Position numbers and translations under genes: made by a program. Positions 1 through 64,000 of a stretch of DNA of 64,000 bases are shown one piece after another. Within the stretch, counting starts at the first letter, position 1. Each line of letters begins with the position of its first letter. This stretch comes from Pedosphaera parvula Ellin514 (GTDB lineage: Bacteria; Verrucomicrobiota; Verrucomicrobiia; Limisphaerales; Pedosphaeraceae): assembly GCF_000172555.1 (NCBI RefSeq), contig NZ_ABOX02000003.1, positions 186,001-250,000 on the forward strand, given 5' to 3'. The notes below the pieces were generated by a model, which was not told the DNA's origin, did no database searches, and saw only the letters and a program-made list of their open reading frames with translations.

Positions 1-1
1 A

Positions 2-334
2 CCGACATTTTATCCGGATAATGTGATGATTCCGGCAGAAACTGAGGAAGTGAACGCCATCATGGCAAGCGAGGGACGAAAAATGCTGGATCAATTGGGG
101 GCTGAAAAAATCAAATCAGGCATCGATTCACAGAAAATTATAACCACCGGCAGACCTTACAACGAAATCATCCAGGCCGCCGCCTCCCAACACGCCGACC
201 TCATCATCATGGCCACTCACGGATACACCGGTTTAAAGCACATGTTTATGGGCAGCACGGCGGAACGAGTTGTGCGCCACGCCCCCTGCCCCGTTCTCGT
301 GGTCCGGGAGCGACGACATGAAACTCAGGGCTAA
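2..334 (+). CDS. Universal stress protein, C-terminal part (5' end outside window)
   Basis: This is the C-terminal half of a UspA-family protein. The frame is open to the first base, so the gene starts upstream and the ATG at 23 is probably internal. The UspA nucleotide-binding signature is visible as ATHG, nine residues, then GSTAERVVRHAPCPVLVV. In ATP-binding members the first position is usually Gly (GSHG-type) and here it is Ala. The family consists of cytoplasmic alpha/beta stress proteins that bind ATP or AMP. A remnant of a second Usp and a cyclic-nucleotide-binding protein follow on the same strand, which suggests a small stress-response cluster. Confidence 0.9.
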   Translation, partial: PTFYPDNVMIPAETEEVNAIMASEGRKMLDQLGAEKIKSGIDSQKIITTGRPYNEIIQAAASQHADLIIMATHGYTGLKHMFMGSTAERVVRHAPCPVLVVRERRHETQG

Positions 335-429
335 GTCTTGAAAACAGGATGCCACAGGAAATCACGAAATCACGGTGACGCTCGACCAACCTCGTTGCTG
401 TACACGCGCCTGCCAATACCGCTTCCTGC

Positions 430-525
430 ATCCACTGGGAGCGGATATTGGCGCCAGTGGACTTGCTCCATGTCCAGTGAGTGTCGTGGGGAAGAAAGAA
501 CACGAATTTGTTTGGTGCCCGTGTC
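430..525 (+). pseudogene. Remnant of a second universal stress protein C-terminus
   Basis: The plus frame around 456-520 reads LAPCPVSVVGKKEHEFV. This closely matches the usual UspA terminal strand (APCPVLVVRxxEHEF) and the intact gene just upstream. No start or upstream Usp domain is preserved in the same frame, and the surrounding sequence shows no other gene. I read it as the decayed tail of a tandem usp copy. The match is short, so a chance resemblance is not excluded. Confidence 0.4.
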
Positions 526-588
526 CACGGCCGCGACTGAAACTAATCCACTCTAAACTCAAGCAAGCGCAACAAGAAAAGGAGATTT

Positions 589-1101
589 ATGCCAGCCAAG
601 TCGACGATCCACAATCCTGGTGCATCCAGCGTCCCCTTGCTCGAACAACACCCCTTTCTTCAGGGCATGAGCGCACACCAGGTGAAGATACTGGGTGACT
701 GTTCTCGGCAGGCGCACTTCGAACCGGGTGAGCTAATGTTTCGTGCAGGCGACCCGGCCGACCGGTTCTACCTCATTCAAAAGGGAAAAGTGGCGCTCGA
801 ATCGCGGACGCAGGACAAAGCCAACCAGCTCATCCAAAATATCGAAGCCGGTGAGGTGCTGGGTTGGTCATGGATGTTTCCACCCTGCTTCTGGCATTTT
901 GATGCCCGAGCCTTGGAATCGACGGATGCCATGTACATCCAGGGAAAACTCCTGCGCGAGGAATGTGAATCCGACCATGATCTCGGCTATGAACTCTACA
1001 AACGCATGGCTGAAGTAATGTTGAGCAGATTGCAGGCAACAAGACGCCGTTTATTGAAATTCGAGGGCAATCCCAACCTGGAAAATAAAAAGGCTGGTTG
1101 A
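589..1101 (+). CDS. Single-domain cyclic nucleotide-binding protein (Crp-like, no HTH)
   Basis: The 170-residue protein is essentially one cNMP-binding beta-roll. Residues 25-150 contain HFEPGELMFRAGDPADRFYLI and GEVLGWSWMFPP, followed by FDARALES, which is the phosphate-binding-cassette region. No helix-turn-helix follows, so it is not an obvious DNA-binding Crp; it may act as a ligand-sensing partner. A good AAGGAG ribosome site lies about 7 bases before the ATG. The paralog at 1262-1789 on the opposite strand shares most of its sequence. Adjacency to usp genes suggests a role in redox or energy stress, which is inference. Confidence 0.85.
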   Translation: MPAKSTIHNPGASSVPLLEQHPFLQGMSAHQVKILGDCSRQAHFEPGELMFRAGDPADRFYLIQKGKVALESRTQDKANQLIQNIEAGEVLGWSWMFPPCFWHFDARALESTDAMYIQGKLLREECESDHDLGYELYKRMAEVMLSRLQATRRRLLKFEGNPNLENKKAG

Positions 1102-1261
1102 ATGGCTTTGACAGCCCGATCAGCCGAACCGGAGGTGTGCTGAGGTTTTCATGCTGAAGCTCATTCGTCTCAAGCAGACCCTTGGCCTTGAGAGTTGCTC
1201 AATAAGCCTGACTTCGTGGCCCCTGCGCAGCAATCCAAAGAATCCATTGTCTGATCCGAAC

Positions 1262-1789
1262 TCACATGCACTTGCGAGAACAACCATTGGAATGCAGCAA
1301 TTGCCGTCGCGTGGCCTGCAAGCGTTCCATCATTACCTCGGCCATGCGTTTGTAGAGTTCATAACCAAGATCATGGTCGGTTTCGCATTCCTCCCGCAAC
1401 GGCGTGCCATAAAAGAATAGTGCTTCGGTGGATTCCACCGCGCGCGCATCAAAGTGCCAATAATAAGGTGGAAAGAGCCAGGACCAGCCGAGGACTTCGC
1501 CAGCACCTACCGTCTGGATTGGGGTGACCCCACGTTCCTTTACATACGATTCCAGCGCCACCTTTCCTTGATGGATAAGATAAAAGCGGTTGGCGGGATC
1601 GCCTTCTCTGAAAATCACTTCGCCGGGTCGAAAATTCACCACCATGCCACAGTCGCTGAGCAGGCGGAGTTGGTGCGGGCTAAACCCCTCCAGGAAGGGA
1701 TGACTCGCCATCATTGCCGGCAAACCGGCGGTGGTTATAATTCCCGATTGTGGAGTCCTCGAGGAAGTGGATTCAGTGATGGTATTCAT
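1262..1789 (-). CDS. Single-domain cyclic nucleotide-binding protein, paralog
   Basis: The 175-residue protein is a convergent paralog of the gene at 589-1101. Shared segments include HPFLEGFSPHQLRLLSDCG, PGEVIFREGDPANRFYLI, GEVLGWSWLFPPYYWHFDAR and ECETDHDLGYELYKRMAEVM. As in its paralog, a cNMP-binding fold is present without a C-terminal HTH. The two genes point at each other across a 160-bp gap with no clear terminator. The inverted arrangement suggests a local duplication with inversion. Start chosen at ATG 1789, after an AT-rich leader. Confidence 0.85.
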   Translation of the reverse strand: MNTITESTSSRTPQSGIITTAGLPAMMASHPFLEGFSPHQLRLLSDCGMVVNFRPGEVIFREGDPANRFYLIHQGKVALESYVKERGVTPIQTVGAGEVLGWSWLFPPYYWHFDARAVESTEALFFYGTPLREECETDHDLGYELYKRMAEVMMERLQATRRQLLHSNGCSRKCM

Positions 1790-1871
1790 ATTTAATTAAT
1801 TCCTTAATCTGCTGGCAGTCCCGACCCGTCCGTTGGCGTAAGTGTTACATAAATTGCGAAACACATGCCCC

Positions 1872-2120
1872 TCATGATGGTTGCCAAACCCCGCTGGCAA
1901 GTGGTTTGACCGGACTGGATTGCCTGGGTTTTTCCGTGTTCCGCCGCTGTTCAGCATCGTAAAGCGCGGATTCCTTTTCCAGCAGCATCACGATGAAGTA
2001 GAGAATGAAGAACACCGCGCCGAGTGGACGTCCCAGACCCCACTGTGAAGCTTCTCCGACATCGCTAAACCCAATGCCCAGGGCGATCAAGGAACAGGTA
2101 AGAAGAATTTTTTTTAACAT
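1872..2120 (-). CDS. Small exported or membrane protein of unknown function
   Basis: From the ATG at 2120 the product is 82 residues. It begins with MLKKILL and a hydrophobic signal-like stretch (ILLTCSLIALGIGFSDVGEA). A second hydrophobic segment (LGAVFFILYFIVMLLEKE) and a polar tail follow. The frame extends upstream to an alternative ATG at 2168, but the inner start gives a normal signal peptide. No family is recognised. It lies 198 bp upstream of, and divergent from, the first sigma factor gene. Confidence 0.55.
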   Translation of the reverse strand: MLKKILLTCSLIALGIGFSDVGEASQWGLGRPLGAVFFILYFIVMLLEKESALYDAEQRRNTEKPRQSSPVKPLASGVWQPS

Positions 2121-2278
2121 AAGTCTGCTTTCAGTTGAGATGAATGATTGTTTAGCATCACGATTCAAGTTTGACTGGGAAGCAGGATTTGGCTCTCCCT
2201 ATTTTGGCGAAACCTTCTCCTCAATTGTCGTTCGGAGAGGTAGCCCGGAGAAAACTTCCGGGCACAACACAGATTTTT

Positions 2279-2301
2279 TGTCGGATTCCTCCCCACAGCG
2301 G
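2279..2301 (+). promoter_or_regulatory. Candidate ECF-type promoter, copy 1
   Basis: TGTCGGATT, 11 bases, then CGG, located 17 bp before the sigma factor start at 2319. The same arrangement precedes the other two ECF sigma genes (5337-5358 and 16920-16941). This fits an autoregulated ECF promoter with the -35-like element TGTC(G/C)GATT and a -10-like CGG. The short distance to the ATG implies a very short leader. Confidence 0.6.
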
Positions 2302-2318
2302 GGATATACTTTCAAACA

Positions 2319-4082
2319 ATGACAAGCGACCTGGAATTGCTGCAAAACTACGTGAAGAACAAATCGGAAGAATCCTTCGCGGCTTTGGTGAATCGTCACC
2401 TCAACCTGGTCTATTCCGCCGCTCTCCGCCAGGTTCGCTCCCCGCAACTCGCCGAAGAAGTCGCTCAATCCACTTTTACCGATCTCGCCAGCAGTGCCCA
2501 CCGCCTCGCGCCCGACACCATCCTGGCCGCCTGGCTCTATCAAGTCGCCCACCGCACGGCCATCAACGTCGTCCGCCGCGAAGCCCGCCGTCAACTTCGT
2601 GAACAGGTCGCCTGTGAACTTACCGCCATGAACGCCACCACCGCCGACTGGACGCACATCGCTCCCCTTCTCGACGAAGCCATGCACGCGCTCGATAACA
2701 CCGACCGCACCGCCGTCCTGCTTCGTTATTTCGAGAATAAATCCCTGCGTGAAGTCGGCCAAACTCTTGGGGTCAGTGATGATGCCGCCCAAAAACGCGT
2801 CGGCCGCGCCGTCGAACGTCTCCGTGAGTTTTTCACCAAACGCGGCATCACCATCGGCGCGAGCACTCTTGTCGTCATCCTCTCCGCCAATGCGGTCCTG
2901 GCAGCACCCATCACTCTCTTCACCGCCATCACGACAGCCACTGCACTCACCGGAACAATAACTACTGCCACCGCCACCCAGGCCGTCGCCATGACCACAC
3001 TCCAAAAGACATTAATTGCCACCGCACTCGCCGCCGCCGTTGGCGTGGGAATCTACGAGTCCCGCCAGTCTTCAAATTACCGAAGCCAGTTCCAAACCGC
3101 GCAACAACAGCAACGTTTGCTGAGCGAACAAATCACTCGCCTCACCCAGGAGCGTGATGATGCCATGCACCGCCTCGCCTCAATCGGCAACGGCAACCAA
3201 TCTTCGAACCAGAACTCAGCCCAACTGCTCAAACTCCGCGCCGAAGTAACACGTCTTCGAAATGAGCAGGACAGACTTGCACAATTGTTAAACGAAGATT
3301 CCACGCTCTCCCCCGACCCGATGGAAATGCGTGCCAAACTCTGGATGGATAAAGTCAGAAGACTGAAAGAGAAACTGGAACAAAATCCCGGCAAGTCCAT
3401 ACCTGAACTAAAATATCTCAGCGATCAGGATTGGCTGGAGGTGGTTAAGGACGCAGATGTCGTCACCGATTGGGGATACAAGGAAGCCTTGGCTCGACTC
3501 AGAAAACTGGCCAAGGACAAGTTCGCTCCCAGACTGTCCCGTGCTTTGCGTGAGTATGCCCGGGCAAACAATAACGAACTGCCTCCTGATACTGCCGCAC
3601 TGAAGCCCTATTTCGCATCCCCTGTTGAAGACGCCGTGCTCGAGCGTTACCAACTATTACACACAGGCCCCGTGAAGTGGGACGAATGGGTGCTGGCGGA
3701 AAAAGCCCCTGCAGACGACCAGAAGGATACCATCTTTAAAGTCGGCCCGACCGGACTCCAATTCAGCAATAGCAGTAGCATGGGCGAAAGCGGCAGCCAA
3801 ATGTGGGGAACAAATGATCCGCCATTATCAGTCATCGCGCAAAGCGAGGCCAGCCAGAGAAACACTTCAGACGAAGAACTAAAATCCTTCACAAAATCTT
3901 TCATGGAGGATCAAGCCAACGCTCGTGATGGGAAAGTCCTGGATCAAGCTTTCAAAGCGTTCTCCGCAGCCAATCCCGGACAGGAACCTAAATCACCGAA
4001 TGAAATCAAACCTTATCTCCAAACCACCGCGGAAAAGGACGCCTTTGACCGATTGATCAAACGCAACAATGTCTCAAACTGA
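2319..4082 (+). CDS. ECF sigma factor with membrane anchor and long extracytoplasmic tail
   Basis: Residues 1-175 form a sigma-70 family ECF factor: region 2 around 18-85 (SFAALVNRHLNLVYSAALRQ, AEEVAQSTFTDLA) and region 4 around 125-172 (VLLRYFENKSLREVGQTLG, SDDAAQKRVGRAVERLREFF). A Gly/Ala/Thr-rich hydrophobic region (180-245) holds two possible membrane segments around NAVLAAPITLFTAITTATAL and TLIATALAAAVGVGIY. A coiled coil (250-330) and a roughly 250-residue domain follow. ECF factors are normally about 190 residues, so this one is probably tethered and its tail senses an envelope signal. The gene at 5366 shares the same tail type (SIPELKYLSDQDWL, PVEDAVLERYQLL). Confidence 0.9.
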   Translation: MTSDLELLQNYVKNKSEESFAALVNRHLNLVYSAALRQVRSPQLAEEVAQSTFTDLASSAHRLAPDTILAAWLYQVAHRTAINVVRREARRQLREQVACELTAMNATTADWTHIAPLLDEAMHALDNTDRTAVLLRYFENKSLREVGQTLGVSDDAAQKRVGRAVERLREFFTKRGITIGASTLVVILSANAVLAAPITLFTAITTATALTGTITTATATQAVAMTTLQKTLIATALAAAVGVGIYESRQSSNYRSQFQTAQQQQRLLSEQITRLTQERDDAMHRLASIGNGNQSSNQNSAQLLKLRAEVTRLRNEQDRLAQLLNEDSTLSPDPMEMRAKLWMDKVRRLKEKLEQNPGKSIPELKYLSDQDWLEVVKDADVVTDWGYKEALARLRKLAKDKFAPRLSRALREYARANNNELPPDTAALKPYFASPVEDAVLERYQLLHTGPVKWDEWVLAEKAPADDQKDTIFKVGPTGLQFSNSSSMGESGSQMWGTNDPPLSVIAQSEASQRNTSDEELKSFTKSFMEDQANARDGKVLDQAFKAFSAANPGQEPKSPNEIKPYLQTTAEKDAFDRLIKRNNVSN

Positions 4083-4155
4083 CACAGTAAAACTTCATGT
4101 GCAAAAACCGCCTCGATCATTGCCTTCGTCCTGCACGGAGTTATAAACTCAGGGC

Positions 4156-4950
4156 ATGACTTCTCCGAAACGTGATGAACTGGCCAAACCATCTTTCATT
4201 CCCTCTCTCGCTTCTTCATTCAAGCTGATCTTTCCCCTCATCCTGATTGTGTTCAGCCTGTCGATGGTGATTCATTGCACCGCACAACCAACTTCCCCTC
4301 CTCCAAAAGCAATCATCGACGGCACCGGTTCAAGCTGGCGCATATTGGGCGAAAAAGATTTCGTAAACGTCAACTGCCAACCGTCAACCTGGAATTGGAC
4401 CAATGGCATCCTCTATTGCACCGGCACTCCCATAGGAGTAAGCCGGTCGGAGAAAGTTTACACGAACTTCGAAATGGTCGCTCAATGGCAACACCAACAA
4501 TCAGGTGGCAACTCGGGAATCTACGTCTGGGCCTCTCCTGAATCCATCAAGAACCTGGAACAGGGCGCGAAGGGCCCATTTCCCTCAGGCATCGAAGTGC
4601 AAGTGCTCGATCACGGTTACAAGGAACAATACGAGAAGAAGTCCAAAAAGAAGGCAACCTGGTTCACCACAAACGGCGATGTCTTTCCGGTCGGCAACTC
4701 CACCATGAAGCCATTCGTTCCCACATCTCCCGATGGCAGCCGGAGTTTCCCCTCCAAAAATCTAAGCAAAGGATTTGGCGAATGGAACCATTATTATATC
4801 CGCTGCATCAACGGAGAAGTCCGCCTCTGGGTCAATGGTGAAGAGGTTTCAGGTGGCAACAACGTCCACCCGGCAAGCGGTTACCTCTGTATCGAATCCG
4901 AAGGTGCCCCCATCCTCTTCAAGGAAATTAGAATTCGGGAACTGCCATGA
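4156..4950 (+). CDS. DUF1080 (3-keto-disaccharide hydrolase-type) secreted protein
   Basis: The 264-residue protein has an N-terminal hydrophobic export segment (about 22-45, ending VIHCTAQ, a possible lipobox). A concanavalin-like DUF1080 domain follows: GNSGIYVWASPES, then GIEVQVLDHGYKEQY, and the terminal APILFKEIRIREL. DUF1080 proteins are abundant in Planctomycetes and Verrucomicrobia and are linked to sugar or glycan breakdown. The exact substrate cannot be read from the sequence. It lies 73 bp after the first sigma factor gene on the same strand and could be co-transcribed. Confidence 0.85.
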   Translation: MTSPKRDELAKPSFIPSLASSFKLIFPLILIVFSLSMVIHCTAQPTSPPPKAIIDGTGSSWRILGEKDFVNVNCQPSTWNWTNGILYCTGTPIGVSRSEKVYTNFEMVAQWQHQQSGGNSGIYVWASPESIKNLEQGAKGPFPSGIEVQVLDHGYKEQYEKKSKKKATWFTTNGDVFPVGNSTMKPFVPTSPDGSRSFPSKNLSKGFGEWNHYYIRCINGEVRLWVNGEEVSGGNNVHPASGYLCIESEGAPILFKEIRIRELP

Positions 4951-5035
4951 AAGTGGTCGGGGCGGATATTGGTGAGATGGCTTCGAGTGCCAGCTTGACC
5001 TAATCTTCTCAAAGTGTAGTAATAAGAGTAATCAG

Positions 5036-5263
5036 CTACTTGTGCATTTCAACCCGCCATCGCACCTTGCTGGCAAGGTATCTTGCTTTGGATTGGTATG
5101 CCGGCTGGTAACTTTGCTTCTCTCCCCATCGAACTGTCTCGCTGAGAACGTTGCCACTTCTCAACCTGCCACCATAAACACAGTGGCCGTGGATATCACG
5201 AAGCACCACTGAGCTTTCCAGGCACCCAAACTGCCGGCCATCCCTAAAGTGACGAACACGCAC
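5036..5263 (-). CDS. Short hypothetical ORF between DUF1080 gene and second sigma factor
   Basis: A 75-residue frame from a GTG at 5263, open upstream to 5311 without an ATG. The composition looks protein-like (DIHGHCVYGGRLRSGN, ETVRWGEKQSYQP) but no family is recognised. It could be the end of a truncated gene. This is the only coding signal seen in the 385-bp gap 4951-5335. Confidence 0.25.
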   Translation of the reverse strand: MRVRHFRDGRQFGCLESSVVLRDIHGHCVYGGRLRSGNVLSETVRWGEKQSYQPAYQSKARYLASKVRWRVEMHK

Positions 5264-5336
5264 CGGCCACGAAATCCAATCGACTCCTTCATTCTCGCCA
5301 AACCCGAGCGGTCATATCGCGGATGAGAAAAAACTT

Positions 5337-5358
5337 TGTCGGATTTTCTGCCCAGCGG
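5337..5358 (+). promoter_or_regulatory. Candidate ECF-type promoter, copy 2
   Basis: TGTCGGATT, 10 bases, then CGG, ending 7 bp before the ATG at 5366. It matches the motifs before the other two ECF sigma genes. It overlaps the upstream TTG-initiated extension of the frame, which argues that translation starts at 5366. Confidence 0.6.
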
Positions 5359-5365
5359 TTGTTTA

Positions 5366-7015
5366 ATGGATGAAATGTACGATCAGTCCGACGCCCAACT
5401 GCTGCGGCTATACGCCGAACACGACAACGAAGCCGCGTTCCGCGAAATCGTCGTTCGCCACACCGGCCTGGTCTACGGCTCCGCACTTCGGCAGGTCGCG
5501 TCGCCCGATCTGGCACAGGACGTCGCCCAAAGCGTCTTCACCGACCTCGCCCGCAAGGCAAAATCCATGACTCGAACACTGGACGAGCACGCTTCACTTC
5601 TCGGCTGGCTTTATCGCAGCACCCGCTTCGCCGCGCTCACGCAGTTGCGCAATGACCATCGCCGTCAGGCACGCGAAAAACAGGTTATGGAACACTTTGA
5701 CACAGCTTCCGAAACGGTACCTGACTGGGGTCGTGTCCGTCCCGCCCTGGATGAAGCCATGAGCGAGCTTAGCGAGGAAGCCAGGGAAGCCTTGCTGTTG
5801 CGTTACTTCAAAAACAGTGATTTCCGTACGATCGGCCAATGCTTCAAGATCAGCGATGACACCGCCCAAAAACGGGTAAGCCGCGCCTTGGAACGCCTTC
5901 GCCAGCATCTAACCAACCGCGGCGTCACCACCACCGCCGTCGCCCTTTCAACCACACTCTCAACCAATGCCGCCACTGTCGCGCCTGCTGGTCTCTCCGC
6001 AACCCTCTCCAGCGCCGCCCTGGCTGCAACCTTCTCCGGCACCGCGACAACTATTGCCATGACCACGCTCCAAAAATCCCTGATCACTGCCGCCATCGTT
6101 GCCGCCATTGGCACCAGCCTCTACGAAGCACGCCACGCTTCCAATTCTGAAATCCAGGTTCAAGCGCTCAAACAACAGCAACGGCTTGCGTTCAACCAAA
6201 TCGAAGACTTGCGAAAGGAGCGGGATGCCGCACTGGGTGGAATCGCCGCTCTGAAGGAAGAAAAACTGCAGTGGCATCGCGAGAACGCGGACCTCCCAAG
6301 ATTGCGCGGGGAAGTTACAAGGATGCGTCGCGACTTGAAGGAACTGGCAGAATCAAACACCGCCGGAAACGATCCCTTCGTGCAAAGAGCCCTCAAGTGG
6401 AAGGCCAACGAAGCCCGACTCAGACAACTGTTTGATGATCGACCGAACCAAAGGATTCCAGAGATGGAATTGCTGTCAGAGGACGCCTGGTTGGATCTGG
6501 CCAGGGACGAAGACTTGGAATCAGAATCCGGCATCCGCAAGACGCTGAGCGAAGTTCGGCGCTATGCCAGAAACATCTTTGTGAACGATCTGAGCGACGC
6601 TCTTGAAAAGTATGCCGAACAGAATAACGGTTCCCTGCCAACAGATATTCTTCAGTTGAAGACCTATTTTAAAAAGCCCGTGGACGACGCTCTGCTACAG
6701 CCGTATAAACTTCTGCAGACCGGAAAAGTGAGCGACATGAAAGGGCAATGGGCAATCACAGACACGGTTGTGGATGCGGAATACGACACTCCGTGGGGCA
6801 TCGGCCCCGGCAGTTTTGGCCCAATGCGTGGTTCGTCGGAAGCAGTGGCAACCCTCAGCTCAAAGCTCAACTCCGCAATTAAAGAGTTCTCCGACGCGAA
6901 CAATGGCAAGACACCCGGAGAGCTGGAGCAACTCATTCCTTATGTAAAAACCGCTGCTCAATCGAATGCGCTTGAACAGCTGAGTAGAATGAATGTGCGT
7001 CTTGGTCAAAAATGA
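5366..7015 (+). CDS. ECF sigma factor with membrane anchor and extracytoplasmic tail, paralog 2
   Basis: From ATG 5366 the product is 549 residues. Region 2 reads AAFREIVVRHTGLVYGSALR and DLAQDVAQSVFTDLARKA; region 4 reads ALLLRYFKNSDFRTIGQCF and SDDTAQKRVSRALERLRQHL. A low-complexity hydrophobic linker precedes MTTLQKSLITAAIVAAIGTS, a membrane segment shared almost word for word with the paralogs at 2319 and 16956. A coiled coil and a tail like that of the 2319 gene follow (RIPEMELLSEDAWLDLA, YAEQNNGSLPTD). The start was chosen because the promoter-like motif overlaps any longer version. Confidence 0.9.
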   Translation: MDEMYDQSDAQLLRLYAEHDNEAAFREIVVRHTGLVYGSALRQVASPDLAQDVAQSVFTDLARKAKSMTRTLDEHASLLGWLYRSTRFAALTQLRNDHRRQAREKQVMEHFDTASETVPDWGRVRPALDEAMSELSEEAREALLLRYFKNSDFRTIGQCFKISDDTAQKRVSRALERLRQHLTNRGVTTTAVALSTTLSTNAATVAPAGLSATLSSAALAATFSGTATTIAMTTLQKSLITAAIVAAIGTSLYEARHASNSEIQVQALKQQQRLAFNQIEDLRKERDAALGGIAALKEEKLQWHRENADLPRLRGEVTRMRRDLKELAESNTAGNDPFVQRALKWKANEARLRQLFDDRPNQRIPEMELLSEDAWLDLARDEDLESESGIRKTLSEVRRYARNIFVNDLSDALEKYAEQNNGSLPTDILQLKTYFKKPVDDALLQPYKLLQTGKVSDMKGQWAITDTVVDAEYDTPWGIGPGSFGPMRGSSEAVATLSSKLNSAIKEFSDANNGKTPGELEQLIPYVKTAAQSNALEQLSRMNVRLGQK

Positions 7016-7339
7016 TGCGCCCAGATCGCTCCATATTTTTCCGGCGCTATCAACCTGCACCAGCCTTAAGATGTCATTTGGACTGCTGCAGAACTTTTTC
7101 AGGGGTTGTATCGCCATTCCTCTTGTCAATCTTCCGCGTCACAAAGGAGCTGTGAATACACCCCAGCATCGGACAGATCAGGACCACAAAACCCCAGGCA
7201 TGAAAGAACGTCTCTGCGTTCCTGGGTGCGCATAACTGGACCATTCCCACAACAAATATCGGAATCGTCCAGAGCGAAATTATCCTTCCACCATAATGCT
7301 ATATTTGTCCCGAATGCAGATTAAACGTCCCCCGCTCTC
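7016..7339. other. Convergent intergenic region with only a degenerate membrane-protein frame
   Basis: A 324-bp gap between the second sigma gene and the DUF4019 gene. It contains the possible gene remnant at 7074-7298 on the minus strand. No clear terminator hairpin was found. Confidence 0.5.
7074..7298 (-). pseudogene. Possible remnant of a small membrane protein
   Basis: The minus frame ending at the TGA at 7074 reads ISLWTIPIFVVGMVQLCAP, FHAWGFVVLICPMLGCIH and a polar tail TRKIDKRNGDTTPEK. This is the pattern of two membrane helices with a charged end. No plausible start exists: an in-frame TAG lies just upstream and the first ATG is inside helix 1. I read it as the truncated 3' end of a membrane-protein gene. 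The family is not recognised. Confidence 0.3.
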
Positions 7340-7765
7340 CTACTTGATGAAGTAGCCCGACACCTTCCACTTGCCATCCTCCAACATCGGCGTGACAGTT
7401 TCGATGGCATCCTTCTTATTCTCAAATTGTGTCTTGAACTGGATGATGACGTATTCGCCCTTGGGCGCGCCCGGCAATTCAGTCATGTAGTCCCGATTCC
7501 TCACCTCTCTCGATTCCACTTTCCCCAGCGGAGCTCGAACCGGCTTCACCATTTCTGCCCACTTTTCCGGGGTCAAGGAATTCTTGAATGGCACAGCAGA
7601 TTGCTCCCAACTTTCCTTGTAACTCCCCTTGTCAATCAACGCCAACCAGGCAAGTGCAGCATCCGTTGCCGCCTTCTCTTGTTCCGCATGGGAAGAACTT
7701 GGTTTGCCGCATGCAGACAATCCGCATGCAATAATCAACAACCAGTAGATGTAGTATTTTTTCAT
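7340..7765 (-). CDS. DUF4019-type lipoprotein
   Basis: The 141-residue protein has a lipoprotein signal (WLLIIACGLSACGKP, lipobox LSAC). A DUF4019-like domain follows: AALAWLALIDKGSYKESWEQ, PLGKVESREV and the terminal MLEDGKWKVSGYFIK. DUF4019 proteins are small exported proteins of unknown role. The gene starts 21 bp after the sdpI-like gene on the same strand, so it is probably the third gene of an sdpR-sdpI operon. Confidence 0.8.
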   Translation of the reverse strand: MKKYYIYWLLIIACGLSACGKPSSSHAEQEKAATDAALAWLALIDKGSYKESWEQSAVPFKNSLTPEKWAEMVKPVRAPLGKVESREVRNRDYMTELPGAPKGEYVIIQFKTQFENKKDAIETVTPMLEDGKWKVSGYFIK

Positions 7766-7786
7766 AAAACCCCTCGAATTTAGCCC

Positions 7787-8485
7787 CTACTGCGAGGCAT
7801 GCCGAACCACCCCCAGTTTCTTATACAGCACGTAGGAATACAGAATGGAAAAGAGCGCGAATCCTAGAGTGAGAGGTAACACGACCCAGAACGCATAACG
7901 CTCCGGTGGCACAATGAAGCAAAGCCCGATCATGAGAAATCCTTCGACCATCATCAATCGCCCACCGACTCGATGGGTTTGCGCCCAGACCTCCTTCGAT
8001 TCCAGTGTCCATGGGGTGCGAATCCCAACAAAGTAATTGGGACGTAGTTTGGTCATGAAATTTCCCAGCACAACGAATAGGAAACCCATGCCAATATATA
8101 TCGCGTAGGTGAAATTCGCCCCATCCTTGAAAAGCTTGAGTGTCGCGGCCAGCATTACCAGGGATACAAAGGACATGAACGCGGTAATGGCCAGGCGAAA
8201 AATCCGTACTGTTCGCCACAGGCTGGCCCGCATTTCCGGATCGTGCTTTCTCAGCTTGGGATCGATCAACGGCAGTAAACCCGTCAACAAGGCAATCCCA
8301 ACGTTGACCACAGGTACCAGCAAGGTGCCAAATGACTTCCTCGCGATCCCATCGACTTCTCCACGGGCGTTCCAATGAATCGGCACCCAGCCCGGCAGTC
8401 TATCCCAAAGCAGGGCGACGGCGCAAAACGGCACGGCCAGAATCACCACTTGAAGCCACTCCTTTTTCAGATCGGCGAGTTTCAT
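7787..8485 (-). CDS. sdpI: SdpI-family membrane protein (DUF1648 plus SdpI domains)
   Basis: The 232-residue polytopic membrane protein starts with a DUF1648 segment (LPGWVPIHWNARGEVDG). It contains the SdpI signature around NYFVGIRTPWTLESKEVWAQTHRVGG. Six or more hydrophobic helices are visible. In Bacillus subtilis, SdpI protects against the killing factor SdpC and also signals to SdpR. No sdpABC-like toxin genes lie nearby, so this is an orphan immunity-type pair. Its first 86 bp overlap the 3' end of the regulator frame, and the two genes are surely co-transcribed. Confidence 0.85.
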   Translation of the reverse strand: MKLADLKKEWLQVVILAVPFCAVALLWDRLPGWVPIHWNARGEVDGIARKSFGTLLVPVVNVGIALLTGLLPLIDPKLRKHDPEMRASLWRTVRIFRLAITAFMSFVSLVMLAATLKLFKDGANFTYAIYIGMGFLFVVLGNFMTKLRPNYFVGIRTPWTLESKEVWAQTHRVGGRLMMVEGFLMIGLCFIVPPERYAFWVVLPLTLGFALFSILYSYVLYKKLGVVRHASQ

Positions 8486-8759
8486 GTTTAACTCCTTTTT
8501 TGCTCGGCTTTGACAACTTCATCAACCACGACAGGCATTCATCCAATACGCTTGTATTTAGCGAATAGGTGATAAATTGCCCGTTCTTTTCCGAAAGAAC
8601 CAGGTCGGCTTGCTTCAGCAGATCCAGATGATGCGAAATGCTCGGCTGGCTGATGGTAAATCCATCGGCAATTTCGCCTGCAGTCATATCCCTCTCCCGG
8701 AGCAACTCCAGAATTTTCCTGCGCGTCGGATCATTCAATGCCTTGAAAAGCTTATCCAT
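8400..8759 (-). CDS. sdpR: SdpR-type ArsR-family repressor
   Basis: A winged-helix ArsR-family regulator. Residues 1-90 match the B. subtilis SdpR layout: LFKALNDPTRRKILELL, DMTAGEIADGF, ISQPSISHHLDLLKQADLV, GQFITYSLNTSVL. Family members stop near residue 90. Here the frame continues for about 29 more residues inside the start of sdpI, giving 119. That extension is Arg/Gly rich and looks like read-through of a lost stop codon. It likely represses its own operon through the AT-rich palindrome just upstream. Confidence 0.85.
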   Translation of the reverse strand: MDKLFKALNDPTRRKILELLRERDMTAGEIADGFTISQPSISHHLDLLKQADLVLSEKNGQFITYSLNTSVLDECLSWLMKLSKPSKKGVKHETRRSEKGVASSGDSGRAVLRRRPALG

Positions 8760-8770
8760 ACTTCCTTCGA

Positions 8771-8791
8771 TATATAGACAAATATCTAAAT
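8771..8791. promoter_or_regulatory. Candidate SdpR/ArsR operator
   Basis: An AT-rich near-palindrome (TAGAcAAATATCTA at 8775-8788, one mismatch between arms) lies 12-30 bp before the repressor start at 8759. Position and shape fit an ArsR-family autoregulatory operator. No footprint evidence is available. Confidence 0.4.
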
Positions 8792-9021
8792 ACTAGCCGA
8801 AGTCAAGTTTGTTTGGAAGACATCGGGGATCAGCCCAGCCATTTTCTTCGCTCTGGCCCAACCAAAGCGGCTGAAACGCAAGCATATGGATGTTTACACT
8901 GGCAGAATTCAGAATCGTCCCCAGCGCAGCCACTGCCCAAACCGCTGTTTTACGAACCTTCGTGTCAGCCATTAAATCCACTTCGTGTTTTGTGCCCACC
9001 GAAAAAAGCCATGCGGAGGCC

Positions 9022-9483
9022 TCATTTTTTCAGTCGATAACACTTGATAATATTAACTGCTGGCACGGTGACGGTATGCGTTGTGTCTGTGTCCAAAACT
9101 GCTTGTGATGTTGGCGACCAAAGTCCACTGTCAGGTGCCCCAGTCTCTTCCAGTGAAAACCCGCTTATCCCCACGGGCCACGAAAGGATTGCATTGCTGC
9201 CGGCAAGCCGGATGTTAAGGATCGGTGCATTGGTATTTTGGATGATGGAAACACCGCTCCAATAACCACCTTCAACCGTATAGCCGCCGCCGGAGAGGAC
9301 TCCAGCATCGGGCTGCCCGACAGTGCCGTTGATGGAAAACGCCCCGCCACTGCTGGTTCCGCCGCCGCCGTCCACGGTAAACCAATCCATGTTGTAACTC
9401 TGAGCGCTGGCAAGTCCTTGCACACTTATTCCGAATACAGCAACAAGCTGCACGAGACGGATTCGCTGAAGAATTAATTTCAT
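9022..9483 (-). CDS. Small secreted Gly-rich protein
   Basis: From ATG 9483 the product is 153 residues with a signal peptide (LVQLVAVFGISVQGLASA). A pattern common in Verrucomicrobia exported proteins follows: YNMDWFTVDGGGGTSSGG, FSINGTVGQPDAG, GGYTVEGGYW. The end (NIIKCYRLKK) resembles the terminal FYRLK-type ends of other secreted proteins here. Its function is unknown. The start overlaps the stop of the upstream PpiC-like gene (ATGA), implying translational coupling. Confidence 0.7.
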   Translation of the reverse strand: MKLILQRIRLVQLVAVFGISVQGLASAQSYNMDWFTVDGGGGTSSGGAFSINGTVGQPDAGVLSGGGYTVEGGYWSGVSIIQNTNAPILNIRLAGSNAILSWPVGISGFSLEETGAPDSGLWSPTSQAVLDTDTTHTVTVPAVNIIKCYRLKK

Positions 9484-10337
9484 GGTTTCGTTGAGGACAA
9501 GGATTGTTGAGCCAGCCAGGCGTCGCAATCGAGCTTCGGAAAGCTCACTGATGCCACCGTCAGCGTGGCATCAGTCCGCTCCTTAGCCAGGTAAATCAGA
9601 AAGCCGGAGGGCGTTTCGATAACGGCGCTCACATCCCCGGCACTTCGCAATTGAGTCTTTAACACTTTTTGCAACTGAAGCGGTAATTCACTGAAGCGGG
9701 TCGCCTTCGTCGGGCTGGTTTCATTTTGGGCTGCCGTTGTTTGAACAAACTCCCAGGTATGTTCCCCCACCGACCCCACGGAGGATTCCTCCAGCCGTTT
9801 TAGCTGGGTGGATAAACCTTGTGCACCGGAGCGCATTGCCAGCAACTTTGTACGTAGAGCATCAGCTTCTTTTCGCACTTGAGCATGAAGTTTGTCGTCA
9901 TTTTCAAACCGTTCGCGCAACTCCCGCTCGACGACAATGGGACGGGCAAAACTGCGGGCAAATCGATTCGTATCACTCCCAAGCGCCGCCTTGATCTCCC
10001 CCAGGACTTCTGGCGCACGGGTGCTTTGATTAATTCGCGATACCTCCGAGTTTACCTGTACGGTGGTAACTTCGATGTGGAAGTAGGTCTTCAAAGCCGC
10101 CTCGCGGTCAGCATCCCGCTCCACCAACCGACGAAGCTGTTCCACTGGCACTACTTCCTCAAATGGAGGTTTCGTCCCGGTGCGATGATTATAATAAACC
10201 CGCTCAATCGCCGTGCGGTCCGCCAGCAAGTCGTTGAAGTCATCGGCGTGTAACGAGCAGCATCCGAGCCGCCAACTCAATCCCATCAGCCCAAGACAAA
10301 CAAGTAAGCGTGTTTCGAATCGCGCAATTCGCATCAT
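9480..10337 (-). CDS. Exported PpiC/SurA-like protein
   Basis: From ATG 10337 the product is 285 residues with a signal sequence (LLVCLGLMGLSWRLGCCSLHA). It is charged and helical in the middle, with features of periplasmic peptidyl-prolyl isomerase/chaperone proteins: PIVVERELRERFENDDKLHA, then VIETPSGFLIYLAKERTDA near the end. A complete parvulin domain is not evident, so a chaperone-like role is tentative. The gene starts 11 bp after the kelch protein gene and overlaps the next gene. The three genes form one unit, perhaps with this protein assisting secretion of the kelch protein. Confidence 0.6.
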   Translation of the reverse strand: MMRIARFETRLLVCLGLMGLSWRLGCCSLHADDFNDLLADRTAIERVYYNHRTGTKPPFEEVVPVEQLRRLVERDADREAALKTYFHIEVTTVQVNSEVSRINQSTRAPEVLGEIKAALGSDTNRFARSFARPIVVERELRERFENDDKLHAQVRKEADALRTKLLAMRSGAQGLSTQLKRLEESSVGSVGEHTWEFVQTTAAQNETSPTKATRFSELPLQLQKVLKTQLRSAGDVSAVIETPSGFLIYLAKERTDATLTVASVSFPKLDCDAWLAQQSLSSTKP

Positions 10338-10348
10338 AAACGACCTCC

Positions 10349-13300
10349 TCACGGTTTGAGGTAGAGGTACATTGTTTGCGGCGGTGTATAGCGATAGGTC
10401 GTATTGAGATAGGCCGTGCCATTGTAGCCACCCCAGACCAGCATGTCGGAACCGGTCCACACTGCCACGTGATTGCCCCGCACCGGCGGCGCCGAAGCAT
10501 CCCAGATCATCACCGCCCACCTGTCCTTCGCCGGATCATAGCGCCCTGAAAATTTCTCATAAGGACTGCCACCGGTATCAAAAGTATCCAGGCCACCCCA
10601 GACAATCATTTCCGAGCTGGTCCAGATTGCGGAATGCTGGCTGCGTCCGCCATATGGGAAAGGAGCCATGGTCTTCCAACTGTTCGCCGCGGGATCAAAG
10701 CGTCCGCCCAACGCGAGGTTGGTGGTCGCATTGACACCGCCCCAGACAATCATTTCCTTGCCCGTCCAAACTGCCGTATGGCCAGTACGATTGGCTGGCG
10801 CCCCAACCGTCGGCAGCGCGGTCCATGTGTCATTAGTCGGCTGGTACCGCGAACCTGTATTCTGATAGTTGGGCGAGAAAAATGAACCGTTGTATCCACC
10901 CCAAACAATCATTTCCTTGCCGGTCCAAACCGCCGTGCAAGCGGCGCGAGCCGTCGGCACACCGGTGGTACTTATCAAAGTCCACGAATTGCTGGCCGGA
11001 TTGTAGCGACCACCCAGATTGGGATACGTGCCAAGTGTCGCGCCGTACCCTCCCCACACCAGCATTTCGCTCCCGGTCCACACTGCTCCATGCAAGCCGC
11101 GCGCGGGTGGTGCATTGTTGGTAGCCACCGTCTGCCATTGGTCCAGCGCCGGATTATACCGCGCTCCGGTTTTTACCGCCTGCACATCATAACCACCCCA
11201 GATAATCATTTCCGTGCCGGTCCAGATCGCGCTGTGATTGATGCGCCCGCTGGGAGCATTCGATACCGATGTGAATTTCCAAACGTTCGCTATCGGGTCA
11301 AACCGCGCTCCGGTATGCAAATTGATGCCGGAGTTTTCGCCTCCCCATACAATCATTTCCGTGCCGGTCCAGATCGCGCTGGCACTTTGCCGCGTGCCTG
11401 GTTCTGCGGCAGCTTGGAACGTTGACATCGCGCTCCACGTATCGGTAGAAGCCTGATAGCGCCCCCCAATTTCCGTATAGCCACCGCTCGAGGTACCCTG
11501 GTAACTGTACCCGCCCCAAACGATCATTTCCGATCCTGTCCAAATGGCGGTGTGCGAACTGCGATCCACAGGCACTCCATTCGTACTCATGGCACTCCAG
11601 GTATTGGCTGTGGGATTGTAAATGGCGCCATCCTGATACGTATAGCCGTAGGACTGATTGGAAAAAGGATCGTACCCGGAAAAACCGCCCCCCCAAATGA
11701 GCATGCGGGTTCCGGTCCAAACGGCCGAATGGCCCACCCGGGCAGAAAGAAGAGTATTTGTGGCCATGGTGCTCCAGGTATTCGCGGTGGCATTGTAGAC
11801 CCCGCCGTCCTTCAAATAGTCAGAATTATTGTTTATACCGCCCCAAATGATCATCTGGCTGCCAGTCCATACTGCTGAATTATCATATCGCGCTGTCGGC
11901 GCATTGTTCGCCGTCATCGCCGTCCAGGAATCGGTGCTGGGATTGTATTTGCTGCCCGTATTCAGTTCGCCGCCCCAGACGATCATCACGTTCGGGCCCG
12001 ATGCCCAAACCACCGTGGGTCCGTAACGCGCAACTGGAGCGTTCACCGTGGTGGTAGTCAGCCATGTGTCGTTGACTGGATTATACCGCCCACCGGTGTT
12101 CACGTTGGATGAGGCATCCGTTCCACCCCAGATAACCATCTGGCTTCCGGTCCACACAGCCCCGTGATAGTAGCGTGCGCTGGGCGCGTTGATCGTGGAA
12201 ACGGGCTGCCACGAATCGGTGGCGGGTTTATAACGTGCGCCTGTATTCTGTGTCATGTCGCCGCCCCAGATGATCATCTCGGTTCCAGACCAGACCGCCG
12301 TATGGCTGGCTCGTGCCGAAGGTGAGCCGATCTGGCTTAATACCGTCCACGAATCTGCTGCCGGGTTGTAACGGGCACCGTCATTGCGGAGCGAACCGTT
12401 GTCTCCACCCCAGATAATCATTTCGCTGCCGGTCCAAACCGCGGTGTGCCCGTCGCGTGCCGGACTATATGTTCCCGTGTTGGTCGGCCCAGTGGCAAGA
12501 TTCGTCCAGCTTTCCGAAATCAGGTCCACGCGTCCGATCTTCACGTAGCCCGCATTGATAAGATTGGTGGCATTTAATTCCGCTGACAACACGACGCCAC
12601 CCGAAGCCACTCCGCTTTGGCCGCTGGCCAGCAGGTTGGCTGCGGCTGCACCAGTGCTCAACTGAGTCGCTGTCACTGCACCGGCAGCAATATTTGCCGC
12701 CCCGACTGCTCCCGGCGCGAGCTTCGCACTGGTAACCGAACCATCTGCAATTTTCGGCGTTGTCACGGAGCCATCTACAATTTTTGGAGTCGTCACCGAA
12801 TCATCTTCGATTTTCGGCGTCGACACGGAACCATTGGCGAGCTTCGGCGTCGTCACCGAACCATCTTGAATTTTCTGTGGCGTCACGGAACCGTCAGCCA
12901 GCTTTGTGGTGTCCACCGCACCAATGGCAAGTGCATTGCTGCCAACGCCGCCATTCACAACCCCTTGGGCCACGTTGGCTGTCTGCGCGCTGTCAGCACT
13001 CGTCGCCAGTGTTGCGCGCCATGCATACGGCGCGCTGGTGATAAGCTGCCTTGGCGTCAATGTTGTGTAATTGCTGCCACCAACGGGAGCCACCTGGAGC
13101 TCAAGATAGAGAGGGCTGCCATTGAAGGCATGCGGATCGAAATCAAATCGCGTAGTGAACAAACCGGCAACTGCTCGTACCGTGAGATTCGTAACCGGTG
13201 GCACCACGCCGCCCACCCCGTCCGCATCGGCACTGTAAAGTGTGCCGATGATGCTGAAGACCCCGTCTGCTGGCGCATTGCTATAAGTCAGTCTGCCTTG

Positions 13301-13498
13301 ATAAGTGAAGCCGCTACTCTGCGCGTTCGCGTTCAACGAGATCAGGCATGTTGCTAAAACAACGAGCGACGCTGCGCCAGGGAATGCGCGAATTCTTCGC
13401 CATATAAGTTCTCGGGCTGAGAGTCTCGATACAACAACGCGGCAAAATAGTTTGAATTTCACGCCTGCATCACTACCCGACACCCCTCTTCTCACCAA
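10349..13498 (-). CDS. Large secreted kelch-repeat protein
   Basis: The product is up to 1049 residues. An export signal lies near 40-60 (SLVVLATCLISLNANAQ). A 10-residue repeat stretch around 195-260 has units of the type DGSVTTPKI. At least 14 kelch-like units follow, each with xHTAVWTGSEMIIWGG spaced about 50-60 residues, enough for two beta-propellers. The frame opens with TTG/GTG codons and no ATG; GTG at 13462 is an alternative start. Kelch propellers usually mediate carbohydrate or protein contacts at the surface. It heads an operon with the PpiC-like gene. Confidence 0.85.
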   Translation of the reverse strand: MVRRGVSGSDAGVKFKLFCRVVVSRLSARELIWRRIRAFPGAASLVVLATCLISLNANAQSSGFTYQGRLTYSNAPADGVFSIIGTLYSADADGVGGVVPPVTNLTVRAVAGLFTTRFDFDPHAFNGSPLYLELQVAPVGGSNYTTLTPRQLITSAPYAWRATLATSADSAQTANVAQGVVNGGVGSNALAIGAVDTTKLADGSVTPQKIQDGSVTTPKLANGSVSTPKIEDDSVTTPKIVDGSVTTPKIADGSVTSAKLAPGAVGAANIAAGAVTATQLSTGAAAANLLASGQSGVASGGVVLSAELNATNLINAGYVKIGRVDLISESWTNLATGPTNTGTYSPARDGHTAVWTGSEMIIWGGDNGSLRNDGARYNPAADSWTVLSQIGSPSARASHTAVWSGTEMIIWGGDMTQNTGARYKPATDSWQPVSTINAPSARYYHGAVWTGSQMVIWGGTDASSNVNTGGRYNPVNDTWLTTTTVNAPVARYGPTVVWASGPNVMIVWGGELNTGSKYNPSTDSWTAMTANNAPTARYDNSAVWTGSQMIIWGGINNNSDYLKDGGVYNATANTWSTMATNTLLSARVGHSAVWTGTRMLIWGGGFSGYDPFSNQSYGYTYQDGAIYNPTANTWSAMSTNGVPVDRSSHTAIWTGSEMIVWGGYSYQGTSSGGYTEIGGRYQASTDTWSAMSTFQAAAEPGTRQSASAIWTGTEMIVWGGENSGINLHTGARFDPIANVWKFTSVSNAPSGRINHSAIWTGTEMIIWGGYDVQAVKTGARYNPALDQWQTVATNNAPPARGLHGAVWTGSEMLVWGGYGATLGTYPNLGGRYNPASNSWTLISTTGVPTARAACTAVWTGKEMIVWGGYNGSFFSPNYQNTGSRYQPTNDTWTALPTVGAPANRTGHTAVWTGKEMIVWGGVNATTNLALGGRFDPAANSWKTMAPFPYGGRSQHSAIWTSSEMIVWGGLDTFDTGGSPYEKFSGRYDPAKDRWAVMIWDASAPPVRGNHVAVWTGSDMLVWGGYNGTAYLNTTYRYTPPQTMYLYLKP

Positions 13499-13604
13499 TG
13501 GGCTGAAGGAACCAATTTACGCCCACCACTGGCACTTTAGAACCAGTTTCCAGCAATAGTCTTGCACTTGCCCCACACCAGCCTAGGCTGGTCGTGAACT
13601 TTCC

Positions 13605-14246
13605 GTGAAGAAGATTTTGGTTATCGAAGATCAGCCGGAAATGCGGCGAAGCTTGGAAACGACTCTGGAAATGGAAGGCTTCGAAGTGTTGCTGGCTGAG
13701 GATGGTCGCATGGGTCTCGAATTGGCGCTCGCGGCCAGGCCCGACCTGATACTTTGTGACGTCATGATGCCGGGCATGGACGGCCATGGATTATTGCAGG
13801 TGCTCCGCGCCGATAACCGCACGGCGCATCTCCCGTTCATCTTTTTAACCGCCCGCGCTGATAAACAAGATGCGCGTACAGGCATGAACTTGGGCGCGGA
13901 TGATTACCTAACCAAACCAGTCGCCAAATCGGACTTACTCGCTGCCATCTCTTCGCGATTACAGCGTGCCGAGGTACAGAAACGACGGTTGGACGGGAAG
14001 CGTGGAGAATTTAAGCCTGATTTCAGCTCGCCCGCAATTTTCGCAAACCTCGGACTCTCCCGCCGCGAGGCAGAAGTGCTATTGTGGGTGGCTCAAGGGA
14101 AATCCAACGGCGACATCGCAGATATTCTGGGACTCAGTGAGTTCACGGTGAAACGCCATATGGCGGGTATTTTCGATACGCTTGGAGTGCAAAGCCGCAA
14201 TGCTGCCATGCTTCGGGCGCTTGAATCGATGGGCTCGGAGCGATAA
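13605..14246 (+). CDS. Response regulator, REC plus LuxR-type HTH
   Basis: A 213-residue response regulator. The receiver domain occupies residues 1-120 (KKILVIEDQPEMRRSL, phospho-acceptor Asp52 in LILCDVMMPGMDG, FLTARADKQDA, GADDYLTKPV). A LuxR/NarL helix-turn-helix follows near 145-205 (LSRREAEVLLWVAQGKSNGD, SEFTVKRHMAGIFDTLGV). Translation starts at a GTG. It lies 15 bp before the histidine kinase gene, forming a two-component pair, and is divergent from the kelch operon, which is a natural candidate target. Confidence 0.92.
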   Translation: MKKILVIEDQPEMRRSLETTLEMEGFEVLLAEDGRMGLELALAARPDLILCDVMMPGMDGHGLLQVLRADNRTAHLPFIFLTARADKQDARTGMNLGADDYLTKPVAKSDLLAAISSRLQRAEVQKRRLDGKRGEFKPDFSSPAIFANLGLSRREAEVLLWVAQGKSNGDIADILGLSEFTVKRHMAGIFDTLGVQSRNAAMLRALESMGSER

Positions 14247-14260
14247 TTGCATTTGTTCTC

Positions 14261-16027
14261 ATGCGCGCGCCTACCAGGATTCGCCAATCATTCTCCGGCC
14301 CCATGCTGATGCCGTGGATTGTTTGCATCCTTACGCTGAGTCTCTCCGTCGCGGCCTGGATTCAAGTGCGCCATAATACCGAACGCGAACTGGCACTACA
14401 TTTCGATTCCCTAAGCTCAATCGCTTGCAACTCCATCCAGCGTGCCATTGGCCTCGAATTTGATGATGCGCAAATCCTGAGCGAACTCCTCCGCCATGAC
14501 TCCACCATTTCCGACCAGCGCATCACCAACTTTCTCAAATCTGTGCATTGGCAAAGACGCCACCCGGGTTTCATGGACATCGGAGTAGCTCTTTACACCA
14601 CCAACTCTTCTGGAAATGACTCGTTGTTGGTTAAGCTGAGCGAAAGTCGCGGTCCAAACAGTCTTCACGTCCGCGGCTTTGACCTTTTGAGCGAAGCCGC
14701 GCGACGGGCTGTTTTCGAAAAAATCATGGACTTTCCGGGACAAAGGGCAGGCGACGTTGCAAGCTTGACTGATACGAACATGCCAATTCACCCGGGCGTG
14801 GTTCAATATCATCCGTTTTGGAAAAGCCCGCCAGGTTTGCTTAAGCCAGAAGAGCGCAAATCCAATTTGCGCGGAGTGGTGTTCGTTTCGATCGATCAAT
14901 CACAGTTGCTCCGCGGAGTCATGGGCGGACTCACCAACCTTCCGTTGATCGTGACGCTGGTTTCCCAAGGTGCCCCGCGTGTGACCAGGGGGACGATGGC
15001 ACGCACGGCCACTCTGAGCATCTCCGGAGGTGAATGGCGGTTGGATATCATCCCCTCGCCTTCCTTCTACGCCGGCACACGGATGATATTTCCCACCGTG
15101 GTCTTAATCTGCGGGTTAACCATGAGCATGTTGCTCACCAGCATAGTATGGATTCAAGCGCGCCGCCGGGTGGAAGCCGAAACGGCCATCCTTGAATTAC
15201 GCGTGCGCGATGCGGCAATTTTGGGATTCAATGCCGAACTCGAACGCCGCATTACCCTACGCACCGCCGAACTGGTTGAGAGCCAGACCCGCTTGCGCGC
15301 TTCGGAGGAAGAGTTGCGCCACGCCTTGGAACAGGAGAAGGAACTGGTTCGCCTCAAAACAGATTTCGTAAGTTTGGTTTCACATGAATTTCGCACTCCG
15401 CTCGGCATCATCCAATCTGCGGCGGAAGTATTGGAGAGCTATTTCGACCGCCTTAAGGCCGAACGACGCAACGCGCACTTGCAGGACATTGCGAGGGCAA
15501 CCAGACGAATGACTAATCTCATGGAGGAAGTGCTCCTGCTGGGCCGGGTGGACTCAGGCAAACTGGATTGCACACCGCAGGTCCTCGACCTGACAGACTT
15601 TTGCCGTCGGCTAACCAACGAACTTCTCGCTGCCACCAATCGCAAGTGTCCGATTGAACTTTCGATTGCCAATCTCGAAGGTCAGGTCGCAACCGACGAA
15701 AACACCTTACGCCACATTTTTACGAACCTGCTTTCCAATGCTGTCAAATACTCGACCGGAGGCCATCCGGTCCACTTTAGCGTGGTGCGGGAAAACAATC
15801 ATGCCGTCTTCGTGGTGCGGGATTCCGGCATCGGCATTCCTCGCGCTGATCTGCCCCACCTTTTTCAGGCGTTCCGTCGCGGCTCCAATGTCGGCGGCAC
15901 AACCGGAACAGGTTTGGGTCTCGTCATCGTCAAGCGGTGCGTTGAATTGCAAGCTGGAGAATTAACTTTCGTAAGCACTGAGGGTATGGGTACGGCTTTC
16001 AAGGTAAAACTGCCTCTGTTTACATAA
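14261..16027 (+). CDS. Membrane sensor histidine kinase with CHASE-type input domain
   Basis: The 588-residue kinase has two membrane segments, near 15-35 and 275-300. They flank a periplasmic region resembling CHASE (LSSIACNSIQRAIGLEF, HPGFMDIGVALY, VVFVSIDQSQLLRG). A coiled coil, HisKA (phospho-acceptor His375 in SLVSHEFRTPLG) and HATPase follow (N box NLLSNAVKYS, G1 VVRDSGIGIP, G2 GTGLGLVIVKR). It probably phosphorylates the adjacent LuxR-type regulator. CHASE domains bind small extracellular ligands; the ligand is unknown. Confidence 0.9.
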   Translation: MRAPTRIRQSFSGPMLMPWIVCILTLSLSVAAWIQVRHNTERELALHFDSLSSIACNSIQRAIGLEFDDAQILSELLRHDSTISDQRITNFLKSVHWQRRHPGFMDIGVALYTTNSSGNDSLLVKLSESRGPNSLHVRGFDLLSEAARRAVFEKIMDFPGQRAGDVASLTDTNMPIHPGVVQYHPFWKSPPGLLKPEERKSNLRGVVFVSIDQSQLLRGVMGGLTNLPLIVTLVSQGAPRVTRGTMARTATLSISGGEWRLDIIPSPSFYAGTRMIFPTVVLICGLTMSMLLTSIVWIQARRRVEAETAILELRVRDAAILGFNAELERRITLRTAELVESQTRLRASEEELRHALEQEKELVRLKTDFVSLVSHEFRTPLGIIQSAAEVLESYFDRLKAERRNAHLQDIARATRRMTNLMEEVLLLGRVDSGKLDCTPQVLDLTDFCRRLTNELLAATNRKCPIELSIANLEGQVATDENTLRHIFTNLLSNAVKYSTGGHPVHFSVVRENNHAVFVVRDSGIGIPRADLPHLFQAFRRGSNVGGTTGTGLGLVIVKRCVELQAGELTFVSTEGMGTAFKVKLPLFT

Positions 16028-16076
16028 ATTATTTTTGATTCTCATCGTCTCTGGCGTTTCACATCCCGACTGAAAT

Positions 16077-16090
16077 TTATACCGAATGCC
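16077..16090 (+). repeat. Short partial copy of the TTATACCGAATGCC repeat end
   Basis: The 14 bases TTATACCGAATGCC are identical to the outer terminal inverted repeat of the element at 37261-37522. Only the end is present here, 47 bp before the next gene. Confidence 0.5.
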
Positions 16091-16136
16091 ATGTTTTCAT
16101 CGCTCCTAATCCGCCTATCCGCTAAATAATAGCCTG

Positions 16137-16880
16137 ATGAAACAGTTGCTCTTGCTTTGGCTCTGCCTCTCCACTGCTTTGGCTGCGGATGTCAGGTCTG
16201 ACAGCAATACCGTCGATCGTAAACTCATCATCGACCGCCTTGCCCAGGAACTCGCCCCCCGTCTCGCCCGCTCCCGCTACATGGAAGCCAATCCACAAAA
16301 AGTCACCGTGCCGGGCTGGGAAAATTTTCCCACCATCAAATACACCTACACTCTCAACGACAAGGCCACCGGCACCAATAAAACTGTCAGTGTCATCATG
16401 CTTAATCCCGATGCCCAACTACTCGCCCGCTGGATCGTGACCGCCTGCTTTGAGGTCAAAGGCTCGGCGGATACGAATCTCACCAAAAAGCTTACCGACC
16501 GCATTATCTCCCAATCCGGCGGTCAGTTCCCTGTTCGCGGCATCGTTTACGAAGACATCCTTCCCGCCAATGGCATCCACGAAGTCTATTGTTTTATGGA
16601 CGGCGTCACCGTGAAAGTGAATGGCGTTGATCATCGCAGTGAAAAACAATCATCCCCGGACCAAATGAACAAAGCCCTTCAAGCCACCAAGGCCGACGTT
16701 ACCTGGGTCGGCAAATACGCACGCATCCAAGGCACCACCCGTGAGGAATACCAACAAGCTGGCGGCAAGGAGAATGTTCAAGATGCCGCCTGGCTCGACA
16801 TCAGCCGCAAACTCTATCAACAAGCGTGGAACTCCGACCGCAATGAGCTACTCATCGCTTGGGCCAGGGTCAATCTGTAA
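16137..16880 (+). CDS. Secreted protein of unknown function
   Basis: The 247-residue protein has a clear signal peptide (LLLLWLCLSTALAADV). No domain is recognised. The mature part is soluble, with KVTVPGWENFPTIKYTYTL and a C-terminal KLYQQAWNSDRNELLIAWARV. It sits 75 bp before the third sigma factor gene on the same strand and could be linked to its signal, which is inference. Confidence 0.6.
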   Translation: MKQLLLLWLCLSTALAADVRSDSNTVDRKLIIDRLAQELAPRLARSRYMEANPQKVTVPGWENFPTIKYTYTLNDKATGTNKTVSVIMLNPDAQLLARWIVTACFEVKGSADTNLTKKLTDRIISQSGGQFPVRGIVYEDILPANGIHEVYCFMDGVTVKVNGVDHRSEKQSSPDQMNKALQATKADVTWVGKYARIQGTTREEYQQAGGKENVQDAAWLDISRKLYQQAWNSDRNELLIAWARVNL

Positions 16881-16919
16881 GCTGCCGGTTCGCTTGCTCC
16901 TTTCATCTGTTCCTTTCCC

Positions 16920-16941
16920 TGTCCGATTTTTGCACCGGCGG
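16920..16941 (+). promoter_or_regulatory. Candidate ECF-type promoter, copy 3
   Basis: TGTCCGATT, 10 bases, then CGG, ending 14 bp before the sigma factor ATG at 16956. It is the third example of the motif found at 2279 and 5337, with one G-to-C change in the first element. Confidence 0.55.
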
Positions 16942-16955
16942 TTACTCTCTCATGA

Positions 16956-18362
16956 ATGAACAGTTTGACGGATCAACAACTACTGCGCGACTACGCCGGC
17001 TCCCGGTCAGAAGCAGCCTTTGCCGAACTCGTGCGACGGCACATTGATTTCGTCTATTCCGCGGCCCTGCGCATGGTTCGCGATCGTCATCTGGCCGAGG
17101 ACATAACCCAGGGTGCCTTCGTGGCTCTGGCGCAAAATGCCGAACAACTCACCAAACACCCGGTTCTGGCCGGCTGGCTGCATCGCACTTCGCAAAACCT
17201 GGCCGCCAATGCAGTTCGCGCCGAGGTCCGCCGTCGCGCCAGGGAAGAGAAATCTGCTGCCATGAACGAACAGCTTTCCAACGAAACCGACGCCACCTGG
17301 GAGTCTGTCGCCCCTCACCTGGACGCCGCACTGGGCGAACTAAGTGAAACCGACCGGGACATACTTTTGTTCCGCTATTTTCAAGGCAAATCCGCCCGCG
17401 AAATCGCGCAAACCCTCGGGCTCACCGACGAAGCAGCACAAAAGCGCGTCAACCGCGCCGTCGAACGCCTCCGCGAAATTTTCGCCAAACGCGGCGTTAC
17501 TGTCGGTGCTGGCAGCCTCCTTGTTCTCATTTCTGGCAATGCCGTGCAGGCCGCGCCGACTGGATTGTTCACCATCATTTCAACCTCCGCAGCAATGGCC
17601 GGCACCGCCGCCATCTCCACCGCAACCAAAACCATCGCTATGACCACACTTCAAAAATCACTGCTCACCGCCACCCTCATCGCCACTGTAAGCACAAGCA
17701 TCTACCAGACGAAACAAGCTTCAACCCTGCGTGCCCAGATGCAAAACCTTCAACAACAATTGCAACCCCTCACCGACCAAAACAGACAACTCACCCTTGA
17801 TCGCGAAAAAGGGACACGCCAACTCTCGGCCTTGCGTGCAGAAATTGGACGACTAAATAGCAACCAGTCTGAACTTCTAAGGCTGCGAAGTGAGACGGGA
17901 AGGCTCCGACATCAAACGAATGAACTTGGGAAGCTGGTCCGAACCTGGTCCGCCGCCAGCACACCAGACCAATCCTCCGAGTCCACCAACTTCCCCAAGG
18001 ACTCCTGGGCATTCGTTGGCTTTGGCACACCGGAAGCCACTATTCAGTCGTTCATGTGGGCCAAGAGTCGTGGTGACGTAAAAACAGCGTTCGATGCCGC
18101 CACTCCCGAACTTAAACGGAAGATAATGGACCTTTATTTCAAGGATAAAACCGATGCCGAGATTTCGGACTTATTGGTTGATTCTTCAAAAAATCAAAAC
18201 GGTGTCCGTGTTTTGAAGCGAATGAATGTGGCGGATGACCAGGTGATCTTTCAAGTTCACTTTGATGGCTATCCCGAAAAGTCCTTCGACATACTCTCGC
18301 TCAAAAAAATCGACGATGAATGGAAAGTCTCGAATACCGAGGACCACGTGGAGCAAAAGTGA
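16956..18362 (+). CDS. ECF sigma factor with membrane anchor and a different tail, paralog 3
   Basis: The 468-residue protein has the same N-terminal plan as the paralogs at 2319 and 5366: region 2 (AAFAELVRRHIDFVYSAALR, AEDITQGAFVALA), region 4 (ILLFRYFQGKSAREIAQTLG, DEAAQKRVNRAVERLREIF), and a hydrophobic linker with MTTLQKSLLTATLIATVSTS. The coiled coil (about 255-330) leads to a shorter tail that differs from the other two (GTPEATIQSFMWAKSRGDVK, ending DDEWKVSNTEDH). That tail looks like a small DUF4878/NTF2-type fold. The swap suggests a common anchored sigma module with exchangeable sensor ends. Confidence 0.88.
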   Translation: MNSLTDQQLLRDYAGSRSEAAFAELVRRHIDFVYSAALRMVRDRHLAEDITQGAFVALAQNAEQLTKHPVLAGWLHRTSQNLAANAVRAEVRRRAREEKSAAMNEQLSNETDATWESVAPHLDAALGELSETDRDILLFRYFQGKSAREIAQTLGLTDEAAQKRVNRAVERLREIFAKRGVTVGAGSLLVLISGNAVQAAPTGLFTIISTSAAMAGTAAISTATKTIAMTTLQKSLLTATLIATVSTSIYQTKQASTLRAQMQNLQQQLQPLTDQNRQLTLDREKGTRQLSALRAEIGRLNSNQSELLRLRSETGRLRHQTNELGKLVRTWSAASTPDQSSESTNFPKDSWAFVGFGTPEATIQSFMWAKSRGDVKTAFDAATPELKRKIMDLYFKDKTDAEISDLLVDSSKNQNGVRVLKRMNVADDQVIFQVHFDGYPEKSFDILSLKKIDDEWKVSNTEDHVEQK

Positions 18363-18452
18363 TCCTATGGAAAAATTGGATTTGCTTCACGAAGTTCCCG
18401 CGAATGCCACACCAAACGCCTCGTCGAACTCAGCCACGACCTGCAAAACGAT

Positions 18453-19196
18453 CTAATCTCGCTCCGCCCTGCCGAAAGTCTCCCGCATCACCACTTTCAA
18501 ATCCCGCAGCGCACGCCTTCCATCCCCGACAAAGCTCGATCCATGCATGATGGCAAGCGTCCGGGGTTCTAAATCCGCGAGGCCATTCAGCAACCGCTCT
18601 GTTTGTGACGTATAAGGCATGTAATCCATCAAAGGCCCCTTTTGATACTCTGAAATGCTTTGATGAACACGGCCAATGATATCCGATTCAGTGACGGCTT
18701 CCACTGCCCCAGCCTGATGACACAAATCTGAACAGAACAACGTCTGGTTCGTTTCTTCAAACATCACGCCAGCATCCCAGCCATGCGGCAAATGCGGCGT
18801 GGGACAAAACCGAAATTTATATTTGCCAGTTTGCAGAACCTCGTTCTTATCCAGGGCACGCGCAGGCCGGATGGCAAAATCCGCCAGATTTACCAACGAC
18901 GTCACAACCCCACAAGCCGCCTGGGCAGAGGGTGCGATTTGCAACCATTCATTCAGTGCCCCGCACTCATCCACCTCGAAATGGCTGAAACTGATCCAGC
19001 GCAAATCGGCAGGATTGATCAGACGAGCCACCGCCTCGCGTATCTCCGGAAACATCCGTCTCATCCCTGTGTGATAAAGCAGAGGCTCCTCATCCTTCAC
19101 GAGGAAGTGATTGAATTGAAGGTTGATCTCCGGAACGAAAAGCGAGATGCGATAAACATCCGGCGCAATCTCATTTACCAATGTATTTGCACTCAT
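18453..19196 (-). CDS. Metallo-beta-lactamase-fold protein of the flavodiiron type
   Basis: The 247-residue protein has the oxygen-binding diiron version of the MBL fold. It carries [14 protein letters not shown] (the H-x-E-x-D motif of flavodiiron proteins rather than HxHxDH), [25 protein letters not shown] and [11 protein letters not shown]. These supply the expected metal ligands. No flavodoxin domain is attached, so electrons would have to come from a separate partner. Reduction of O2 or NO, or a hydrolytic role, are both possible. It stands alone, convergent with the third sigma gene. Confidence 0.8.
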
Positions 19197-19479
19197 ATTA
19201 GCTGGTTTTAGGACCTGGACCGCTTCCGGTCCTGATCAGGTTTCTTATCCTTTTTATTTGTTCCCCCGCTCGCACACAAAAGCAAACAAGGAAATCTAAC
19301 TCACGTGCGGACGTGATCGGATTTGCCTTCGAGAATAGCACGCATGAGTTTCCAAACAAGGCGGCAATTCATTTGCTTGGTTGGACAATTAATGCCATCA
19401 ATCTTCACACCCTTCCTGCTTGCCTTTTGCAGTGCCCTCCTCCAGCCTCGATTTATCCATCGCTTTTCGAACTGACCAA

Positions 19480-20013
19480 ATGACCAAAGCTGATCTCCAA
19501 TTGATCGAATCCGAACTCGGCATCACCCTGCCCGATTCCTATAAACGCGCTGTAGTTCCATTCCCCATTTCCGCCCTCGTTGGCAATACCGATTACGAAC
19601 TCTGGGACGATGCGCAAGCCCTCATCAAGCTAAACCGCGGCCTGCGCAATGGAGCACACCTCCGTCCAGCGTGGCTACCCCACTTCTTCGCCATCGGCGA
19701 CCCTCGTGGAGATGAACTCATTGCCATTGATCTTCGCGATGCCAATGCTCCAGCTTGGTGGCTCGACCACGGCTTATTGGACAGCAAAGCCAGTTACCAA
19801 TCTCACGCCCGCTTCACAGATTGGCTTCAGGAATTTAATCGCGATCTCCGTTCAGACCTTGAAGGCGATGGCTACAATCCTGACGGAACACCGGAAAATT
19901 TGAAAGCCGACCAAAATCGGGAAATGAAGCGCGGCTATCTCGGCTGTCTTCTCTTTATAGTCCTCGCAATCTTTGCTTTGGCTACTTATCGTTACTTCCG
20001 TCATAACTTATGA
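19480..20013 (+). CDS. SMI1/KNR4 (SUKH) family protein with C-terminal membrane anchor
   Basis: From ATG 19480 the product is 177 residues. A SUKH-type domain spans residues 1-125: IESELGITLPDSYKRAV, then LIKLNRG, WLPHFFAIGDPRGDELIAID and FTDWLQEFNRDL. A single membrane helix follows near the C-terminus (YLGCLLFIVLAIFALATYRYF). SUKH proteins often act as immunity proteins against contact-dependent toxins; a tail anchor is less usual. The stop overlaps the start of the next gene (ATGA), so the two are translated together. No toxin gene is visible nearby. Confidence 0.75.
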   Translation: MTKADLQLIESELGITLPDSYKRAVVPFPISALVGNTDYELWDDAQALIKLNRGLRNGAHLRPAWLPHFFAIGDPRGDELIAIDLRDANAPAWWLDHGLLDSKASYQSHARFTDWLQEFNRDLRSDLEGDGYNPDGTPENLKADQNREMKRGYLGCLLFIVLAIFALATYRYFRHNL

Positions 20014-20333
20014 AGCGATTAGGTTTCTCACTCCTTTTTCTCGGATTCATTTGGATTATCTACCTCGTCCTTTTCGACTTCACAGCCTATCAATACACGC
20101 TGACAGTTTATTACGAGAAATCAAAACTGCCCGAAGGGGAGCAAATCAGCAGAAAGGATTCAGCGACGGCATTGCGAAATCTCGCTCTAGAATTAAAGGA
20201 TCGGAATCGTCTCGTTCTGCTTCCCGGCTGTCTCATGTTGTCCGGCGGATTACTGGCGGGTTGTTCATCCTCAAAGCATGGAAAAGTCTCAACATTTTCC
20301 ACCAAGGGTTCGACTTCTGCACCAGGAAGTTAG
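20010..20333 (+). CDS. Small two-helix membrane protein
   Basis: The 107-residue protein has an N-terminal helix (LGFSLLFLGFIWIIYLVLF) and a second hydrophobic segment (LVLLPGCLMLSGGLLAGCSS). The family is not recognised. Its ATG overlaps the stop of the SMI1/KNR4 gene by 4 bases. The coupling suggests the two proteins work together in the membrane. Confidence 0.55.
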   Translation: MKRLGFSLLFLGFIWIIYLVLFDFTAYQYTLTVYYEKSKLPEGEQISRKDSATALRNLALELKDRNRLVLLPGCLMLSGGLLAGCSSSKHGKVSTFSTKGSTSAPGS

Positions 20334-20472
20334 AAACCCCATACCTCCTCGAGCCGCCGCCCAAACATTGACGCAGTAAAACTTCTGGCGACAACGTCCA
20401 GCCAGCAGAGCCATCAAACTTCTCTTCACTTAAATCAATACCATTGAAAATTTTATCAATTCACACCTTCGC

Positions 20473-21087
20473 ATGCGATTCCGTTATTACACACGCATGC
20501 AATTTGCTGACCGCATCATTCAACTCATCATCAGCGTTTTTCTTATCGTAGGCGTTTACCAATTCTACTTCTGGTGTCAGCGCAACCACGTTGCCAAGCC
20601 ACGCGAACTCCGCTCCCCCATTGATGACAGAATCCCCTATCGCCCGCGCTGGGTCTGGATTTATAGCTTTCTTTACTACCCCGTCATTGTCGCCATTAAC
20701 TGGGTCGTCACCTCGCCGCGACACTACCTTTACGTCGTCATCAGTTTCATGTTTCTCCTCGGCCTGCAAATGTTCTTCTTTACTTTCTTTCCCGTAGCCA
20801 CGCCAATCGAGTGGCGCACCTGCAATGCCCGACGCGGCCGTTCCGAACGCTTCCTCGCCTTCGTGCAAACCTTCGATGCCCGCTCCAATAGCTTTCCCAG
20901 CATGCACACTTCTGTCGCCACTCTCACCGCCCTGCATCTATTTCCTGTGTTCGGCCCCTGGGCCTTCGCCTTCCCCATTCTGATTGCCTTAAGCTGCCTC
21001 TTCACCAAGCAACATTACATTATCGATCTTCCCGCAGGCGCCCTCCTCGGCTGGGTCGCCTTCAGCTGTTTTAAACTCATTTACTGA
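20473..21087 (+). CDS. PAP2-family membrane phosphatase
   Basis: The 204-residue protein has about five or six membrane helices. The PAP2 catalytic motifs are present: SNSFPSMHTSVATL (motif with SxxSMH) and KQHYIIDLPAGALLGW (motif with H and D). The first lysine/arginine motif is less clear and may fall near CNARRGRSER. Such enzymes dephosphorylate lipid phosphates such as phosphatidate or undecaprenyl pyrophosphate at the membrane. It appears to be a single gene; the nearby starts MRFRYY at 20473 and MQFAD at 20497 are both possible. Confidence 0.8.
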   Translation: MRFRYYTRMQFADRIIQLIISVFLIVGVYQFYFWCQRNHVAKPRELRSPIDDRIPYRPRWVWIYSFLYYPVIVAINWVVTSPRHYLYVVISFMFLLGLQMFFFTFFPVATPIEWRTCNARRGRSERFLAFVQTFDARSNSFPSMHTSVATLTALHLFPVFGPWAFAFPILIALSCLFTKQHYIIDLPAGALLGWVAFSCFKLIY

Positions 21088-21232
21088 ACCTGGGGCCGGA
21101 CCGCTCTTACTCTCGCCGGGTTCCCTCGGGCAATCTCCGTTCATTCATGAAAAATTATTCATCCTTTTGCTACCAAACTCATCTTGCTTTCCTCCGGCCA
21201 ACTGACTACGTTTGCAGCTCCTTAGGATTACC

Positions 21233-23266
21233 ATGAAATTAAAGTATCGCGCCGCTGCGCTTCTATTTTGTTTTTTTCCCTTCCTTACCCGCGCAGCCAC
21301 CACTGTCCCCGCCCTTGTTCCTCAACCGCAACAAATGCAGGTGCGCACAGGTCTTTTCACTCTCTGCCCTTCCCAAAACAACCAAGCTCTGCCGGGACGA
21401 GCGCTCACCAAAATCCTCGTGGACAATGCCTCCCTGGAAACCGGTCAGTATCTTTCCACGCTGCTCTTCAAATCCACAGGTTATCAATTTGAAGTGCAGA
21501 CGAACGCTGATACCTCCGCCGTCAAAGGCGCCATTCTGCTCACCACTGCCAATGCCCTTACTAATCTTACCTCCGAAGGTTACGAACTGACGGTCGCGCC
21601 CGACTCGGTCGTCATCCGCGCCCCGGCTTCTGCCGGAGTTTTTTATGGTGTCCAGTCGCTGCTGCAACTCCTTCCTCCCCAAATTTTCTCCACTCATCCT
21701 GTGGCTGGCGTGCAATGGACTGCTCCTTGTGTTTACATTCAGGATCAACCCCGCTTCGCCTGGCGTGGCTGGATGCTTGACGTTGTCCGGCATTTCTTCA
21801 CCAAGCAGGAAGTGAAACAACTGCTGGATGTGATGGCTCAGCACAAGCTCAACACCTTTCATTGGCATCTCGTCGATGACCAAGGCTGGCGAATAGATAT
21901 TTTGAAATATCCGCTCCTCACTCAGGTCGGTGCCTGGCGTAACGGCATCGATTATGGACTCAATCCCCGCGCCAGCGTCTCCACCGACTTCAATTCGGCC
22001 GGCCAATATGGAGGCTACTACACTCAGGATGATATTCGCGAGGTTGTAGCCTACGCACAAAAATTGCATATCACCATCGTGCCCGAAATCGAAATGCCCG
22101 GTCATTCCAGCGCTGGCCTCGCGGCTTATCCGCAGTATGGTTGCTCCGCCGGTCCGTTCAACATGGACACAATCAATTACGGCATTGATGTCTACAGCCC
22201 CGGCACTCCGGGCACGTTCACCTTCTTGCAGGATGTCCTCACCGAGGTTATGGGGCTGTTCCCCGGTCAATACATCCATTGCGGCGGCGACGAAGTATCA
22301 ACCACAATCTGGAACCGGACTCCTGCCGATGTCGCCCAGATGCAGCAACTCGGCATCGCTACCAACGGTTTCACTTCCGTCGCTCAATATCAAAGTTGGT
22401 TCTCCCGCCAAATCGCCAGCTTTCTTCAGGCACACGGACGCACCATGATCGGCTGGTCAGAAATCGAAAACAGCGGCACCGTCACCAATGCCGCAGTGAT
22501 GGATTGGATCACCGGCAGCGGCAGCGTTGGAAAGACTACTGCTGAGGGAGGCCAATATGTCGTGATGACGCCAAACACCAATTGTTACATTAACTATTAT
22601 CAGACCACCGATCGTTCGGTGGAACCACTCAGTCAGTCGGGTTTGCTGCCATTAAGGTCGGTTTATGATTTCGAACCCGTGCCCGCAGGTTTGGCACCCC
22701 AATACGTTCCGTATATTTTAGGTGCACAAGTCAATCTGTGGGGCGAGTACGTCCCCTCGCTTAAAAACGCTCAGTTCCGCGCCTACCCCCGTCTCTGCGC
22801 GCTGGCCGAAGTCACCTGGACCCCCGCCGCTCTGAAGGACTATACCAATTTTACCCAACGCCTTGCCATCCATGAGCAGCGGCTGGATCAAATGAACGTC
22901 AATTACGATCGCGAATCCATCACTCAAATTGGCACCTGGTCTCCCGCGCAGATCACCACTTCCTACATCGCTCTAAGCTGGACCGTCACCACCAACCTCA
23001 CTTCTTCGGGTGAGGTGGACGTGAACTTCTGGTACACTTCAGGTGCCGATGCTCTCAATATTGCCTGGGTTGCCCTGTGGGAAAATGGCGTCGAAATTGA
23101 TCGCGACACCCATGCCGGACGCACAGGAGCCAGCCAGACCATCCCAATTTACGTCCTTCATTTGCCAGCCAAAAAACCGGGCGCAACCTACAAAATTAGG
23201 GCCTACGTCGCTGGGTGGGGCGGCAACGACTCCCATGGCAATGTGTATCTTCCCAATTGGAACTAA
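21233..23266 (+). CDS. Beta-N-acetylhexosaminidase, GH20
   Basis: The 677-residue exported glycosidase starts with a signal peptide (AALLFCFFPFLTRAAT). The GH20b N-terminal domain is followed by the GH20 barrel: FAWRGWMLDVVRHFF, NTFHWHLVDDQGWRIDI, IVPEIEMPGHS and the catalytic pair in YIHCGGDEV (Asp-Glu near 353-354). The C-terminal 150 residues form a separate domain (SYIALSWTVTTNLTSSGEV). It removes terminal GlcNAc or GalNAc from chitin-derived or host-type glycans outside the cytoplasm. ATG 21233 is chosen over 21212 because it starts a proper signal peptide. Confidence 0.92.
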   Translation: MKLKYRAAALLFCFFPFLTRAATTVPALVPQPQQMQVRTGLFTLCPSQNNQALPGRALTKILVDNASLETGQYLSTLLFKSTGYQFEVQTNADTSAVKGAILLTTANALTNLTSEGYELTVAPDSVVIRAPASAGVFYGVQSLLQLLPPQIFSTHPVAGVQWTAPCVYIQDQPRFAWRGWMLDVVRHFFTKQEVKQLLDVMAQHKLNTFHWHLVDDQGWRIDILKYPLLTQVGAWRNGIDYGLNPRASVSTDFNSAGQYGGYYTQDDIREVVAYAQKLHITIVPEIEMPGHSSAGLAAYPQYGCSAGPFNMDTINYGIDVYSPGTPGTFTFLQDVLTEVMGLFPGQYIHCGGDEVSTTIWNRTPADVAQMQQLGIATNGFTSVAQYQSWFSRQIASFLQAHGRTMIGWSEIENSGTVTNAAVMDWITGSGSVGKTTAEGGQYVVMTPNTNCYINYYQTTDRSVEPLSQSGLLPLRSVYDFEPVPAGLAPQYVPYILGAQVNLWGEYVPSLKNAQFRAYPRLCALAEVTWTPAALKDYTNFTQRLAIHEQRLDQMNVNYDRESITQIGTWSPAQITTSYIALSWTVTTNLTSSGEVDVNFWYTSGADALNIAWVALWENGVEIDRDTHAGRTGASQTIPIYVLHLPAKKPGATYKIRAYVAGWGGNDSHGNVYLPNWN

Positions 23267-23299
23267 ATCGCCAAAACCTACTTTCTCTTTCTTTATCCA

Positions 23300-26200
23300 A
23301 TGAACGCCATCGATCAGGCAAACCGAGTTATGTGGAAGAAATCACTTTTTCCTGCTCTGAGCAAACCCACTGCAGTCCTGCCTGCGCTCGCCTGTGCTCT
23401 TTTGCTGACCTCTTCGTCCACTGGGTGGTCGCAGCCACTGAACTTTTACACGCTCGCCGGCTATGCTGGCCGAGGGAGCGCGAACGGCATTTCCTCAAGT
23501 GTGCAATTTAAGGCTCCCCAAGCCATTGCCATCGATATTTCAAACAATGTCTTTGTTGCCGATACGGAAAATCATGTTATCCGCAAGATTTCTTGTACCG
23601 GTATCATCACTACTCTTGCCGGTTCTTTGGGAACTCATGGCAGTCGGGATGGTTCCGGAACGAACGCTCTTTTTTTCCGTCCGGCAGGAATTGCCGTGGA
23701 CGCCTCCGGCAACGTCCTTGTGGCCGACACTGGGAACAACACTGTCCGTAAGATCACCGCGACTGGCGATGTCACCACCTTCGCCGGATCTGCGGGCAAT
23801 TATGGTAGCACCGACAACCTCGGCACCAATGCCCTCTTTTATCGCCCCACGGGAATCGCCATCGACAACTTCAACAACATTTTCGTTGCCGACACTGGAA
23901 ACAACACCATCCGTAAAATCACTCCGTCTGGCAATGTCAACACCATGGCTGGATCTGCGGGCGTTTACGGCAACCTCGATAACTCTGGCGCCAATGCTTT
24001 ATTCAGTGGACCTCAGGGATTGACAGTTGATAGTTCCGGGAATCTATATGTGGTCGACACCGGCAACGGAACCATCCGCAAAATCACCTCCAGTGGAGTG
24101 GTCACCACCTTCGCTGGTTCGGCAGGCAATTATGGCGCCACGAATGGCATCGGCGCAAACGCACTCTTTTATGCTCCGCAAGGAATCACCATCGACCTCT
24201 TCGGCTGCGTTTATGTCGCTGATACTGGCAATCACACGATTCGCAAAATTACCTCAGACGGAACCGTCACAACTCTGGCCGGACTGGCCGGAAACTACGG
24301 CAGTGCCGATTCTGTGAACAGCAGTGCCAGTTTCTGGAACCCTCAGGGAATCACCTCGGACGCCACCGGCAATCTCTACATTGCTGATACTGGCAACAAT
24401 ACAATCCGCACGATCACCCCTGGCGGATCAGTAACCACCTTCGCCGGTTTACCCTCCATCGGCAGTGCCGATGGTCTCTCTTCCGACGCACGCTTCAGAT
24501 TCCCGCAGGCAGTTGCAGTGGATGCGGCCACGAATGTTTATGTAGCGGATACTGCCAATCAGACCATCCGCAAAATCTCTCCTTCAGGTCTCGTGTGCAC
24601 GCTCGCCGGTTCGATCGGACATCCCGGCAGCGTAAATAACATCGGCACGAATGCGCTTTTTTCCGGTCCTCAAGGGATCACGGTCGACGGAGTGGGAAAT
24701 ATCTATGTGGCTGATACGCTCAATCACATTATTCGTAGAATCACTCCTGACGGTGCTGCAACCACGTTCGCTGGCTCGGCTGGAGTTTCTGGAACGGCCA
24801 ATGGCACCAACACCGATGCACAATTTTACGCCCCTCAAGGACTCGCCGTGGATGGCACAGGTAACGTCTTCGTTGCCGACACCTTTAACAATCTAATTCG
24901 CAAAATTACTCCCGGCGGTGCAGTCACCACATTGGCTGGCAACTTTGAAAACTTCGGCAGTTCCGATGGCACGAACAGCAACGCTCGATTCTACTGGCCT
25001 TCGGGAGTCGCGGTCGATAACGCGGGGAATGTGTTCGTGGCCGATTACATGAATCACACCATCCGCGAATTGATCCCTTCCGGCACCAATTGGATCGTCA
25101 ATACCGTGGCCGGCTTGGCTGGCTTCTGGGGAAGCATTGACGGCACGAACACCAGCGCCCGCTTCTTCCAACCGCGAAGCCTTTCCGTTGATGCATCAGG
25201 AGCACTCTATGTCGCCGACTCCGGCAACCATGCCATTCGGAAGATTACCCCTTCGGGAACCAATTGGGTCGTAACCACTGTGGCCGGTCTGGCGGGAGCT
25301 GCGGGTAGCGTGGATGGCACGGGAATCAATGCCGAATTTTCCCATCCCGCAGGCATCAGCTTGACCAGCGCAGGGATTGTTTATGTCGCCGACTCGGATA
25401 ATAATACGATTCGTTTTGATGGCTCCGTGCCTTCCACATTGATAAACAATCTCGTGGTAATTCCGCAGTTCACCAGCGCCCTGATCAAGTGGGACACTCT
25501 CATCCCAACCACCTCGCAAATCATGTATGGTCCCACGCCCGCTTATGCCAATCTCTCTTCGCTGAATTCAACCCTGCGCACCAACCATTCCTTCCTGGTC
25601 ACAGGCCTGACAACCAACACCCTTTATTACTTCCAGGCAGTGTGTTCTTCCACCACGAACCAATTTTTCGCCGTTGGCTCGTTCTCCACTCTCGATAATG
25701 AAATCATCGTGCAAAGTCACGATGCCTCCTACTCGGGTAACTGGTTGACGAATTCAGGCGCTCAGGATGAGTATGGATATTCCTACAGATATGCCTCCAC
25801 TACCACCGGTGCGGACACTGCTGAGGCTTTCTTTACTCCCGCAATTTCGGTGCCTGGATACTATGACATCTACATTTGGTACTCAGCAGCCAGCAATCGT
25901 TCGACCAATGCTCAGTTCCTGGCCTCATCTCCCAACGGAACGCTACTGACCAAGGTCAATCAGGCCTCGAATGGTGGCGGTTGGAGATTGCTGGCGGCGG
26001 GCCAATACTGCGCTTCGGGCACCAACAACTTCGTCCGCATCGGCAACGGCACTGGTGAAACCGGCAGGCTGGTCATCGCCGATGCTGTGCGATGGGTCTA
26101 CCGTCCGAACCAGGACTCACCGGCCAATGGAACCGTGCCCGCCTGGTGGTCGGCTTTCTATTTTGGCACCAACGGTGTAAATGGTTCGGCTCTTGCGGCC

Positions 26201-26494
26201 AACGGTCGGACCTTCTTCGAGGATTATCTCATCGGCATCGCACCCAACGATCCAGATACACATCTTGAATTTAATATCTCTCCCATGAATCCCGGATTTC
26301 TGGTGACCTTCAGTCCGTGGGAGGGAGGTCGCACTTATCAACTCGCAAGCGCCACCAACCTGAGCAATCCAGTCTGGACAGTCCTTCCAGCCTTGCCTGT
26401 GACGCAGAATACTTACGGCGAAGGCCTCATCACTTATACCAACCACAGCGGTTCGCACACATTTTATCGCCTGACAGTCAGTCCTTCCCCCTGA
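23300..26494 (+). CDS. Large secreted NHL-repeat protein with golvesin-like domain
   Basis: The 1064-residue protein has an export signal (PALACALLLTSSSTGWSQ). It has about 12 NHL units of roughly 55 residues with the core GIAVDxxGNVxVADTGNNTIRKI, enough for two six-bladed propellers. A fibronectin-like segment (ALIKWDTLIPTTSQIMYG) and a golvesin/xanthan-lyase-type domain follow (DEIIV-like start, PGYYDIYIWYSAASNRSTNA, LVIADAVRWVY). The end resembles the terminal module of other secreted Verrucomicrobia proteins (FYRLTVSPSP). A surface adhesion or polymer-binding role is likely but unproven. It lies 33 bp after the hexosaminidase gene. Confidence 0.85.
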   Translation: MNAIDQANRVMWKKSLFPALSKPTAVLPALACALLLTSSSTGWSQPLNFYTLAGYAGRGSANGISSSVQFKAPQAIAIDISNNVFVADTENHVIRKISCTGIITTLAGSLGTHGSRDGSGTNALFFRPAGIAVDASGNVLVADTGNNTVRKITATGDVTTFAGSAGNYGSTDNLGTNALFYRPTGIAIDNFNNIFVADTGNNTIRKITPSGNVNTMAGSAGVYGNLDNSGANALFSGPQGLTVDSSGNLYVVDTGNGTIRKITSSGVVTTFAGSAGNYGATNGIGANALFYAPQGITIDLFGCVYVADTGNHTIRKITSDGTVTTLAGLAGNYGSADSVNSSASFWNPQGITSDATGNLYIADTGNNTIRTITPGGSVTTFAGLPSIGSADGLSSDARFRFPQAVAVDAATNVYVADTANQTIRKISPSGLVCTLAGSIGHPGSVNNIGTNALFSGPQGITVDGVGNIYVADTLNHIIRRITPDGAATTFAGSAGVSGTANGTNTDAQFYAPQGLAVDGTGNVFVADTFNNLIRKITPGGAVTTLAGNFENFGSSDGTNSNARFYWPSGVAVDNAGNVFVADYMNHTIRELIPSGTNWIVNTVAGLAGFWGSIDGTNTSARFFQPRSLSVDASGALYVADSGNHAIRKITPSGTNWVVTTVAGLAGAAGSVDGTGINAEFSHPAGISLTSAGIVYVADSDNNTIRFDGSVPSTLINNLVVIPQFTSALIKWDTLIPTTSQIMYGPTPAYANLSSLNSTLRTNHSFLVTGLTTNTLYYFQAVCSSTTNQFFAVGSFSTLDNEIIVQSHDASYSGNWLTNSGAQDEYGYSYRYASTTTGADTAEAFFTPAISVPGYYDIYIWYSAASNRSTNAQFLASSPNGTLLTKVNQASNGGGWRLLAAGQYCASGTNNFVRIGNGTGETGRLVIADAVRWVYRPNQDSPANGTVPAWWSAFYFGTNGVNGSALAANGRTFFEDYLIGIAPNDPDTHLEFNISPMNPGFLVTFSPWEGGRTYQLASATNLSNPVWTVLPALPVTQNTYGEGLITYTNHSGSHTFYRLTVSPSP

Positions 26495-26509
26495 TCAGGA
26501 GGAACCAGG

Positions 26510-26854
26510 ATGAATGCCATCTCTGTGATTTATCCTTACAGATATCAAGGCATGTGGGTGTTCGATGACCCGGATGTTGGCCTGCGTCGCGAACCATTCG
26601 TTGCTGGCATCGATACCATGATCGACCGCCTGGTTCAGAACATCCCGAACGCCGGGAAAGGTTTTCGCCTTTTGTTTTCGCCAACACCGTTTCCGGGCTA
26701 CACTGTCAAACTGGAATGGCGGCGTGAAGAGTATAGCGGCAATTGGTATTGGTCCCCTGATTATCAGATGGAAGGCTGGCTTTGCCCCGTGCTCTTCAAA
26801 TATTTTACGGAAGCCCCGAAGGAGCTCTACGGTCGCGCTGAGCCGAAATCATGA
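26510..26854 (+). CDS. DUF6717-type small protein
   Basis: A 114-residue cytoplasmic-looking protein rich in aromatic residues. The start (NAISVIYPYRYQGMWVFDDP) and middle (KGFRLLFSPTPFPGYTVKLE, GNWYWSPDYQMEGWLCPVLF) match a small family I recall as DUF6717. Its function is unknown. A strong AGGAGGAA ribosome site lies just upstream, and the gene starts 15 bp after the NHL protein stop. Confidence 0.65.
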   Translation: MNAISVIYPYRYQGMWVFDDPDVGLRREPFVAGIDTMIDRLVQNIPNAGKGFRLLFSPTPFPGYTVKLEWRREEYSGNWYWSPDYQMEGWLCPVLFKYFTEAPKELYGRAEPKS

Positions 26855-27192
26855 CTGATGCTGCCCTGCGGTGGGAGGAATATGAAAAATAATCTGCACT
26901 CGTGATGTGAAGAATGTTCCGATTGCTCCCTACAATTGATCTTCTCTGATACCGCCGGGTTTCTGCCCATCGAAATGATCGATGTAGGACGTTTCCTACA
27001 AGAAAAAGAGAAATTATCCGAGTGGCGGATGCCAGGTCTGTTCTTCACTCTGAACCAGCACATCCGAAGTCCTCCAATCACGGACGCACTTGGATTCGTA
27101 ACCAGGACCATCCTGGCCAAAACCGCCTGGAGGTGGGGGCTAGTTGGGTGACCCCGATGGTCCGCGTTGGCATTCAGCGCGGGCTAAAAACG
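26855..27192. other. Intergenic stretch, no feature recognised
   Basis: Between the DUF6717 gene and the hairpin at 27193-27237. Short frames exist (for example 26936-27151) but they lack family features or good starts. I see nothing else here. Confidence 0.4.
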
Positions 27193-27243
27193 CAGGGACG
27201 GACAGATTTTGACAATGGAGTCAGAGCGCCGTCCCTGTTGCTT
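27193..27243. terminator. Inverted repeat, probable terminator
   Basis: CAGGGACGG (27193-27201) pairs with CCGTCCCTG (27229-27237) and is followed by TTGCTTTTT. It lies between the rightward DUF6717 gene and the leftward propeller gene, so it may serve the rightward operon. The 27-base loop is long for a classic terminator. Confidence 0.45.
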
Positions 27244-27273
27244 TTTACAATTCGACAACCGATCTCGTTCCGG

Positions 27274-29034
27274 CTAAGGCGTTATCGACCGATAAAAACG
27301 CATTGGCTCTGTCGGTCCCAGGTTTGTATATGAGAGGTGTCCAACCGCGTCGGAGACTACCGAGGCCAGGGTCGTCCAATTCGTAGTGAGCAGATTGGTG
27401 TTATATTGGACACGATAAGTAAGATTCGGTGTCCGGGTAAAGTTCAGCACCTTGTTCGTCCCCGCGAGTGAAATACTGGCCGAGGAAACCGTGATTGTCA
27501 CCAACCCCGTTGCCGTACCGCCATGCGCATCATTTATCACATAATGGAAAGTATCCGTCGCCAGGTTGGCCGATGCGCCATAAAGCACATTGGTGCCTGA
27601 CAAGCTCACCGCCACTCCAAGGGCGCTCGCCGCGTCCACCGATTGCACAGTCAACGGATCCCCGTCCTGATCCGTGTCATTCGCCAGCAAACTGCTCACC
27701 GGAACGGCCATGGGTTGTCCTGCTGGATGATCAAACCGATCCGCATTCGCCACCGGCGGACGATTTGCAGCCGTGCTTACCACCGTGGTGGTTGTATTCG
27801 TCACGAACAGCGAGCCATCATTGGCGGTTACTTTGAAGAATGACGTCTCAGTCAGTCCACGCGCAACACGGCCTTGAGCTGGCTTAAAAACCATTTGTCG
27901 GATGGCCGTGGTGACTGCGGCACCGGTCCCGGAAAAGCTATAAGACCCGGAGCCGAGTGAGAGGAAACCACCGAGAGCAGTGAATGTCCCTTTTGCCACG
28001 TTATCAAGCTGGACCGTAACAGTTAATGCGGAGGCATTATAATCTGTAATGGTGACATTGGAGAAGGGACTCAGGCTTGCCGTATCCAATGTGGCCTGAT
28101 TCGTCACAGCTCCCGCGATTGTCAACAGGTTTTGCACGGCGGATACTCCGGACACATGGATGCCTGCGGCATACAAACTTGCAGGAGTGCCAGATCCGTC
28201 CAGGTTGGCCACTTGAACCCCATTGCCGCCCAGACCGTCGGCGATGTACATCTTTCCGGCGGCCACATCCAGGGCCAGCCCCGTGGGATTGGCAAGATAC
28301 GTTGACGCCGTAAACAAGACCGTTACACCAGTGCCATTATAGTTTACCCTTCCAATCTTCGCCGGACTCCCGCCTGACGCATATGTCAGATAGACTTTCT
28401 GCCCAACCGAATCGAGGGCCACACCGGTGACATTAATTCCGGCGGTATATAGGTTCGTCAATGCCCCCGTGCCGTTCAAATTTGCTTCCTTAACTGAATT
28501 CGCATCGGTCACGAACATTTTTCCGATACCCGCATCCACGGCAATCCCGCTGGGATTACTCAGTGATCCAGGTCCTGAATACAGCGTGGTCAAACCCGTG
28601 CCATCATAATTCACGCGCATCACCCGGGCGTTCGTAGCAATGCTGCTGGAAGTGGTGAAATAAATTTTTTGATTGCCTGGGTCCAATGCCAGACCTGAAA
28701 TATTGATACCCACGTTAACCAGATTTGTCACCGGTCCTGTGCCATTCAAATTGGCTGCCCGGATACAATTCGTGCCGTTCCCATCCGCAAAAAATATCTT
28801 TCCCGCCACGGCATCCACCGCCACACCATTGGGATTGCTAAATGCTGCCGCTCCCGAATACACGATGGCTGCGCTGTTTGGTCCGCTCACATTGATCCGC
28901 GTGACACGGTCGTTTGCCGCAATGGAACTGGATGTGGTGAAGAACAATTGCTGCGCGGAAAGCCGGTCGCCCAACGAGACAGCTGCAGCAAGCATAACCA
29001 AACGTGAGAGCACACGGTTTATATTCAGGTGCAT
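27274..29034 (-). CDS. Secreted YWTD-like propeller protein with cadherin-like domain
   Basis: The 586-residue protein has a signal peptide (RLVMLAAAVSLGDRLSAQ). LRP/YWTD-like repeats follow (KIFFADGNGTNCIRAANLNG, NPSGIAVDAGIGKMFVTDAN, GKMYIADGLGGNGVQVANLD), about six units to residue 300. Next comes a bacterial cadherin-like module (ANADRFDHPAGQPM, ANDTDQDGDPLTVQSVDAA, TFHYVINDAHGGTATG). The terminal PMRFYRSITP resembles the end of the NHL protein. It lies 60 bp downstream of the three tail-collar genes on the same strand and may belong to their transcript. Confidence 0.8.
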   Translation of the reverse strand: MHLNINRVLSRLVMLAAAVSLGDRLSAQQLFFTTSSSIAANDRVTRINVSGPNSAAIVYSGAAAFSNPNGVAVDAVAGKIFFADGNGTNCIRAANLNGTGPVTNLVNVGINISGLALDPGNQKIYFTTSSSIATNARVMRVNYDGTGLTTLYSGPGSLSNPSGIAVDAGIGKMFVTDANSVKEANLNGTGALTNLYTAGINVTGVALDSVGQKVYLTYASGGSPAKIGRVNYNGTGVTVLFTASTYLANPTGLALDVAAGKMYIADGLGGNGVQVANLDGSGTPASLYAAGIHVSGVSAVQNLLTIAGAVTNQATLDTASLSPFSNVTITDYNASALTVTVQLDNVAKGTFTALGGFLSLGSGSYSFSGTGAAVTTAIRQMVFKPAQGRVARGLTETSFFKVTANDGSLFVTNTTTTVVSTAANRPPVANADRFDHPAGQPMAVPVSSLLANDTDQDGDPLTVQSVDAASALGVAVSLSGTNVLYGASANLATDTFHYVINDAHGGTATGLVTITVSSASISLAGTNKVLNFTRTPNLTYRVQYNTNLLTTNWTTLASVVSDAVGHLSYTNLGPTEPMRFYRSITP

Positions 29035-29093
29035 GAAATTTATAAATTGTTGACCGTTTGATTATCTTTTTAACGCTCAGCCACTCGAACCTT

Positions 29094-29630
29094 TTAACTC
29101 CGGCTTGGGAAAACGCCCTCGAAGGCGATGATAAAATTCACGGTGAGAAACGGCTGCCGATTTTCATGTGGCTGGGCGCTTGCGTTAATGCCAATCATCC
29201 CCGCATTCATCGTGCTGTTCGAGGTTGTCTCATATATCCCCGCCCCCGTGCTTTCCGTCCCGGGAAAATTATTGATCGGCGTCGTCTGCGTGGCCACCAA
29301 TGCCTGGTTGGTCCCTGCACTGTTGCAATTCACCGCATGATTGTGGATCGGCATCTGGTTGGAAGTAATGGTCACCTGCTCCACACCCTGTGTTCCTCCC
29401 TGGACATAATTACTGGTGCCGCTGCTTTGTCCAAAATGAATCGGCACGCGCCCCCGCAAGTCGGGCAACGCAAAAGTAGTCTGCCCATCCCCGCCGTAAG
29501 TAGTGCCAATCAGGGCATACAAAACTTCATACTGGGCAATGGGTAGCATCTGCCCCTGACACAACATCCATCCTTGTGGAGGAAAGCTTCCCGCAAACAT
29601 TTTTATCTCCGAAACATAGGGAGTAGCCAT
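29094..29630 (-). CDS. Tail-collar (Mdp-like) protein 3
   Basis: The 178-residue protein has an N-terminal phage tail-collar domain (SEIKMFAGSFPPQGWMLCQG, TTYGGDGQTTFALPDLRGRV). A region with MPIHNHAVNCNSAG and a terminal HENRQPFLTVNFIIAFEG follow, with the end FPSRS. It belongs to the microcystin-dependent-protein (MdpB-like) group found outside phages in many bacteria. The third of three tandem paralogs, 13 bp from the second. No other phage gene is near. Confidence 0.9.
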   Translation of the reverse strand: MATPYVSEIKMFAGSFPPQGWMLCQGQMLPIAQYEVLYALIGTTYGGDGQTTFALPDLRGRVPIHFGQSSGTSNYVQGGTQGVEQVTITSNQMPIHNHAVNCNSAGTNQALVATQTTPINNFPGTESTGAGIYETTSNSTMNAGMIGINASAQPHENRQPFLTVNFIIAFEGVFPSRS

Positions 29631-29643
29631 AATTTTGCTCGAT

Positions 29644-30183
29644 TTAAGACCTGGATGGAAAAACTCCGTATAAACAAATGATGAAATTCAAGGCCAGGTA
29701 AGGCTGATGATTTTCGTGCGCCACCCCCCCGCCGTTCGTGCCAATCATTTGCGGATTCATATTAGCGCCGGCGGTCGCTGTGGCTTGATAAATACCCGAA
29801 CCCGCGCTTTGCGTTGCTGGGAAATTGCCCGCTGGATCCGCCTTGGTGCCATGCTGGGACTGGACACCTTGAGCGCTATTGCAATTTACCGGATGGGTGT
29901 GCGGCGGCATTTGCAGAGTGGTGAGCGTAACCGTTTCCACCCCCCCTGATTCGCCAATGAAATAATCGCTCAGGCCAGGCCCCTGTCCTTGGGAGAGTGG
30001 CACTCGCCCTTGCAGGTTCGGCAACGCAAAGGTTGATGTTCCATTGCCGCCATAATAAGTGCCAATGATGCTAAAAAGCGCCGTATTGGAACTGATGGCC
30101 AAAATCTGCCCGTTGCACAGCGCCCAGTTTTTTGGCGCAAAATTCCCTGCAAAAATCCGAATTTCTCCAACATACGGGTTCAT
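29644..30183 (-). CDS. Tail-collar (Mdp-like) protein 2
   Basis: The 179-residue paralog of its neighbours shows GEIRIFAGNFAPKNWALCNG, GTYYGGNGTSTFALPNLQG, MPPHTHPVNCNS and the end HENHQPYLALNFIICLYG with FPSRS. The His-x-His motif in the middle is kept in all three. The family forms trimeric fibre-like structures in phage tails; here the role may be an extracellular or contractile-tail-like structure, which is inference. It lies 22 bp after the first copy. Confidence 0.9.
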   Translation of the reverse strand: MNPYVGEIRIFAGNFAPKNWALCNGQILAISSNTALFSIIGTYYGGNGTSTFALPNLQGRVPLSQGQGPGLSDYFIGESGGVETVTLTTLQMPPHTHPVNCNSAQGVQSQHGTKADPAGNFPATQSAGSGIYQATATAGANMNPQMIGTNGGGVAHENHQPYLALNFIICLYGVFPSRS

Positions 30184-30205
30184 AATCTTTTTTCTTCCTA
30201 ATAAG

Positions 30206-30727
30206 TTAAGACCTTGAAGGGTAAATTCCGAGCAGGGCGATGACGTAGTTCAAAGTTAAACTGGGTTGGCGATTCTCATGCGCCTGACTCCCACCTGTAT
30301 TACCAATCACCCCTGCAGCCATCGTATTGTTGCTCGTCGCTTCGTAAATACCTGCCGAATTGCTGCTGGCTAATCCTGGATAATTACCACTGGGATCTGC
30401 TTGCGCACCGCCTGTTGTGTTGCAAGCCACCGCGTGATTGTGCAGTGGAAGTTGATTGGTAGCCAACGCAACCGATTCCACACCACCCGTCTGACCTATT
30501 ACATAATTGCTCAACCCAGTCCCCTGGCCCATGTGCAATGCCGCCCGCCCTTGCAGGTTTGGCAACGCGAAGGTTCTTATTCCATCGCCTCCATAGTATG
30601 TGCCCAGAATGCTGAACAGGGCTGAGTTCTGGGCAATGGACAGCATCTGGCCGTTGCAAAGCGCCCACCCTTTGGGAGCGAAATTGCAGGCCATAAGTCT
30701 AATTTCACCAATGAATGGACTACCCAT
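30206..30727 (-). CDS. Tail-collar (Mdp-like) protein 1
   Basis: From ATG 30727 the product is 173 residues; the longer frame to 30799 adds a segment absent from the paralogs. Collar domain: GEIRLMACNFAPKGWALCNG, GTYYGGDGIRTFALPNLQG. Middle: LPLHNHAVACNTTGG. End: HENRQPSLTLNYVIALLG and YPSRS. It is the first gene of the leftward operon. The 230-bp gap to the rightward gene at 30958 should hold divergent promoters. Confidence 0.9.
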   Translation of the reverse strand: MGSPFIGEIRLMACNFAPKGWALCNGQMLSIAQNSALFSILGTYYGGDGIRTFALPNLQGRAALHMGQGTGLSNYVIGQTGGVESVALATNQLPLHNHAVACNTTGGAQADPSGNYPGLASSNSAGIYEATSNNTMAAGVIGNTGGSQAHENRQPSLTLNYVIALLGIYPSRS

Positions 30728-30957
30728 GATATACCTTTGCAGCAAAAAAAATGTTAGATCAGAACAAGTCAACAAACCTACACCTCTGCCTCTAAACACG
30801 ACTTGTGCCAGAATCCTAGAAAGGGGGCGTTGTTTGTAAAGTTTTTAAGTGTTCCAAATTGCGAAATAATAATGACTTCCACAGCAGGTTGGCATCAACT
30901 ATGCGACACATTTCAAGCTTGAATAACATCGTCATCTGACTATCTAATGCTCACCTT

Positions 30958-31743
30958 ATGAGCTCACTCATTTCGCGCCGTAGTGCCCTCGTTAAAATTG
31001 CCGGTGGCGTGGCTCTGTCTGCCAGCCTTTCCCCGTTGCTCGCCGCTGAAAGCGAAAGTCTCAAAACAATTTCGAAAGTTCGTTCCGTGGCAGGGACCAA
31101 ACCCGCGCTCGCCGAATTATGCAAAGTCGCCTTGGAACTCGGCCTTCCCTCAGTTGAATTGCAAGGCCCCAATGATTGGACCACCCTTAAAGAATCCGGC
31201 CTCACTTGCTCCTTGGCCAACGGTGCCGATCTCGGAAAGCAACGCGGCTTCAGCCAGGTCGAACATCATGAAAAGTTGATTGCCAGCTATAAGCAAATTA
31301 TTCCTCAACTCTCCAAAGCTGGCTTGACCAATCTCATTTGTTACTCTGGTGCTCGTGGCGAACTGGAAGCCGAAACCGCACTCGCCAATTCTGCCTCCGG
31401 ACTCAAAAAACTCCTGAAGCTCGCTGAAAAAAACCGCGTCACTCTCTACATGGAGTTGACCAATAACGACCTCAATTCGAAGCATTACGATCCGGAGTAT
31501 TCGACTCAATATTCCCGACTCGCACAACGGCTCGGTTCCGAACATTTCAAAATCCTCCAGGAAGTTTATCAACTCCAAACCGTGCCACTCAGCGCCGTAG
31601 CAGCCATTCGGAAATATCATCCGTATCTCGGCTACTATTATCCCGCCGGTTTGCCGAAACAGGCTGAATTTGCCAAAGCCGCAGCAGTCACGACCAGGGA
31701 TAAAATGCTCCAGTACAACCGTGCTGTTAGACTTGCCGTCTAA
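30958..31743 (+). CDS. Tat-exported TIM-barrel protein (hydroxypyruvate isomerase-like), active site altered
   Basis: The 261-residue protein has a twin-arginine signal (SRRSALVKIAGGVALSASLS). A sugar-isomerase-type TIM barrel follows. The region GLKKLLKLAEKNRVTLYMELTN to YLGYYYPAGLPKQAEF aligns with hydroxypyruvate isomerases. Usual residues in that family are changed here: LYDIYHMQ becomes LQEVYQLQ and the HFHVAG histidine becomes Tyr. The usual C-terminal metal-binding Glu region is missing. It may be catalytically inactive or have a different substrate. It is followed within 11 bp by the GNAT gene. Confidence 0.65.
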   Translation: MSSLISRRSALVKIAGGVALSASLSPLLAAESESLKTISKVRSVAGTKPALAELCKVALELGLPSVELQGPNDWTTLKESGLTCSLANGADLGKQRGFSQVEHHEKLIASYKQIIPQLSKAGLTNLICYSGARGELEAETALANSASGLKKLLKLAEKNRVTLYMELTNNDLNSKHYDPEYSTQYSRLAQRLGSEHFKILQEVYQLQTVPLSAVAAIRKYHPYLGYYYPAGLPKQAEFAKAAAVTTRDKMLQYNRAVRLAV

Positions 31744-31753
31744 ACCACCTCGC

Positions 31754-32248
31754 GTGACTGACATATCGCTCCGGCGCGAAGTTCCCGAAGACGAAGCTTT
31801 CCTATTCAAGTTATATTGCAGCACGCGCGCGGAGGAAATTGCTGCCTGGGGTTGGCCCCCTGTCCAACAGAACGCGTTTCTCAAAATGCAGTTCAACGGT
31901 CAACGGCATTCCTATCGTTCCCAATTTCCCGAAGCCGAACACCACGTCATTCTGCTCCAAACCGATCCTATCGGCCGATTGCTCGTTTCCAAAAACCATG
32001 TTGAGTTCACACTGGTTGATATCGCTCTTTTGCCGGAACAACGGAATCGCGGCATTGGCTCCGCGCTCTTGCGCAATCTTTTGGCTGAAGCAACCTCCTC
32101 CAATCGCAAAGTCCGTCTTCACGTTCTAAAATCCAATCCCGCACAAAACCTGTATTCCCGCCTCGGATTTTCAAGGGTCAGCGAGGATGGCCTTTATTCT
32201 CAGATGGAGTGGATACCAGAAGTCAGTCCTGCTCCGCTCACTCAATAA
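31754..32248 (+). CDS. GNAT-family N-acetyltransferase
   Basis: From GTG 31754 the product is 164 residues, starting just after the stop of the TIM-barrel gene; a longer frame from ATG 31670 would overlap that gene by 74 bp. The GNAT acetyl-CoA motif reads LLPEQRNRGIGSALLRNLLAEA, and the C-terminal motif is NLYSRLGFSRVSEDG. It transfers an acyl group from acyl-CoA to an amine; the target is unknown. It lies 2 bp before the Nif11-like gene and in one transcript with the sulfotransferase, so the acceptor may be a product of this locus. Confidence 0.85.
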   Translation: MTDISLRREVPEDEAFLFKLYCSTRAEEIAAWGWPPVQQNAFLKMQFNGQRHSYRSQFPEAEHHVILLQTDPIGRLLVSKNHVEFTLVDIALLPEQRNRGIGSALLRNLLAEATSSNRKVRLHVLKSNPAQNLYSRLGFSRVSEDGLYSQMEWIPEVSPAPLTQ

Positions 32249-32250
32249 TT

Positions 32251-32463
32251 ATGTCCCGCGAAAACTTCGAGAATTTTCGCCGACTCGTTTTGGCTGATAC
32301 GGCGCTTCAGGAAAGATTGCGTTCAGTTTCCGATCGCGAAGCCTTCCGCCTCCTGACCGTCCAGATCGGCAAGGAACTCGGTTTCGATTTCACTGCCGAA
32401 GAAGTCGAATCCGCTCTTAAGGACGGCCAACGTGCCTGGATTGAAAGGTGGATACAACCATGA
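32251..32463 (+). CDS. Nif11-like stand-alone leader-type peptide
   Basis: A 70-residue protein matching the Nif11 domain: SRENFENFRRLVLADTALQE, LRSVSDREAFRLLTVQIG, ELGFDFTAEEVESALKDG, ending RAWIERWIQP. Nif11 domains serve as leader peptides of RiPP precursors. Those normally continue into a Gly-Gly cleavage site and a variable core, and both are absent here. It is therefore a bare Nif11 domain that may act as a recognition or scaffold subunit. ATG lies 2 bp after the GNAT stop, and its TGA overlaps the sulfotransferase ATG, which means strong coupling. Confidence 0.8.
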   Translation: MSRENFENFRRLVLADTALQERLRSVSDREAFRLLTVQIGKELGFDFTAEEVESALKDGQRAWIERWIQP

Positions 32464-33446
32464 CCGCATCGCACCTGGCTGGCTGGACCCCGATCTGGAT
32501 TGTGCCCCATCCGACCGGACCTCAAGTCGATTGGTGCCATCTAAACGGACTTCGTTTTACGCATCCATTCTTTAACGACACCATCGAGCACGCCGTCCGA
32601 CATCCCTTCAATCTGCTCTTTCGCCAACGCACTTCCATTGACCTGCTTGGCGAAATGCACGCGACCTGTCCAGGCCTGCATCCCACCGGATTTATTTTTC
32701 ACATGTCGCGTTGCGGCTCGACGCTCGTCTCTCAAATGCTCGCCGCTCTCCCCCAAAACCTCGTCCTTTCCGAGGCGGGCCCCATTGATGCCATTCTGCG
32801 CGCGCATCTGTGGAATCCGAAGTTCGATGAAAATCAACGCATCCTCTGGCTGCAATGGATGGTGAGTGCGCTCGGCCAGCCGCAACAAGCCCGCCAAAAG
32901 AATTTTTTTATAAAATTCGATAGTTGGAACGCTCTCGATCTGCCTCTCATTCACAAAGCCTTTCCCGATGTGCCCTGGATTTTTGTCTATCGCGAACCGG
33001 TGGAAGTCATCGTCTCCAACTTGAAACAACTCGCCGGCAAAATGCTCCCCGGTGCAGTGCCGCCATCCCTGCTTGATTGCGACCTGGTCACCGCTCTGCT
33101 AATGTCGCGCGAGGAATATTGCGCCCGCGCTCTCGCGAAATATTGCCAAAACGCTCTCACTCATCATCAACAATATCCCGGTCTTTTTATCAACTACACC
33201 CAGTTGCCTGACGTCGTTTTCTCCTCCATCACCGACCATTTTAAAATGCATTGGTCCACATCTGAAACCGAACAGATGCGCAAGGTAACTCAGTTCAATG
33301 TCAAAGATCCCTCGCGGCAATTTGTCGCGGATACCGCCGCCAAAACCCAGGCTGCGAGCGACCTTGTCCGTCGCCTGGCTGATCAATGGGTGCGCCCGTT
33401 GTACGACCGACTGGAAACCGTTCGCCAAAAGCAATCTTCCATCTGA
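32460..33446 (+). CDS. Sulfotransferase-family protein
   Basis: From ATG 32460 (overlapping the Nif11 stop) the product is 328 residues. The PAPS 5'-phosphosulfate loop is visible as FHMSRCGSTLVSQMLAALP and the 3'-phosphate motif as WIFVYREPVEVIVSNLKQL. The family transfers sulfate from PAPS to a hydroxyl or amine. The N-terminal 80 residues (WIVPHPTGPQVDWCHLNGLR, FFNDTI) are an extra domain. With the GNAT and Nif11 genes it looks like a peptide- or glycan-modifying set. No PAPS synthesis genes are in the window. Confidence 0.8.
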   Translation: MTASHLAGWTPIWIVPHPTGPQVDWCHLNGLRFTHPFFNDTIEHAVRHPFNLLFRQRTSIDLLGEMHATCPGLHPTGFIFHMSRCGSTLVSQMLAALPQNLVLSEAGPIDAILRAHLWNPKFDENQRILWLQWMVSALGQPQQARQKNFFIKFDSWNALDLPLIHKAFPDVPWIFVYREPVEVIVSNLKQLAGKMLPGAVPPSLLDCDLVTALLMSREEYCARALAKYCQNALTHHQQYPGLFINYTQLPDVVFSSITDHFKMHWSTSETEQMRKVTQFNVKDPSRQFVADTAAKTQAASDLVRRLADQWVRPLYDRLETVRQKQSSI

Positions 33447-33549
33447 AGCGGAACCGCGTCACTTTTTCTCCACCCGCTTTGCGCTCTTCCCGCAACATAA
33501 ACTTGCCGGGCTTGGACATCTTCGCTCTTCCATGTAACTTGATACTGTT

Positions 33550-33897
33550 ATGTTTGCCCCCGAAGATCTCGAGCGCTTGCGAAAACTGGAACAACTCATC
33601 GCCAGGCTCACCGAACAAAAGGAAGCCTTGACCGCTCAGGGCATCGACGCCCCCGCACTCATCGCCAGATGCCACCAGCAATATGACGACTACGTCGCAT
33701 CCTGCCGGGCCCAGGAACGGGCCTTGGAAGAGCACCTCCAGGCACAAGCCAACCTGGCCGACTCCGAGTACAACCTTTATTTATCTGTCAAAAGACAAGT
33801 GGAAGGCATCTCCGAAGCCCAGCCCGATCACCCTCAACTCCCCCACTGGCGAGCCACTCTGGAACAATGGTCACAACATCTTCCCAAATCCGAATGA
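33550..33897 (+). CDS. Small coiled-coil protein of unknown function
   Basis: A 115-residue, highly helical, charged protein (EDLERLRKLEQLIARLTEQK, RAQERALEEHLQAQANLADS) with no signal or membrane segment. The family is not recognised. It follows the sulfotransferase by about 100 bp on the same strand and may be the last gene of that unit. Confidence 0.5.
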   Translation: MFAPEDLERLRKLEQLIARLTEQKEALTAQGIDAPALIARCHQQYDDYVASCRAQERALEEHLQAQANLADSEYNLYLSVKRQVEGISEAQPDHPQLPHWRATLEQWSQHLPKSE

Positions 33898-33984
33898 TTC
33901 AAGACTCCGGCACAGAATCTTCTGTCTCATAAGCGACTCTCTTTTATTCGTGTCAATTAGTGCACATCAACGGTTCCCCACATC

Positions 33985-35760
33985 TTACGCCCCCGTCTCT
34001 CCCGACAAATCATACCGCTCAAACAATCTCCCCAGCAGCAGCAAACCTCCCCAACACTCCGCCGCAATCAGGATCGCTGCTGGTATCGCGGCCACGGGCA
34101 AAATCAAAACCGGATTTCCCATCAAGCCTCCCACCAGCATAACCAAACCAAAAACGATCGCTGGCGGAAGTATCGTCACTGCGAACACAAAAAATTGTCC
34201 CAAAGCCAGCACCAGTCTCTGCCCCGTCGCTTCTATTCCCTGCGGCGCATCTTTGCCAGCCTGAAACCACCCCGGAAAAAGCAGCACCGCGCAATTGGGT
34301 ATCATCAGGCAAATCAAATTCAACCCGGGCATGATTACAGCCAGCGCGAGTCCGGCGGAGATTCTCATGCCCAACGGAATTGCCCGGCCATCGAACTTGT
34401 AAAACATCAGCACGCCCATGACGATCAGGAACCAATGGACAAAGGTTAGAATCACCGTCGGAGCCAGCAACTCTCCCAACGCCAATTGCCAGCTCTTTAA
34501 CGGATAAGTCTTCAACACATCCGCCATAGCCATGTCACTCCGGAAATCCTGCCGAAACAGTTGCGGCCCGATCAGCAACGACCACGCCATCAACATCGGA
34601 ATCAAAATCGCAATCACCGGCATGACTTCACTGCCAAATCCTGTCCCCCGCAGATACATGCATAAAATGACGCCCACCACCAGCAGCCTCAACCAGAATC
34701 GCGGTGTGAAGGAATGTCCGGCGTGAATCAAATTCTTCCACAGCAACGCGACGGACGGCAACCCCGAGGGCTTCAATTCAAACGGTGCCCGTTTCTTCTT
34801 CCTGGGCTTGATCATTGCCCCTCCATTCGACCGGCTCGCCCGGATATTCGCGATCCGCTCCGCCATCTTCTGCGACGCTTCCACTGAAGCCTCCTCAAAC
34901 GCCACATCCGACCGCATCACCCAGACATAATGCACTACCACCAGCAGCGCCGCCGGAGCTAACGCGACCAGAAACGAAACCAAATCCGGCGCCAGATACG
35001 GTTTCACAATCAATCGAAATGGAAACAACAAGTATGGCAACGGCCCGGATTCCAGGATCTGCTCCCCGTAATACTTCAAATCTTCCATCCCCGTTAACTC
35101 GCTGAAATCCGGTCGCGGAATTTCTTTCATCACCCACACCGCCACTCCCGCCACTCCAAGCCCAGCCAGCGTCAGCACCATCCCGCGCCGCTTCCAATTG
35201 GAAATGCCATGATCCAGCAACATCGTCCGCGCGAAGGAAGCCCCCAGCTTGTGCAGGCTTAATATCGAGAAGATCAACCACCAGCCGATGCCATGAATCA
35301 AACCTGCTTCCAGCGACCTCGTTCTTCCCGTCAACACTCCTATGAACTGCAGAAAAATCACCGAGGTCACAATCGCAACCTGCGCCTTGAGCAGCTTGAA
35401 TCGCACCAGCGTCTTTCGATCAATGGGTGCCGGAAAAAGAAACGCCACCTCCGCTTCGCTGAGCACCAACGCCGCCCGCTCCGTCGGAAAAATCCACATC
35501 CCCAGGAAAATCACCAATAAAATCAACGCTCCAATCGATTGCCACAAAACCGGGTCCGACGCGCTCGCACCAAACGGCCCGACACCCATTCCACCGGCAA
35601 ATCTTTTCGGATTGAAAAGAAACCCGATAAAATACGAGTAGAAATATCCCGCTCCAATAATCGCAAAAATCAAATACTTCGGCTGCTTCAACCGACGCAC
35701 CCGCATCCAGTTGCGATTCTGCCACGACTTGACCAACAAATAAATCAGCGCGCTGTTCAT
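33985..35760 (-). CDS. ABC exporter membrane subunit
   Basis: A 591-residue membrane protein of the putative ABC-exporter permease type, with about 12 hydrophobic segments in two blocks (YLIFAIIGAGYFYSYFIGFL, LIYLLVKSW at the start; LVLALGQFFVFAVTILPPAI late). A long cytoplasmic segment in the middle contains ASRSNGGAMIKPRKKKR. Its start overlaps the stop of the ATPase gene by 4 bases, so the two form one transporter. Substrate unknown. Transport of a product of the neighbouring Nif11 locus is possible but the genes are convergent. Confidence 0.8.
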   Translation of the reverse strand: MNSALIYLLVKSWQNRNWMRVRRLKQPKYLIFAIIGAGYFYSYFIGFLFNPKRFAGGMGVGPFGASASDPVLWQSIGALILLVIFLGMWIFPTERAALVLSEAEVAFLFPAPIDRKTLVRFKLLKAQVAIVTSVIFLQFIGVLTGRTRSLEAGLIHGIGWWLIFSILSLHKLGASFARTMLLDHGISNWKRRGMVLTLAGLGVAGVAVWVMKEIPRPDFSELTGMEDLKYYGEQILESGPLPYLLFPFRLIVKPYLAPDLVSFLVALAPAALLVVVHYVWVMRSDVAFEEASVEASQKMAERIANIRASRSNGGAMIKPRKKKRAPFELKPSGLPSVALLWKNLIHAGHSFTPRFWLRLLVVGVILCMYLRGTGFGSEVMPVIAILIPMLMAWSLLIGPQLFRQDFRSDMAMADVLKTYPLKSWQLALGELLAPTVILTFVHWFLIVMGVLMFYKFDGRAIPLGMRISAGLALAVIMPGLNLICLMIPNCAVLLFPGWFQAGKDAPQGIEATGQRLVLALGQFFVFAVTILPPAIVFGLVMLVGGLMGNPVLILPVAAIPAAILIAAECWGGLLLLGRLFERYDLSGETGA

Positions 35761-36515
35761 GGCGTGATTGCCGGCGGCACAATCGGCGGCACCCTCGTCT
35801 CCGCCGTCGCCTGGAAGAACGCATTCTCCAGATTGTTTTCACCGGTTTCCGAAAACTTCTGTTTGATTTCCTCCACCGTCCCATCCGCCACGTTCTGTCC
35901 GCCCTTCAAAATCAACACATGCGAGCAAACCTCCTCCAGCAAATGCAACAAATGCGAGCTGATAATGATCGCCGCCCCTTCCCGGGCTCGTTTCAGAATG
36001 GAATCCTTCATCCTCCGAATCCCGATCGGGTCCAACCCCGTCAGCGGCTCATCAAAGAAAATCACCTTCGGCGAGTGCAACAATCCGCACGCAATCACCA
36101 GCTTCTGCTTCATCCCCCGCGAAAGTTCGCCCGGCAACTTGTCCTTCTTATCCGTAATCTCCAACTCCGCCAGCAACGGCTCCGTAATCCGTTTGTAATC
36201 CGCCACCTGGTAAATCCGCGCGGTGAAAGCCAGATGCTGCTCCACCGTCAAATAATCGAACAACCGCGGTTCATCCGTAAAAAATGCCAGCTCCTTCTTC
36301 GCCGGTATCGGATTCGAAACCAAATCGATTCCACAAATCCGCAAACTGCCCCGCGTCGGCGGAATAATCCCCGCCAAACAGCGCAACGTCGTCGTCTTAC
36401 CCGCCCCGTTCGGACCAACCAACCCCAGCACCTGCCCCGCTTGCACCGCGAACGAAAGCTCATTCACCGCCACAAAATCCCCATACAATTTCGTCAACCC
36501 CTGGACTTCAATCAT
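35757..36515 (-). CDS. ABC transporter ATP-binding protein
   Basis: From ATG 36515 the product is 252 residues (alternative ATG 36533). Walker A GLVGPNGAGKTTTLRC, signature LSRGMKQKLVIACGLL, Walker B VIFFDEPLTGLDPIG and the switch His in IIISSHLLHLLEE. The order and the short C-terminal tail fit ABC-2-type exporters. It energises the permease at 33985-35760, to which it is coupled by a 4-base overlap. Confidence 0.92.
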   Translation of the reverse strand: MIEVQGLTKLYGDFVAVNELSFAVQAGQVLGLVGPNGAGKTTTLRCLAGIIPPTRGSLRICGIDLVSNPIPAKKELAFFTDEPRLFDYLTVEQHLAFTARIYQVADYKRITEPLLAELEITDKKDKLPGELSRGMKQKLVIACGLLHSPKVIFFDEPLTGLDPIGIRRMKDSILKRAREGAAIIISSHLLHLLEEVCSHVLILKGGQNVADGTVEEIKQKFSETGENNLENAFFQATAETRVPPIVPPAITP

Positions 36516-36836
36516 AAGCTTGGAAAATCGCAACCGCCCACCGTTCTTATCATTGTCTCACCCTACCAACCACCGAGCCTCCAGTAAAGCAACGAAGCTC
36601 CCCAACCCGTTGACTCGATAACCCGCAACTCTGGAGTTCATTCGTCATTCGAGAGTATCAAAGATCTGCCGTTAACTGCCGTTAGCTCACGGTCTCCGAT
36701 CTTTTTGATTGCCCATTGTGCAATCAACCTTGCCGTCATTACTGAAAACCTCATCACCATCCGAGACTCCAAATTAAAATGCATTACCCTCATGGCTGGC
36801 TCCTGTTTTTAAATTCAAAGTTCAAAAAAAATTTTG

Positions 36837-36886
36837 ACCGTTATCCACCGTTATCTGGCGTTATGTAGCGTTATCCACCGTTAGCT
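36837..36886. repeat. Five-unit 10-bp tandem repeat
   Basis: Five consecutive 10-base units with the core CGTTA: ACCGTTATCC, ACCGTTATCT, GGCGTTATGT, AGCGTTATCC, ACCGTTAGCT. Two related units (CCGTTAACTG, CCGTTAGCTC) occur at 36669-36688. The last unit supplies the stop codon of the small minus-strand frame at 36881. Confidence 0.75.
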
Positions 36887-36985
36887 TCTTGAATTCGAAA
36901 CTCGAAATTCAGCATTCGCTATTTCCATGGCCTCCCGAATCTTATACGGCAACCGCGCAACCTTCTCTTTTCGACGATCCTTCAT
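36881..36985 (-). pseudogene. Truncated N-terminus of a small Verrucomicrobia-type ORF family
   Basis: A 34-residue frame, starting MKDRRKEKVARLPYKIREAM. Small proteins with a similar basic start (MKxxRKxKVARLPxxIREQ) are, to my memory, repeated many times in verrucomicrobial genomes and are normally over 100 residues. Here the frame stops early, inside the CGTTA tandem repeat. I interpret it as a decayed copy. Confidence 0.4.
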
Positions 36986-37260
36986 AACTTTGTTCCTCCA
37001 TTGGGTTATTTTGTTATAATTGCATGAAGAAGTTCAGGCTAAAACCTCATTTATACTTAATTTATGACCTCATAATATTAACATAGTCATCATTCGTCAA
37101 CAAAGCTTTTTAACCATTTACACTTATGTTAGACTTCTAATGATGACTAAAACCCCTTTTTGAAACTTTAACCTGCGACTCGGGCTCCTGCATTGATTCG
37201 GACACGCTGAAAGCATGCGGCCGTGCGCAAGCATCCCTGGGGATCAGCTCGCCCACTTGG

Positions 37261-37522
37261 TTATACCGAATGCCAAAAGAAATTTCCGAATGGCAGGAGG
37301 GATTTTGGTTTGAGGCAAGGCGGAGGCCGCAGGCGCTATCCTTAGATAGCGGCCAGGCCGACAACGCCGCTTCAAATCAAAAGCACCCTGTTCCCAACAA
37401 CTAACGAATTTCCTCGCCCTCAAAGTTCATGGCTTTTTCAGCCTCCACTTTCATCAGGCTTATCACCTGTTTTCATTCCAGTTCTTTTCCATTTCGGAAA
37501 TTAATTTTGGCATTCGGTATAA
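37261..37522. mobile_element. MITE-like element with 18-bp perfect terminal inverted repeats
   Basis: TTATACCGAATGCCAAAA at 37261-37278 is exactly inverted at 37505-37522, and similarity continues inward (AATTTCCGAA...). The 262-bp element has no ORF of note and includes an internal hairpin around GCGCTATCcttaGATAGCGGC (near 37338-37356). A second, truncated copy (43203-43254) and a bare end (16077-16090) occur in the window. No target duplication is obvious. Confidence 0.65.
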
Positions 37523-37654
37523 ATGGACGAGACCAGAGTTGGTGATTTGGGGCTTCTCCGAATTGCGGCAACACTCTCCTCGAGTAATGACGGGGCGGCT
37601 TGTGGCGCGGTGGTTGGACTCAATGAGCTGACAGCCCGATTCCGACCCTCGCCT

Positions 37655-37676
37655 CCAAGCTTTTTAGCTTGGTTTT
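37655..37676 (+). terminator. Terminator-like hairpin
   Basis: CCAAGCT, loop TTTT, AGCTTGG, then TTTT. It is a perfect 7-bp stem with a T run, but no intact gene lies just upstream, so it may be left from a lost gene. Confidence 0.5.
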
Positions 37677-37705
37677 ATTAGGGTAAACGAAGGTTGGGAA
37701 GGCCA

Positions 37706-37728
37706 CTGTCAGTGAAACTGTCAGTAAT
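37706..37728. repeat. CTGTCAGT double repeat, left copy
   Basis: CTGTCAGTGAAACTGTCAGT. It is nearly identical and in the same orientation at 42045-42064 (GTGTCAGTAAAACTGTCAGT). The pair brackets the hydrolase/SDR/LysR block. Confidence 0.55.
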
Positions 37729-37966
37729 GCACCATCTGTTTGATGAGCAATGAGAATTAACTGTAAGCGCAAATAACATACCCCTGATTATACCCTATCC
37801 CAAAATCACTACAGGGAACATTCCAAATGTCATAGCAGGACACCAAGAATATAACAAAGACTTGGGCAAATCATTCGGTGAATGTTGCAGCATAGTGCAG
37901 TGGCTGACCCACTTGTTGCCTGTTTAAGTCACAAATGTTAACCTCCTGAAGATCTGCACACTCCCT

Positions 37967-38149
37967 TTGAGGTGTTCCACCGGATCACCTCCGAAAGACT
38001 ACGCCGCCGCCAGCCAGCCTCTGCATGGCCGTCATTATTATGTGAATTTGGGCTACCACAAGAAGCGTTCACTTTCTGCCAAAGAACTTGACGCCGTTTG
38101 CGCCGCCTACGCCCTTGACGACGCGCGGCTTTATCTCAACCGCCAGTGA
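37967..38149 (+). pseudogene. Probable 3' remnant of a gene
   Basis: A 60-residue frame ending KKRSLSAKELDAVCAAYALD and DARLYLNRQ. It looks like the true C-terminus of a protein and is followed 11 bp later by a strong terminator, yet no matching upstream part exists. The family is not recognised. The break coincides with the edge of the repeat-rich region. Confidence 0.35.
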
Positions 38150-38159
38150 CCGCGAAACA

Positions 38160-38196
38160 AAGCGGCTGGACTTTGAAAGTCCAGCCGCTTTTTTAT
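38160..38196 (+). terminator. Rho-independent terminator
   Basis: AAGCGGCTGGACTTT pairs with AAGTCCAGCCGCTT around a minimal loop, followed by TTTTTT. The stem is over 12 bp. It sits directly after the gene remnant ending at 38149 and also faces the leftward SDR operon. Confidence 0.85.
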
Positions 38197-38253
38197 TCTT
38201 GGGAACTCGTGGCGTCCCCCAAAAACCAGCCGCAAGAGGCGCGGCCTCTGGAC

Positions 38254-39009
38254 TCAGGCGTTCGTGCCGCCATCGACTGTCAGGCTGGCTCCAGTGATAT
38301 AAGACGCTTCCGGTCCAGCGACGAAGGCTACCATCGCTGCGATATCATTGACATGCCCGTAACGTTTAAGAGCCGTGTTGGCGATTTGAGGAGTTGCCCA
38401 GTCGCCCGCAGCCGGATTCAAATCCGTGTCAATCGGGCCGGGTTGCACATTGTTGACAGTGATGCCTCGATTTCCCACCTCTCTGGCCAACCCTTGCGTG
38501 AACATCTTGACCGCTGCCTTCGTTGCCGCGTAGGCCGCCAGACCGGGCGTCATATTCCGCTCGCCCACGCACGAGCCGATTGAAATGATGCGACCGCCGT
38601 CTTTAATGTGCTTCAGCGCAGCCTGCGTCGCGATCATCACGCCGCGGAAATTGAGGTCAATCACATGGTCCAGTTCCTCCAGCGTGGCCTCCTCGAACGG
38701 CTTGGGAATAGCCGTACCGGCATTGTTCACGAGTATATCCAGCCGGCCAAAGGCCGCGACGGTCTTTTCAACGGCGGCCTTGACGGCGGCGGCATCCGTG
38801 GCATCCGCTTGAATCGCGATTGCCTTTCCGCCTGCCCGTTCAATTTCTTTAACAACCGAGGCGGCTGCTTCCGCGCCTTTTGTATAAGTAACTCCTACGC
38901 GCGCTCCATCGGCTGCCAGCCGCTTGGTAATCGCCGCGCCAATTCCTCGCGAACCGCCGGTGACTATTGCGACTTTGCCCGCCAATTTTTGTCCATTGTT
39001 ATTGCTCAT
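38254..39009 (-). CDS. SDR-family oxidoreductase (FabG-like), copy 1
   Basis: The 251-residue classical short-chain dehydrogenase has cofactor motif TGGSRGIGAAI, NNAG (ILVNNAGTAIP), catalytic Ser in ISIGSC and the Tyr-x3-Lys pair in YAATKAA, ending YITGASLTVDGGTNA. An NADP(H)-type carbonyl reductase is likely; the substrate is unknown. It is the last gene of a leftward unit with a hydrolase and a second SDR (about 40% alike by eye), preceded by a fragment of a third SDR. Confidence 0.9.
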   Translation of the reverse strand: MSNNNGQKLAGKVAIVTGGSRGIGAAITKRLAADGARVGVTYTKGAEAAASVVKEIERAGGKAIAIQADATDAAAVKAAVEKTVAAFGRLDILVNNAGTAIPKPFEEATLEELDHVIDLNFRGVMIATQAALKHIKDGGRIISIGSCVGERNMTPGLAAYAATKAAVKMFTQGLAREVGNRGITVNNVQPGPIDTDLNPAAGDWATPQIANTALKRYGHVNDIAAMVAFVAGPEASYITGASLTVDGGTNA

Positions 39010-39067
39010 ATTTTTTCCTTTTCTATTTTGTTATCTGTTGTTTTTCGTTGTTTTTTGGATGTGAGAT

Positions 39068-39154
39068 TCACACTTTTCCTCCAAAGCTGACTGCGAGTAT
39101 AGCCCTGCCAATCCCTGTCAAAGCGCCGGTTATAAGTACGGTTTGCTTAGTCAT
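39068..39154 (-). pseudogene. N-terminal fragment of a third SDR gene
   Basis: A 28-residue frame beginning MTKQTVLITGALTGIGRAIL, the exact style of an SDR N-terminus with the TGxxxGIG cofactor loop. It then ends at a TGA just before the next gene. The remaining 220 or so residues are missing, so most of the gene has been deleted between two intact SDR genes. Confidence 0.75.
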
Positions 39155-39178
39155 AACTCCACCTTTGCATTTGTTAAA

Positions 39179-39925
39179 TTAAAGTTTTGAGCCGCCATCC
39201 ACATGAAGGATATCGCCTGTGATCCAACGCGCATCGTCTGAGGCCAGAAAAGCGATGACGTCGGCAATATCTTCGGGCTGCGCGACGCGTTTGAGCGCCT
39301 GCATGCTTTCAGTAAAATCGCGACCTTCGTCGGTTTTTGCAAAGCTCGACATATCTGTTGCAACCACGCCCGGAGCCACGGCATTCACGCGAATGCCACG
39401 GTCACCAAGTGCCGCCGCAAAATGTTTGACGAGCGTAGAGATGGCTCCTTTGGTTGCAGCGTAGGCCGCCAAAGTACCGACAGCGGCATGGGCTGCCAAA
39501 GATGACAGCAAAATTACACTACTGCCCTTGTGCATGGTTGGCAGCAGTTGCTGAACCAAAAAGAAGGGAGCTCGAACATTGACGGCAAACAGTTCATCGA
39601 AGTCCTCGATTGTCGTGTCCTCAAAGGTCGCGGATTTTGCGATTCCGGCATTCGCGACCAGAATATCCAAACGATCACCGATGAGGGCGCGCACTTGTTT
39701 GGCCAGCTTATCCGGGCCATCCGCCGCCCGCAGGTCGGCGGCGATCTTTTCAGCGCGTCCGCCGCCTGAACGGATTTCTTTGATCACGGCTTCGGCTTCT
39801 TTGATGCTGTTGCTGTAGTGGACTACAACCTGAGCCCCAGCCTTAGCGAGGGCCAAAGCTGTTGCCCGACCAATGCCGCGTGAAGCGCCAGTAACCAAAG
39901 CGGTTTTTCCAGAGAGTACAGACAT
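39179..39925 (-). CDS. SDR-family oxidoreductase (FabG-like), copy 2
   Basis: From ATG 39925 (GGGGA ribosome site just upstream) the product is 248 residues. TGASRGIGRATALALAKAGA, ANAG (ILVANAGIAKS), Ser in LLSSLAAH, YAATKGA and the end WITGDILHVDGGSKL. An upstream extension of the frame to 40012 is not needed. It lies 41 bp after the alpha/beta hydrolase gene and probably acts in the same pathway. Confidence 0.9.
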   Translation of the reverse strand: MSVLSGKTALVTGASRGIGRATALALAKAGAQVVVHYSNSIKEAEAVIKEIRSGGGRAEKIAADLRAADGPDKLAKQVRALIGDRLDILVANAGIAKSATFEDTTIEDFDELFAVNVRAPFFLVQQLLPTMHKGSSVILLSSLAAHAAVGTLAAYAATKGAISTLVKHFAAALGDRGIRVNAVAPGVVATDMSSFAKTDEGRDFTESMQALKRVAQPEDIADVIAFLASDDARWITGDILHVDGGSKL

Positions 39926-39966
39926 ATTTAGGTCCCCTTTTTCAGAGTGTTGAGTGTTTGTTGTTT

Positions 39967-40842
39967 TCAAGCTGCTACCGCAGGAAATACAGCTTCCCTG
40001 GCGATAGCCCAATTCAGGAACTGGTTAGCATGCGCTACGAACAATTCCGGGTATTGGTAGAAAGAGCCGTGATTCGCGTCCGGATAGAGGATCAGCTGGG
40101 AGTTCGAAATCAACTGTTGCATGATGTAAGAGTTCACCGTTGGCACAACGACATCGTTACTGCCCTGAACGATCAGGGTTGGCTGTTTGATGTTCTTGAC
40201 CTGCCCCCGGCCTGCTTCGCCAAAGGCGACATATTTGCCGATTGCTTCGCCCTGAGCTGCTATAGCTTGAGCGCTGACTTCCGGGTCACGGTCTTTACGC
40301 AACCATTTGCGTTTTAAGAATTCACGCCCGGCAGCTTGGCTTATTGCAGATGGTGCAAAGTGAACCGACAACCACATATCTTCCGGTTGCTCATAAGTGG
40401 CCGAGAAAATATCCTGTGACTTGCTGGTTGACATATCAGCGCCACGGGGGCCGGTGCCAACAAGGATCAAACGGCGGACAAGTTCTGGAGCCTGAAGGGT
40501 AATTTCCTGTGCGACCATGCCGCCGATCGAGAAGCCGAGGACATCAACCCTGTCCAATCCAAGCGCCTTGATAAAGGCAATCGCGTTGGCACCCATTTCA
40601 GGAAATGACGTTGGGGCTTCGCCTGAGCTGCTCGAGACACCTGTATTGTTGAACAGGATAACTTCACGTTCTTTGGCCAGGCCATCGGTCACTGCCGGAT
40701 CCCAGTAATCCATCGTGCCGGTGTAGTGCTGGTTGAAAACCAGAGGAACGCCACTTTTTTTGCCGAATTGGCGATAGGCAAAGCGAATGCCATTGGCTTC
40801 TACATATTGGGTTGGTACTGTCTCATGGGTATGGTTTGTCAT
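39967..40842 (-). CDS. Alpha/beta hydrolase
   Basis: The 291-residue alpha/beta hydrolase has nucleophile elbow GFSIGGMVAQE (Ser near 110), an oxyanion-type segment FNQHYTGTMDYWD and late catalytic His in PDANHGSFYQYPE; Asp near VVPTVN or earlier is the likely acid. Substrate not predictable. First gene of the leftward operon, divergent from a LysR regulator and directly downstream of the LysR-type palindrome. Hydrolase/SDR/LysR groups of this kind are frequent in Proteobacteria, which fits import. Confidence 0.88.
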   Translation of the reverse strand: MTNHTHETVPTQYVEANGIRFAYRQFGKKSGVPLVFNQHYTGTMDYWDPAVTDGLAKEREVILFNNTGVSSSSGEAPTSFPEMGANAIAFIKALGLDRVDVLGFSIGGMVAQEITLQAPELVRRLILVGTGPRGADMSTSKSQDIFSATYEQPEDMWLSVHFAPSAISQAAGREFLKRKWLRKDRDPEVSAQAIAAQGEAIGKYVAFGEAGRGQVKNIKQPTLIVQGSNDVVVPTVNSYIMQQLISNSQLILYPDANHGSFYQYPELFVAHANQFLNWAIAREAVFPAVAA

Positions 40843-40893
40843 ATTAGTCTCCGTTTTGTTGTATGGCTTAAAATTTACGCATCAGCCGATTGT

Positions 40894-40916
40894 TGATAAA
40901 ATATCGTTTGTTATCA
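40894..40916. promoter_or_regulatory. LysR-type operator palindrome
   Basis: TGATAA, 11 bases, TTATCA: a perfect dyad of the T-N11-A type used by LysR regulators. It lies 52 bp before the hydrolase start (40842) and 89 bp before the lysR start (41005), in the divergent promoter region. Confidence 0.7.
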
Positions 40917-41004
40917 GTGTTGTATTTAACTCATGGACCTAAACTATCTAAAGTTTGCCACTTTGAAAAAGACCTTGTTGGTTGACTTTCCATACCTATA
41001 AGGC

Positions 41005-41937
41005 ATGGTTAAACGGATGGAACTCAGACATCTTAAATATTTCATAGCTGTCGCCGAAGAGGGCAGTCTAACAGTCGCTGCGGAAAAGAGACTGCATACG
41101 GCGCAGCCATCCTTAAGCCGCCAAATACGCGATCTGGAATACGAAGTTGGCACGCCTTTGTTTACGCGTAGTGTGCAAGGCGTCGAATTAACGGCGGCGG
41201 GGCGAGCCTTTATTGATCATGCGCGCCTTGCCGTTACACAGGCCGACGCCGCGCGCGATGCGGCAAGGCGCGCCGCGAAACCGGCCAACAAGACATTTGC
41301 GATAGGGTTTCTGATGGGGCAGGAAATCAATTGGCTGGCCGAAGCGACACGCATCATCGCCAGCGATTTGCCGAATATCGAATTAACGGTGTCCAGCCAA
41401 TATTCCCCGGATTTGGCAGAGGCTCTTTCATCGTCGCGGCTTGATCTCGCCTTCATGCGCGCCGAGCCAGGCTGGCCTGAGCTTGATTATATCACGATCA
41501 GTTCTGAACCTTTCGTCATGATTATGCCCAGCGATCATCGCCTTACCAAACACAAGAAGGTTGATATTCGCGAAATCGCCGGGGAAATTTTTATTGGCGC
41601 TTCCGATATCGCGGGCCCCATGCGCCGCAAGATCGAAGAATATCTGGCGGCAAACAATTTGGATATCAAGCCTGCACACCGTATTCACAACCTTACAATG
41701 GCGATGTCATTGATCGCGTCAACACGGGGTGTCGCCATTTTACCTATGTACGCATTGAATTTTCTTCCCTGGTCCGTGACCAGCAGACCGCTTAAAGGTA
41801 CGCCGCCAACAATTGATCTGGTTGTCGGCTACAAAAAATCGAATACATCGCCGATATTGAAAAGCTTTCTGTCTCGCGTCGATCAACTCAAAGAAAAACC
41901 GCCGTCTTTGTCCTCCAAGGTTATCCTTAAGAGATAA
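41005..41937 (+). CDS. LysR-family transcriptional regulator
   Basis: The 310-residue regulator (alternative ATG 41017) has winged helix-turn-helix at residues 5-65 (ELRHLKYFIAVAEEGSLTVA, AQPSLSRQIRDLEYEVGTPL, FTRSVQGVELTAAG). The substrate-binding domain reaches the end (RLDLAFMRAEPGWPELDYI, RGVAILPMYALNF). It is divergent from the hydrolase-SDR operon with a LysR box between them, so it most likely controls that operon in response to a small molecule. Confidence 0.92.
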   Translation: MVKRMELRHLKYFIAVAEEGSLTVAAEKRLHTAQPSLSRQIRDLEYEVGTPLFTRSVQGVELTAAGRAFIDHARLAVTQADAARDAARRAAKPANKTFAIGFLMGQEINWLAEATRIIASDLPNIELTVSSQYSPDLAEALSSSRLDLAFMRAEPGWPELDYITISSEPFVMIMPSDHRLTKHKKVDIREIAGEIFIGASDIAGPMRRKIEEYLAANNLDIKPAHRIHNLTMAMSLIASTRGVAILPMYALNFLPWSVTSRPLKGTPPTIDLVVGYKKSNTSPILKSFLSRVDQLKEKPPSLSSKVILKR

Positions 41938-42044
41938 TTCTAGTAACTCCATAAACGCAATGGTTCTGGCGTACGGATCGATATTACCGAGACGGAAGGA
42001 GATATGGCAGATGCTTAGCCGCCACCCGGATTGCGGCCTAACCA

Positions 42045-42067
42045 GTGTCAGTAAAACTGTCAGTGAA
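42045..42067. repeat. CTGTCAGT double repeat, right copy
   Basis: GTGTCAGTAAAACTGTCAGT, matching the copy at 37706-37725 in the same orientation with two differences. It lies about 100 bp after the lysR stop. Confidence 0.55.
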
Positions 42068-42196
42068 AGGTCATTCTAGTAATGAAAAATAGTGAACGGG
42101 TCGGTCCTAATTATTTACCCAAAAAAAGCGCTGCTGGCGCGCGACGCGAATATGCTTGCTCCAGCGCATGACAACGGCAATCGTTGATCGTCACCC

Positions 42197-43191
42197 GTGA
42201 GCACAATAAACAAAATCATTTCCATAATACTTTGGACTCTACTGCGTCCAACATGCGCAATGGTTGTTGCGGCCCTGCTATTACCCTCTAATGGCGCAAT
42301 CGCTCGTGACCTATCCGCCGAACAGGTGTTAAAACCACACATTCAAGCTGACTGGTGGCAAATCGCCGGCGATCCAGATCTGGGTGAATTAACCTCTTCC
42401 AAGCAGCAACCGGTTGATTTCGCGGTCTGGCAGGCAACGGACGGGAAATGGCAGCTTTGGTCCTGCGTTCGCGGCACCAAGGAGCCGGGAAACACTCGCC
42501 TCCTCTATGCCTGGGAAGGCGAGAAACTGACTGATCCAAACTGGAAGCCAAAGGGCATTACACTCCGCGCTGATCCAAAGATGGGCGAGCACCCGGGCGG
42601 TCTGCAAGCCCCCTTCGTCTTCCGCGATGGCCGACGCTTCGTGATGTTTTACGGCAGTTGGGACCATATCTGTTCCGCAATTAGCGCAGATGGAAAATAT
42701 TTTCAACGTCATCTCAACAGCGAAGACAAAACCCCACTCTTTGGCGAAACATCCGGCAACACGCGTGATCCCATGCTCATTCGCATCGGCAATCTCTGGC
42801 ATTGCTATTACACCGCCCATCCTGAAAACAAAGGCACGGATTACTGCCGCACCTCCAGCAATTTGCTCGATTGGAGCCCGGCGCACGTCGTCGCAAAAGG
42901 CGGCCAGGCCGGCGAGGGACCGTGGTCAGCCGAGTGCCCATTCGTCGTTGAACTCGAGCCGGGAAAATTCTATTTGTTTCGCACGCAACGCTATGGAGCC
43001 AATGCGCAGACCAGCGTCTATTTTTCCCACGACCCGCTCGATTTCGGCCTAAACAATGACAAAGACCATTTCGTTTGCACACTTCCAGTCGCTGCTCCTG
43101 AAATCATTCACCAGATAAGCAATGGTTCATTGCCGCACTTCTGCCGAGCCTGAAGGGAATACAAGTGGCTCGACTCACATGGGAAAAATAA
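42197..43191 (+). pseudogene. Exported five-bladed-propeller (GH43-like) protein, frameshifted near the end
   Basis: The GTG-started frame encodes a signal peptide (CAMVVAALLLPSNGAIA) and a glycosidase-like propeller: LQAPFVFRDGRRFVMFYGSW, TRDPMLIRIGNLWHCYYTAH, ECPFVVELEPGKFYLFRTQR. The annotated frame stops at 43153 with an unrelated tail. From 43114 the next frame continues the expected family ending, DKQWFIAALLPSLKG and IQVARLTWEK, to a TAA at 43191. One base is missing after the CA at 43112-43113. It is either a real recent mutation or a sequencing error. Confidence 0.75.
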
Positions 43192-43202
43192 GCGAGAGGA
43201 AC

Positions 43203-43254
43203 TATACCGAATGCCAAAGGAAATTTCCGGATGACAGGAGGGATTTTGGTTTGA
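43203..43254 (+). repeat. Truncated copy of the TTATACCGAATGCC element
   Basis: Fifty-two bases match the left end of the element at 37261 (TATACCGAATGCCAAAgGAA to GGAGGGATTTTGGTTTGA) with a few changes. The other end is not present. It begins 12 bp after the end of the frameshifted gene. Confidence 0.65.
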
Positions 43255-43485
43255 TTAAGCGGCTGGCCAAAGTAATTACACTAAAGCTTCAATCCCCACG
43301 TTCTCGTATTGATCGCCCCAGGGTTACTTGCCCCTGCTAACCATTCACTTTTAGAGCAGATAGGCCGACGGTTAAACGAGTCTCTTGGCGTGGTTGCCAA
43401 GGCTCTCCAATTTATCTTTAAATTCACCACGTCCTGAATTGGGCGAAGTTATGTTTGCAATAACCAGGAGCGATGGAATGTTGAG

Positions 43486-43668
43486 TTAGACGGCGAGCCA
43501 AGAAGCACCGTCGGGAAGGCCGGCATCGAAAGGATACTGGCCTTTTTTATCTTTGGATTCCCACCGTTGCCAAGGCACTTCTAATTCGCCATACTGCACC
43601 CAAAGATTAGCCTGAGTGGGGTTGATTTCCTGAATGGCCAGTTCCAGAAATGGGACTGGCCTTTTCAC
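43486..43668 (-). CDS. Short hypothetical frame, possibly a gene remnant
   Basis: A 60-residue frame from GTG 43668 that is open up to 43713. It reads like coding sequence (PFLELAIQEINPTQANLWVQ, GELEVPWQRWESKDKKG) but no family is recognised and there is no ATG. It may be the end of a truncated gene. Confidence 0.25.
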   Translation of the reverse strand: MKRPVPFLELAIQEINPTQANLWVQYGELEVPWQRWESKDKKGQYPFDAGLPDGASWLAV

Positions 43669-43712
43669 TTCGCGAAATGATTTTTCGGTTAGGTTGAGTA
43701 TAGGAGGCTTCT

Positions 43713-44174
43713 ATGAACCACACCGAACCACCAGAAGATAAAAAAGCGCTTCCAAAAGAATTCTATACGTTTGCCATAAAGCATATGCTTGATGGAGAAT
43801 CGGCAGCCAGCATTCAAAAGAATTTTACCGAGAACGGATTGCCTTCGGACCTGGCCATGCACATAGTTCACAGAGCAGAGTCGGAATTATCTCACGTCCA
43901 CTGGCTCAACAGGACGAGCAACCTTTCGCACTTCATTTGTGGATTGGGACTGAATTTTATACTTTGCTTATTTGCGACCGCAATGATTTCGGTTTTAACA
44001 AGCCCCGATTCAAATACTGGCTACCAACTCGGACACCCAATTGGACATGGAATTGGGCTGTTCGTTTCCGCCATGGCTACACAACTGAAATTACAATATC
44101 TTTTCGCCGGAGCGTTCACGGGTTACTTGCTTTACATCCTTGTTCTCGCACAAGAAATCGGAGCACTTGATTAG
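43713..44174 (+). CDS. Membrane protein of unknown function
   Basis: The 153-residue protein has a soluble N-terminal half (EFYTFAIKHMLDGESAASIQ, GLPSDLAMHIVHRAESELSH) and two or three membrane helices (FICGLGLNFILCLFATAMIS, LQYLFAGAFTGYLLYILVLA). AGGAGG lies 5-10 bp before the ATG. The family is not recognised. Confidence 0.6.
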   Translation: MNHTEPPEDKKALPKEFYTFAIKHMLDGESAASIQKNFTENGLPSDLAMHIVHRAESELSHVHWLNRTSNLSHFICGLGLNFILCLFATAMISVLTSPDSNTGYQLGHPIGHGIGLFVSAMATQLKLQYLFAGAFTGYLLYILVLAQEIGALD

Positions 44175-44359
44175 CATGGACGTGAACGGGTCGCTTCTTG
44201 ATAAACCAACGCCAACATCATCGCCACTATTACCGGCAACCTCTCCCTGCCCCAAACCTGGAAACCTTCACCCATTTGTAAATTCCCCAACTTCAGGTAT
44301 AATACTCCGACTGAGGCAGATCATCATTACGGACAGTGCATTTGGTTAAGGGCAAACTT

Positions 44360-44986
44360 ATGGCAGACCAGAGCGATACACCTTATTTGCAAATCCGTTT
44401 CCATCTAGCCGATGGTTCGATTCAGGAATTTCTTCAGGACAACGAAACCGCCGCCCGGCGCATCTTCGAAAACCTTCGTCCCGCCCAGCTTTTCAAACAG
44501 GCGCGGATCATGATCGCGGGCACTTATTCAATGACCGCCTTCATCCCCTCCCATATCAGCAAGATCGATCTCGTCGCTGCTGATCTGGCCTGTTGGGAAT
44601 TCCCCGCCAAGCTTTCCGACGTCGTCGAACTTTCCGAGGCCAAATTCCGCGAACTCTCCGGGCTCGATACCGAGACTTTGGAAAAACGCGGCCAAACCCG
44701 CATCCCTGGCGATTCCTTCGTCGCCTTCCTCGACCTCGAAATGCGGAGCGCAAAACATGTTTATCTGATGATTGAAGGCGCGGTGGATCTGCCCGCCGAA
44801 CGCTTCAGCCGGCTCCAACTCCTCCTTTCCAATACTCATCTGCACGCACGATTACCGGAGGGAGGCTTGTGCATTGTGAACCTTGCCAACCTCGTCCGCT
44901 TTACCGTCTATCCCGGGCCGGCCGAAGCGCCTATGGACGCCTGGTGCGCGCACCATAAGCAAACGCCTGACCCGGCTCTCGTTTAA
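44360..44986 (+). CDS. Cytoplasmic protein of unknown function
   Basis: From ATG 44360 the product is 208 residues with no signal or membrane segment. Notable stretches are YLQIRFHLADGSIQEFLQDN, MTAFIPSHISKIDLV and SFVAFLDLEMRSAKHVYLMI. The family is not recognised. It precedes the RND efflux operon by 70 bp on the same strand, but no functional link can be read. Confidence 0.55.
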   Translation: MADQSDTPYLQIRFHLADGSIQEFLQDNETAARRIFENLRPAQLFKQARIMIAGTYSMTAFIPSHISKIDLVAADLACWEFPAKLSDVVELSEAKFRELSGLDTETLEKRGQTRIPGDSFVAFLDLEMRSAKHVYLMIEGAVDLPAERFSRLQLLLSNTHLHARLPEGGLCIVNLANLVRFTVYPGPAEAPMDAWCAHHKQTPDPALV

Positions 44987-45056
44987 ATCAGTCGCCCCAT
45001 GCCTCACAGACACATCGAGGCGCTCTTGAGAGGTTTGTCCACACCGAGTTCATATT

Positions 45057-46310
45057 ATGACAACCGCCATCCAGCAAATTCCGGGGAAAATCGGCCCCGG
45101 TCCGCACTTGCTGGTTATCGTCGCGATTTGCCTGTGTCTGATCGGCTGCAAAAAGAAGGAGAATAAACCCGCCCCGCCTCCGCCCGATGTTTTGGTGGTG
45201 ACTGTGCAACCAACGAACGTTCCCATCTACGCGCAATGGATAGGCGTTCTGGATGGATTGGTAAATGCACAAATCCGGGCGCAGGTAACCGGCTACATCC
45301 TCAAGCAGGACTATCTCGAAGGCTCGCAGGTAAAGAAGGGAGATTTGCTGTTTGAAATTGATCCGCGCCCGTTCCAGGCCGTTTTGAACCAGGCAGAAGC
45401 CAAGCTTGCCCAGGATCAAGCCCAATACACCCGGACCCAATTGGACGTCAAACGTTACACGCCACTCGCCAAGCAAAGCGCCATCAGCCAGCAGGAACTC
45501 GATAACGCCATTGCAGCCAACCTCGCCGCCAGGGCTCAGGTCCAGGCAGACGAAGCGGCAGTGGAAACCGCGCGCTTAAATCTTGGCTTCACGAAAATTA
45601 TTTCGCCCATCGATGGCGTGGCAGGAACGGCCAGAGCTCAGATTGGCGACCTGGTCGGCCCCAACAGCAGCAATCCGCTGACGACCGTTTCCACCGTCAA
45701 TCCCATGAAAGTTTACTTCAACCCCAGCGAACAGGAATACCTCGCTTACCGGCGTCGCCACGTCAACCTGGCTGAACGGCAAAGAAGCGAACAGGAACTG
45801 GCATTTGAACTCATCCTGGCCGACGGCTCAATCTATCCTGAAAAGGGAAGGTTCGGTTATGTCGACCGCGAGGTGGATATCAATACCGGTACCATCCGCA
45901 TCGTTGGCCTTTTTCCCAATCCCAATTACATCCTCCGTCCCGGTCAGTTTGGGCGCGTGCGGACCCAGACCCAGATAAGAACGAATGCAATCGTAGTGCC
46001 GCAACGGGCCGTGGCCGAACTTCAAAGCATCTACCAGATCGGCATCGTCGATGACCAGAACAAGGCTCACCTGGTCGCCGTCAAAACCGGAGACCAGATC
46101 GGTTCAGATTGGATTATTGATAACGGCCTCAAACCAGGACAACGGGTCATTGTCGAAGGCGCTCAAAAAGTCCGGGATGGCCAACCGGTAAACCCAAAGC
46201 CTTTTACCCGCCCCACTCCCAGCGAGAAAAAGAATCCTGCTGAAGGCGGAAACACCAACTCACCACCAACCCAAACCAACCAACCACCATCAAGAAATCA
46301 AGAAAAGTGA
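45057..46310 (+). CDS. RND efflux periplasmic adaptor lipoprotein
   Basis: The 417-residue membrane-fusion protein has a lipobox near residue 32 (CLCLIGCKKKEN). The adaptor layout follows: lipoyl halves (VNAQIRAQVTGYILKQDYLE, KIISPIDGVAGTARAQIGDL) around an alpha-hairpin (KLAQDQAQYTRTQLDVKRYT, ISQQELDNAIAANLAA), a beta-barrel, and a membrane-proximal domain (GLKPGQRVIVEGAQKVRDGQ). A Pro/Gln/Thr-rich tail ends the protein. It links the inner-membrane pump and the outer-membrane channel encoded by the next two genes. Confidence 0.93.
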   Translation: MTTAIQQIPGKIGPGPHLLVIVAICLCLIGCKKKENKPAPPPPDVLVVTVQPTNVPIYAQWIGVLDGLVNAQIRAQVTGYILKQDYLEGSQVKKGDLLFEIDPRPFQAVLNQAEAKLAQDQAQYTRTQLDVKRYTPLAKQSAISQQELDNAIAANLAARAQVQADEAAVETARLNLGFTKIISPIDGVAGTARAQIGDLVGPNSSNPLTTVSTVNPMKVYFNPSEQEYLAYRRRHVNLAERQRSEQELAFELILADGSIYPEKGRFGYVDREVDINTGTIRIVGLFPNPNYILRPGQFGRVRTQTQIRTNAIVVPQRAVAELQSIYQIGIVDDQNKAHLVAVKTGDQIGSDWIIDNGLKPGQRVIVEGAQKVRDGQPVNPKPFTRPTPSEKKNPAEGGNTNSPPTQTNQPPSRNQEK

Positions 46311-46404
46311 TGCCGCCTTCTTTCACATCATCTAGCAGAAAAAACCGCTCCATGACAGCAATCTCGCGACAACCCAAAATCGCTCCAGACATTAAAGCCG
46401 TTCG

Positions 46405-46440
46405 CCCCTCTCCTCGGGGAGCGGATCAAGGTGAGGGGGA
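46405..46440. repeat. Dispersed intergenic repeat (CCCCTCTCC...AAGGTGAGGGG)
   Basis: A 36-base sequence whose ends CCCCTC and GAGGGG are inverted. Similar CCCTCTCCC...GATCAAGGTGAGGG units are, to my memory, common between genes in this phylum. Only one copy lies in the window. It separates the adaptor and pump genes. Confidence 0.4.
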
Positions 46441-46506
46441 CAACGATACAAACCAGCCCGCCCGTCCTTCGCGTAAAGCCCCTGAGAAGCCAGACCTTTT
46501 CTGACC

Positions 46507-49500
46507 ATGTACCGCTTCTTCATCAACCGTCCCATCGTTGCCATCGTGATCGCCATCGTGATGGTCATTGTTGGCGGCGTGTCCATGTTGCAGCTTCCGA
46601 TTTCACAATTCCCCAACATCGTTCCTCCAGAAATCCGCATCCAAACCACCTACCTGGGTGCCGACGCAGAAACCTTGGAACAGTCAGTGGCCACCCCCAT
46701 CGAACAGCAGATGAGCGGCGTGGATAACATGAATTACATGTATTCCATTAACGCCAACAATGGCGTGATGCGTCTCGTCGTAAACTTTGACATCAAAACA
46801 GATCCCAATATCGATCAGGTCCTGACTCAAATCCGCGAGAACCAGGCCGAATCTCAATTGCCTCTCGACGTCCGGAACTTCGGCATCAGCTTGCTGAAGT
46901 CTCCCACCACGCCCCTGATGCTGGTCAGCCTTTTTTCTCCCAACGAAACCCACGATGATATCTTTCTGGCAAACTATGCTTATATCAACATGGTGGACCA
47001 GCTCAACCGGGTTAAGGGCGTTTCAAACATTCAGGTGTTTGGTGCGGGACAGTATGCCATGCGCTTCTGGGTGAAGCCCGACCAACTCGCCAAGCTCAAC
47101 ATCACCATCAATGAAATCATCGTCGCGGTTAATAACCAAAACACGGTCAACCCTGCAGGCCAGATCGGCGGACCACCGACTCCGAAAGGACAGGAATTCA
47201 CTTATGCAGTCAGCGCTCAGGGCCGGCTGCAAACAGAGAGGGAATTCGGCGCCATCATCCTTCGGGCCAATCCCGATGGCTCCGTGGTGCAGCTCAAGGA
47301 TGTTGCCCGTATTGAATTGGGCGCCCAGGTGTACAGCCTGAAGGGCCGTCTCAACGGCAAACCAGCAGCCGTTCTGGCGATCTACCAGCTACCCGGCTCA
47401 AATGCGTTGGATGCCGCCGATGGCGTGAAGAAACTACTGGCTGAGTTGAAACAACGCTTTCCCTCCGATCTCGATTTCGTCGTCTCCCTCGATACCACCC
47501 GGGCAGTTTCTGAAGGCATGAAGGAAATCGTCAAAACCTTGTGGGAAGCTCTTCTATTGGTGGTGATTGTCGTGTTTATTTTTCTGCAAGGATGGCGGGC
47601 CACTCTCATTCCCTTGCTGGCGGTGCCCGTCTCGCTGATCGGCACTTTCATGCTTTTCCCAATCGTCGGTTTTTCCATCAATACTCTTTCGCTTTTTGGC
47701 CTCGTTCTCGCCATTGGCCTGGTGGTGGATGATGCCATCGTGGTCGTCGAGGCAGTGGAACGTCATATCGAAGAAGGACTCGACCCCAAGGCTGCGGCAT
47801 TAAAAGCCATGGAGGAGGTGTCTGGTCCTGTCATTGCCATTGCCATCATCCTGGCCGCCGTATTTATTCCGACGATTTTTATCTCCGGCATTACCGGCCA
47901 GCTTTACCAGCAATTCGCCGTCACCATTGCCATCTCAGTGATTCTGTCCGCCTTTAATGCACTCACCCTCAGCCCCGCGCTCGCCGCCAAGTTGCTCCGG
48001 CCGAGAACGAAATCGCGCGGACCATTGCAACGTTTCTATGACTCGTTTAATCGTGCTTTCACCCACGCAACTCATGGTTACGTCCGCCTGAGCGGCCTCC
48101 TGATGCGCAAAGTCGCACTAAGCCTGCTGTTGCTCGCCGGGGTTACCATTCTGGCGCTTTTTCTGGGCAAGAGAATTCCCACATCCTTCCTCCCGGAAGA
48201 GGATCAGGGTTACGTCTATCTCAACGTCCAGCTTCCCCTCGCCGCTTCACTCGATCGCACGGACGAAGTTTGCAAACAGGTCGAGAATATTCTGAAGAAT
48301 TCACCCGGCGTCCAATATTATACCACCGTCATGGGCTTCAGCCTCCTGAGCGGCGTGCAGAGCACTTACAACGCCTTCTTTTTCGTCACCCTCAAGCCAT
48401 GGGGAGAACGCACAAAGCCTGAAGAACAATACGCGGCCATCAAAGCCCACTTGAACAAGGCCTTAAGCGCCATCCCGGCAGCAACCGCATTTGCTTTTCC
48501 GCCGCCAGCCATTCCCGGAGTGGGTTCCTCCGGCGGCTTCACATTCATTCTCGAAGATCGTTCCGGGCAGGATCTCGCTTTCCTCAATCGGAACGTGAAT
48601 ATCTTCATGGAAGCAGCGCGTAAACGCCCGGAGCTCGCCAGTGTGACCACCACTCACCTGCCAAATGTCCCACAAGTTTTTATGAATTTGGATCGTGACA
48701 AGGCCTTGAAGCAAGGTGTCAATTTGAGCGAGGTCTATCGAACCATGCAGGCGTTCATGGGCGGCTATTTCATCAATTACTTCAACCGCTTCGGGCGCCA
48801 ATGGCAGGTCTATGTCGAAGCCGAGGATGAATACCGCGCCAAGGCTGAGAATGTCGGCTTGTTCTACGTCCGCAACAGCCAGAATCAAAGCGTTCCCCTC
48901 TCCTCACTCACCAAGGTTGAATCCCGGATTGGTCCGGAATTCATCATGCGCTACAACGCCTACCGCTCTGCCCAGATCAACGGCAACGCCGCGCCCGGCT
49001 ATAGTTCCTCCCAAGCCACCAAAGCCCTGGAGGAGGTCTTCGCCCAGACAATGCCTCGCGAGATGGGCTTCGATTATCTCGGGATATCCTTTCAGGAACA
49101 AAAGGCTGCTCAAGGTGTGAAGCCGTCAGTTGTGTTCGCGCTTTCAATTGTCTTCGTGTTTCTCATCCTTGCCGCACTCTACGAAAGCTGGTCCCTGCCT
49201 TTCAGCGTGTTGCTGACGACCCCCATCGCGGTTTTCGGCGCTTTCGCAGCCCTCCTGGCCCGCCGATATGAGAACAATGTCTATGTGCAAATCGGGTTGA
49301 TCATGTTGATCGGCCTCGCCGCCAAGAATGCCATCCTGATCGTGGAATTTGCCAAATCGGAATATGAAAAAGGCAGATCTATTACCGATGCCGCGCTCAC
49401 CGGCGCTCGCATTCGCTTTCGTCCCATATTGATGACTTCCTTTGCCTTCGTGCTTGGATGCGTGCCTCTCTGGCTGGCGTCGGGCTCAGGAGGTGTCGCC

Positions 49501-49668
49501 CGCAAAACGTTGGGAACCGTGGTCATCGGAGGCATGCTCAGTGCCACCCTGTTGGGGATTTTCATCATACCAGTCTCCTTCTACGTGGTGGAAAGTCTCA
49601 TGCAACGCTTCAGCAAACGTCGTGAGGGAAATCCGCCGCGCGAAGGCGGAACGCGCGAACCTGAATAA
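46507..49668 (+). CDS. RND multidrug efflux pump (HAE1/AcrB type)
   Basis: The 1053-residue inner-membrane pump starts [22 protein letters not shown]4 carries the proton-relay Asp pair ([20 protein letters not shown]), and TM10 the matching Lys ([20 protein letters not shown]). It has 12 membrane helices and two large periplasmic loops, the usual HAE1 length. It exports hydrophobic compounds with proton antiport. It is encoded between adaptor and channel; the channel gene starts 2 bp after its stop. Confidence 0.95.
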
Positions 49669-49670
49669 CC

Positions 49671-51158
49671 ATGAACAATCAGGCACAGAAGCCTAATGAT
49701 CGCCTGGCCCCGTCGAAGACGCGGTCAGGCATTCGCGTCATCTCGTGCTTCTTGTTGGTAGGGATCCTCGCATCGACAGTGATTCTGGTTGGATGTGCAG
49801 TCGGGCCGAATTATAAACGTCCAACCGTTAATTCCCCCAACAATTTCCGCAGCGCCACTGGCCCTCCAACCACCAACTCCTTCGGCGATCTGCCATGGTG
49901 GGAGATTTTTCAGGATGATACCCTTCAAAACCTGATCAAGATAGCTCTCACGAACAACTACGACATTCGCGTGGCGGCAACCCGGGTGGAACAAGCCCGC
50001 GCCATTTATGCGGAAAACCGGGCCGCTTTCTTTCCACAACTCGGATATCAGGTTGGTGCCAGTCGAGGCAAGAATGCCCTTTTCACCACCCCTTTCTTCA
50101 ATAACGGCAGAGTGACCAGCGACTACATTGGCGCTGGAAATGTTTCCTGGGAAATCGATCTCTGGGGGCGCATTCGCCGCCTCAACGAAGCAGCGCAAGC
50201 TCAATACTTCGCCAGCCAGGAAGCACGCCGCAACGTCATGATTACGCTTATTGCCGATCTCGCCCAGTCATACCTTCAATTGCTCGCTCTCGACCGGGAA
50301 CTCGAAATCACCCGTCAAAACACTGCCTCTTTCAGCGACAGTTTAAAAATCTTCAATCAACGTCTTGAACAAGGGGTCGCGTCCAAACTGGAAACCTCCC
50401 GCGCCGCAGCGGCATTGGCTTCCACCGCCGCAAGCATTCCCGATCTTGAACGCCAGATTGTCATCCAGGAAAATCAAATCAGTGTCCTCCTCGGACAAAA
50501 TCCCGGTCCTGTCTTCCGCAATAAAAATCTGCTTCAGCTCACTCTTCCCCCCGATGTTCCGGCAGGACTGCCTTCTTCGTTGTTGCAGCGTCGACCTGAC
50601 ATCCGCGAGGCCGATCAACTGTTCCGCTCTGCCAACGCGCAAATCGGTGTGGCTGTTGCTGATTTTCTTCCGGTTCTAGATCTGACCGCCTTGTTGGGCG
50701 CCGTGAGTCCTGAACTCTCCGCAATCACCTCTGGCAAATCAGGTCTTTGGAGTGTTGCGGGCAGCCTCACCGGCCCGATTTTTCAAGGTGGACGTCTGGT
50801 TGGCCAATACCACGCAGCGCAGGCAGTCCGCGAACAGGCGCGGCTGAGCTACCAACAAACAGCCTTAATCGCCTTTCAGGAGGTTTCCAATGCCCTGATC
50901 GCCCGACAAAAGTTCCAGGAGATTCGTGTTCAGCAAACTCTCTCAGTCAGTGCTTATGAAGAAGCAGTCCGAGTCTCAACTCAGCGCTACCTTGTAGGTC
51001 AGGCCAGTTACTACGAATTGCTCGAAGCCCAACAACAACTCTTTCCCGCTCAGATTTCCCTGGTTCAAACCCAGCTCAATCAGTTCCTGGCCGTGGTACA
51101 GCTCTACCGTGCACTCGGCGGCGGTTGGCAGCCTGAAGTGGAAGCCAAAAAGCCTTGA
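49671..51158 (+). CDS. Outer-membrane efflux channel lipoprotein (OprM/NodT type)
   Basis: The 495-residue TolC-like channel of the NodT/OprM group has an N-terminal lipobox (VILVGCAVGPNYKRP) followed by the usual opening LPWWEIFQDDTLQNLIKIAL. Two coiled-coil hairpin blocks follow (LETSRAAAALASTAASIPDL; VSNALIARQKFQEIRVQQTL), and RRPDIREADQLFRSANAQIG is typical. It completes the tripartite pump. The start lies 2 bp after the pump gene stop. Confidence 0.93.
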   Translation: MNNQAQKPNDRLAPSKTRSGIRVISCFLLVGILASTVILVGCAVGPNYKRPTVNSPNNFRSATGPPTTNSFGDLPWWEIFQDDTLQNLIKIALTNNYDIRVAATRVEQARAIYAENRAAFFPQLGYQVGASRGKNALFTTPFFNNGRVTSDYIGAGNVSWEIDLWGRIRRLNEAAQAQYFASQEARRNVMITLIADLAQSYLQLLALDRELEITRQNTASFSDSLKIFNQRLEQGVASKLETSRAAAALASTAASIPDLERQIVIQENQISVLLGQNPGPVFRNKNLLQLTLPPDVPAGLPSSLLQRRPDIREADQLFRSANAQIGVAVADFLPVLDLTALLGAVSPELSAITSGKSGLWSVAGSLTGPIFQGGRLVGQYHAAQAVREQARLSYQQTALIAFQEVSNALIARQKFQEIRVQQTLSVSAYEEAVRVSTQRYLVGQASYYELLEAQQQLFPAQISLVQTQLNQFLAVVQLYRALGGGWQPEVEAKKP

Positions 51159-51324
51159 TATGTATTAGCTTATTGAATAGGCTCCTCCCGCGAGCGACCA
51201 TATAAGTATTTGGTAAAAAGATGTTTATGAAGCACAAAAAGCTCCCCTATTTCGGATTCTGAATAAAAGCCTACCCTCCCGGTCTAATCTGCCAACGACA
51301 GTTGAACCTGACTGCCACCATATT

Positions 51325-52950
51325 ATGAAGCATGTAAAACTCCTGGGATTGATGGGTGTGATTGCTTTCCCGATGATCTCGGGATTCGCCCAAACTCCAC
51401 CCGCACCCACTCAACCCGTTGGCGCCCCAACTCAGGCGCCGCCAAACACTCCAGTGGTTCTTTCCACAACGGCCGGTGAAGTGGTGAAACTCGTCGAAGC
51501 TGGCTCCAGCGACGATGTGGTCATAGCCTATGTCCAGAATTCGGGCTCCACTTACAATCTTTCTGCGGATGAGGTGGTGTATTTGAAAGACCTCGGTGTT
51601 TCTCCCCAGGTTGTGACGGCCATGCTGAGTCACGACACCGAACTGCGGAGTCAGAACCAGCAATACACCTATAATCAAAGACTCTATCCCGCGACTCAGG
51701 CTCCTGTTCCAATAACCCCTGCTCCCCAGCCTGCGCCACCGGTCGAACCGGCTCCTGCTCCCGCCCCCGAAGTGCAAGTGGCACCCGCTGCACCTGCGCC
51801 GGTTTACGTCAGCAATCCTCCCGCACAGGTGAATTATTTTTACAACGACCTCTCACCATACGGCAGTTGGGTGCAGGTTGATGGCTTCGGCTGGTGCTGG
51901 CAGCCGCGCACAGTAGTGACGGTCCACGGCTGGCGCCCTTACTGCGATGGCGGTCACTGGGTTAACACGGATGCCGGTTGGTACTGGCAATCGGACTACT
52001 CCTGGGGCTGGGCCACCTTCCATTACGGCCGCTGGCACTTGCATGAACGTTGCGGCTGGGTCTGGATTCCCGACACTGTGTGGGCTCCCGCCTGGGTCAC
52101 GTGGCGGGCGGACGAGGGCCATTGTGGATGGGCACCGCTGCCTCCTCACGCCGACTTCGATATTAGACTCGGCTATCGCTTCAACGGTGTAAGCGTCCGG
52201 GCTGATTTCGATTTTGGCCTCCGTCTTGATCATTTTACTTTCGTTGCCGTAAATCACTTTGGAGACCGTGACCTCGGTCACTATCGGTTGCCGCCGACCG
52301 AAGTGAAAAACGTCTACAACCACACCACCATCATCAACAATTACGTGGTGGAAAATAAAACCATCGTGAATCGTGGTCTGCCAGTGGAACGCGTTTCCGC
52401 CGCGACCCACAAGGAATTCACCAAGGTGACAATTCGTGATCTCCCCGCCAACTCTGGAACGACTATCAGAAAAGAAGTAGTGGATAAAAAAGCTCCGGTC
52501 ATCTATCGCCCGCAGCTGCGCCCGGAGCCGGTGGTGCATAAGGAAACCATTGTAGCTCAGAAGGTGGATGAAAGGCATCCGGTTATTCAGCACAAAGAGG
52601 TGATTGCCAATACCAAGGTCGTGCAACCGCAAGCTCCAGTGCATGTCAGTCAAAATCAAAACACTCCCGTGCGCCAGCCTCAGGTTGAGAAACCTCAGCC
52701 CGCCCCTCAAAATCAAAATCGTCCGGGCTTTGATAACCGTCCCGTGGCGACTTACAATCCGGCCGTGCCGAAAGATCAGCATTTGCCACCGCAGGCGAAG
52801 CAGCCACAGCAGCAGCAACAACAACAACACCAGCAGCAGCGTTATACTGCAAACCAGAATCCACACGTATATTCCCCCAAGAGTGCCAACCAGGCAGCAG
52901 AAATTCCTCGCTGGCAACGTCCGGACGGAAAACAGAATATGAACCAATAG
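51325..52950 (+). CDS. Secreted Trp-rich DUF6600-type protein with Gln-rich tail
   Basis: The 541-residue protein has a signal peptide (LLGLMGVIAFPMISGFAQT) and a Pro-rich linker. A Trp/His-rich DUF6600-like domain spans about residues 165-300 (SPYGSWVQVDGFGWCWQPRT, WYWQSDYSWGWATFHYGRWH, CGWVWIPDTVWAPAWVTW). The second half is low complexity with Val/His/Lys repeats and a Gln-rich stretch (PQQQQQQQHQQQR). The function is unknown; the aromatic domain suggests binding in the envelope. A terminator follows 43 bp after the stop. Confidence 0.75.
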   Translation: MKHVKLLGLMGVIAFPMISGFAQTPPAPTQPVGAPTQAPPNTPVVLSTTAGEVVKLVEAGSSDDVVIAYVQNSGSTYNLSADEVVYLKDLGVSPQVVTAMLSHDTELRSQNQQYTYNQRLYPATQAPVPITPAPQPAPPVEPAPAPAPEVQVAPAAPAPVYVSNPPAQVNYFYNDLSPYGSWVQVDGFGWCWQPRTVVTVHGWRPYCDGGHWVNTDAGWYWQSDYSWGWATFHYGRWHLHERCGWVWIPDTVWAPAWVTWRADEGHCGWAPLPPHADFDIRLGYRFNGVSVRADFDFGLRLDHFTFVAVNHFGDRDLGHYRLPPTEVKNVYNHTTIINNYVVENKTIVNRGLPVERVSAATHKEFTKVTIRDLPANSGTTIRKEVVDKKAPVIYRPQLRPEPVVHKETIVAQKVDERHPVIQHKEVIANTKVVQPQAPVHVSQNQNTPVRQPQVEKPQPAPQNQNRPGFDNRPVATYNPAVPKDQHLPPQAKQPQQQQQQQHQQQRYTANQNPHVYSPKSANQAAEIPRWQRPDGKQNMNQ

Positions 52951-52993
52951 CACTTAGCACTTTTTCGCGGCGACTTGATTCGCCGAAAGATTC

Positions 52994-53030
52994 ACCGGCT
53001 TGTGATCAGTTCACAAGCCGGTTTCTTTTT
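52994..53030 (+). terminator. Rho-independent terminator
   Basis: ACCGGCTTGTGA, loop TCAGT, TCACAAGCCGGT, then TTCTTTTTT. It is a perfect 12-bp stem placed 44 bp after the DUF6600 gene. Confidence 0.9.
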
Positions 53031-53184
53031 TCCATCGTTTGAAGAGCCGTGACAAACAAAAAGACTCCTTTTAATCACCGGGTTGGCCGCCCTGTAAATT
53101 TGCCGTTACAAAAATTCTTCTTGGCATTTTCTCAAAACGGGATTAACAACACCACGCTCTTTGAAAACGATGAACAAATAGTTC

Positions 53185-53330
53185 ATCTGCAATACAATCA
53201 AATGTCAGGGAACCCCGTGAGAATCGGGGACGGTTACGCCACTGTAACGGGTTACAGACTCCCACAGCCACTGGTCAACAGCCGGGAAGGCGGGAGCGAG
53301 ATTCGAAACCCCAAGTCAGGATATCGGTTT
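53185..53330 (+). promoter_or_regulatory. Cobalamin (B12) riboswitch
   Basis: The core follows the cobalamin aptamer order. CAGGGAACCCCGTGAGAATC begins at 53206. GCCACTGTAACGGG (B12 box region) lies at 53238-53251, CAGCCACTGG near 53265, CCGGGAAGGCGGGAG at 53282-53296 and CCAAGTCAGGATA at 53311-53323. It sits about 220 bp before the gene at 53553 on the same strand. Two small hairpins (ATTCTGC/GCAGAAT and CTTCTC/GAGAAG around 53347-53383) follow and could belong to the switching platform. Such riboswitches usually turn off expression when B12 is abundant. Confidence 0.93.
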
Positions 53331-53552
53331 GATTGTGCTCGTCGTGATTCTGCAACGCAGAATCAACTTCTCCGTCAAGAGAAGGATGAGGCCAGCCTGC
53401 CGATCTGTTTTCGTCAGGATTCGCTGAATGCCTTCATTCCCCGTTTTGCCGGAGTCTGAAGGTTTTTCTATGCCCTGAAATCTTCGGTCTCCGCACTGGT
53501 CTCTCAATCATCAACCCTCCGCACCCGTCCGCGGAAAATTGAAAGATCAGTC

Positions 53553-55736
53553 ATGAAAAAAGTCTATTCACTGTTGCCAGCTCTGGCTGGCTTGTTTGTT
53601 CTCTCCAACGCTCAAGCTGTTTCCCTGGATGATGTCCAGTTGTGGACTGGCACCGGCACCAATCGCGCCGCGATGGTGATCAACTGGACTTCGCCTGAAG
53701 TGCACAACAACACCAGCGTGCCAAACCCCGCAGCAGAAAAATCGTTGGTTTGGGGATATCGCTGGAACGGTACCGCCACGGCCGAAAACATGTTTAATGC
53801 CATCGTCGCCGGCGATCATCGCCTGTTCGTCGCGGCAAGCGATCCCTATCCTGGATTCGGTCCCTTCATTTATGCCATTGGTTACGATCTGAACAACAAT
53901 GGAGTGTTCGGCATTCGTATTGGAACCAATGTTTTTGCCGAAAACGCCTTCACCAACGGCCTGCGCGTTTTCACAACGGAAGATGCCGACAGCGCACAAT
54001 CGCTCGATCCAGGCGATCTGTACTGGAGCGGACAATACGGAGCGAACTGGGAGATGTGGCAGGAACATGGCGGCACAGGCGGCTTCACCAATGCACCAGA
54101 TCGCGGACCAAATCCTTACTGGACGCCGCTCGATACAACTTATTTTTCCTACGGACCTCATGGTCAATGGGATTACACCTCGGGCCTGGAACTGGTCACC
54201 TTGCACGACGGCTCGTGGGTTGGCTTTACTGTTTCGGCGGGCGGATTGAATTACTCAGACGATAGTGATCCTGGAACAATCGCCTACGATTTTCACAAAC
54301 ACGCTCCAGCGACTCCGGAAGCTGTTTCCATCGTCAGTTCCTACGCTGTGCAACTGGTCGCTTCACAGGGGCCATTTGGTCCATCCCCCTATGATGATCC
54401 GACTACGGTTCTTGGCGCCCCTTCAACGCGTTTTTATGAATCAGCCTCCAAACCCGCCACCAGGGTGAAATTAGTTGAAGCAGTTTACAGCACCGCGCCT
54501 GATCGAACGAACAAGTTGATCGTTACCTTGAACAACGGCAGTTCGATCATCGCCAAATTCAACCAGCCGGTTTATGACAACCCGGTTAATCCCTACGGCA
54601 TCGATTTTCTAGTGTTTGGAAATGCATTTTACTCCGGTGGCGGTTTCAGCAGCGATGCAGCGAACATGAACACTTTTACGCTTGGCACCGGCGGCTTTTA
54701 TGAACCTACCAAGGTTTCCGTCAGCCCTGGCTTCACCGGCAAGCCGGGGGAAGACGCAAACGATCCCGCCACATGGCCATGGTATCGGTATGACAATGGC
54801 CCTTACGGCGACTCGGATTTTCCAACGCAGGCCTATAAATGGAATCGAGCCGGCACGAACTGGACCGATGAAGTGATGGACTTTACCAAACCGGTAAACC
54901 CTGCCATGCGCGCGAGCTTCAGCGCAGGTGGCTTGACTGCCGCCGATGGAATCGATTTGTACGATGGCTCGGGCGGTGGCACCGGATTTGATCTCAAGGA
55001 ATCGGGTTTTACCTCCATTCAATACATCAAAGTTGAAGGGATCAGCCCAGGCTTCAGTGCTGGCGAAATCGATGCGATTTCCATTGTGCGACCGATGACT
55101 CTCGGCGATGAACTGACCATCTCACCCGCAAATCTGACCAACAATACGGCACAACTATTCTTTCAAAAAGCCGGCAACACTGTTCAAAACTTGTTATCGG
55201 TCACTTTTACTTCCGTCAGCGACATCGCAAAAATCACCACATCGCGACTGGATAATCCCGCCGCCCTTTATCCTGTTGCCGGGAATGTGATGAATGCGAT
55301 TCAACTTGTTGTATCACCTGTGCTGGGAACAACCCTTGCCAGTTATCAAGCTGACGTCGCCTTGTCAGCCGGCAATTACGTTGGCAACGGAAGTGATTTG
55401 CGCGTCTTCCAATGGAACGGCACCAATTGGACCACACAACCGTTCCTATTCAGCCCGACCAATAACGCAGTCGTCGTGCAGAGTGTCACGAACCTTTCGT
55501 CTTTTGCGGTCACTCAACTCATCCCGCCGCAATTGAGCATCCGTCCGGGCACGAATGGTTTTGTGTTCCAGTTCACTCCAATACCCAATTGTCCGCATGT
55601 TTTGGAGCGCTCGACAGACTTCATCAACTGGAATCCTGTCACCAGCTTTGTGGCGACCAACGCCCAACCGATGATGTTGGAAGACCACGCCGCCCCCGTT
55701 GACAAGGCATTCTACCGGCTGCGCTTGAATCCCTGA
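53553..55736 (+). CDS. Secreted surface protein under B12 riboswitch control
   Basis: The 727-residue protein has a signal peptide ([17 protein letters not shown]). N-terminal part ([30 protein letters not shown]) is of unknown fold. The middle contains PTTVLGAP and [17 protein letters not shown], a pattern I associate with surface proteins found near B12-uptake genes in other phyla. The terminal module ends FYRLRLNP. The riboswitch and its secretion point to corrinoid capture or use at the cell surface; this is inference. It leads an apparent three-gene operon (53553-57058). Confidence 0.75.
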
Positions 55737-55861
55737 GTAATCCAGTTGAATTTGGTCTGCGGAATGGTCCGTTCCGTCTTGGACGAATGCAACTCATGGC
55801 CTGGATAAAGTCAATCGCTCGCACTCTCCTCCTCAAAACAGGAGGAGAGGTTGAGAGTAAC

Positions 55862-56638
55862 ATGACTGGTCTTCCAAACTACGCCGTGCCTGTGGATCGT
55901 TCAGCGCGACAGCAGGCGTTTACTTTGATCGAACTCCTCGTCGTCATTGCGATCATCGCGATCCTGGCTGCTTTGCTTCTGCCTGCCTTGAGCCGCTCCA
56001 AGGAGAAAGCCAAACGCATCCAGTGCGTGAACAACCTTCACCAGATGGGCATCGCGGCACTTGGTTACGTGGATGACAATGCCGACCGTTTCCCCATTGC
56101 TTATTACGAAGCAGAAGTGAATGGCGTGACTTGGTCCTACGCCTGGGACCTGACCACCGTTGAAGGCGATCCGAACACCGTGATTCCTGGCTTGCTCTGG
56201 CAGGGGCAAACCACCATGCAGATCCAGCAATGCCCTTCATTCACCGGCGGCGCAAATTGGCTGACCGATCCCTACACCGGCTATAATTACAACACCAGCT
56301 TCATTGGCCACGGCCAGTTCGAAAGCATCCCGGAACCCGCCAAAACTTCCGATGTGCAACACCCCGCGCGAACTGTTGTGTTCGGCGATGGACAGTATTC
56401 CGCCGGCGCAAACAAATTCATGCGGGCACCGTGGGCAAATCCCGGCGATGAATCCTTCAACGGCCGCTGGTCCGGCACACAAGGATTTCGCCATCAACAG
56501 CGCAGCAACGCCGCTTTTGTTGATGGCCATGCCGAATCGTTGCGCGATCGTTATACGGAAAACGAAAACGGCTCCAATAATGTCGCCCCAGCGACGGGAT
56601 TTCTCTCGGCCGACAACTCCCTGTACGATCTTCAATAA
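55862..56638 (+). CDS. Type II secretion pseudopilin-like (prepilin N-terminal methylation) protein
   Basis: From ATG 55862 the product is 258 residues (frame open to ATG 55787). The prepilin signature is [20 protein letters not shown], preceded by a charged leader; the residue before Phe is Ala instead of the usual Gly. The body matches verrucomicrobial pseudopilin-like proteins ([20 protein letters not shown], and the terminal [19 protein letters not shown]). These form short pilus-like structures in secretion systems or stay in the membrane. It lies 126 bp after the riboswitch-controlled gene, or 51 bp if it starts at 55787. Confidence 0.82.
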
Positions 56639-56665
56639 AGAGCCCATCAACCAGCTGTAGATGAG

Positions 56666-57058
56666 ATGAGTGAAGGACTATCAAAAGAATTTGACGCGGG
56701 ACATTGTCCGTTGTGCAATCAACCAAACCATTGCCAACTCTGCACTGAACGGGCTTACAAAGGCCCCTGTTGGTGTATGAGAGTGGAAATTCCCGGCGCC
56801 CTGTTGGCGCAAGTGCCGCCGCCATTGCGGAATCGAACTTGCATTTGCCAGGCTTGTGTAACGGCCTTCCACCGACGGCACAAGACCGTTGCGCAACCGC
56901 TCTTACCCAACGATTTCTATTTCGATCCCGGAGGGCTGCTGGTTCTCACCGCCGCATACCACCTGCGCCGCGGCTTTTGCTGCGGGAGCGGTTGCCGTCA
57001 TTGTCCCTATAAGGAAAACAAATCCAAGGCACCCGGAAATAACCCGCCCCTGCCATGA
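56666..57058 (+). CDS. Cysteine-rich CWC domain fused to DUF5522
   Basis: The 130-residue protein joins two small families. N-terminal CWC-type Cys motif: HCPLCNQPNHCQLCTERAYK, GPCWCMRVEIPG, CICQACVTAF. C-terminal DUF5522-type: DFYFDPGGLLVLTAAYHLRR, GFCCGSGCRHCPY. About 14 Cys suggest metal binding. Function unknown; the two domains are usually encoded by separate genes in other bacteria. It starts 28 bp after the pseudopilin gene and ends inside a shared terminator. Confidence 0.75.
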   Translation: MSEGLSKEFDAGHCPLCNQPNHCQLCTERAYKGPCWCMRVEIPGALLAQVPPPLRNRTCICQACVTAFHRRHKTVAQPLLPNDFYFDPGGLLVLTAAYHLRRGFCCGSGCRHCPYKENKSKAPGNNPPLP

Positions 57059-57071
57059 AATGACAGGGGCG
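57045..57071. terminator. Bidirectional terminator hairpin
   Basis: CGCCCCTG (57045-57052) pairs with CAGGGGCG (57064-57071), followed by AAAATT. It separates the rightward CWC gene, whose stop lies in the loop, from the leftward glmM gene. Confidence 0.75.
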
Positions 57072-57082
57072 AAAATTGCCAT

Positions 57083-58465
57083 TTAAGCCCCTACCTGCTT
57101 CCGAATCGCATCGCAGATGGATTCTGAAAGCCGTTCCAAAGCCACCGCGTCCGGTCCCTCAATCAACAAGCGAGCCTTCGGCTCAGTTCCGGAATAGCGC
57201 AACAGCACTCGCCCACCGGAGGGTTTCACTTCAGCCTCGGCCGAGGCCACCAGTTGCAACACACCATTCATTTGCTCAAAAGGCTTCTTCTCCCGCACCT
57301 TCACGTTGGTGACCAGTTGCGGATAGCGTGTCCAGCATTTGGCAAGCTTCGAAAGCGGGCGCTCCTTGGCCTTCATGATTTGCAAAATTTGCAACGCGCA
57401 AACCAAACCATCCCCCGTGGTGCTGTGCTCACCGAAAATCATATGACCGCTTTGCTCACCGCCAAAACTATAACCATGGCGCAGCATCTCATCGATCACG
57501 TTCTTGTCGCCGACAGGTGTGCGGAGCATTTTCCCGCCTTTGGATTCAATGGCCTTGTCGAGCCCGGCATTGCTCATCACGGTACTGACGAGGGTCTTGT
57601 GCGCGAGCGAGCCCCTTTCCAACATGTCCAACCCCGCAATCGCCATGATGTCATCCCCGTCGATCAATGTCCCGGTTTCATCACACAACAAAACGCGATC
57701 GGCATCGCCATCATGCGCAATGCCCAGTTGCGCCCCATGTTCCCGGACTTTCTGACACATCTGTTCGGGATGCATTGAACCGCAATCCTTGTTGATGTTT
57801 GTGCCGTCAGGTTGATTGCCATAAACGATTACCTGCGCACCCAATTCACGCAACACGCAGGGTGTGGATTTGTAAGCTGCGCCATGGGCGCAATCCACCA
57901 CAATGCGCATCCCTTCCAGCGTCATCCCCCGGGGAAATGAGGCCTTGGCATATTCAATGTAACGCCCCAGGGCATCATCGATACGAACTGCCTTGCCCAC
58001 TTCACTTGCCTTGGGCCGGAGACTTTCAACATCGCCGCCAAAAACAAGTTCTTCGATCCGTGCCTCCACCCGGTCATCCAGCTTATAACCGTCCGCTCGA
58101 AAGAACTTAATCCCATTATCGTCGTAGGGATTGTGCGAAGCCGTAATGACAATGCCCGCGTCCGCACGCAAGCTGCGGGTCACATAGGCGACTCCGGGCG
58201 TCGGCAATGGGCCAATGAAAAGCACATCCACTCCCATCGAGAGTATTCCCGCCGAGATGGCATTCTCGAGCATGTAGCCCGAGAGCCGGGTATCCTTGCC
58301 AATAACAATCTTGTGTTTACCCCGGCCGCGTGATTGCGATTCGAGATTTTTAAACACGTATCCGGCAGCCCGTCCAAGTTTCAATGCCGTTTCGGCGGTA
58401 ACTGGCTCCACGTTGGCTGTTCCGCGTACTCCATCAGTACCAAATATTTTCTTCGGGGCAATCAT
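57083..58465 (-). CDS. glmM: Phosphoglucosamine mutase
   Basis: The 460-residue enzyme converts glucosamine-6-phosphate to glucosamine-1-phosphate for UDP-GlcNAc and peptidoglycan synthesis. The phosphoserine loop is visible as GIVITASHNPYDDNGIKFF. The metal loop is DGDADRV, the sugar loop GGEQSGHMIFGEH, and the phosphate-binding loop RYSGTEPKARLLIEG. Length is typical. It is the last gene of folP-cdaA-cdaR-glmM. In Firmicutes, GlmM also binds and inhibits CdaA; the gene order here is the same. Confidence 0.96.
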   Translation of the reverse strand: MIAPKKIFGTDGVRGTANVEPVTAETALKLGRAAGYVFKNLESQSRGRGKHKIVIGKDTRLSGYMLENAISAGILSMGVDVLFIGPLPTPGVAYVTRSLRADAGIVITASHNPYDDNGIKFFRADGYKLDDRVEARIEELVFGGDVESLRPKASEVGKAVRIDDALGRYIEYAKASFPRGMTLEGMRIVVDCAHGAAYKSTPCVLRELGAQVIVYGNQPDGTNINKDCGSMHPEQMCQKVREHGAQLGIAHDGDADRVLLCDETGTLIDGDDIMAIAGLDMLERGSLAHKTLVSTVMSNAGLDKAIESKGGKMLRTPVGDKNVIDEMLRHGYSFGGEQSGHMIFGEHSTTGDGLVCALQILQIMKAKERPLSKLAKCWTRYPQLVTNVKVREKKPFEQMNGVLQLVASAEAEVKPSGGRVLLRYSGTEPKARLLIEGPDAVALERLSESICDAIRKQVGA

Positions 58466-58487
58466 TTCGATATTCTTTCTTGCTGAA

Positions 58488-58910
58488 TTATTTTTGGCCA
58501 GTTATTCGCTCCACACTGACATAAATCGGTTTTGTGCTCACGACCTTCAGGTCTTTGGGAACCTGCACTTGAATGTCTTTCCTAAATTCCTTTTCTTCCG
58601 CCGCTTCGCTTACATCCACCACGGCCTGTATCTGCTTGGTTTGCAGTTTCTCCAGCACATCGGCAGTGCCGCTGACTTCAACAGTGACTGTCACCGGGCT
58701 GATCCGGTATCGATTCGTATTGGCAGCCGAGGTTTGTAAAATGATCGGAATCGATGCAAAGCTTCGCGTGCTGGTCGTAATCACCGGCGATTGCCTCAGG
58801 GTCTGATCCTTCTGGAAGGCAGTTTGAATGGTAAACCACGTAAGCGCCGCCAGCAACACGGACAAAAGCTTCCACCAGAAATTATGTAAAATGTAATCGC
58901 GTGCTGCCAT
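58488..58910 (-). CDS. cdaR: YbbR-domain protein (CdaR-like), single-domain form
   Basis: The 140-residue protein has an N-terminal membrane helix (KLLSVLLAALTWFTIQTAF) and one YbbR domain (ISPVTVTVEVSGTADVLEKL, TKQIQAVVDVSEAAEEKEF). CdaR of Firmicutes has four YbbR domains, so this is a much shorter form. It lies between the diadenylate cyclase and glmM genes, 2 bp after the former, where CdaR regulates CdaA in other bacteria. Confidence 0.85.
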   Translation of the reverse strand: MAARDYILHNFWWKLLSVLLAALTWFTIQTAFQKDQTLRQSPVITTSTRSFASIPIILQTSAANTNRYRISPVTVTVEVSGTADVLEKLQTKQIQAVVDVSEAAEEKEFRKDIQVQVPKDLKVVSTKPIYVSVERITGQK

Positions 58911-58912
58911 GC

Positions 58913-59758
58913 CTATTTGGAGCCGGCTTTTACTGCCGGGGCTTGCGGAATATGCCGCTCACCGATCAATTTACGAAGCCACTCAATCAAACTGCGGGAT
59001 CTGCCACTCTTGACGAATACCGAAGTCAGGAATGCGCGCAGTTCTTCCTGGGTCACTCCGCGCACGAGTTGCCCCTTGTACGCATAAGAGGTGAGCCCCG
59101 TTTCCTCGGAAACCACCACCACAATGGCATCCGTTTCTTCCGTTAATCCAATCGCCGCCCGGTGACGTGTGCCAAGGGTTTTGTTCAGGTCCTGACGTTG
59201 GGTGAGTGGAAAAATGCAGGCGGCATAAGTGATGCGGTCTCCCTTGATGATCACTCCCCCATCATGAATGGCATTGTTGGGAAAGAAAATGGTTTCCAGC
59301 ATTTCAGGCGTGGCCTCGCAATCGACCACAAGGCCGGATTCCACCACCTCCTGCAGTTGAATGGCTTGCTCCAGGGCAATCAGCGCTCCAATTTTTACCT
59401 CCGCCAACCGCTCCACGGTTTGAATGATGACTTCAATGTTCTCACGCTGTTCCCGTGCCGTGTAGAAGAGGCGCAGGTTTCCCAACTCTGAAAGCATGCG
59501 CCGCAACTCAGGTTGGAAGATCACCAGAATGGCGAATGCCGAGAAAGCGAAGAATTTACCCAGGAGCCAGCTAACCACCTCCAGCTTTAGGACCCAACTG
59601 ACAATCGTAAAAAGAAAGAGCAGCAGAAAGCCGATGATCACGGACCACCCGCGTGATCCCTTCACGAGCATGAAGGTATAGTAGATCCCTATCGCGAGGA
59701 GCGATATCTCCAACGCGGGGCGCCAACTATTTTCCAACATGGACCAATTTAACGACAT
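58913..59758 (-). CDS. cdaA: Diadenylate cyclase, membrane type
   Basis: The 281-residue enzyme makes cyclic di-AMP from two ATP. Three N-terminal membrane helices (LEISLLAIGIYYTFMLVKGS onward) are followed by the DAC domain: PNNAIHDGGVIIKGDRITYA and LGTRHRAAIGLTEETDAIVV. The RHR motif is intact, but the usual Asp-Gly-Ala motif is Asp-Gly-Gly. A single Ala-to-Gly change may be tolerated. It directly abuts folP upstream and precedes cdaR by 2 bp, so the four genes are co-transcribed. Confidence 0.93.
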   Translation of the reverse strand: MSLNWSMLENSWRPALEISLLAIGIYYTFMLVKGSRGWSVIIGFLLLFLFTIVSWVLKLEVVSWLLGKFFAFSAFAILVIFQPELRRMLSELGNLRLFYTAREQRENIEVIIQTVERLAEVKIGALIALEQAIQLQEVVESGLVVDCEATPEMLETIFFPNNAIHDGGVIIKGDRITYAACIFPLTQRQDLNKTLGTRHRAAIGLTEETDAIVVVVSEETGLTSYAYKGQLVRGVTQEELRAFLTSVFVKSGRSRSLIEWLRKLIGERHIPQAPAVKAGSK

Positions 59759-60595
59759 TTATAAGGTGATGGCCTCCGCCATTCTCAGTGCTTGTACCGT
59801 GGCTGCAACGTCATGCGTCCGAAACATCTGTACTCCTGCCTCAAACGCCGTCAGGGTGCAGGCGAGAGCTCCCGGCAGACGGTCTTCGGCGGCAACTCCC
59901 AGCAATTTACTTATGAAGGATTTGCGTGAGACGCCGAGCAGCAACGGTCTCTGTAGAGTTGTAAATCTCCTCAGGCTTCCGAGCAACTGCAAATTGTGTT
60001 CCAGAGTCTTTCCAAAGCCAATTCCCACATCCAAAATGATCTGTTCCGGACTGATGCCCACTGCCTGCAGGTCAACAATTTTCCCGTTGAGGAAAATCCT
60101 AACCTCTTCCACCACGTCCTGATAAGTAGGTTTAACCTGCATGGTTGCCGGGCTGCCTTGCATGTGCATGGCCACATAACCAACCCCGGTCTCAGCCACA
60201 ATTCGCCACATTTCGCCATCGGTTCGGTTTGCCCCCACATCATTAATGATACTTGCACCCGCCCTCACCGCCGCCCGTGCCACACCAGGCTTAAGGGTGT
60301 CGATGGACAGAGGAATGTTGATTTGAGGCACCAAAGCCTCGATAACTGGCATAACCCGCCTCAATTCCTCCTCCTCGCTGACGGGCTCTGCTTTGGGCCG
60401 GGTCGATTCTCCTCCCACATCGATGATATCAGCCCCCTGCTCTATCAAGTCCATGGCATGTCTCACGGCCGACGCATTGTCAAAGTACTTCCCGCCATCG
60501 GAAAAGGAATCAGGCGTCACATTTACCACCCCCATCACGAGGGACGGTCGCGGAAAAACATATTTAAATTGGCCGGCTCGTAAAATCATCGTCAT
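59759..60595 (-). CDS. folP: Dihydropteroate synthase
   Basis: The 278-residue enzyme joins dihydropterin pyrophosphate to para-aminobenzoate in folate synthesis. Conserved parts: MGVVNVTPDSFSDGGKYF, DIIDVGGESTRPKAEPVSEE, SIINDVGAN, MHMQGSPATMQ, LDVGIGFGKTLEHN and LLGVSRKSFI. Length and order are normal. It is the first gene of the operon with cdaA, cdaR and glmM; its stop touches the cdaA start. Confidence 0.96.
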   Translation of the reverse strand: MTMILRAGQFKYVFPRPSLVMGVVNVTPDSFSDGGKYFDNASAVRHAMDLIEQGADIIDVGGESTRPKAEPVSEEEELRRVMPVIEALVPQINIPLSIDTLKPGVARAAVRAGASIINDVGANRTDGEMWRIVAETGVGYVAMHMQGSPATMQVKPTYQDVVEEVRIFLNGKIVDLQAVGISPEQIILDVGIGFGKTLEHNLQLLGSLRRFTTLQRPLLLGVSRKSFISKLLGVAAEDRLPGALACTLTAFEAGVQMFRTHDVAATVQALRMAEAITL

Positions 60596-60836
60596 CGCTG
60601 AGTTGGTCTGTCGCCTGGCAGATGCACGCAGCGTGGGTGCCTATATCAATGGCACAAACGCCTGACTCCGTCGACAAAATCCAACGTCTGACTCCAATTT
60701 TACTCCGCCCGATTTCTGCTCGACTCAAATTCAATGCTCAGCCCATCCCCGCCATATGACTTCCGCTGCTGAGTTTTTTATCAACCCCAATTCGTCGCTC
60801 TCCCCAATAAACAAACCAGCAAAACTGAATTTTGCT

Positions 60837-61223
60837 TTACTTAGCCCGCTCGATCAGCTCGATCTCGTAGCCCTCAGGTGCATCAACGAAAGCAATGCCG
60901 CCGCCCTCCGGGCGCATATGCGGACCGTCAGAGTACTTATATCCCTTCGAGGCCAGATGCTTGCCGAACTCCTCTAGACTGTCCACCTCGAAAGCGAGAT
61001 GGGTCAGATCCGGTTGCACCTCGACCGGGCCACTGCCGGGAAAATAACAAAGTTCAATCAGTTCTTCACTTTCCGGCGCTTTCATAAATGCCAGTTCCGA
61101 GCCACGCGATGACTTATGACGCCGGGTTTCTTCCAAACCGAGAATCTCGCGATAAAACTTCACGGTGCGTTCCAGGTCATTCACACGATAGCGGGTATGC
61201 AGGAGTTTCTTCGCAATAGTCAT
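60837..61223 (-). CDS. gloA: Glyoxalase-family protein (lactoylglutathione lyase-like)
   Basis: From ATG 61223 the product is 128 residues, one VOC domain pair: HTRYRVNDLERTVKFYREIL, GSELAFMKAPESEELIELCY, LTHLAFEVDSLEEFGKHLAS, IAFVDAPEGYEIELIERAK. The metal-ligand pattern H...E...H...E of glyoxalase I is present. It would convert the methylglyoxal-thiol hemithioacetal to a lactoyl thioester. The symbol is based on similarity alone; a related VOC lyase is possible. Confidence 0.85.
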   Translation of the reverse strand: MTIAKKLLHTRYRVNDLERTVKFYREILGLEETRRHKSSRGSELAFMKAPESEELIELCYFPGSGPVEVQPDLTHLAFEVDSLEEFGKHLASKGYKYSDGPHMRPEGGGIAFVDAPEGYEIELIERAK

Positions 61224-61313
61224 GGCCAAAGAATACCCTTCCTTTGAAAAGTGGCAATTGCATAGAGCGCGACATTTTGGAACCCGGTCGGACCGGGGTG
61301 GGTTAATAACCAC

Positions 61314-62576
61314 TTGCCCCTTTCCTTGCTTTTCGATAGGAAAGTGGCCGTGGTACGAATTAGGAATTGGATTGCTGTTTTGTTGTTACTCGGAGTTTTT
61401 GCGCCTATTTCTTCCTACGCGCAAATTGACCCCGTCAAACGCGAGTTGGTGCAGATGGGTTATAACCAACCTTTCGAAGGTAAGCCGCCCATTTCCGGTT
61501 ATGCCTTCCTCTATTATAACCAGCCTTCCTTCATGCGTACCAATCTGACCCTGCGCCTGGCCGTGGCGCCGGTTTATATGGACTCGGAATTGGGATTCAG
61601 CGGCCTGCTTTCCGAGCATACTGACCTCGGCATCGGTGTCTTCGGCGGTGGTTTTGCCAACAGCTACTCAGAAATTCGTTCGGGAAAACTTTTTGATGAG
61701 GAATCTTTTACAGGTGACGGCGGCGGGGCCGAGGCGAGCATCTATCATTTGTTCAACCCGGACCAACGCATTCCCCTCAACGCGATTATCCGGGGCGAAC
61801 TCAGCTACGCCGCCTATAGACGGGACAGCGAGACAGCGCCGAACTTTGTGTTGCCCAATGATGGCCCCACCGCCATCGTCCGCACCGGTCTGCGCTGGGG
61901 AGGTCGCGAACCATTGCTGACTTCGGATGCCGCCTTGGAACTCTCAGTTTGGTATGAAGGGCAGTTCCGCCTGAATCCCGGCCCCTACGGCTTTGCCGGA
62001 GACCGGAATCTCAATCCCAGCTCGCATCTTTTTTGGGGTCGAGCTCTGTTCGCGTACACACTCCCGAAGAGCGGACAGAATATCGCCGTAGCCATTACCA
62101 CTGGCGCGAGTGTTAATGCCGATCGTCTGAGCGCATTTCGCCTGGGTGGCGTCCTGCCCCTCTCTTCCGAGTTTCCACTGATCCTCCCCGGTTACTATTT
62201 CCAGGAAATCAGCGCCACGCGTTTTGCCATGTTGAACGGCAGTTATTCGTTTCCTTTGGATGAACACAAACGCTGGTCCATTACCACCGTCGGCAGTGTC
62301 GCGGGTGTGGATTATCTTAAAGGACTAAATCAGCCGAATGACTTTCTTTCGGGCGTGGGGGGAGGCATTACTTATCGCTCTTATTCCGAGGCATGGCAGG
62401 CATTCCTGGGCTATTCGTATGGCATAACCGCCATCCGCTCCGGCCATCACGGTGCCAATGCCATTGGCTTGCTCGTGCAGTTTGACCTGGAACGTCACAA
62501 GGAAAATTTTTACGACCCGGGTGACCGCACCGGCTTTTCCCGCGGCTTTGATCGCATCATGCGCAGCTTTCAGTGA
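61314..62576 (+). CDS. Outer-membrane beta-barrel candidate of unknown function
   Basis: The 420-residue protein has a signal peptide (NWIAVLLLLGVFAPISSYAQ). The mature part alternates short aromatic strands (SGYAFLYYNQPSFMRTNLTL, LGIGVFGGGFANSYSEIRSG, TYRSYSEAWQAFLGYSYGIT), which is beta-barrel-like. Its C-terminus ends in Gln rather than the usual Phe (FDRIMRSFQ), with Phe one residue before. The family is not recognised. It stands between a glyoxalase-like gene, divergently oriented, and a peptide-binding lipoprotein gene. Confidence 0.6.
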   Translation: MPLSLLFDRKVAVVRIRNWIAVLLLLGVFAPISSYAQIDPVKRELVQMGYNQPFEGKPPISGYAFLYYNQPSFMRTNLTLRLAVAPVYMDSELGFSGLLSEHTDLGIGVFGGGFANSYSEIRSGKLFDEESFTGDGGGAEASIYHLFNPDQRIPLNAIIRGELSYAAYRRDSETAPNFVLPNDGPTAIVRTGLRWGGREPLLTSDAALELSVWYEGQFRLNPGPYGFAGDRNLNPSSHLFWGRALFAYTLPKSGQNIAVAITTGASVNADRLSAFRLGGVLPLSSEFPLILPGYYFQEISATRFAMLNGSYSFPLDEHKRWSITTVGSVAGVDYLKGLNQPNDFLSGVGGGITYRSYSEAWQAFLGYSYGITAIRSGHHGANAIGLLVQFDLERHKENFYDPGDRTGFSRGFDRIMRSFQ

Positions 62577-62741
62577 TCAGCGAGCCATCACCTGAAGCAC
62601 CGCGATCATCGCTTCCCTGCCCGCGATCATTTTCCCAAGTCGTTCTTTTATTGAATTAATGGTGGCTGCTGGTGTCTTGAGATAATGGCATTAGCTTGCC
62701 CCATCCTGAAGATGGGTGTATGGATTTGACGGGCATTACTT

Positions 62742-64000
62742 ATGAAAAGACTTCAATTTTTCCGGGTTGCGGCGCTGGGTTTGATTCTTGCAGGAATAAT
62801 TTCCGGCTGTGGTAAGAATGAGGGAAGTTCATCTGGCACAGGAAGCACAACGCCCCAAAAGTCCGAGAGTGGTCCACTTCCCGAACCGCCGCTGGTTGCC
62901 AAATCCGAGCCGGGTGTTCCCGGAGGGCGATTGGTTATTTCCAGTTTTGGCGATCCCAAAACTTTCAATCCCATCACTGCCAACGAAACCTCCTCGACTG
63001 ACATTATTAACAGGATGTTTGCCGGCTTATTAACTGTTGATGTCCCCACCCAGGAGATCCGTCCCGGCCTCGCGGATACTTGGACGGTTGAACCGGATAA
63101 CAAAACTTACACATTCCATCTTCGTAAAGGCCTTCGCTGGAGCGACGGCCAGCCCCTCGATGCTGATGACGTCATATTCACATGGAATGATGTCATCTAT
63201 AATACGAATATTGTTAATGTCGTGGTGGATCAGTTTCGTCTGGGCGGCAAGGATTTCGCCGTAACCAAAGTGGATGACCTAACAATCAAGGTGGTTACCC
63301 CGGATATTTACGCTCCCTTCCTGATGTTCTTCGGAGCTGTCGCCATTGTCCCGAAACACATTTTGACCAAGGATGTGGAAGCAAAAAGATTCGAATCGGC
63401 TTACGGCATTAATGCCCGGCCGAATGAGGTTGTAAGTAACGGGCCTTTTCGTTTAAGGGATTATAAACCCGGCCAATACACGCGCCTGGAACGCAATCCT
63501 CACTTCTTTGAAGTGGACAGCAAAGGTGAAAGACTGCCTTATTTTAACGAAGTGGTGTACACTGTGGTTCCAGACCAGAGCGCGATTTCACTGCGTTTTC
63601 TAAGAGGAGAAGCCGACCTCCAGGAACTGGTGCGGCCTGAGGAATACGATCGGTTCAAGGAGGAATCGGCCAAGGGACGTTTCCAACTACTGGATCTTGG
63701 GTTGGCTTCAGAACAGGATTCTCTCACTTTTAACCAGAATACAAATTCAAACCCAAAAACCGGGAAGCCCATAGTCGACCCGGTAAAATTGAAATGGTTC
63801 CGCAACACTAAATTTCGTCAGGCCATCTCCTTTGCCATTGATCGGGAAGCCATCGTAAGGTCCGCGCTGGGCGGCCACGGCGCTCCCAGATATGGCTTCA
63901 CTTCACCGCAAAATAAAAAGTGGTTCAACCCGGACATCAAGACTTATCCCTATGATCCAGCCAAGGCCCGCGCACTGCTCGCCGAAATTGGCATCAAGGA
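62742..64000 (+). CDS. Oligopeptide ABC transporter substrate-binding lipoprotein, 5' part
   Basis: Family-5 extracellular solute-binding protein cut off by the window end after about 420 residues. The lipobox lies in LILAGIISGCGKN. Domain signatures: GGRLVISSFGDPKTFNPITA, LADTWTVEPDNKTYTFHLRK, GLRWSDGQPLDADDVIFTWN, VSNGPFRLRDYKPGQYTRLE and FRQAISFAIDREAIV. It would deliver peptides or similar solutes to a membrane permease pair, whose genes may follow outside the window. Confidence 0.93.
   Translation, partial: MKRLQFFRVAALGLILAGIISGCGKNEGSSSGTGSTTPQKSESGPLPEPPLVAKSEPGVPGGRLVISSFGDPKTFNPITANETSSTDIINRMFAGLLTVDVPTQEIRPGLADTWTVEPDNKTYTFHLRKGLRWSDGQPLDADDVIFTWNDVIYNTNIVNVVVDQFRLGGKDFAVTKVDDLTIKVVTPDIYAPFLMFFGAVAIVPKHILTKDVEAKRFESAYGINARPNEVVSNGPFRLRDYKPGQYTRLERNPHFFEVDSKGERLPYFNEVVYTVVPDQSAISLRFLRGEADLQELVRPEEYDRFKEESAKGRFQLLDLGLASEQDSLTFNQNTNSNPKTGKPIVDPVKLKWFRNTKFRQAISFAIDREAIVRSALGGHGAPRYGFTSPQNKKWFNPDIKTYPYDPAKARALLAEIGIK

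Follow-up and report, generated by a model that had tools for sequence, protein, structure and literature searches.

The window, meaning the whole 64-kb stretch of contig C3 that was analysed, comes from the draft genome of Pedosphaera parvula Ellin514 (7.41 Mb in 102 contigs, 95.9% complete) and contains at positions 37261-37522 a MITE without coding capacity (Table 1). An earlier note made from the letters of the window had described a 262-bp non-coding element with exact 18-bp inverted ends, and both parts of this description are borne out: no ORF of at least 80 aa overlaps the interval, and the 18-bp copies at 37261-37278 (+) and 37505-37522 (-) are perfect inversions of each other. The matching continues inward to a TIR of approximately 30 bp. 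The element shared with other copies starts with TATACCG, and the first base before it varies among those copies, so the outermost T of the 18-mer is flanking sequence that pairs by chance; the exact inversion stands, but its first base is not part of the element. We write the end type of this MITE as TATACCGAATGCC.

Allowing up to three mismatches, the 18-mer occurs at five sites in the 64-kb window, against 0.05 expected from shuffled sequences. The fragment that had been noted at 43203 is indeed a truncated copy of the element's beginning. The 14-bp end match at 16077 is likewise present, but it comprises the first 14 bases alone, and it is possibly a relic and possibly chance rather than an established degraded copy. 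A weaker end-like site with three mismatches lies at 37788. Folded as DNA, the element reaches -58.8 kcal/mol, compared with -28.5 kcal/mol for shuffled versions (z -8.1). Elsewhere in the window, a Cobalamin riboswitch at 53183-53346 (+) scored 74.3 bits (gathering score 31.5).

Table 1. Positions of the MITE, its parts and related sequences (window coordinates unless a contig is given)
Feature	Position	Strand
MITE copy, 260 bp including the TA at each end	37262..37521	+
Proposed element proper, with TA on either side	37264-37519	+
Left TIR, ~30 bp (18 exact, 2 mismatched, 10 matched)	37261..37290	+
Right TIR	37493..37522	-
Predicted hairpin of the interior, with a structured tip on the stem CAGGAGGGATTTTGGTTTGAGGC / GCTTCAAATCAAAAGCACCCTG; best-conserved part of the element	37294..37390	+
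Hairpin core fitting the model of the shared motif (17.5 bits with R1; 32.5 bits with R2, whose score is not independent because the model includes sister copies)	37307..37376	+
Fast-evolving spacer	37391..37492	+
Truncated copy, matching the first 52 bp of the MITE with 3 mismatches	43203..43254	+
14-bp end match, possible relic	16077..16090	+
Decayed IS630 transposase piece (L061), sole DDE_3 match of the genome	C10:27508-27630	

Copies and insertion sites

The MITE is far from alone in its genome. Matches of at least 139 bp with 75-100% identity were found at no fewer than 40 distinct places; only 40 of the 101 candidates were scored, so 40 long copies is a lower bound. Near-exact ends number 102 (54 forward, 48 reverse), whereas the reversed pattern gave 0 in either orientation. 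The expectation of further copies is therefore clearly confirmed.

The 30 best copies, without the truncated L025, gave a set of 29 near-full copies. These run from TA to TA with few changes, from a TATACCG-like start to a CGGTATA-like end, and the sequence outside the ends differs between copies. The TA is preceded by C or T in 26 of the 29 and followed by A or G in 23, which, together with the TA ends, fits insertion at YTAR with duplication of the TA. For eight of the 29 with close flanking ORFs, the flanks were joined at one TA and compared with seven family genomes; this returned flank matches lacking the MITE (e.g., for L009), none of them cleanly crossing the junction. The evidence for a presumed 2-bp target duplication lies in the TA ends of the copies rather than in an empty site. 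The single near-whole copy of the sister genome G001 (L063) has AA and TT at its borders instead of TA, and a study of the IS630-family element ISY100 reports AA/TT insertion as a minority outcome (PMC2170065).

Mean pairwise divergence among the 29 copies is 11%, and two copies are identical. Some variants have lost the tip of the interior hairpin (L145, L147, L149, L151-L153), and others hold another, nested inverted-repeat element (L143, L146, L150, L154, L159). In L143 and L146, on contigs C30 and C3, a MITE with GAGCCTG ends is inserted in the hairpin of the window's MITE family, at one of the two with a perfect 3-bp duplication, so that hairpins here are targets of other hairpin elements. 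L154 (C10:148082-148637) is a copy of the window's MITE in which the nested element has GTATCTACACAAGTC inverted ends.

The copies are intergenic, with no clear gene broken, and their excision restores no convincing ORF (the two that appear are short, 92 and 142 aa). They often lie less than 100 bp from an ORF; by a crude ORF call, 7 of the 29 are in convergent, 7 in divergent and 15 in tandem contexts. Beyond the source genome, matches to the MITE were obtained in eight others of the same order (9 of 146 genomes in all), several of which share little beyond the ends. In one genome, G012, many end motifs are situated ~100-450 bases from a contig start (contigs such as C9, C10, C86 and C116), which suggests that these repeats break its assembly.

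IS630-type transposases with matching ends

The earlier note had attributed the spread of the element to past mobility, probably driven by a transposase elsewhere in the genome. Past mobility is well supported by the copies; the candidate driver, however, was found in relatives and not in the source genome. A search of that genome with PF13358 (DDE_3) returned one decayed IS630 piece (Table 1), a 109-aa open frame without matching ends. In relatives, full-length transposons with the same ends do occur. The DDE_3 search of eight MITE-matching relatives yielded L087, L088 and L092, each with the MITE end motif nearby. The assembly of the source genome contains no match to the transposase protein of the L088 clade, and its mobilisation of the MITE is consequently read from those relatives.

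The L088 protein matches 83 of 320 genomes of the order (E ≤ 0.001), mostly through distant IS630 proteins; the closest transposases, with 51-100% identity, are those of G132, G029, G088, G150, G081, G051, G167, G001 and G069. The end motif TGCCANAANNNATTTCC adjoins the gene with at most one mismatch in six of these nine close-clade genomes, compared with one of 21 distant IS630 loci. Two more of the nine show the motif with three mismatches, as can also arise by chance, and it is absent beside the transposase at L109 (G081). Both ends are present at L105 (G132) and L106 (G029), and six further genomes have the end motif on one side, weakly in two of the six. L106 is 1,140 bp long with one intact ORF of 364 aa. 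The putative mobiliser transposases match DDE_3 (PF13358) and score as IS630 with NF033545 (197 bits for L106 and 189 bits, cut-off 100). Among named records, the same end motif occurs in the Verrucomicrobia MAGs RA.bin74 and RYN_621, in seven stretches altogether. The IS630 element at L105 (G132, C268), which has MITE-type ends, is itself split by another IS630-type transposase gene that runs in the opposite direction; the L088 ORFs at this element lie at 976-1941 (+) and 1878-2954 (-).

Since the same ends are found on IS630 insertion sequences of the same order, one of them intact, the element at 37261-37522 is most likely an IS630-derived MITE moved by an IS630-type transposase. Movement by a transposase of some other family, with the shared end motif a coincidence, would agree with the lack of the clade's IS630 in the source genome; such a coincidence is nevertheless hardly credible when nearly exact motifs accompany most genes of one clade and a single locus among the distant ones.

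In the IS630 scheme, a full insertion sequence that the cell once contained, or at times still contains, would provide the transposase in trans. This enzyme would bind the ~30-bp inverted ends and cut the MITE out, and the excised MITE would be joined into a TA, preferably within YTAR; the mobiliser itself would since have been lost or be missing from the assembly. This cut-and-paste chemistry is proposed by analogy with ISY100 of Synechocystis, which inserts almost only at TA with TA duplication and whose transposase alone carries out excision and insertion at TA (PMC2170065). Unlike the window's MITE, ISY100 is autonomous and belongs to another phylum, and its mechanism alone is carried over.

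A conserved hairpin in the interior of the MITE

Judged from sequence comparison, the interior of the MITE does not derive from a transposase by deletion; it is a structured hairpin of a class that MITEs with different ends share across Verrucomicrobiota. This conserved hairpin, and its presence in other transposon families, had not been noticed in the earlier note. Among 28 distinct copies, 15 private changes fall in 98 hairpin columns compared with 49 in 103 spacer columns, a count that spacer misalignment may inflate, and shared changed cells number 77 in the hairpin versus 332 in the spacer. Over the element as a whole, compensatory changes are seen at three predicted pairs, of which two belong to the hairpin tip.

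The low number of private changes, combined with the intergenic position of the copies and their frequent proximity to an ORF, would also be expected of a regulatory repeat domesticated by the host as a terminator, mRNA stabiliser or source of sRNA. We regard this as quite improbable: no rule of orientation or position is evident among the 29 copies, and the sister genome yielded only one near-whole copy, which argues against a conserved host role.

A common hairpin was suggested by eye from the nested elements and relatives. Of the seven sequences from which the covariance model R1 was built, five come from elements of the source genome, nested or separate, and two from an element of G069 with IS630-type ends; the model contains no copy of the window's MITE. 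Applied to 43 sources (213 kb), R1 found its best matches outside the training set in the hairpins of IS630-type MITEs of G132 (21.6-26.2 bits); the family of the window's MITE reached up to 24.5 bits, and the window copy itself had an E-value of 0.078 in the 213 kb. In 94.6 kb, 28 of the 29 copies were matched at the hairpin and nowhere else (E ≤ 1), copies of one family not being independent tests. A refined model, R2, was made from 74 matches, and the E-values of both models are rough.

Distribution of the hairpin and its carriers

In the source genome, R1 matches 28 places at E ≤ 1, and for 25 of these E is 1.1e-6 or lower. Across the order, it detects a hairpin of ~72 nt in 56 of 146 genomes, the source genome included (E ≤ 0.001), with at least 34 copies in the richest genomes. 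R2 matches 20 of 387 genomes of the phylum, again including the source genome (E ≤ 1e-4; 12 candidates scored per genome). In the 74 loci examined, three of which lie at contig edges and several of which are copies of one family, 54 hairpins are situated inside an outer inverted repeat (score ≥13, span 120-420); the same is true of 7 of 505 control positions taken from these loci.

The commonest carrier has the ends GAGCCTGTYTKAAAATT. Of 23 loci tried for this type, 18 have the end pair, and 10 of the 17 distinct pairs are bordered by a perfect 3-bp duplication of the TNA type. Ends resembling GAGCCTGTYTKAAAATT also flank both sides of two insertion sequences with a DDE_Tnp_1 transposase, L267 (949 bp, IS5) and L280 (1,680 bp, IS1182). 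As judged by their ends, at least two unlike groups of transposons carry the hairpin, one of the IS630 type (the window, L064 and L065) and one of the IS5/IS1182 type. Further RNA matches were recorded near carriers. At L064, three tRNA matches (886-1039 and 1576-1645) surround the hairpin MITE of G069, one of them starting at its end, and at L219 an Acido-Lenti-1 RNA (RF01687, 38 bits, gathering score 37) is located at 2556-2601 (-), about 1 kb from a hairpin element.

The TIRs form 8, 11, 19 and 28 clusters at 60, 65, 70 and 75% identity, respectively; the 99th percentile of chance TIR similarity is 61%. Hairpin cores in different genomes and between unrelated ends are nearly identical, L161 agreeing with L190 at 60, with L193 at 59 and with L195 at 55 of 62 positions, although the inspected loci were the best-scoring ones and identity between families is therefore biased upward.

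Structure of the hairpin

Alignment A5 comprises 73 distinct hairpins and was fitted to the model structure, so that its pairing statistics are biased towards that structure. Standard pairs fill 88.7% of its cells; shuffling the partners lowers this to 72.2%, and sliding them to 44.1% or less. Changes on both sides occur in 12 of 18 pairs, with 176 doubly changed cells compared with 51 after shuffling. The unpaired A12, A108 and C109 are fixed at 100%; C10, G13 and G113 are also at 100% and G14 at 99%, although G13 and G14 often do not form the pairs assigned to them. The GA flanking the internal loops on both sides is present in 60-96%. TTTT before the core together with AAAA-purine after it is found in 41 of 75 hairpins, against 9 of 1,499 random positions.

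Many elements of ~270 bp contain a second hairpin in the opposite orientation, ~110 bp away, and 28 of 48 loci have a CCC-NNN-GGG mini-hairpin close to the hairpin, compared with 9 of 707 controls. Eight whole elements were folded. Seven are of the long type and broadly give a TIR stem, the first hairpin, the mini-hairpin and the second hairpin; the one short element gives a single hairpin. The window's MITE also has a single hairpin, of the GGGATTTTGG...CAAAAGCACC type, with the spacer where the second would be.

These features bear on the question of whether the hairpin has any function of its own. It may instead descend from one old MITE whose ends were changed or swapped and whose palindrome was kept by correction between its arms. 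The arms of hairpins are prone to mutual correction, many of the end types share a loose G-rich start, and single linkage merges most of them at 60-65% identity, points that speak for such a history. We nevertheless consider it unlikely, because arm correction predicts perfect palindromes, yet three unpaired letters are invariant and tandem GA mismatches are kept; nor would it readily account for cores so closely alike between genomes when the ends of the elements are unrelated. Covarying stems combined with fixed unpaired letters suggest instead recognition as a folded strand. Given this conservation in both pairing and unpaired letters, the hairpin is probably recognised in that form, as RNA or single-stranded DNA, by a protein.

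Comparison with known systems

No Rfam family matched at or above its gathering score over the hairpin in the window, in five loci or in eight loci. Among the papers listed on MITEs, IS630, cruciforms and structured RNA of Verrucomicrobia, none describes the hairpin, and those listed for the letters of its motif were unrelated, as judged by titles and the beginnings of abstracts. The L182 hairpin had no blastn match in plasmids or phages, and two patterns searched in viral contigs gave no match. For the L215 hairpin, 13 plasmid records were returned and five examined; these are judged to be chance matches, since the best, from Sinorhizobium, scores 21 bits with R2 and the overlapping S. meliloti match is annotated as a sugar kinase. 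Integron attC sites, which carry RYYYAAC/GTTRRRY boxes, were also considered and set aside, as inspection of the hairpin consensus showed these boxes to be missing.

Nezha, Correia/NEMIS and RUP are MITEs linked to IS630 and to TA duplication. Like these IS630/Tc1-mariner-type MITEs, the window's MITE is short, non-coding, bounded by TIRs, present in many copies and, by our reading, mobilised in trans; it differs in its TIR sequence and in holding a conserved structured hairpin, which MITEs of other transposon families carry as well. All three are named as bacterial MITEs in a published account, which also reports REPs from a member of the Verrucomicrobia, Opitutus terrae (PMC3733652). REP/REPIN elements (GTAG and CGTC classes, with RAYT tyrosine transposases) resemble the present hairpin in being palindromic, structured, multi-copy and often arranged as inverted pairs. 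However, REPs measure 20-40 bp and bear a GTAG or CGTC tag, whereas the hairpin spans ~72-110 nt, lies inside TIR-bounded elements and shows neither tag at either end in the column frequencies of the 73 distinct hairpins.

Interpretation

Considered as a whole, the locus is best explained as an IS630-family MITE moved in trans that carries a structured hairpin of a shared class, probably read by a protein, and in this explanation we have high confidence. We favour the view, unproven as it is, that the hairpin is a structured passenger read by some protein. It would help the element to persist or move, whichever transposase carries it, and could either act as an aid in cis to transposition or survival or have a separate role as a structured RNA or DNA.

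A more far-reaching version, which we put forward tentatively and at somewhat below an even chance, is that the hairpin represents a phylum-wide RNA or single-stranded DNA module, hitchhiking in IS630, IS5/IS1182 and other MITEs regardless of the transposase and read by a conserved protein. Such a module would occur singly in elements of ~165 bp or as an inverted pair around the CCC-NNN-GGG mini-hairpin, and the paired form would fold as a cloverleaf whose closing stem is the TIR of its carrier.

Taken by itself, the MITE is of an ordinary, known kind; the hairpin that it shares with other elements makes it possibly the edge of something undescribed. The interiors of MITEs are usually taken as filler, whereas here a folded sequence appears to be kept across the phylum while the ends change. 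If this is true, small transposons can carry a structured nucleic-acid part that has nothing to do with their transposase and can be selected for it, and the hairpin motif would serve as a handle for finding the protein that reads it.
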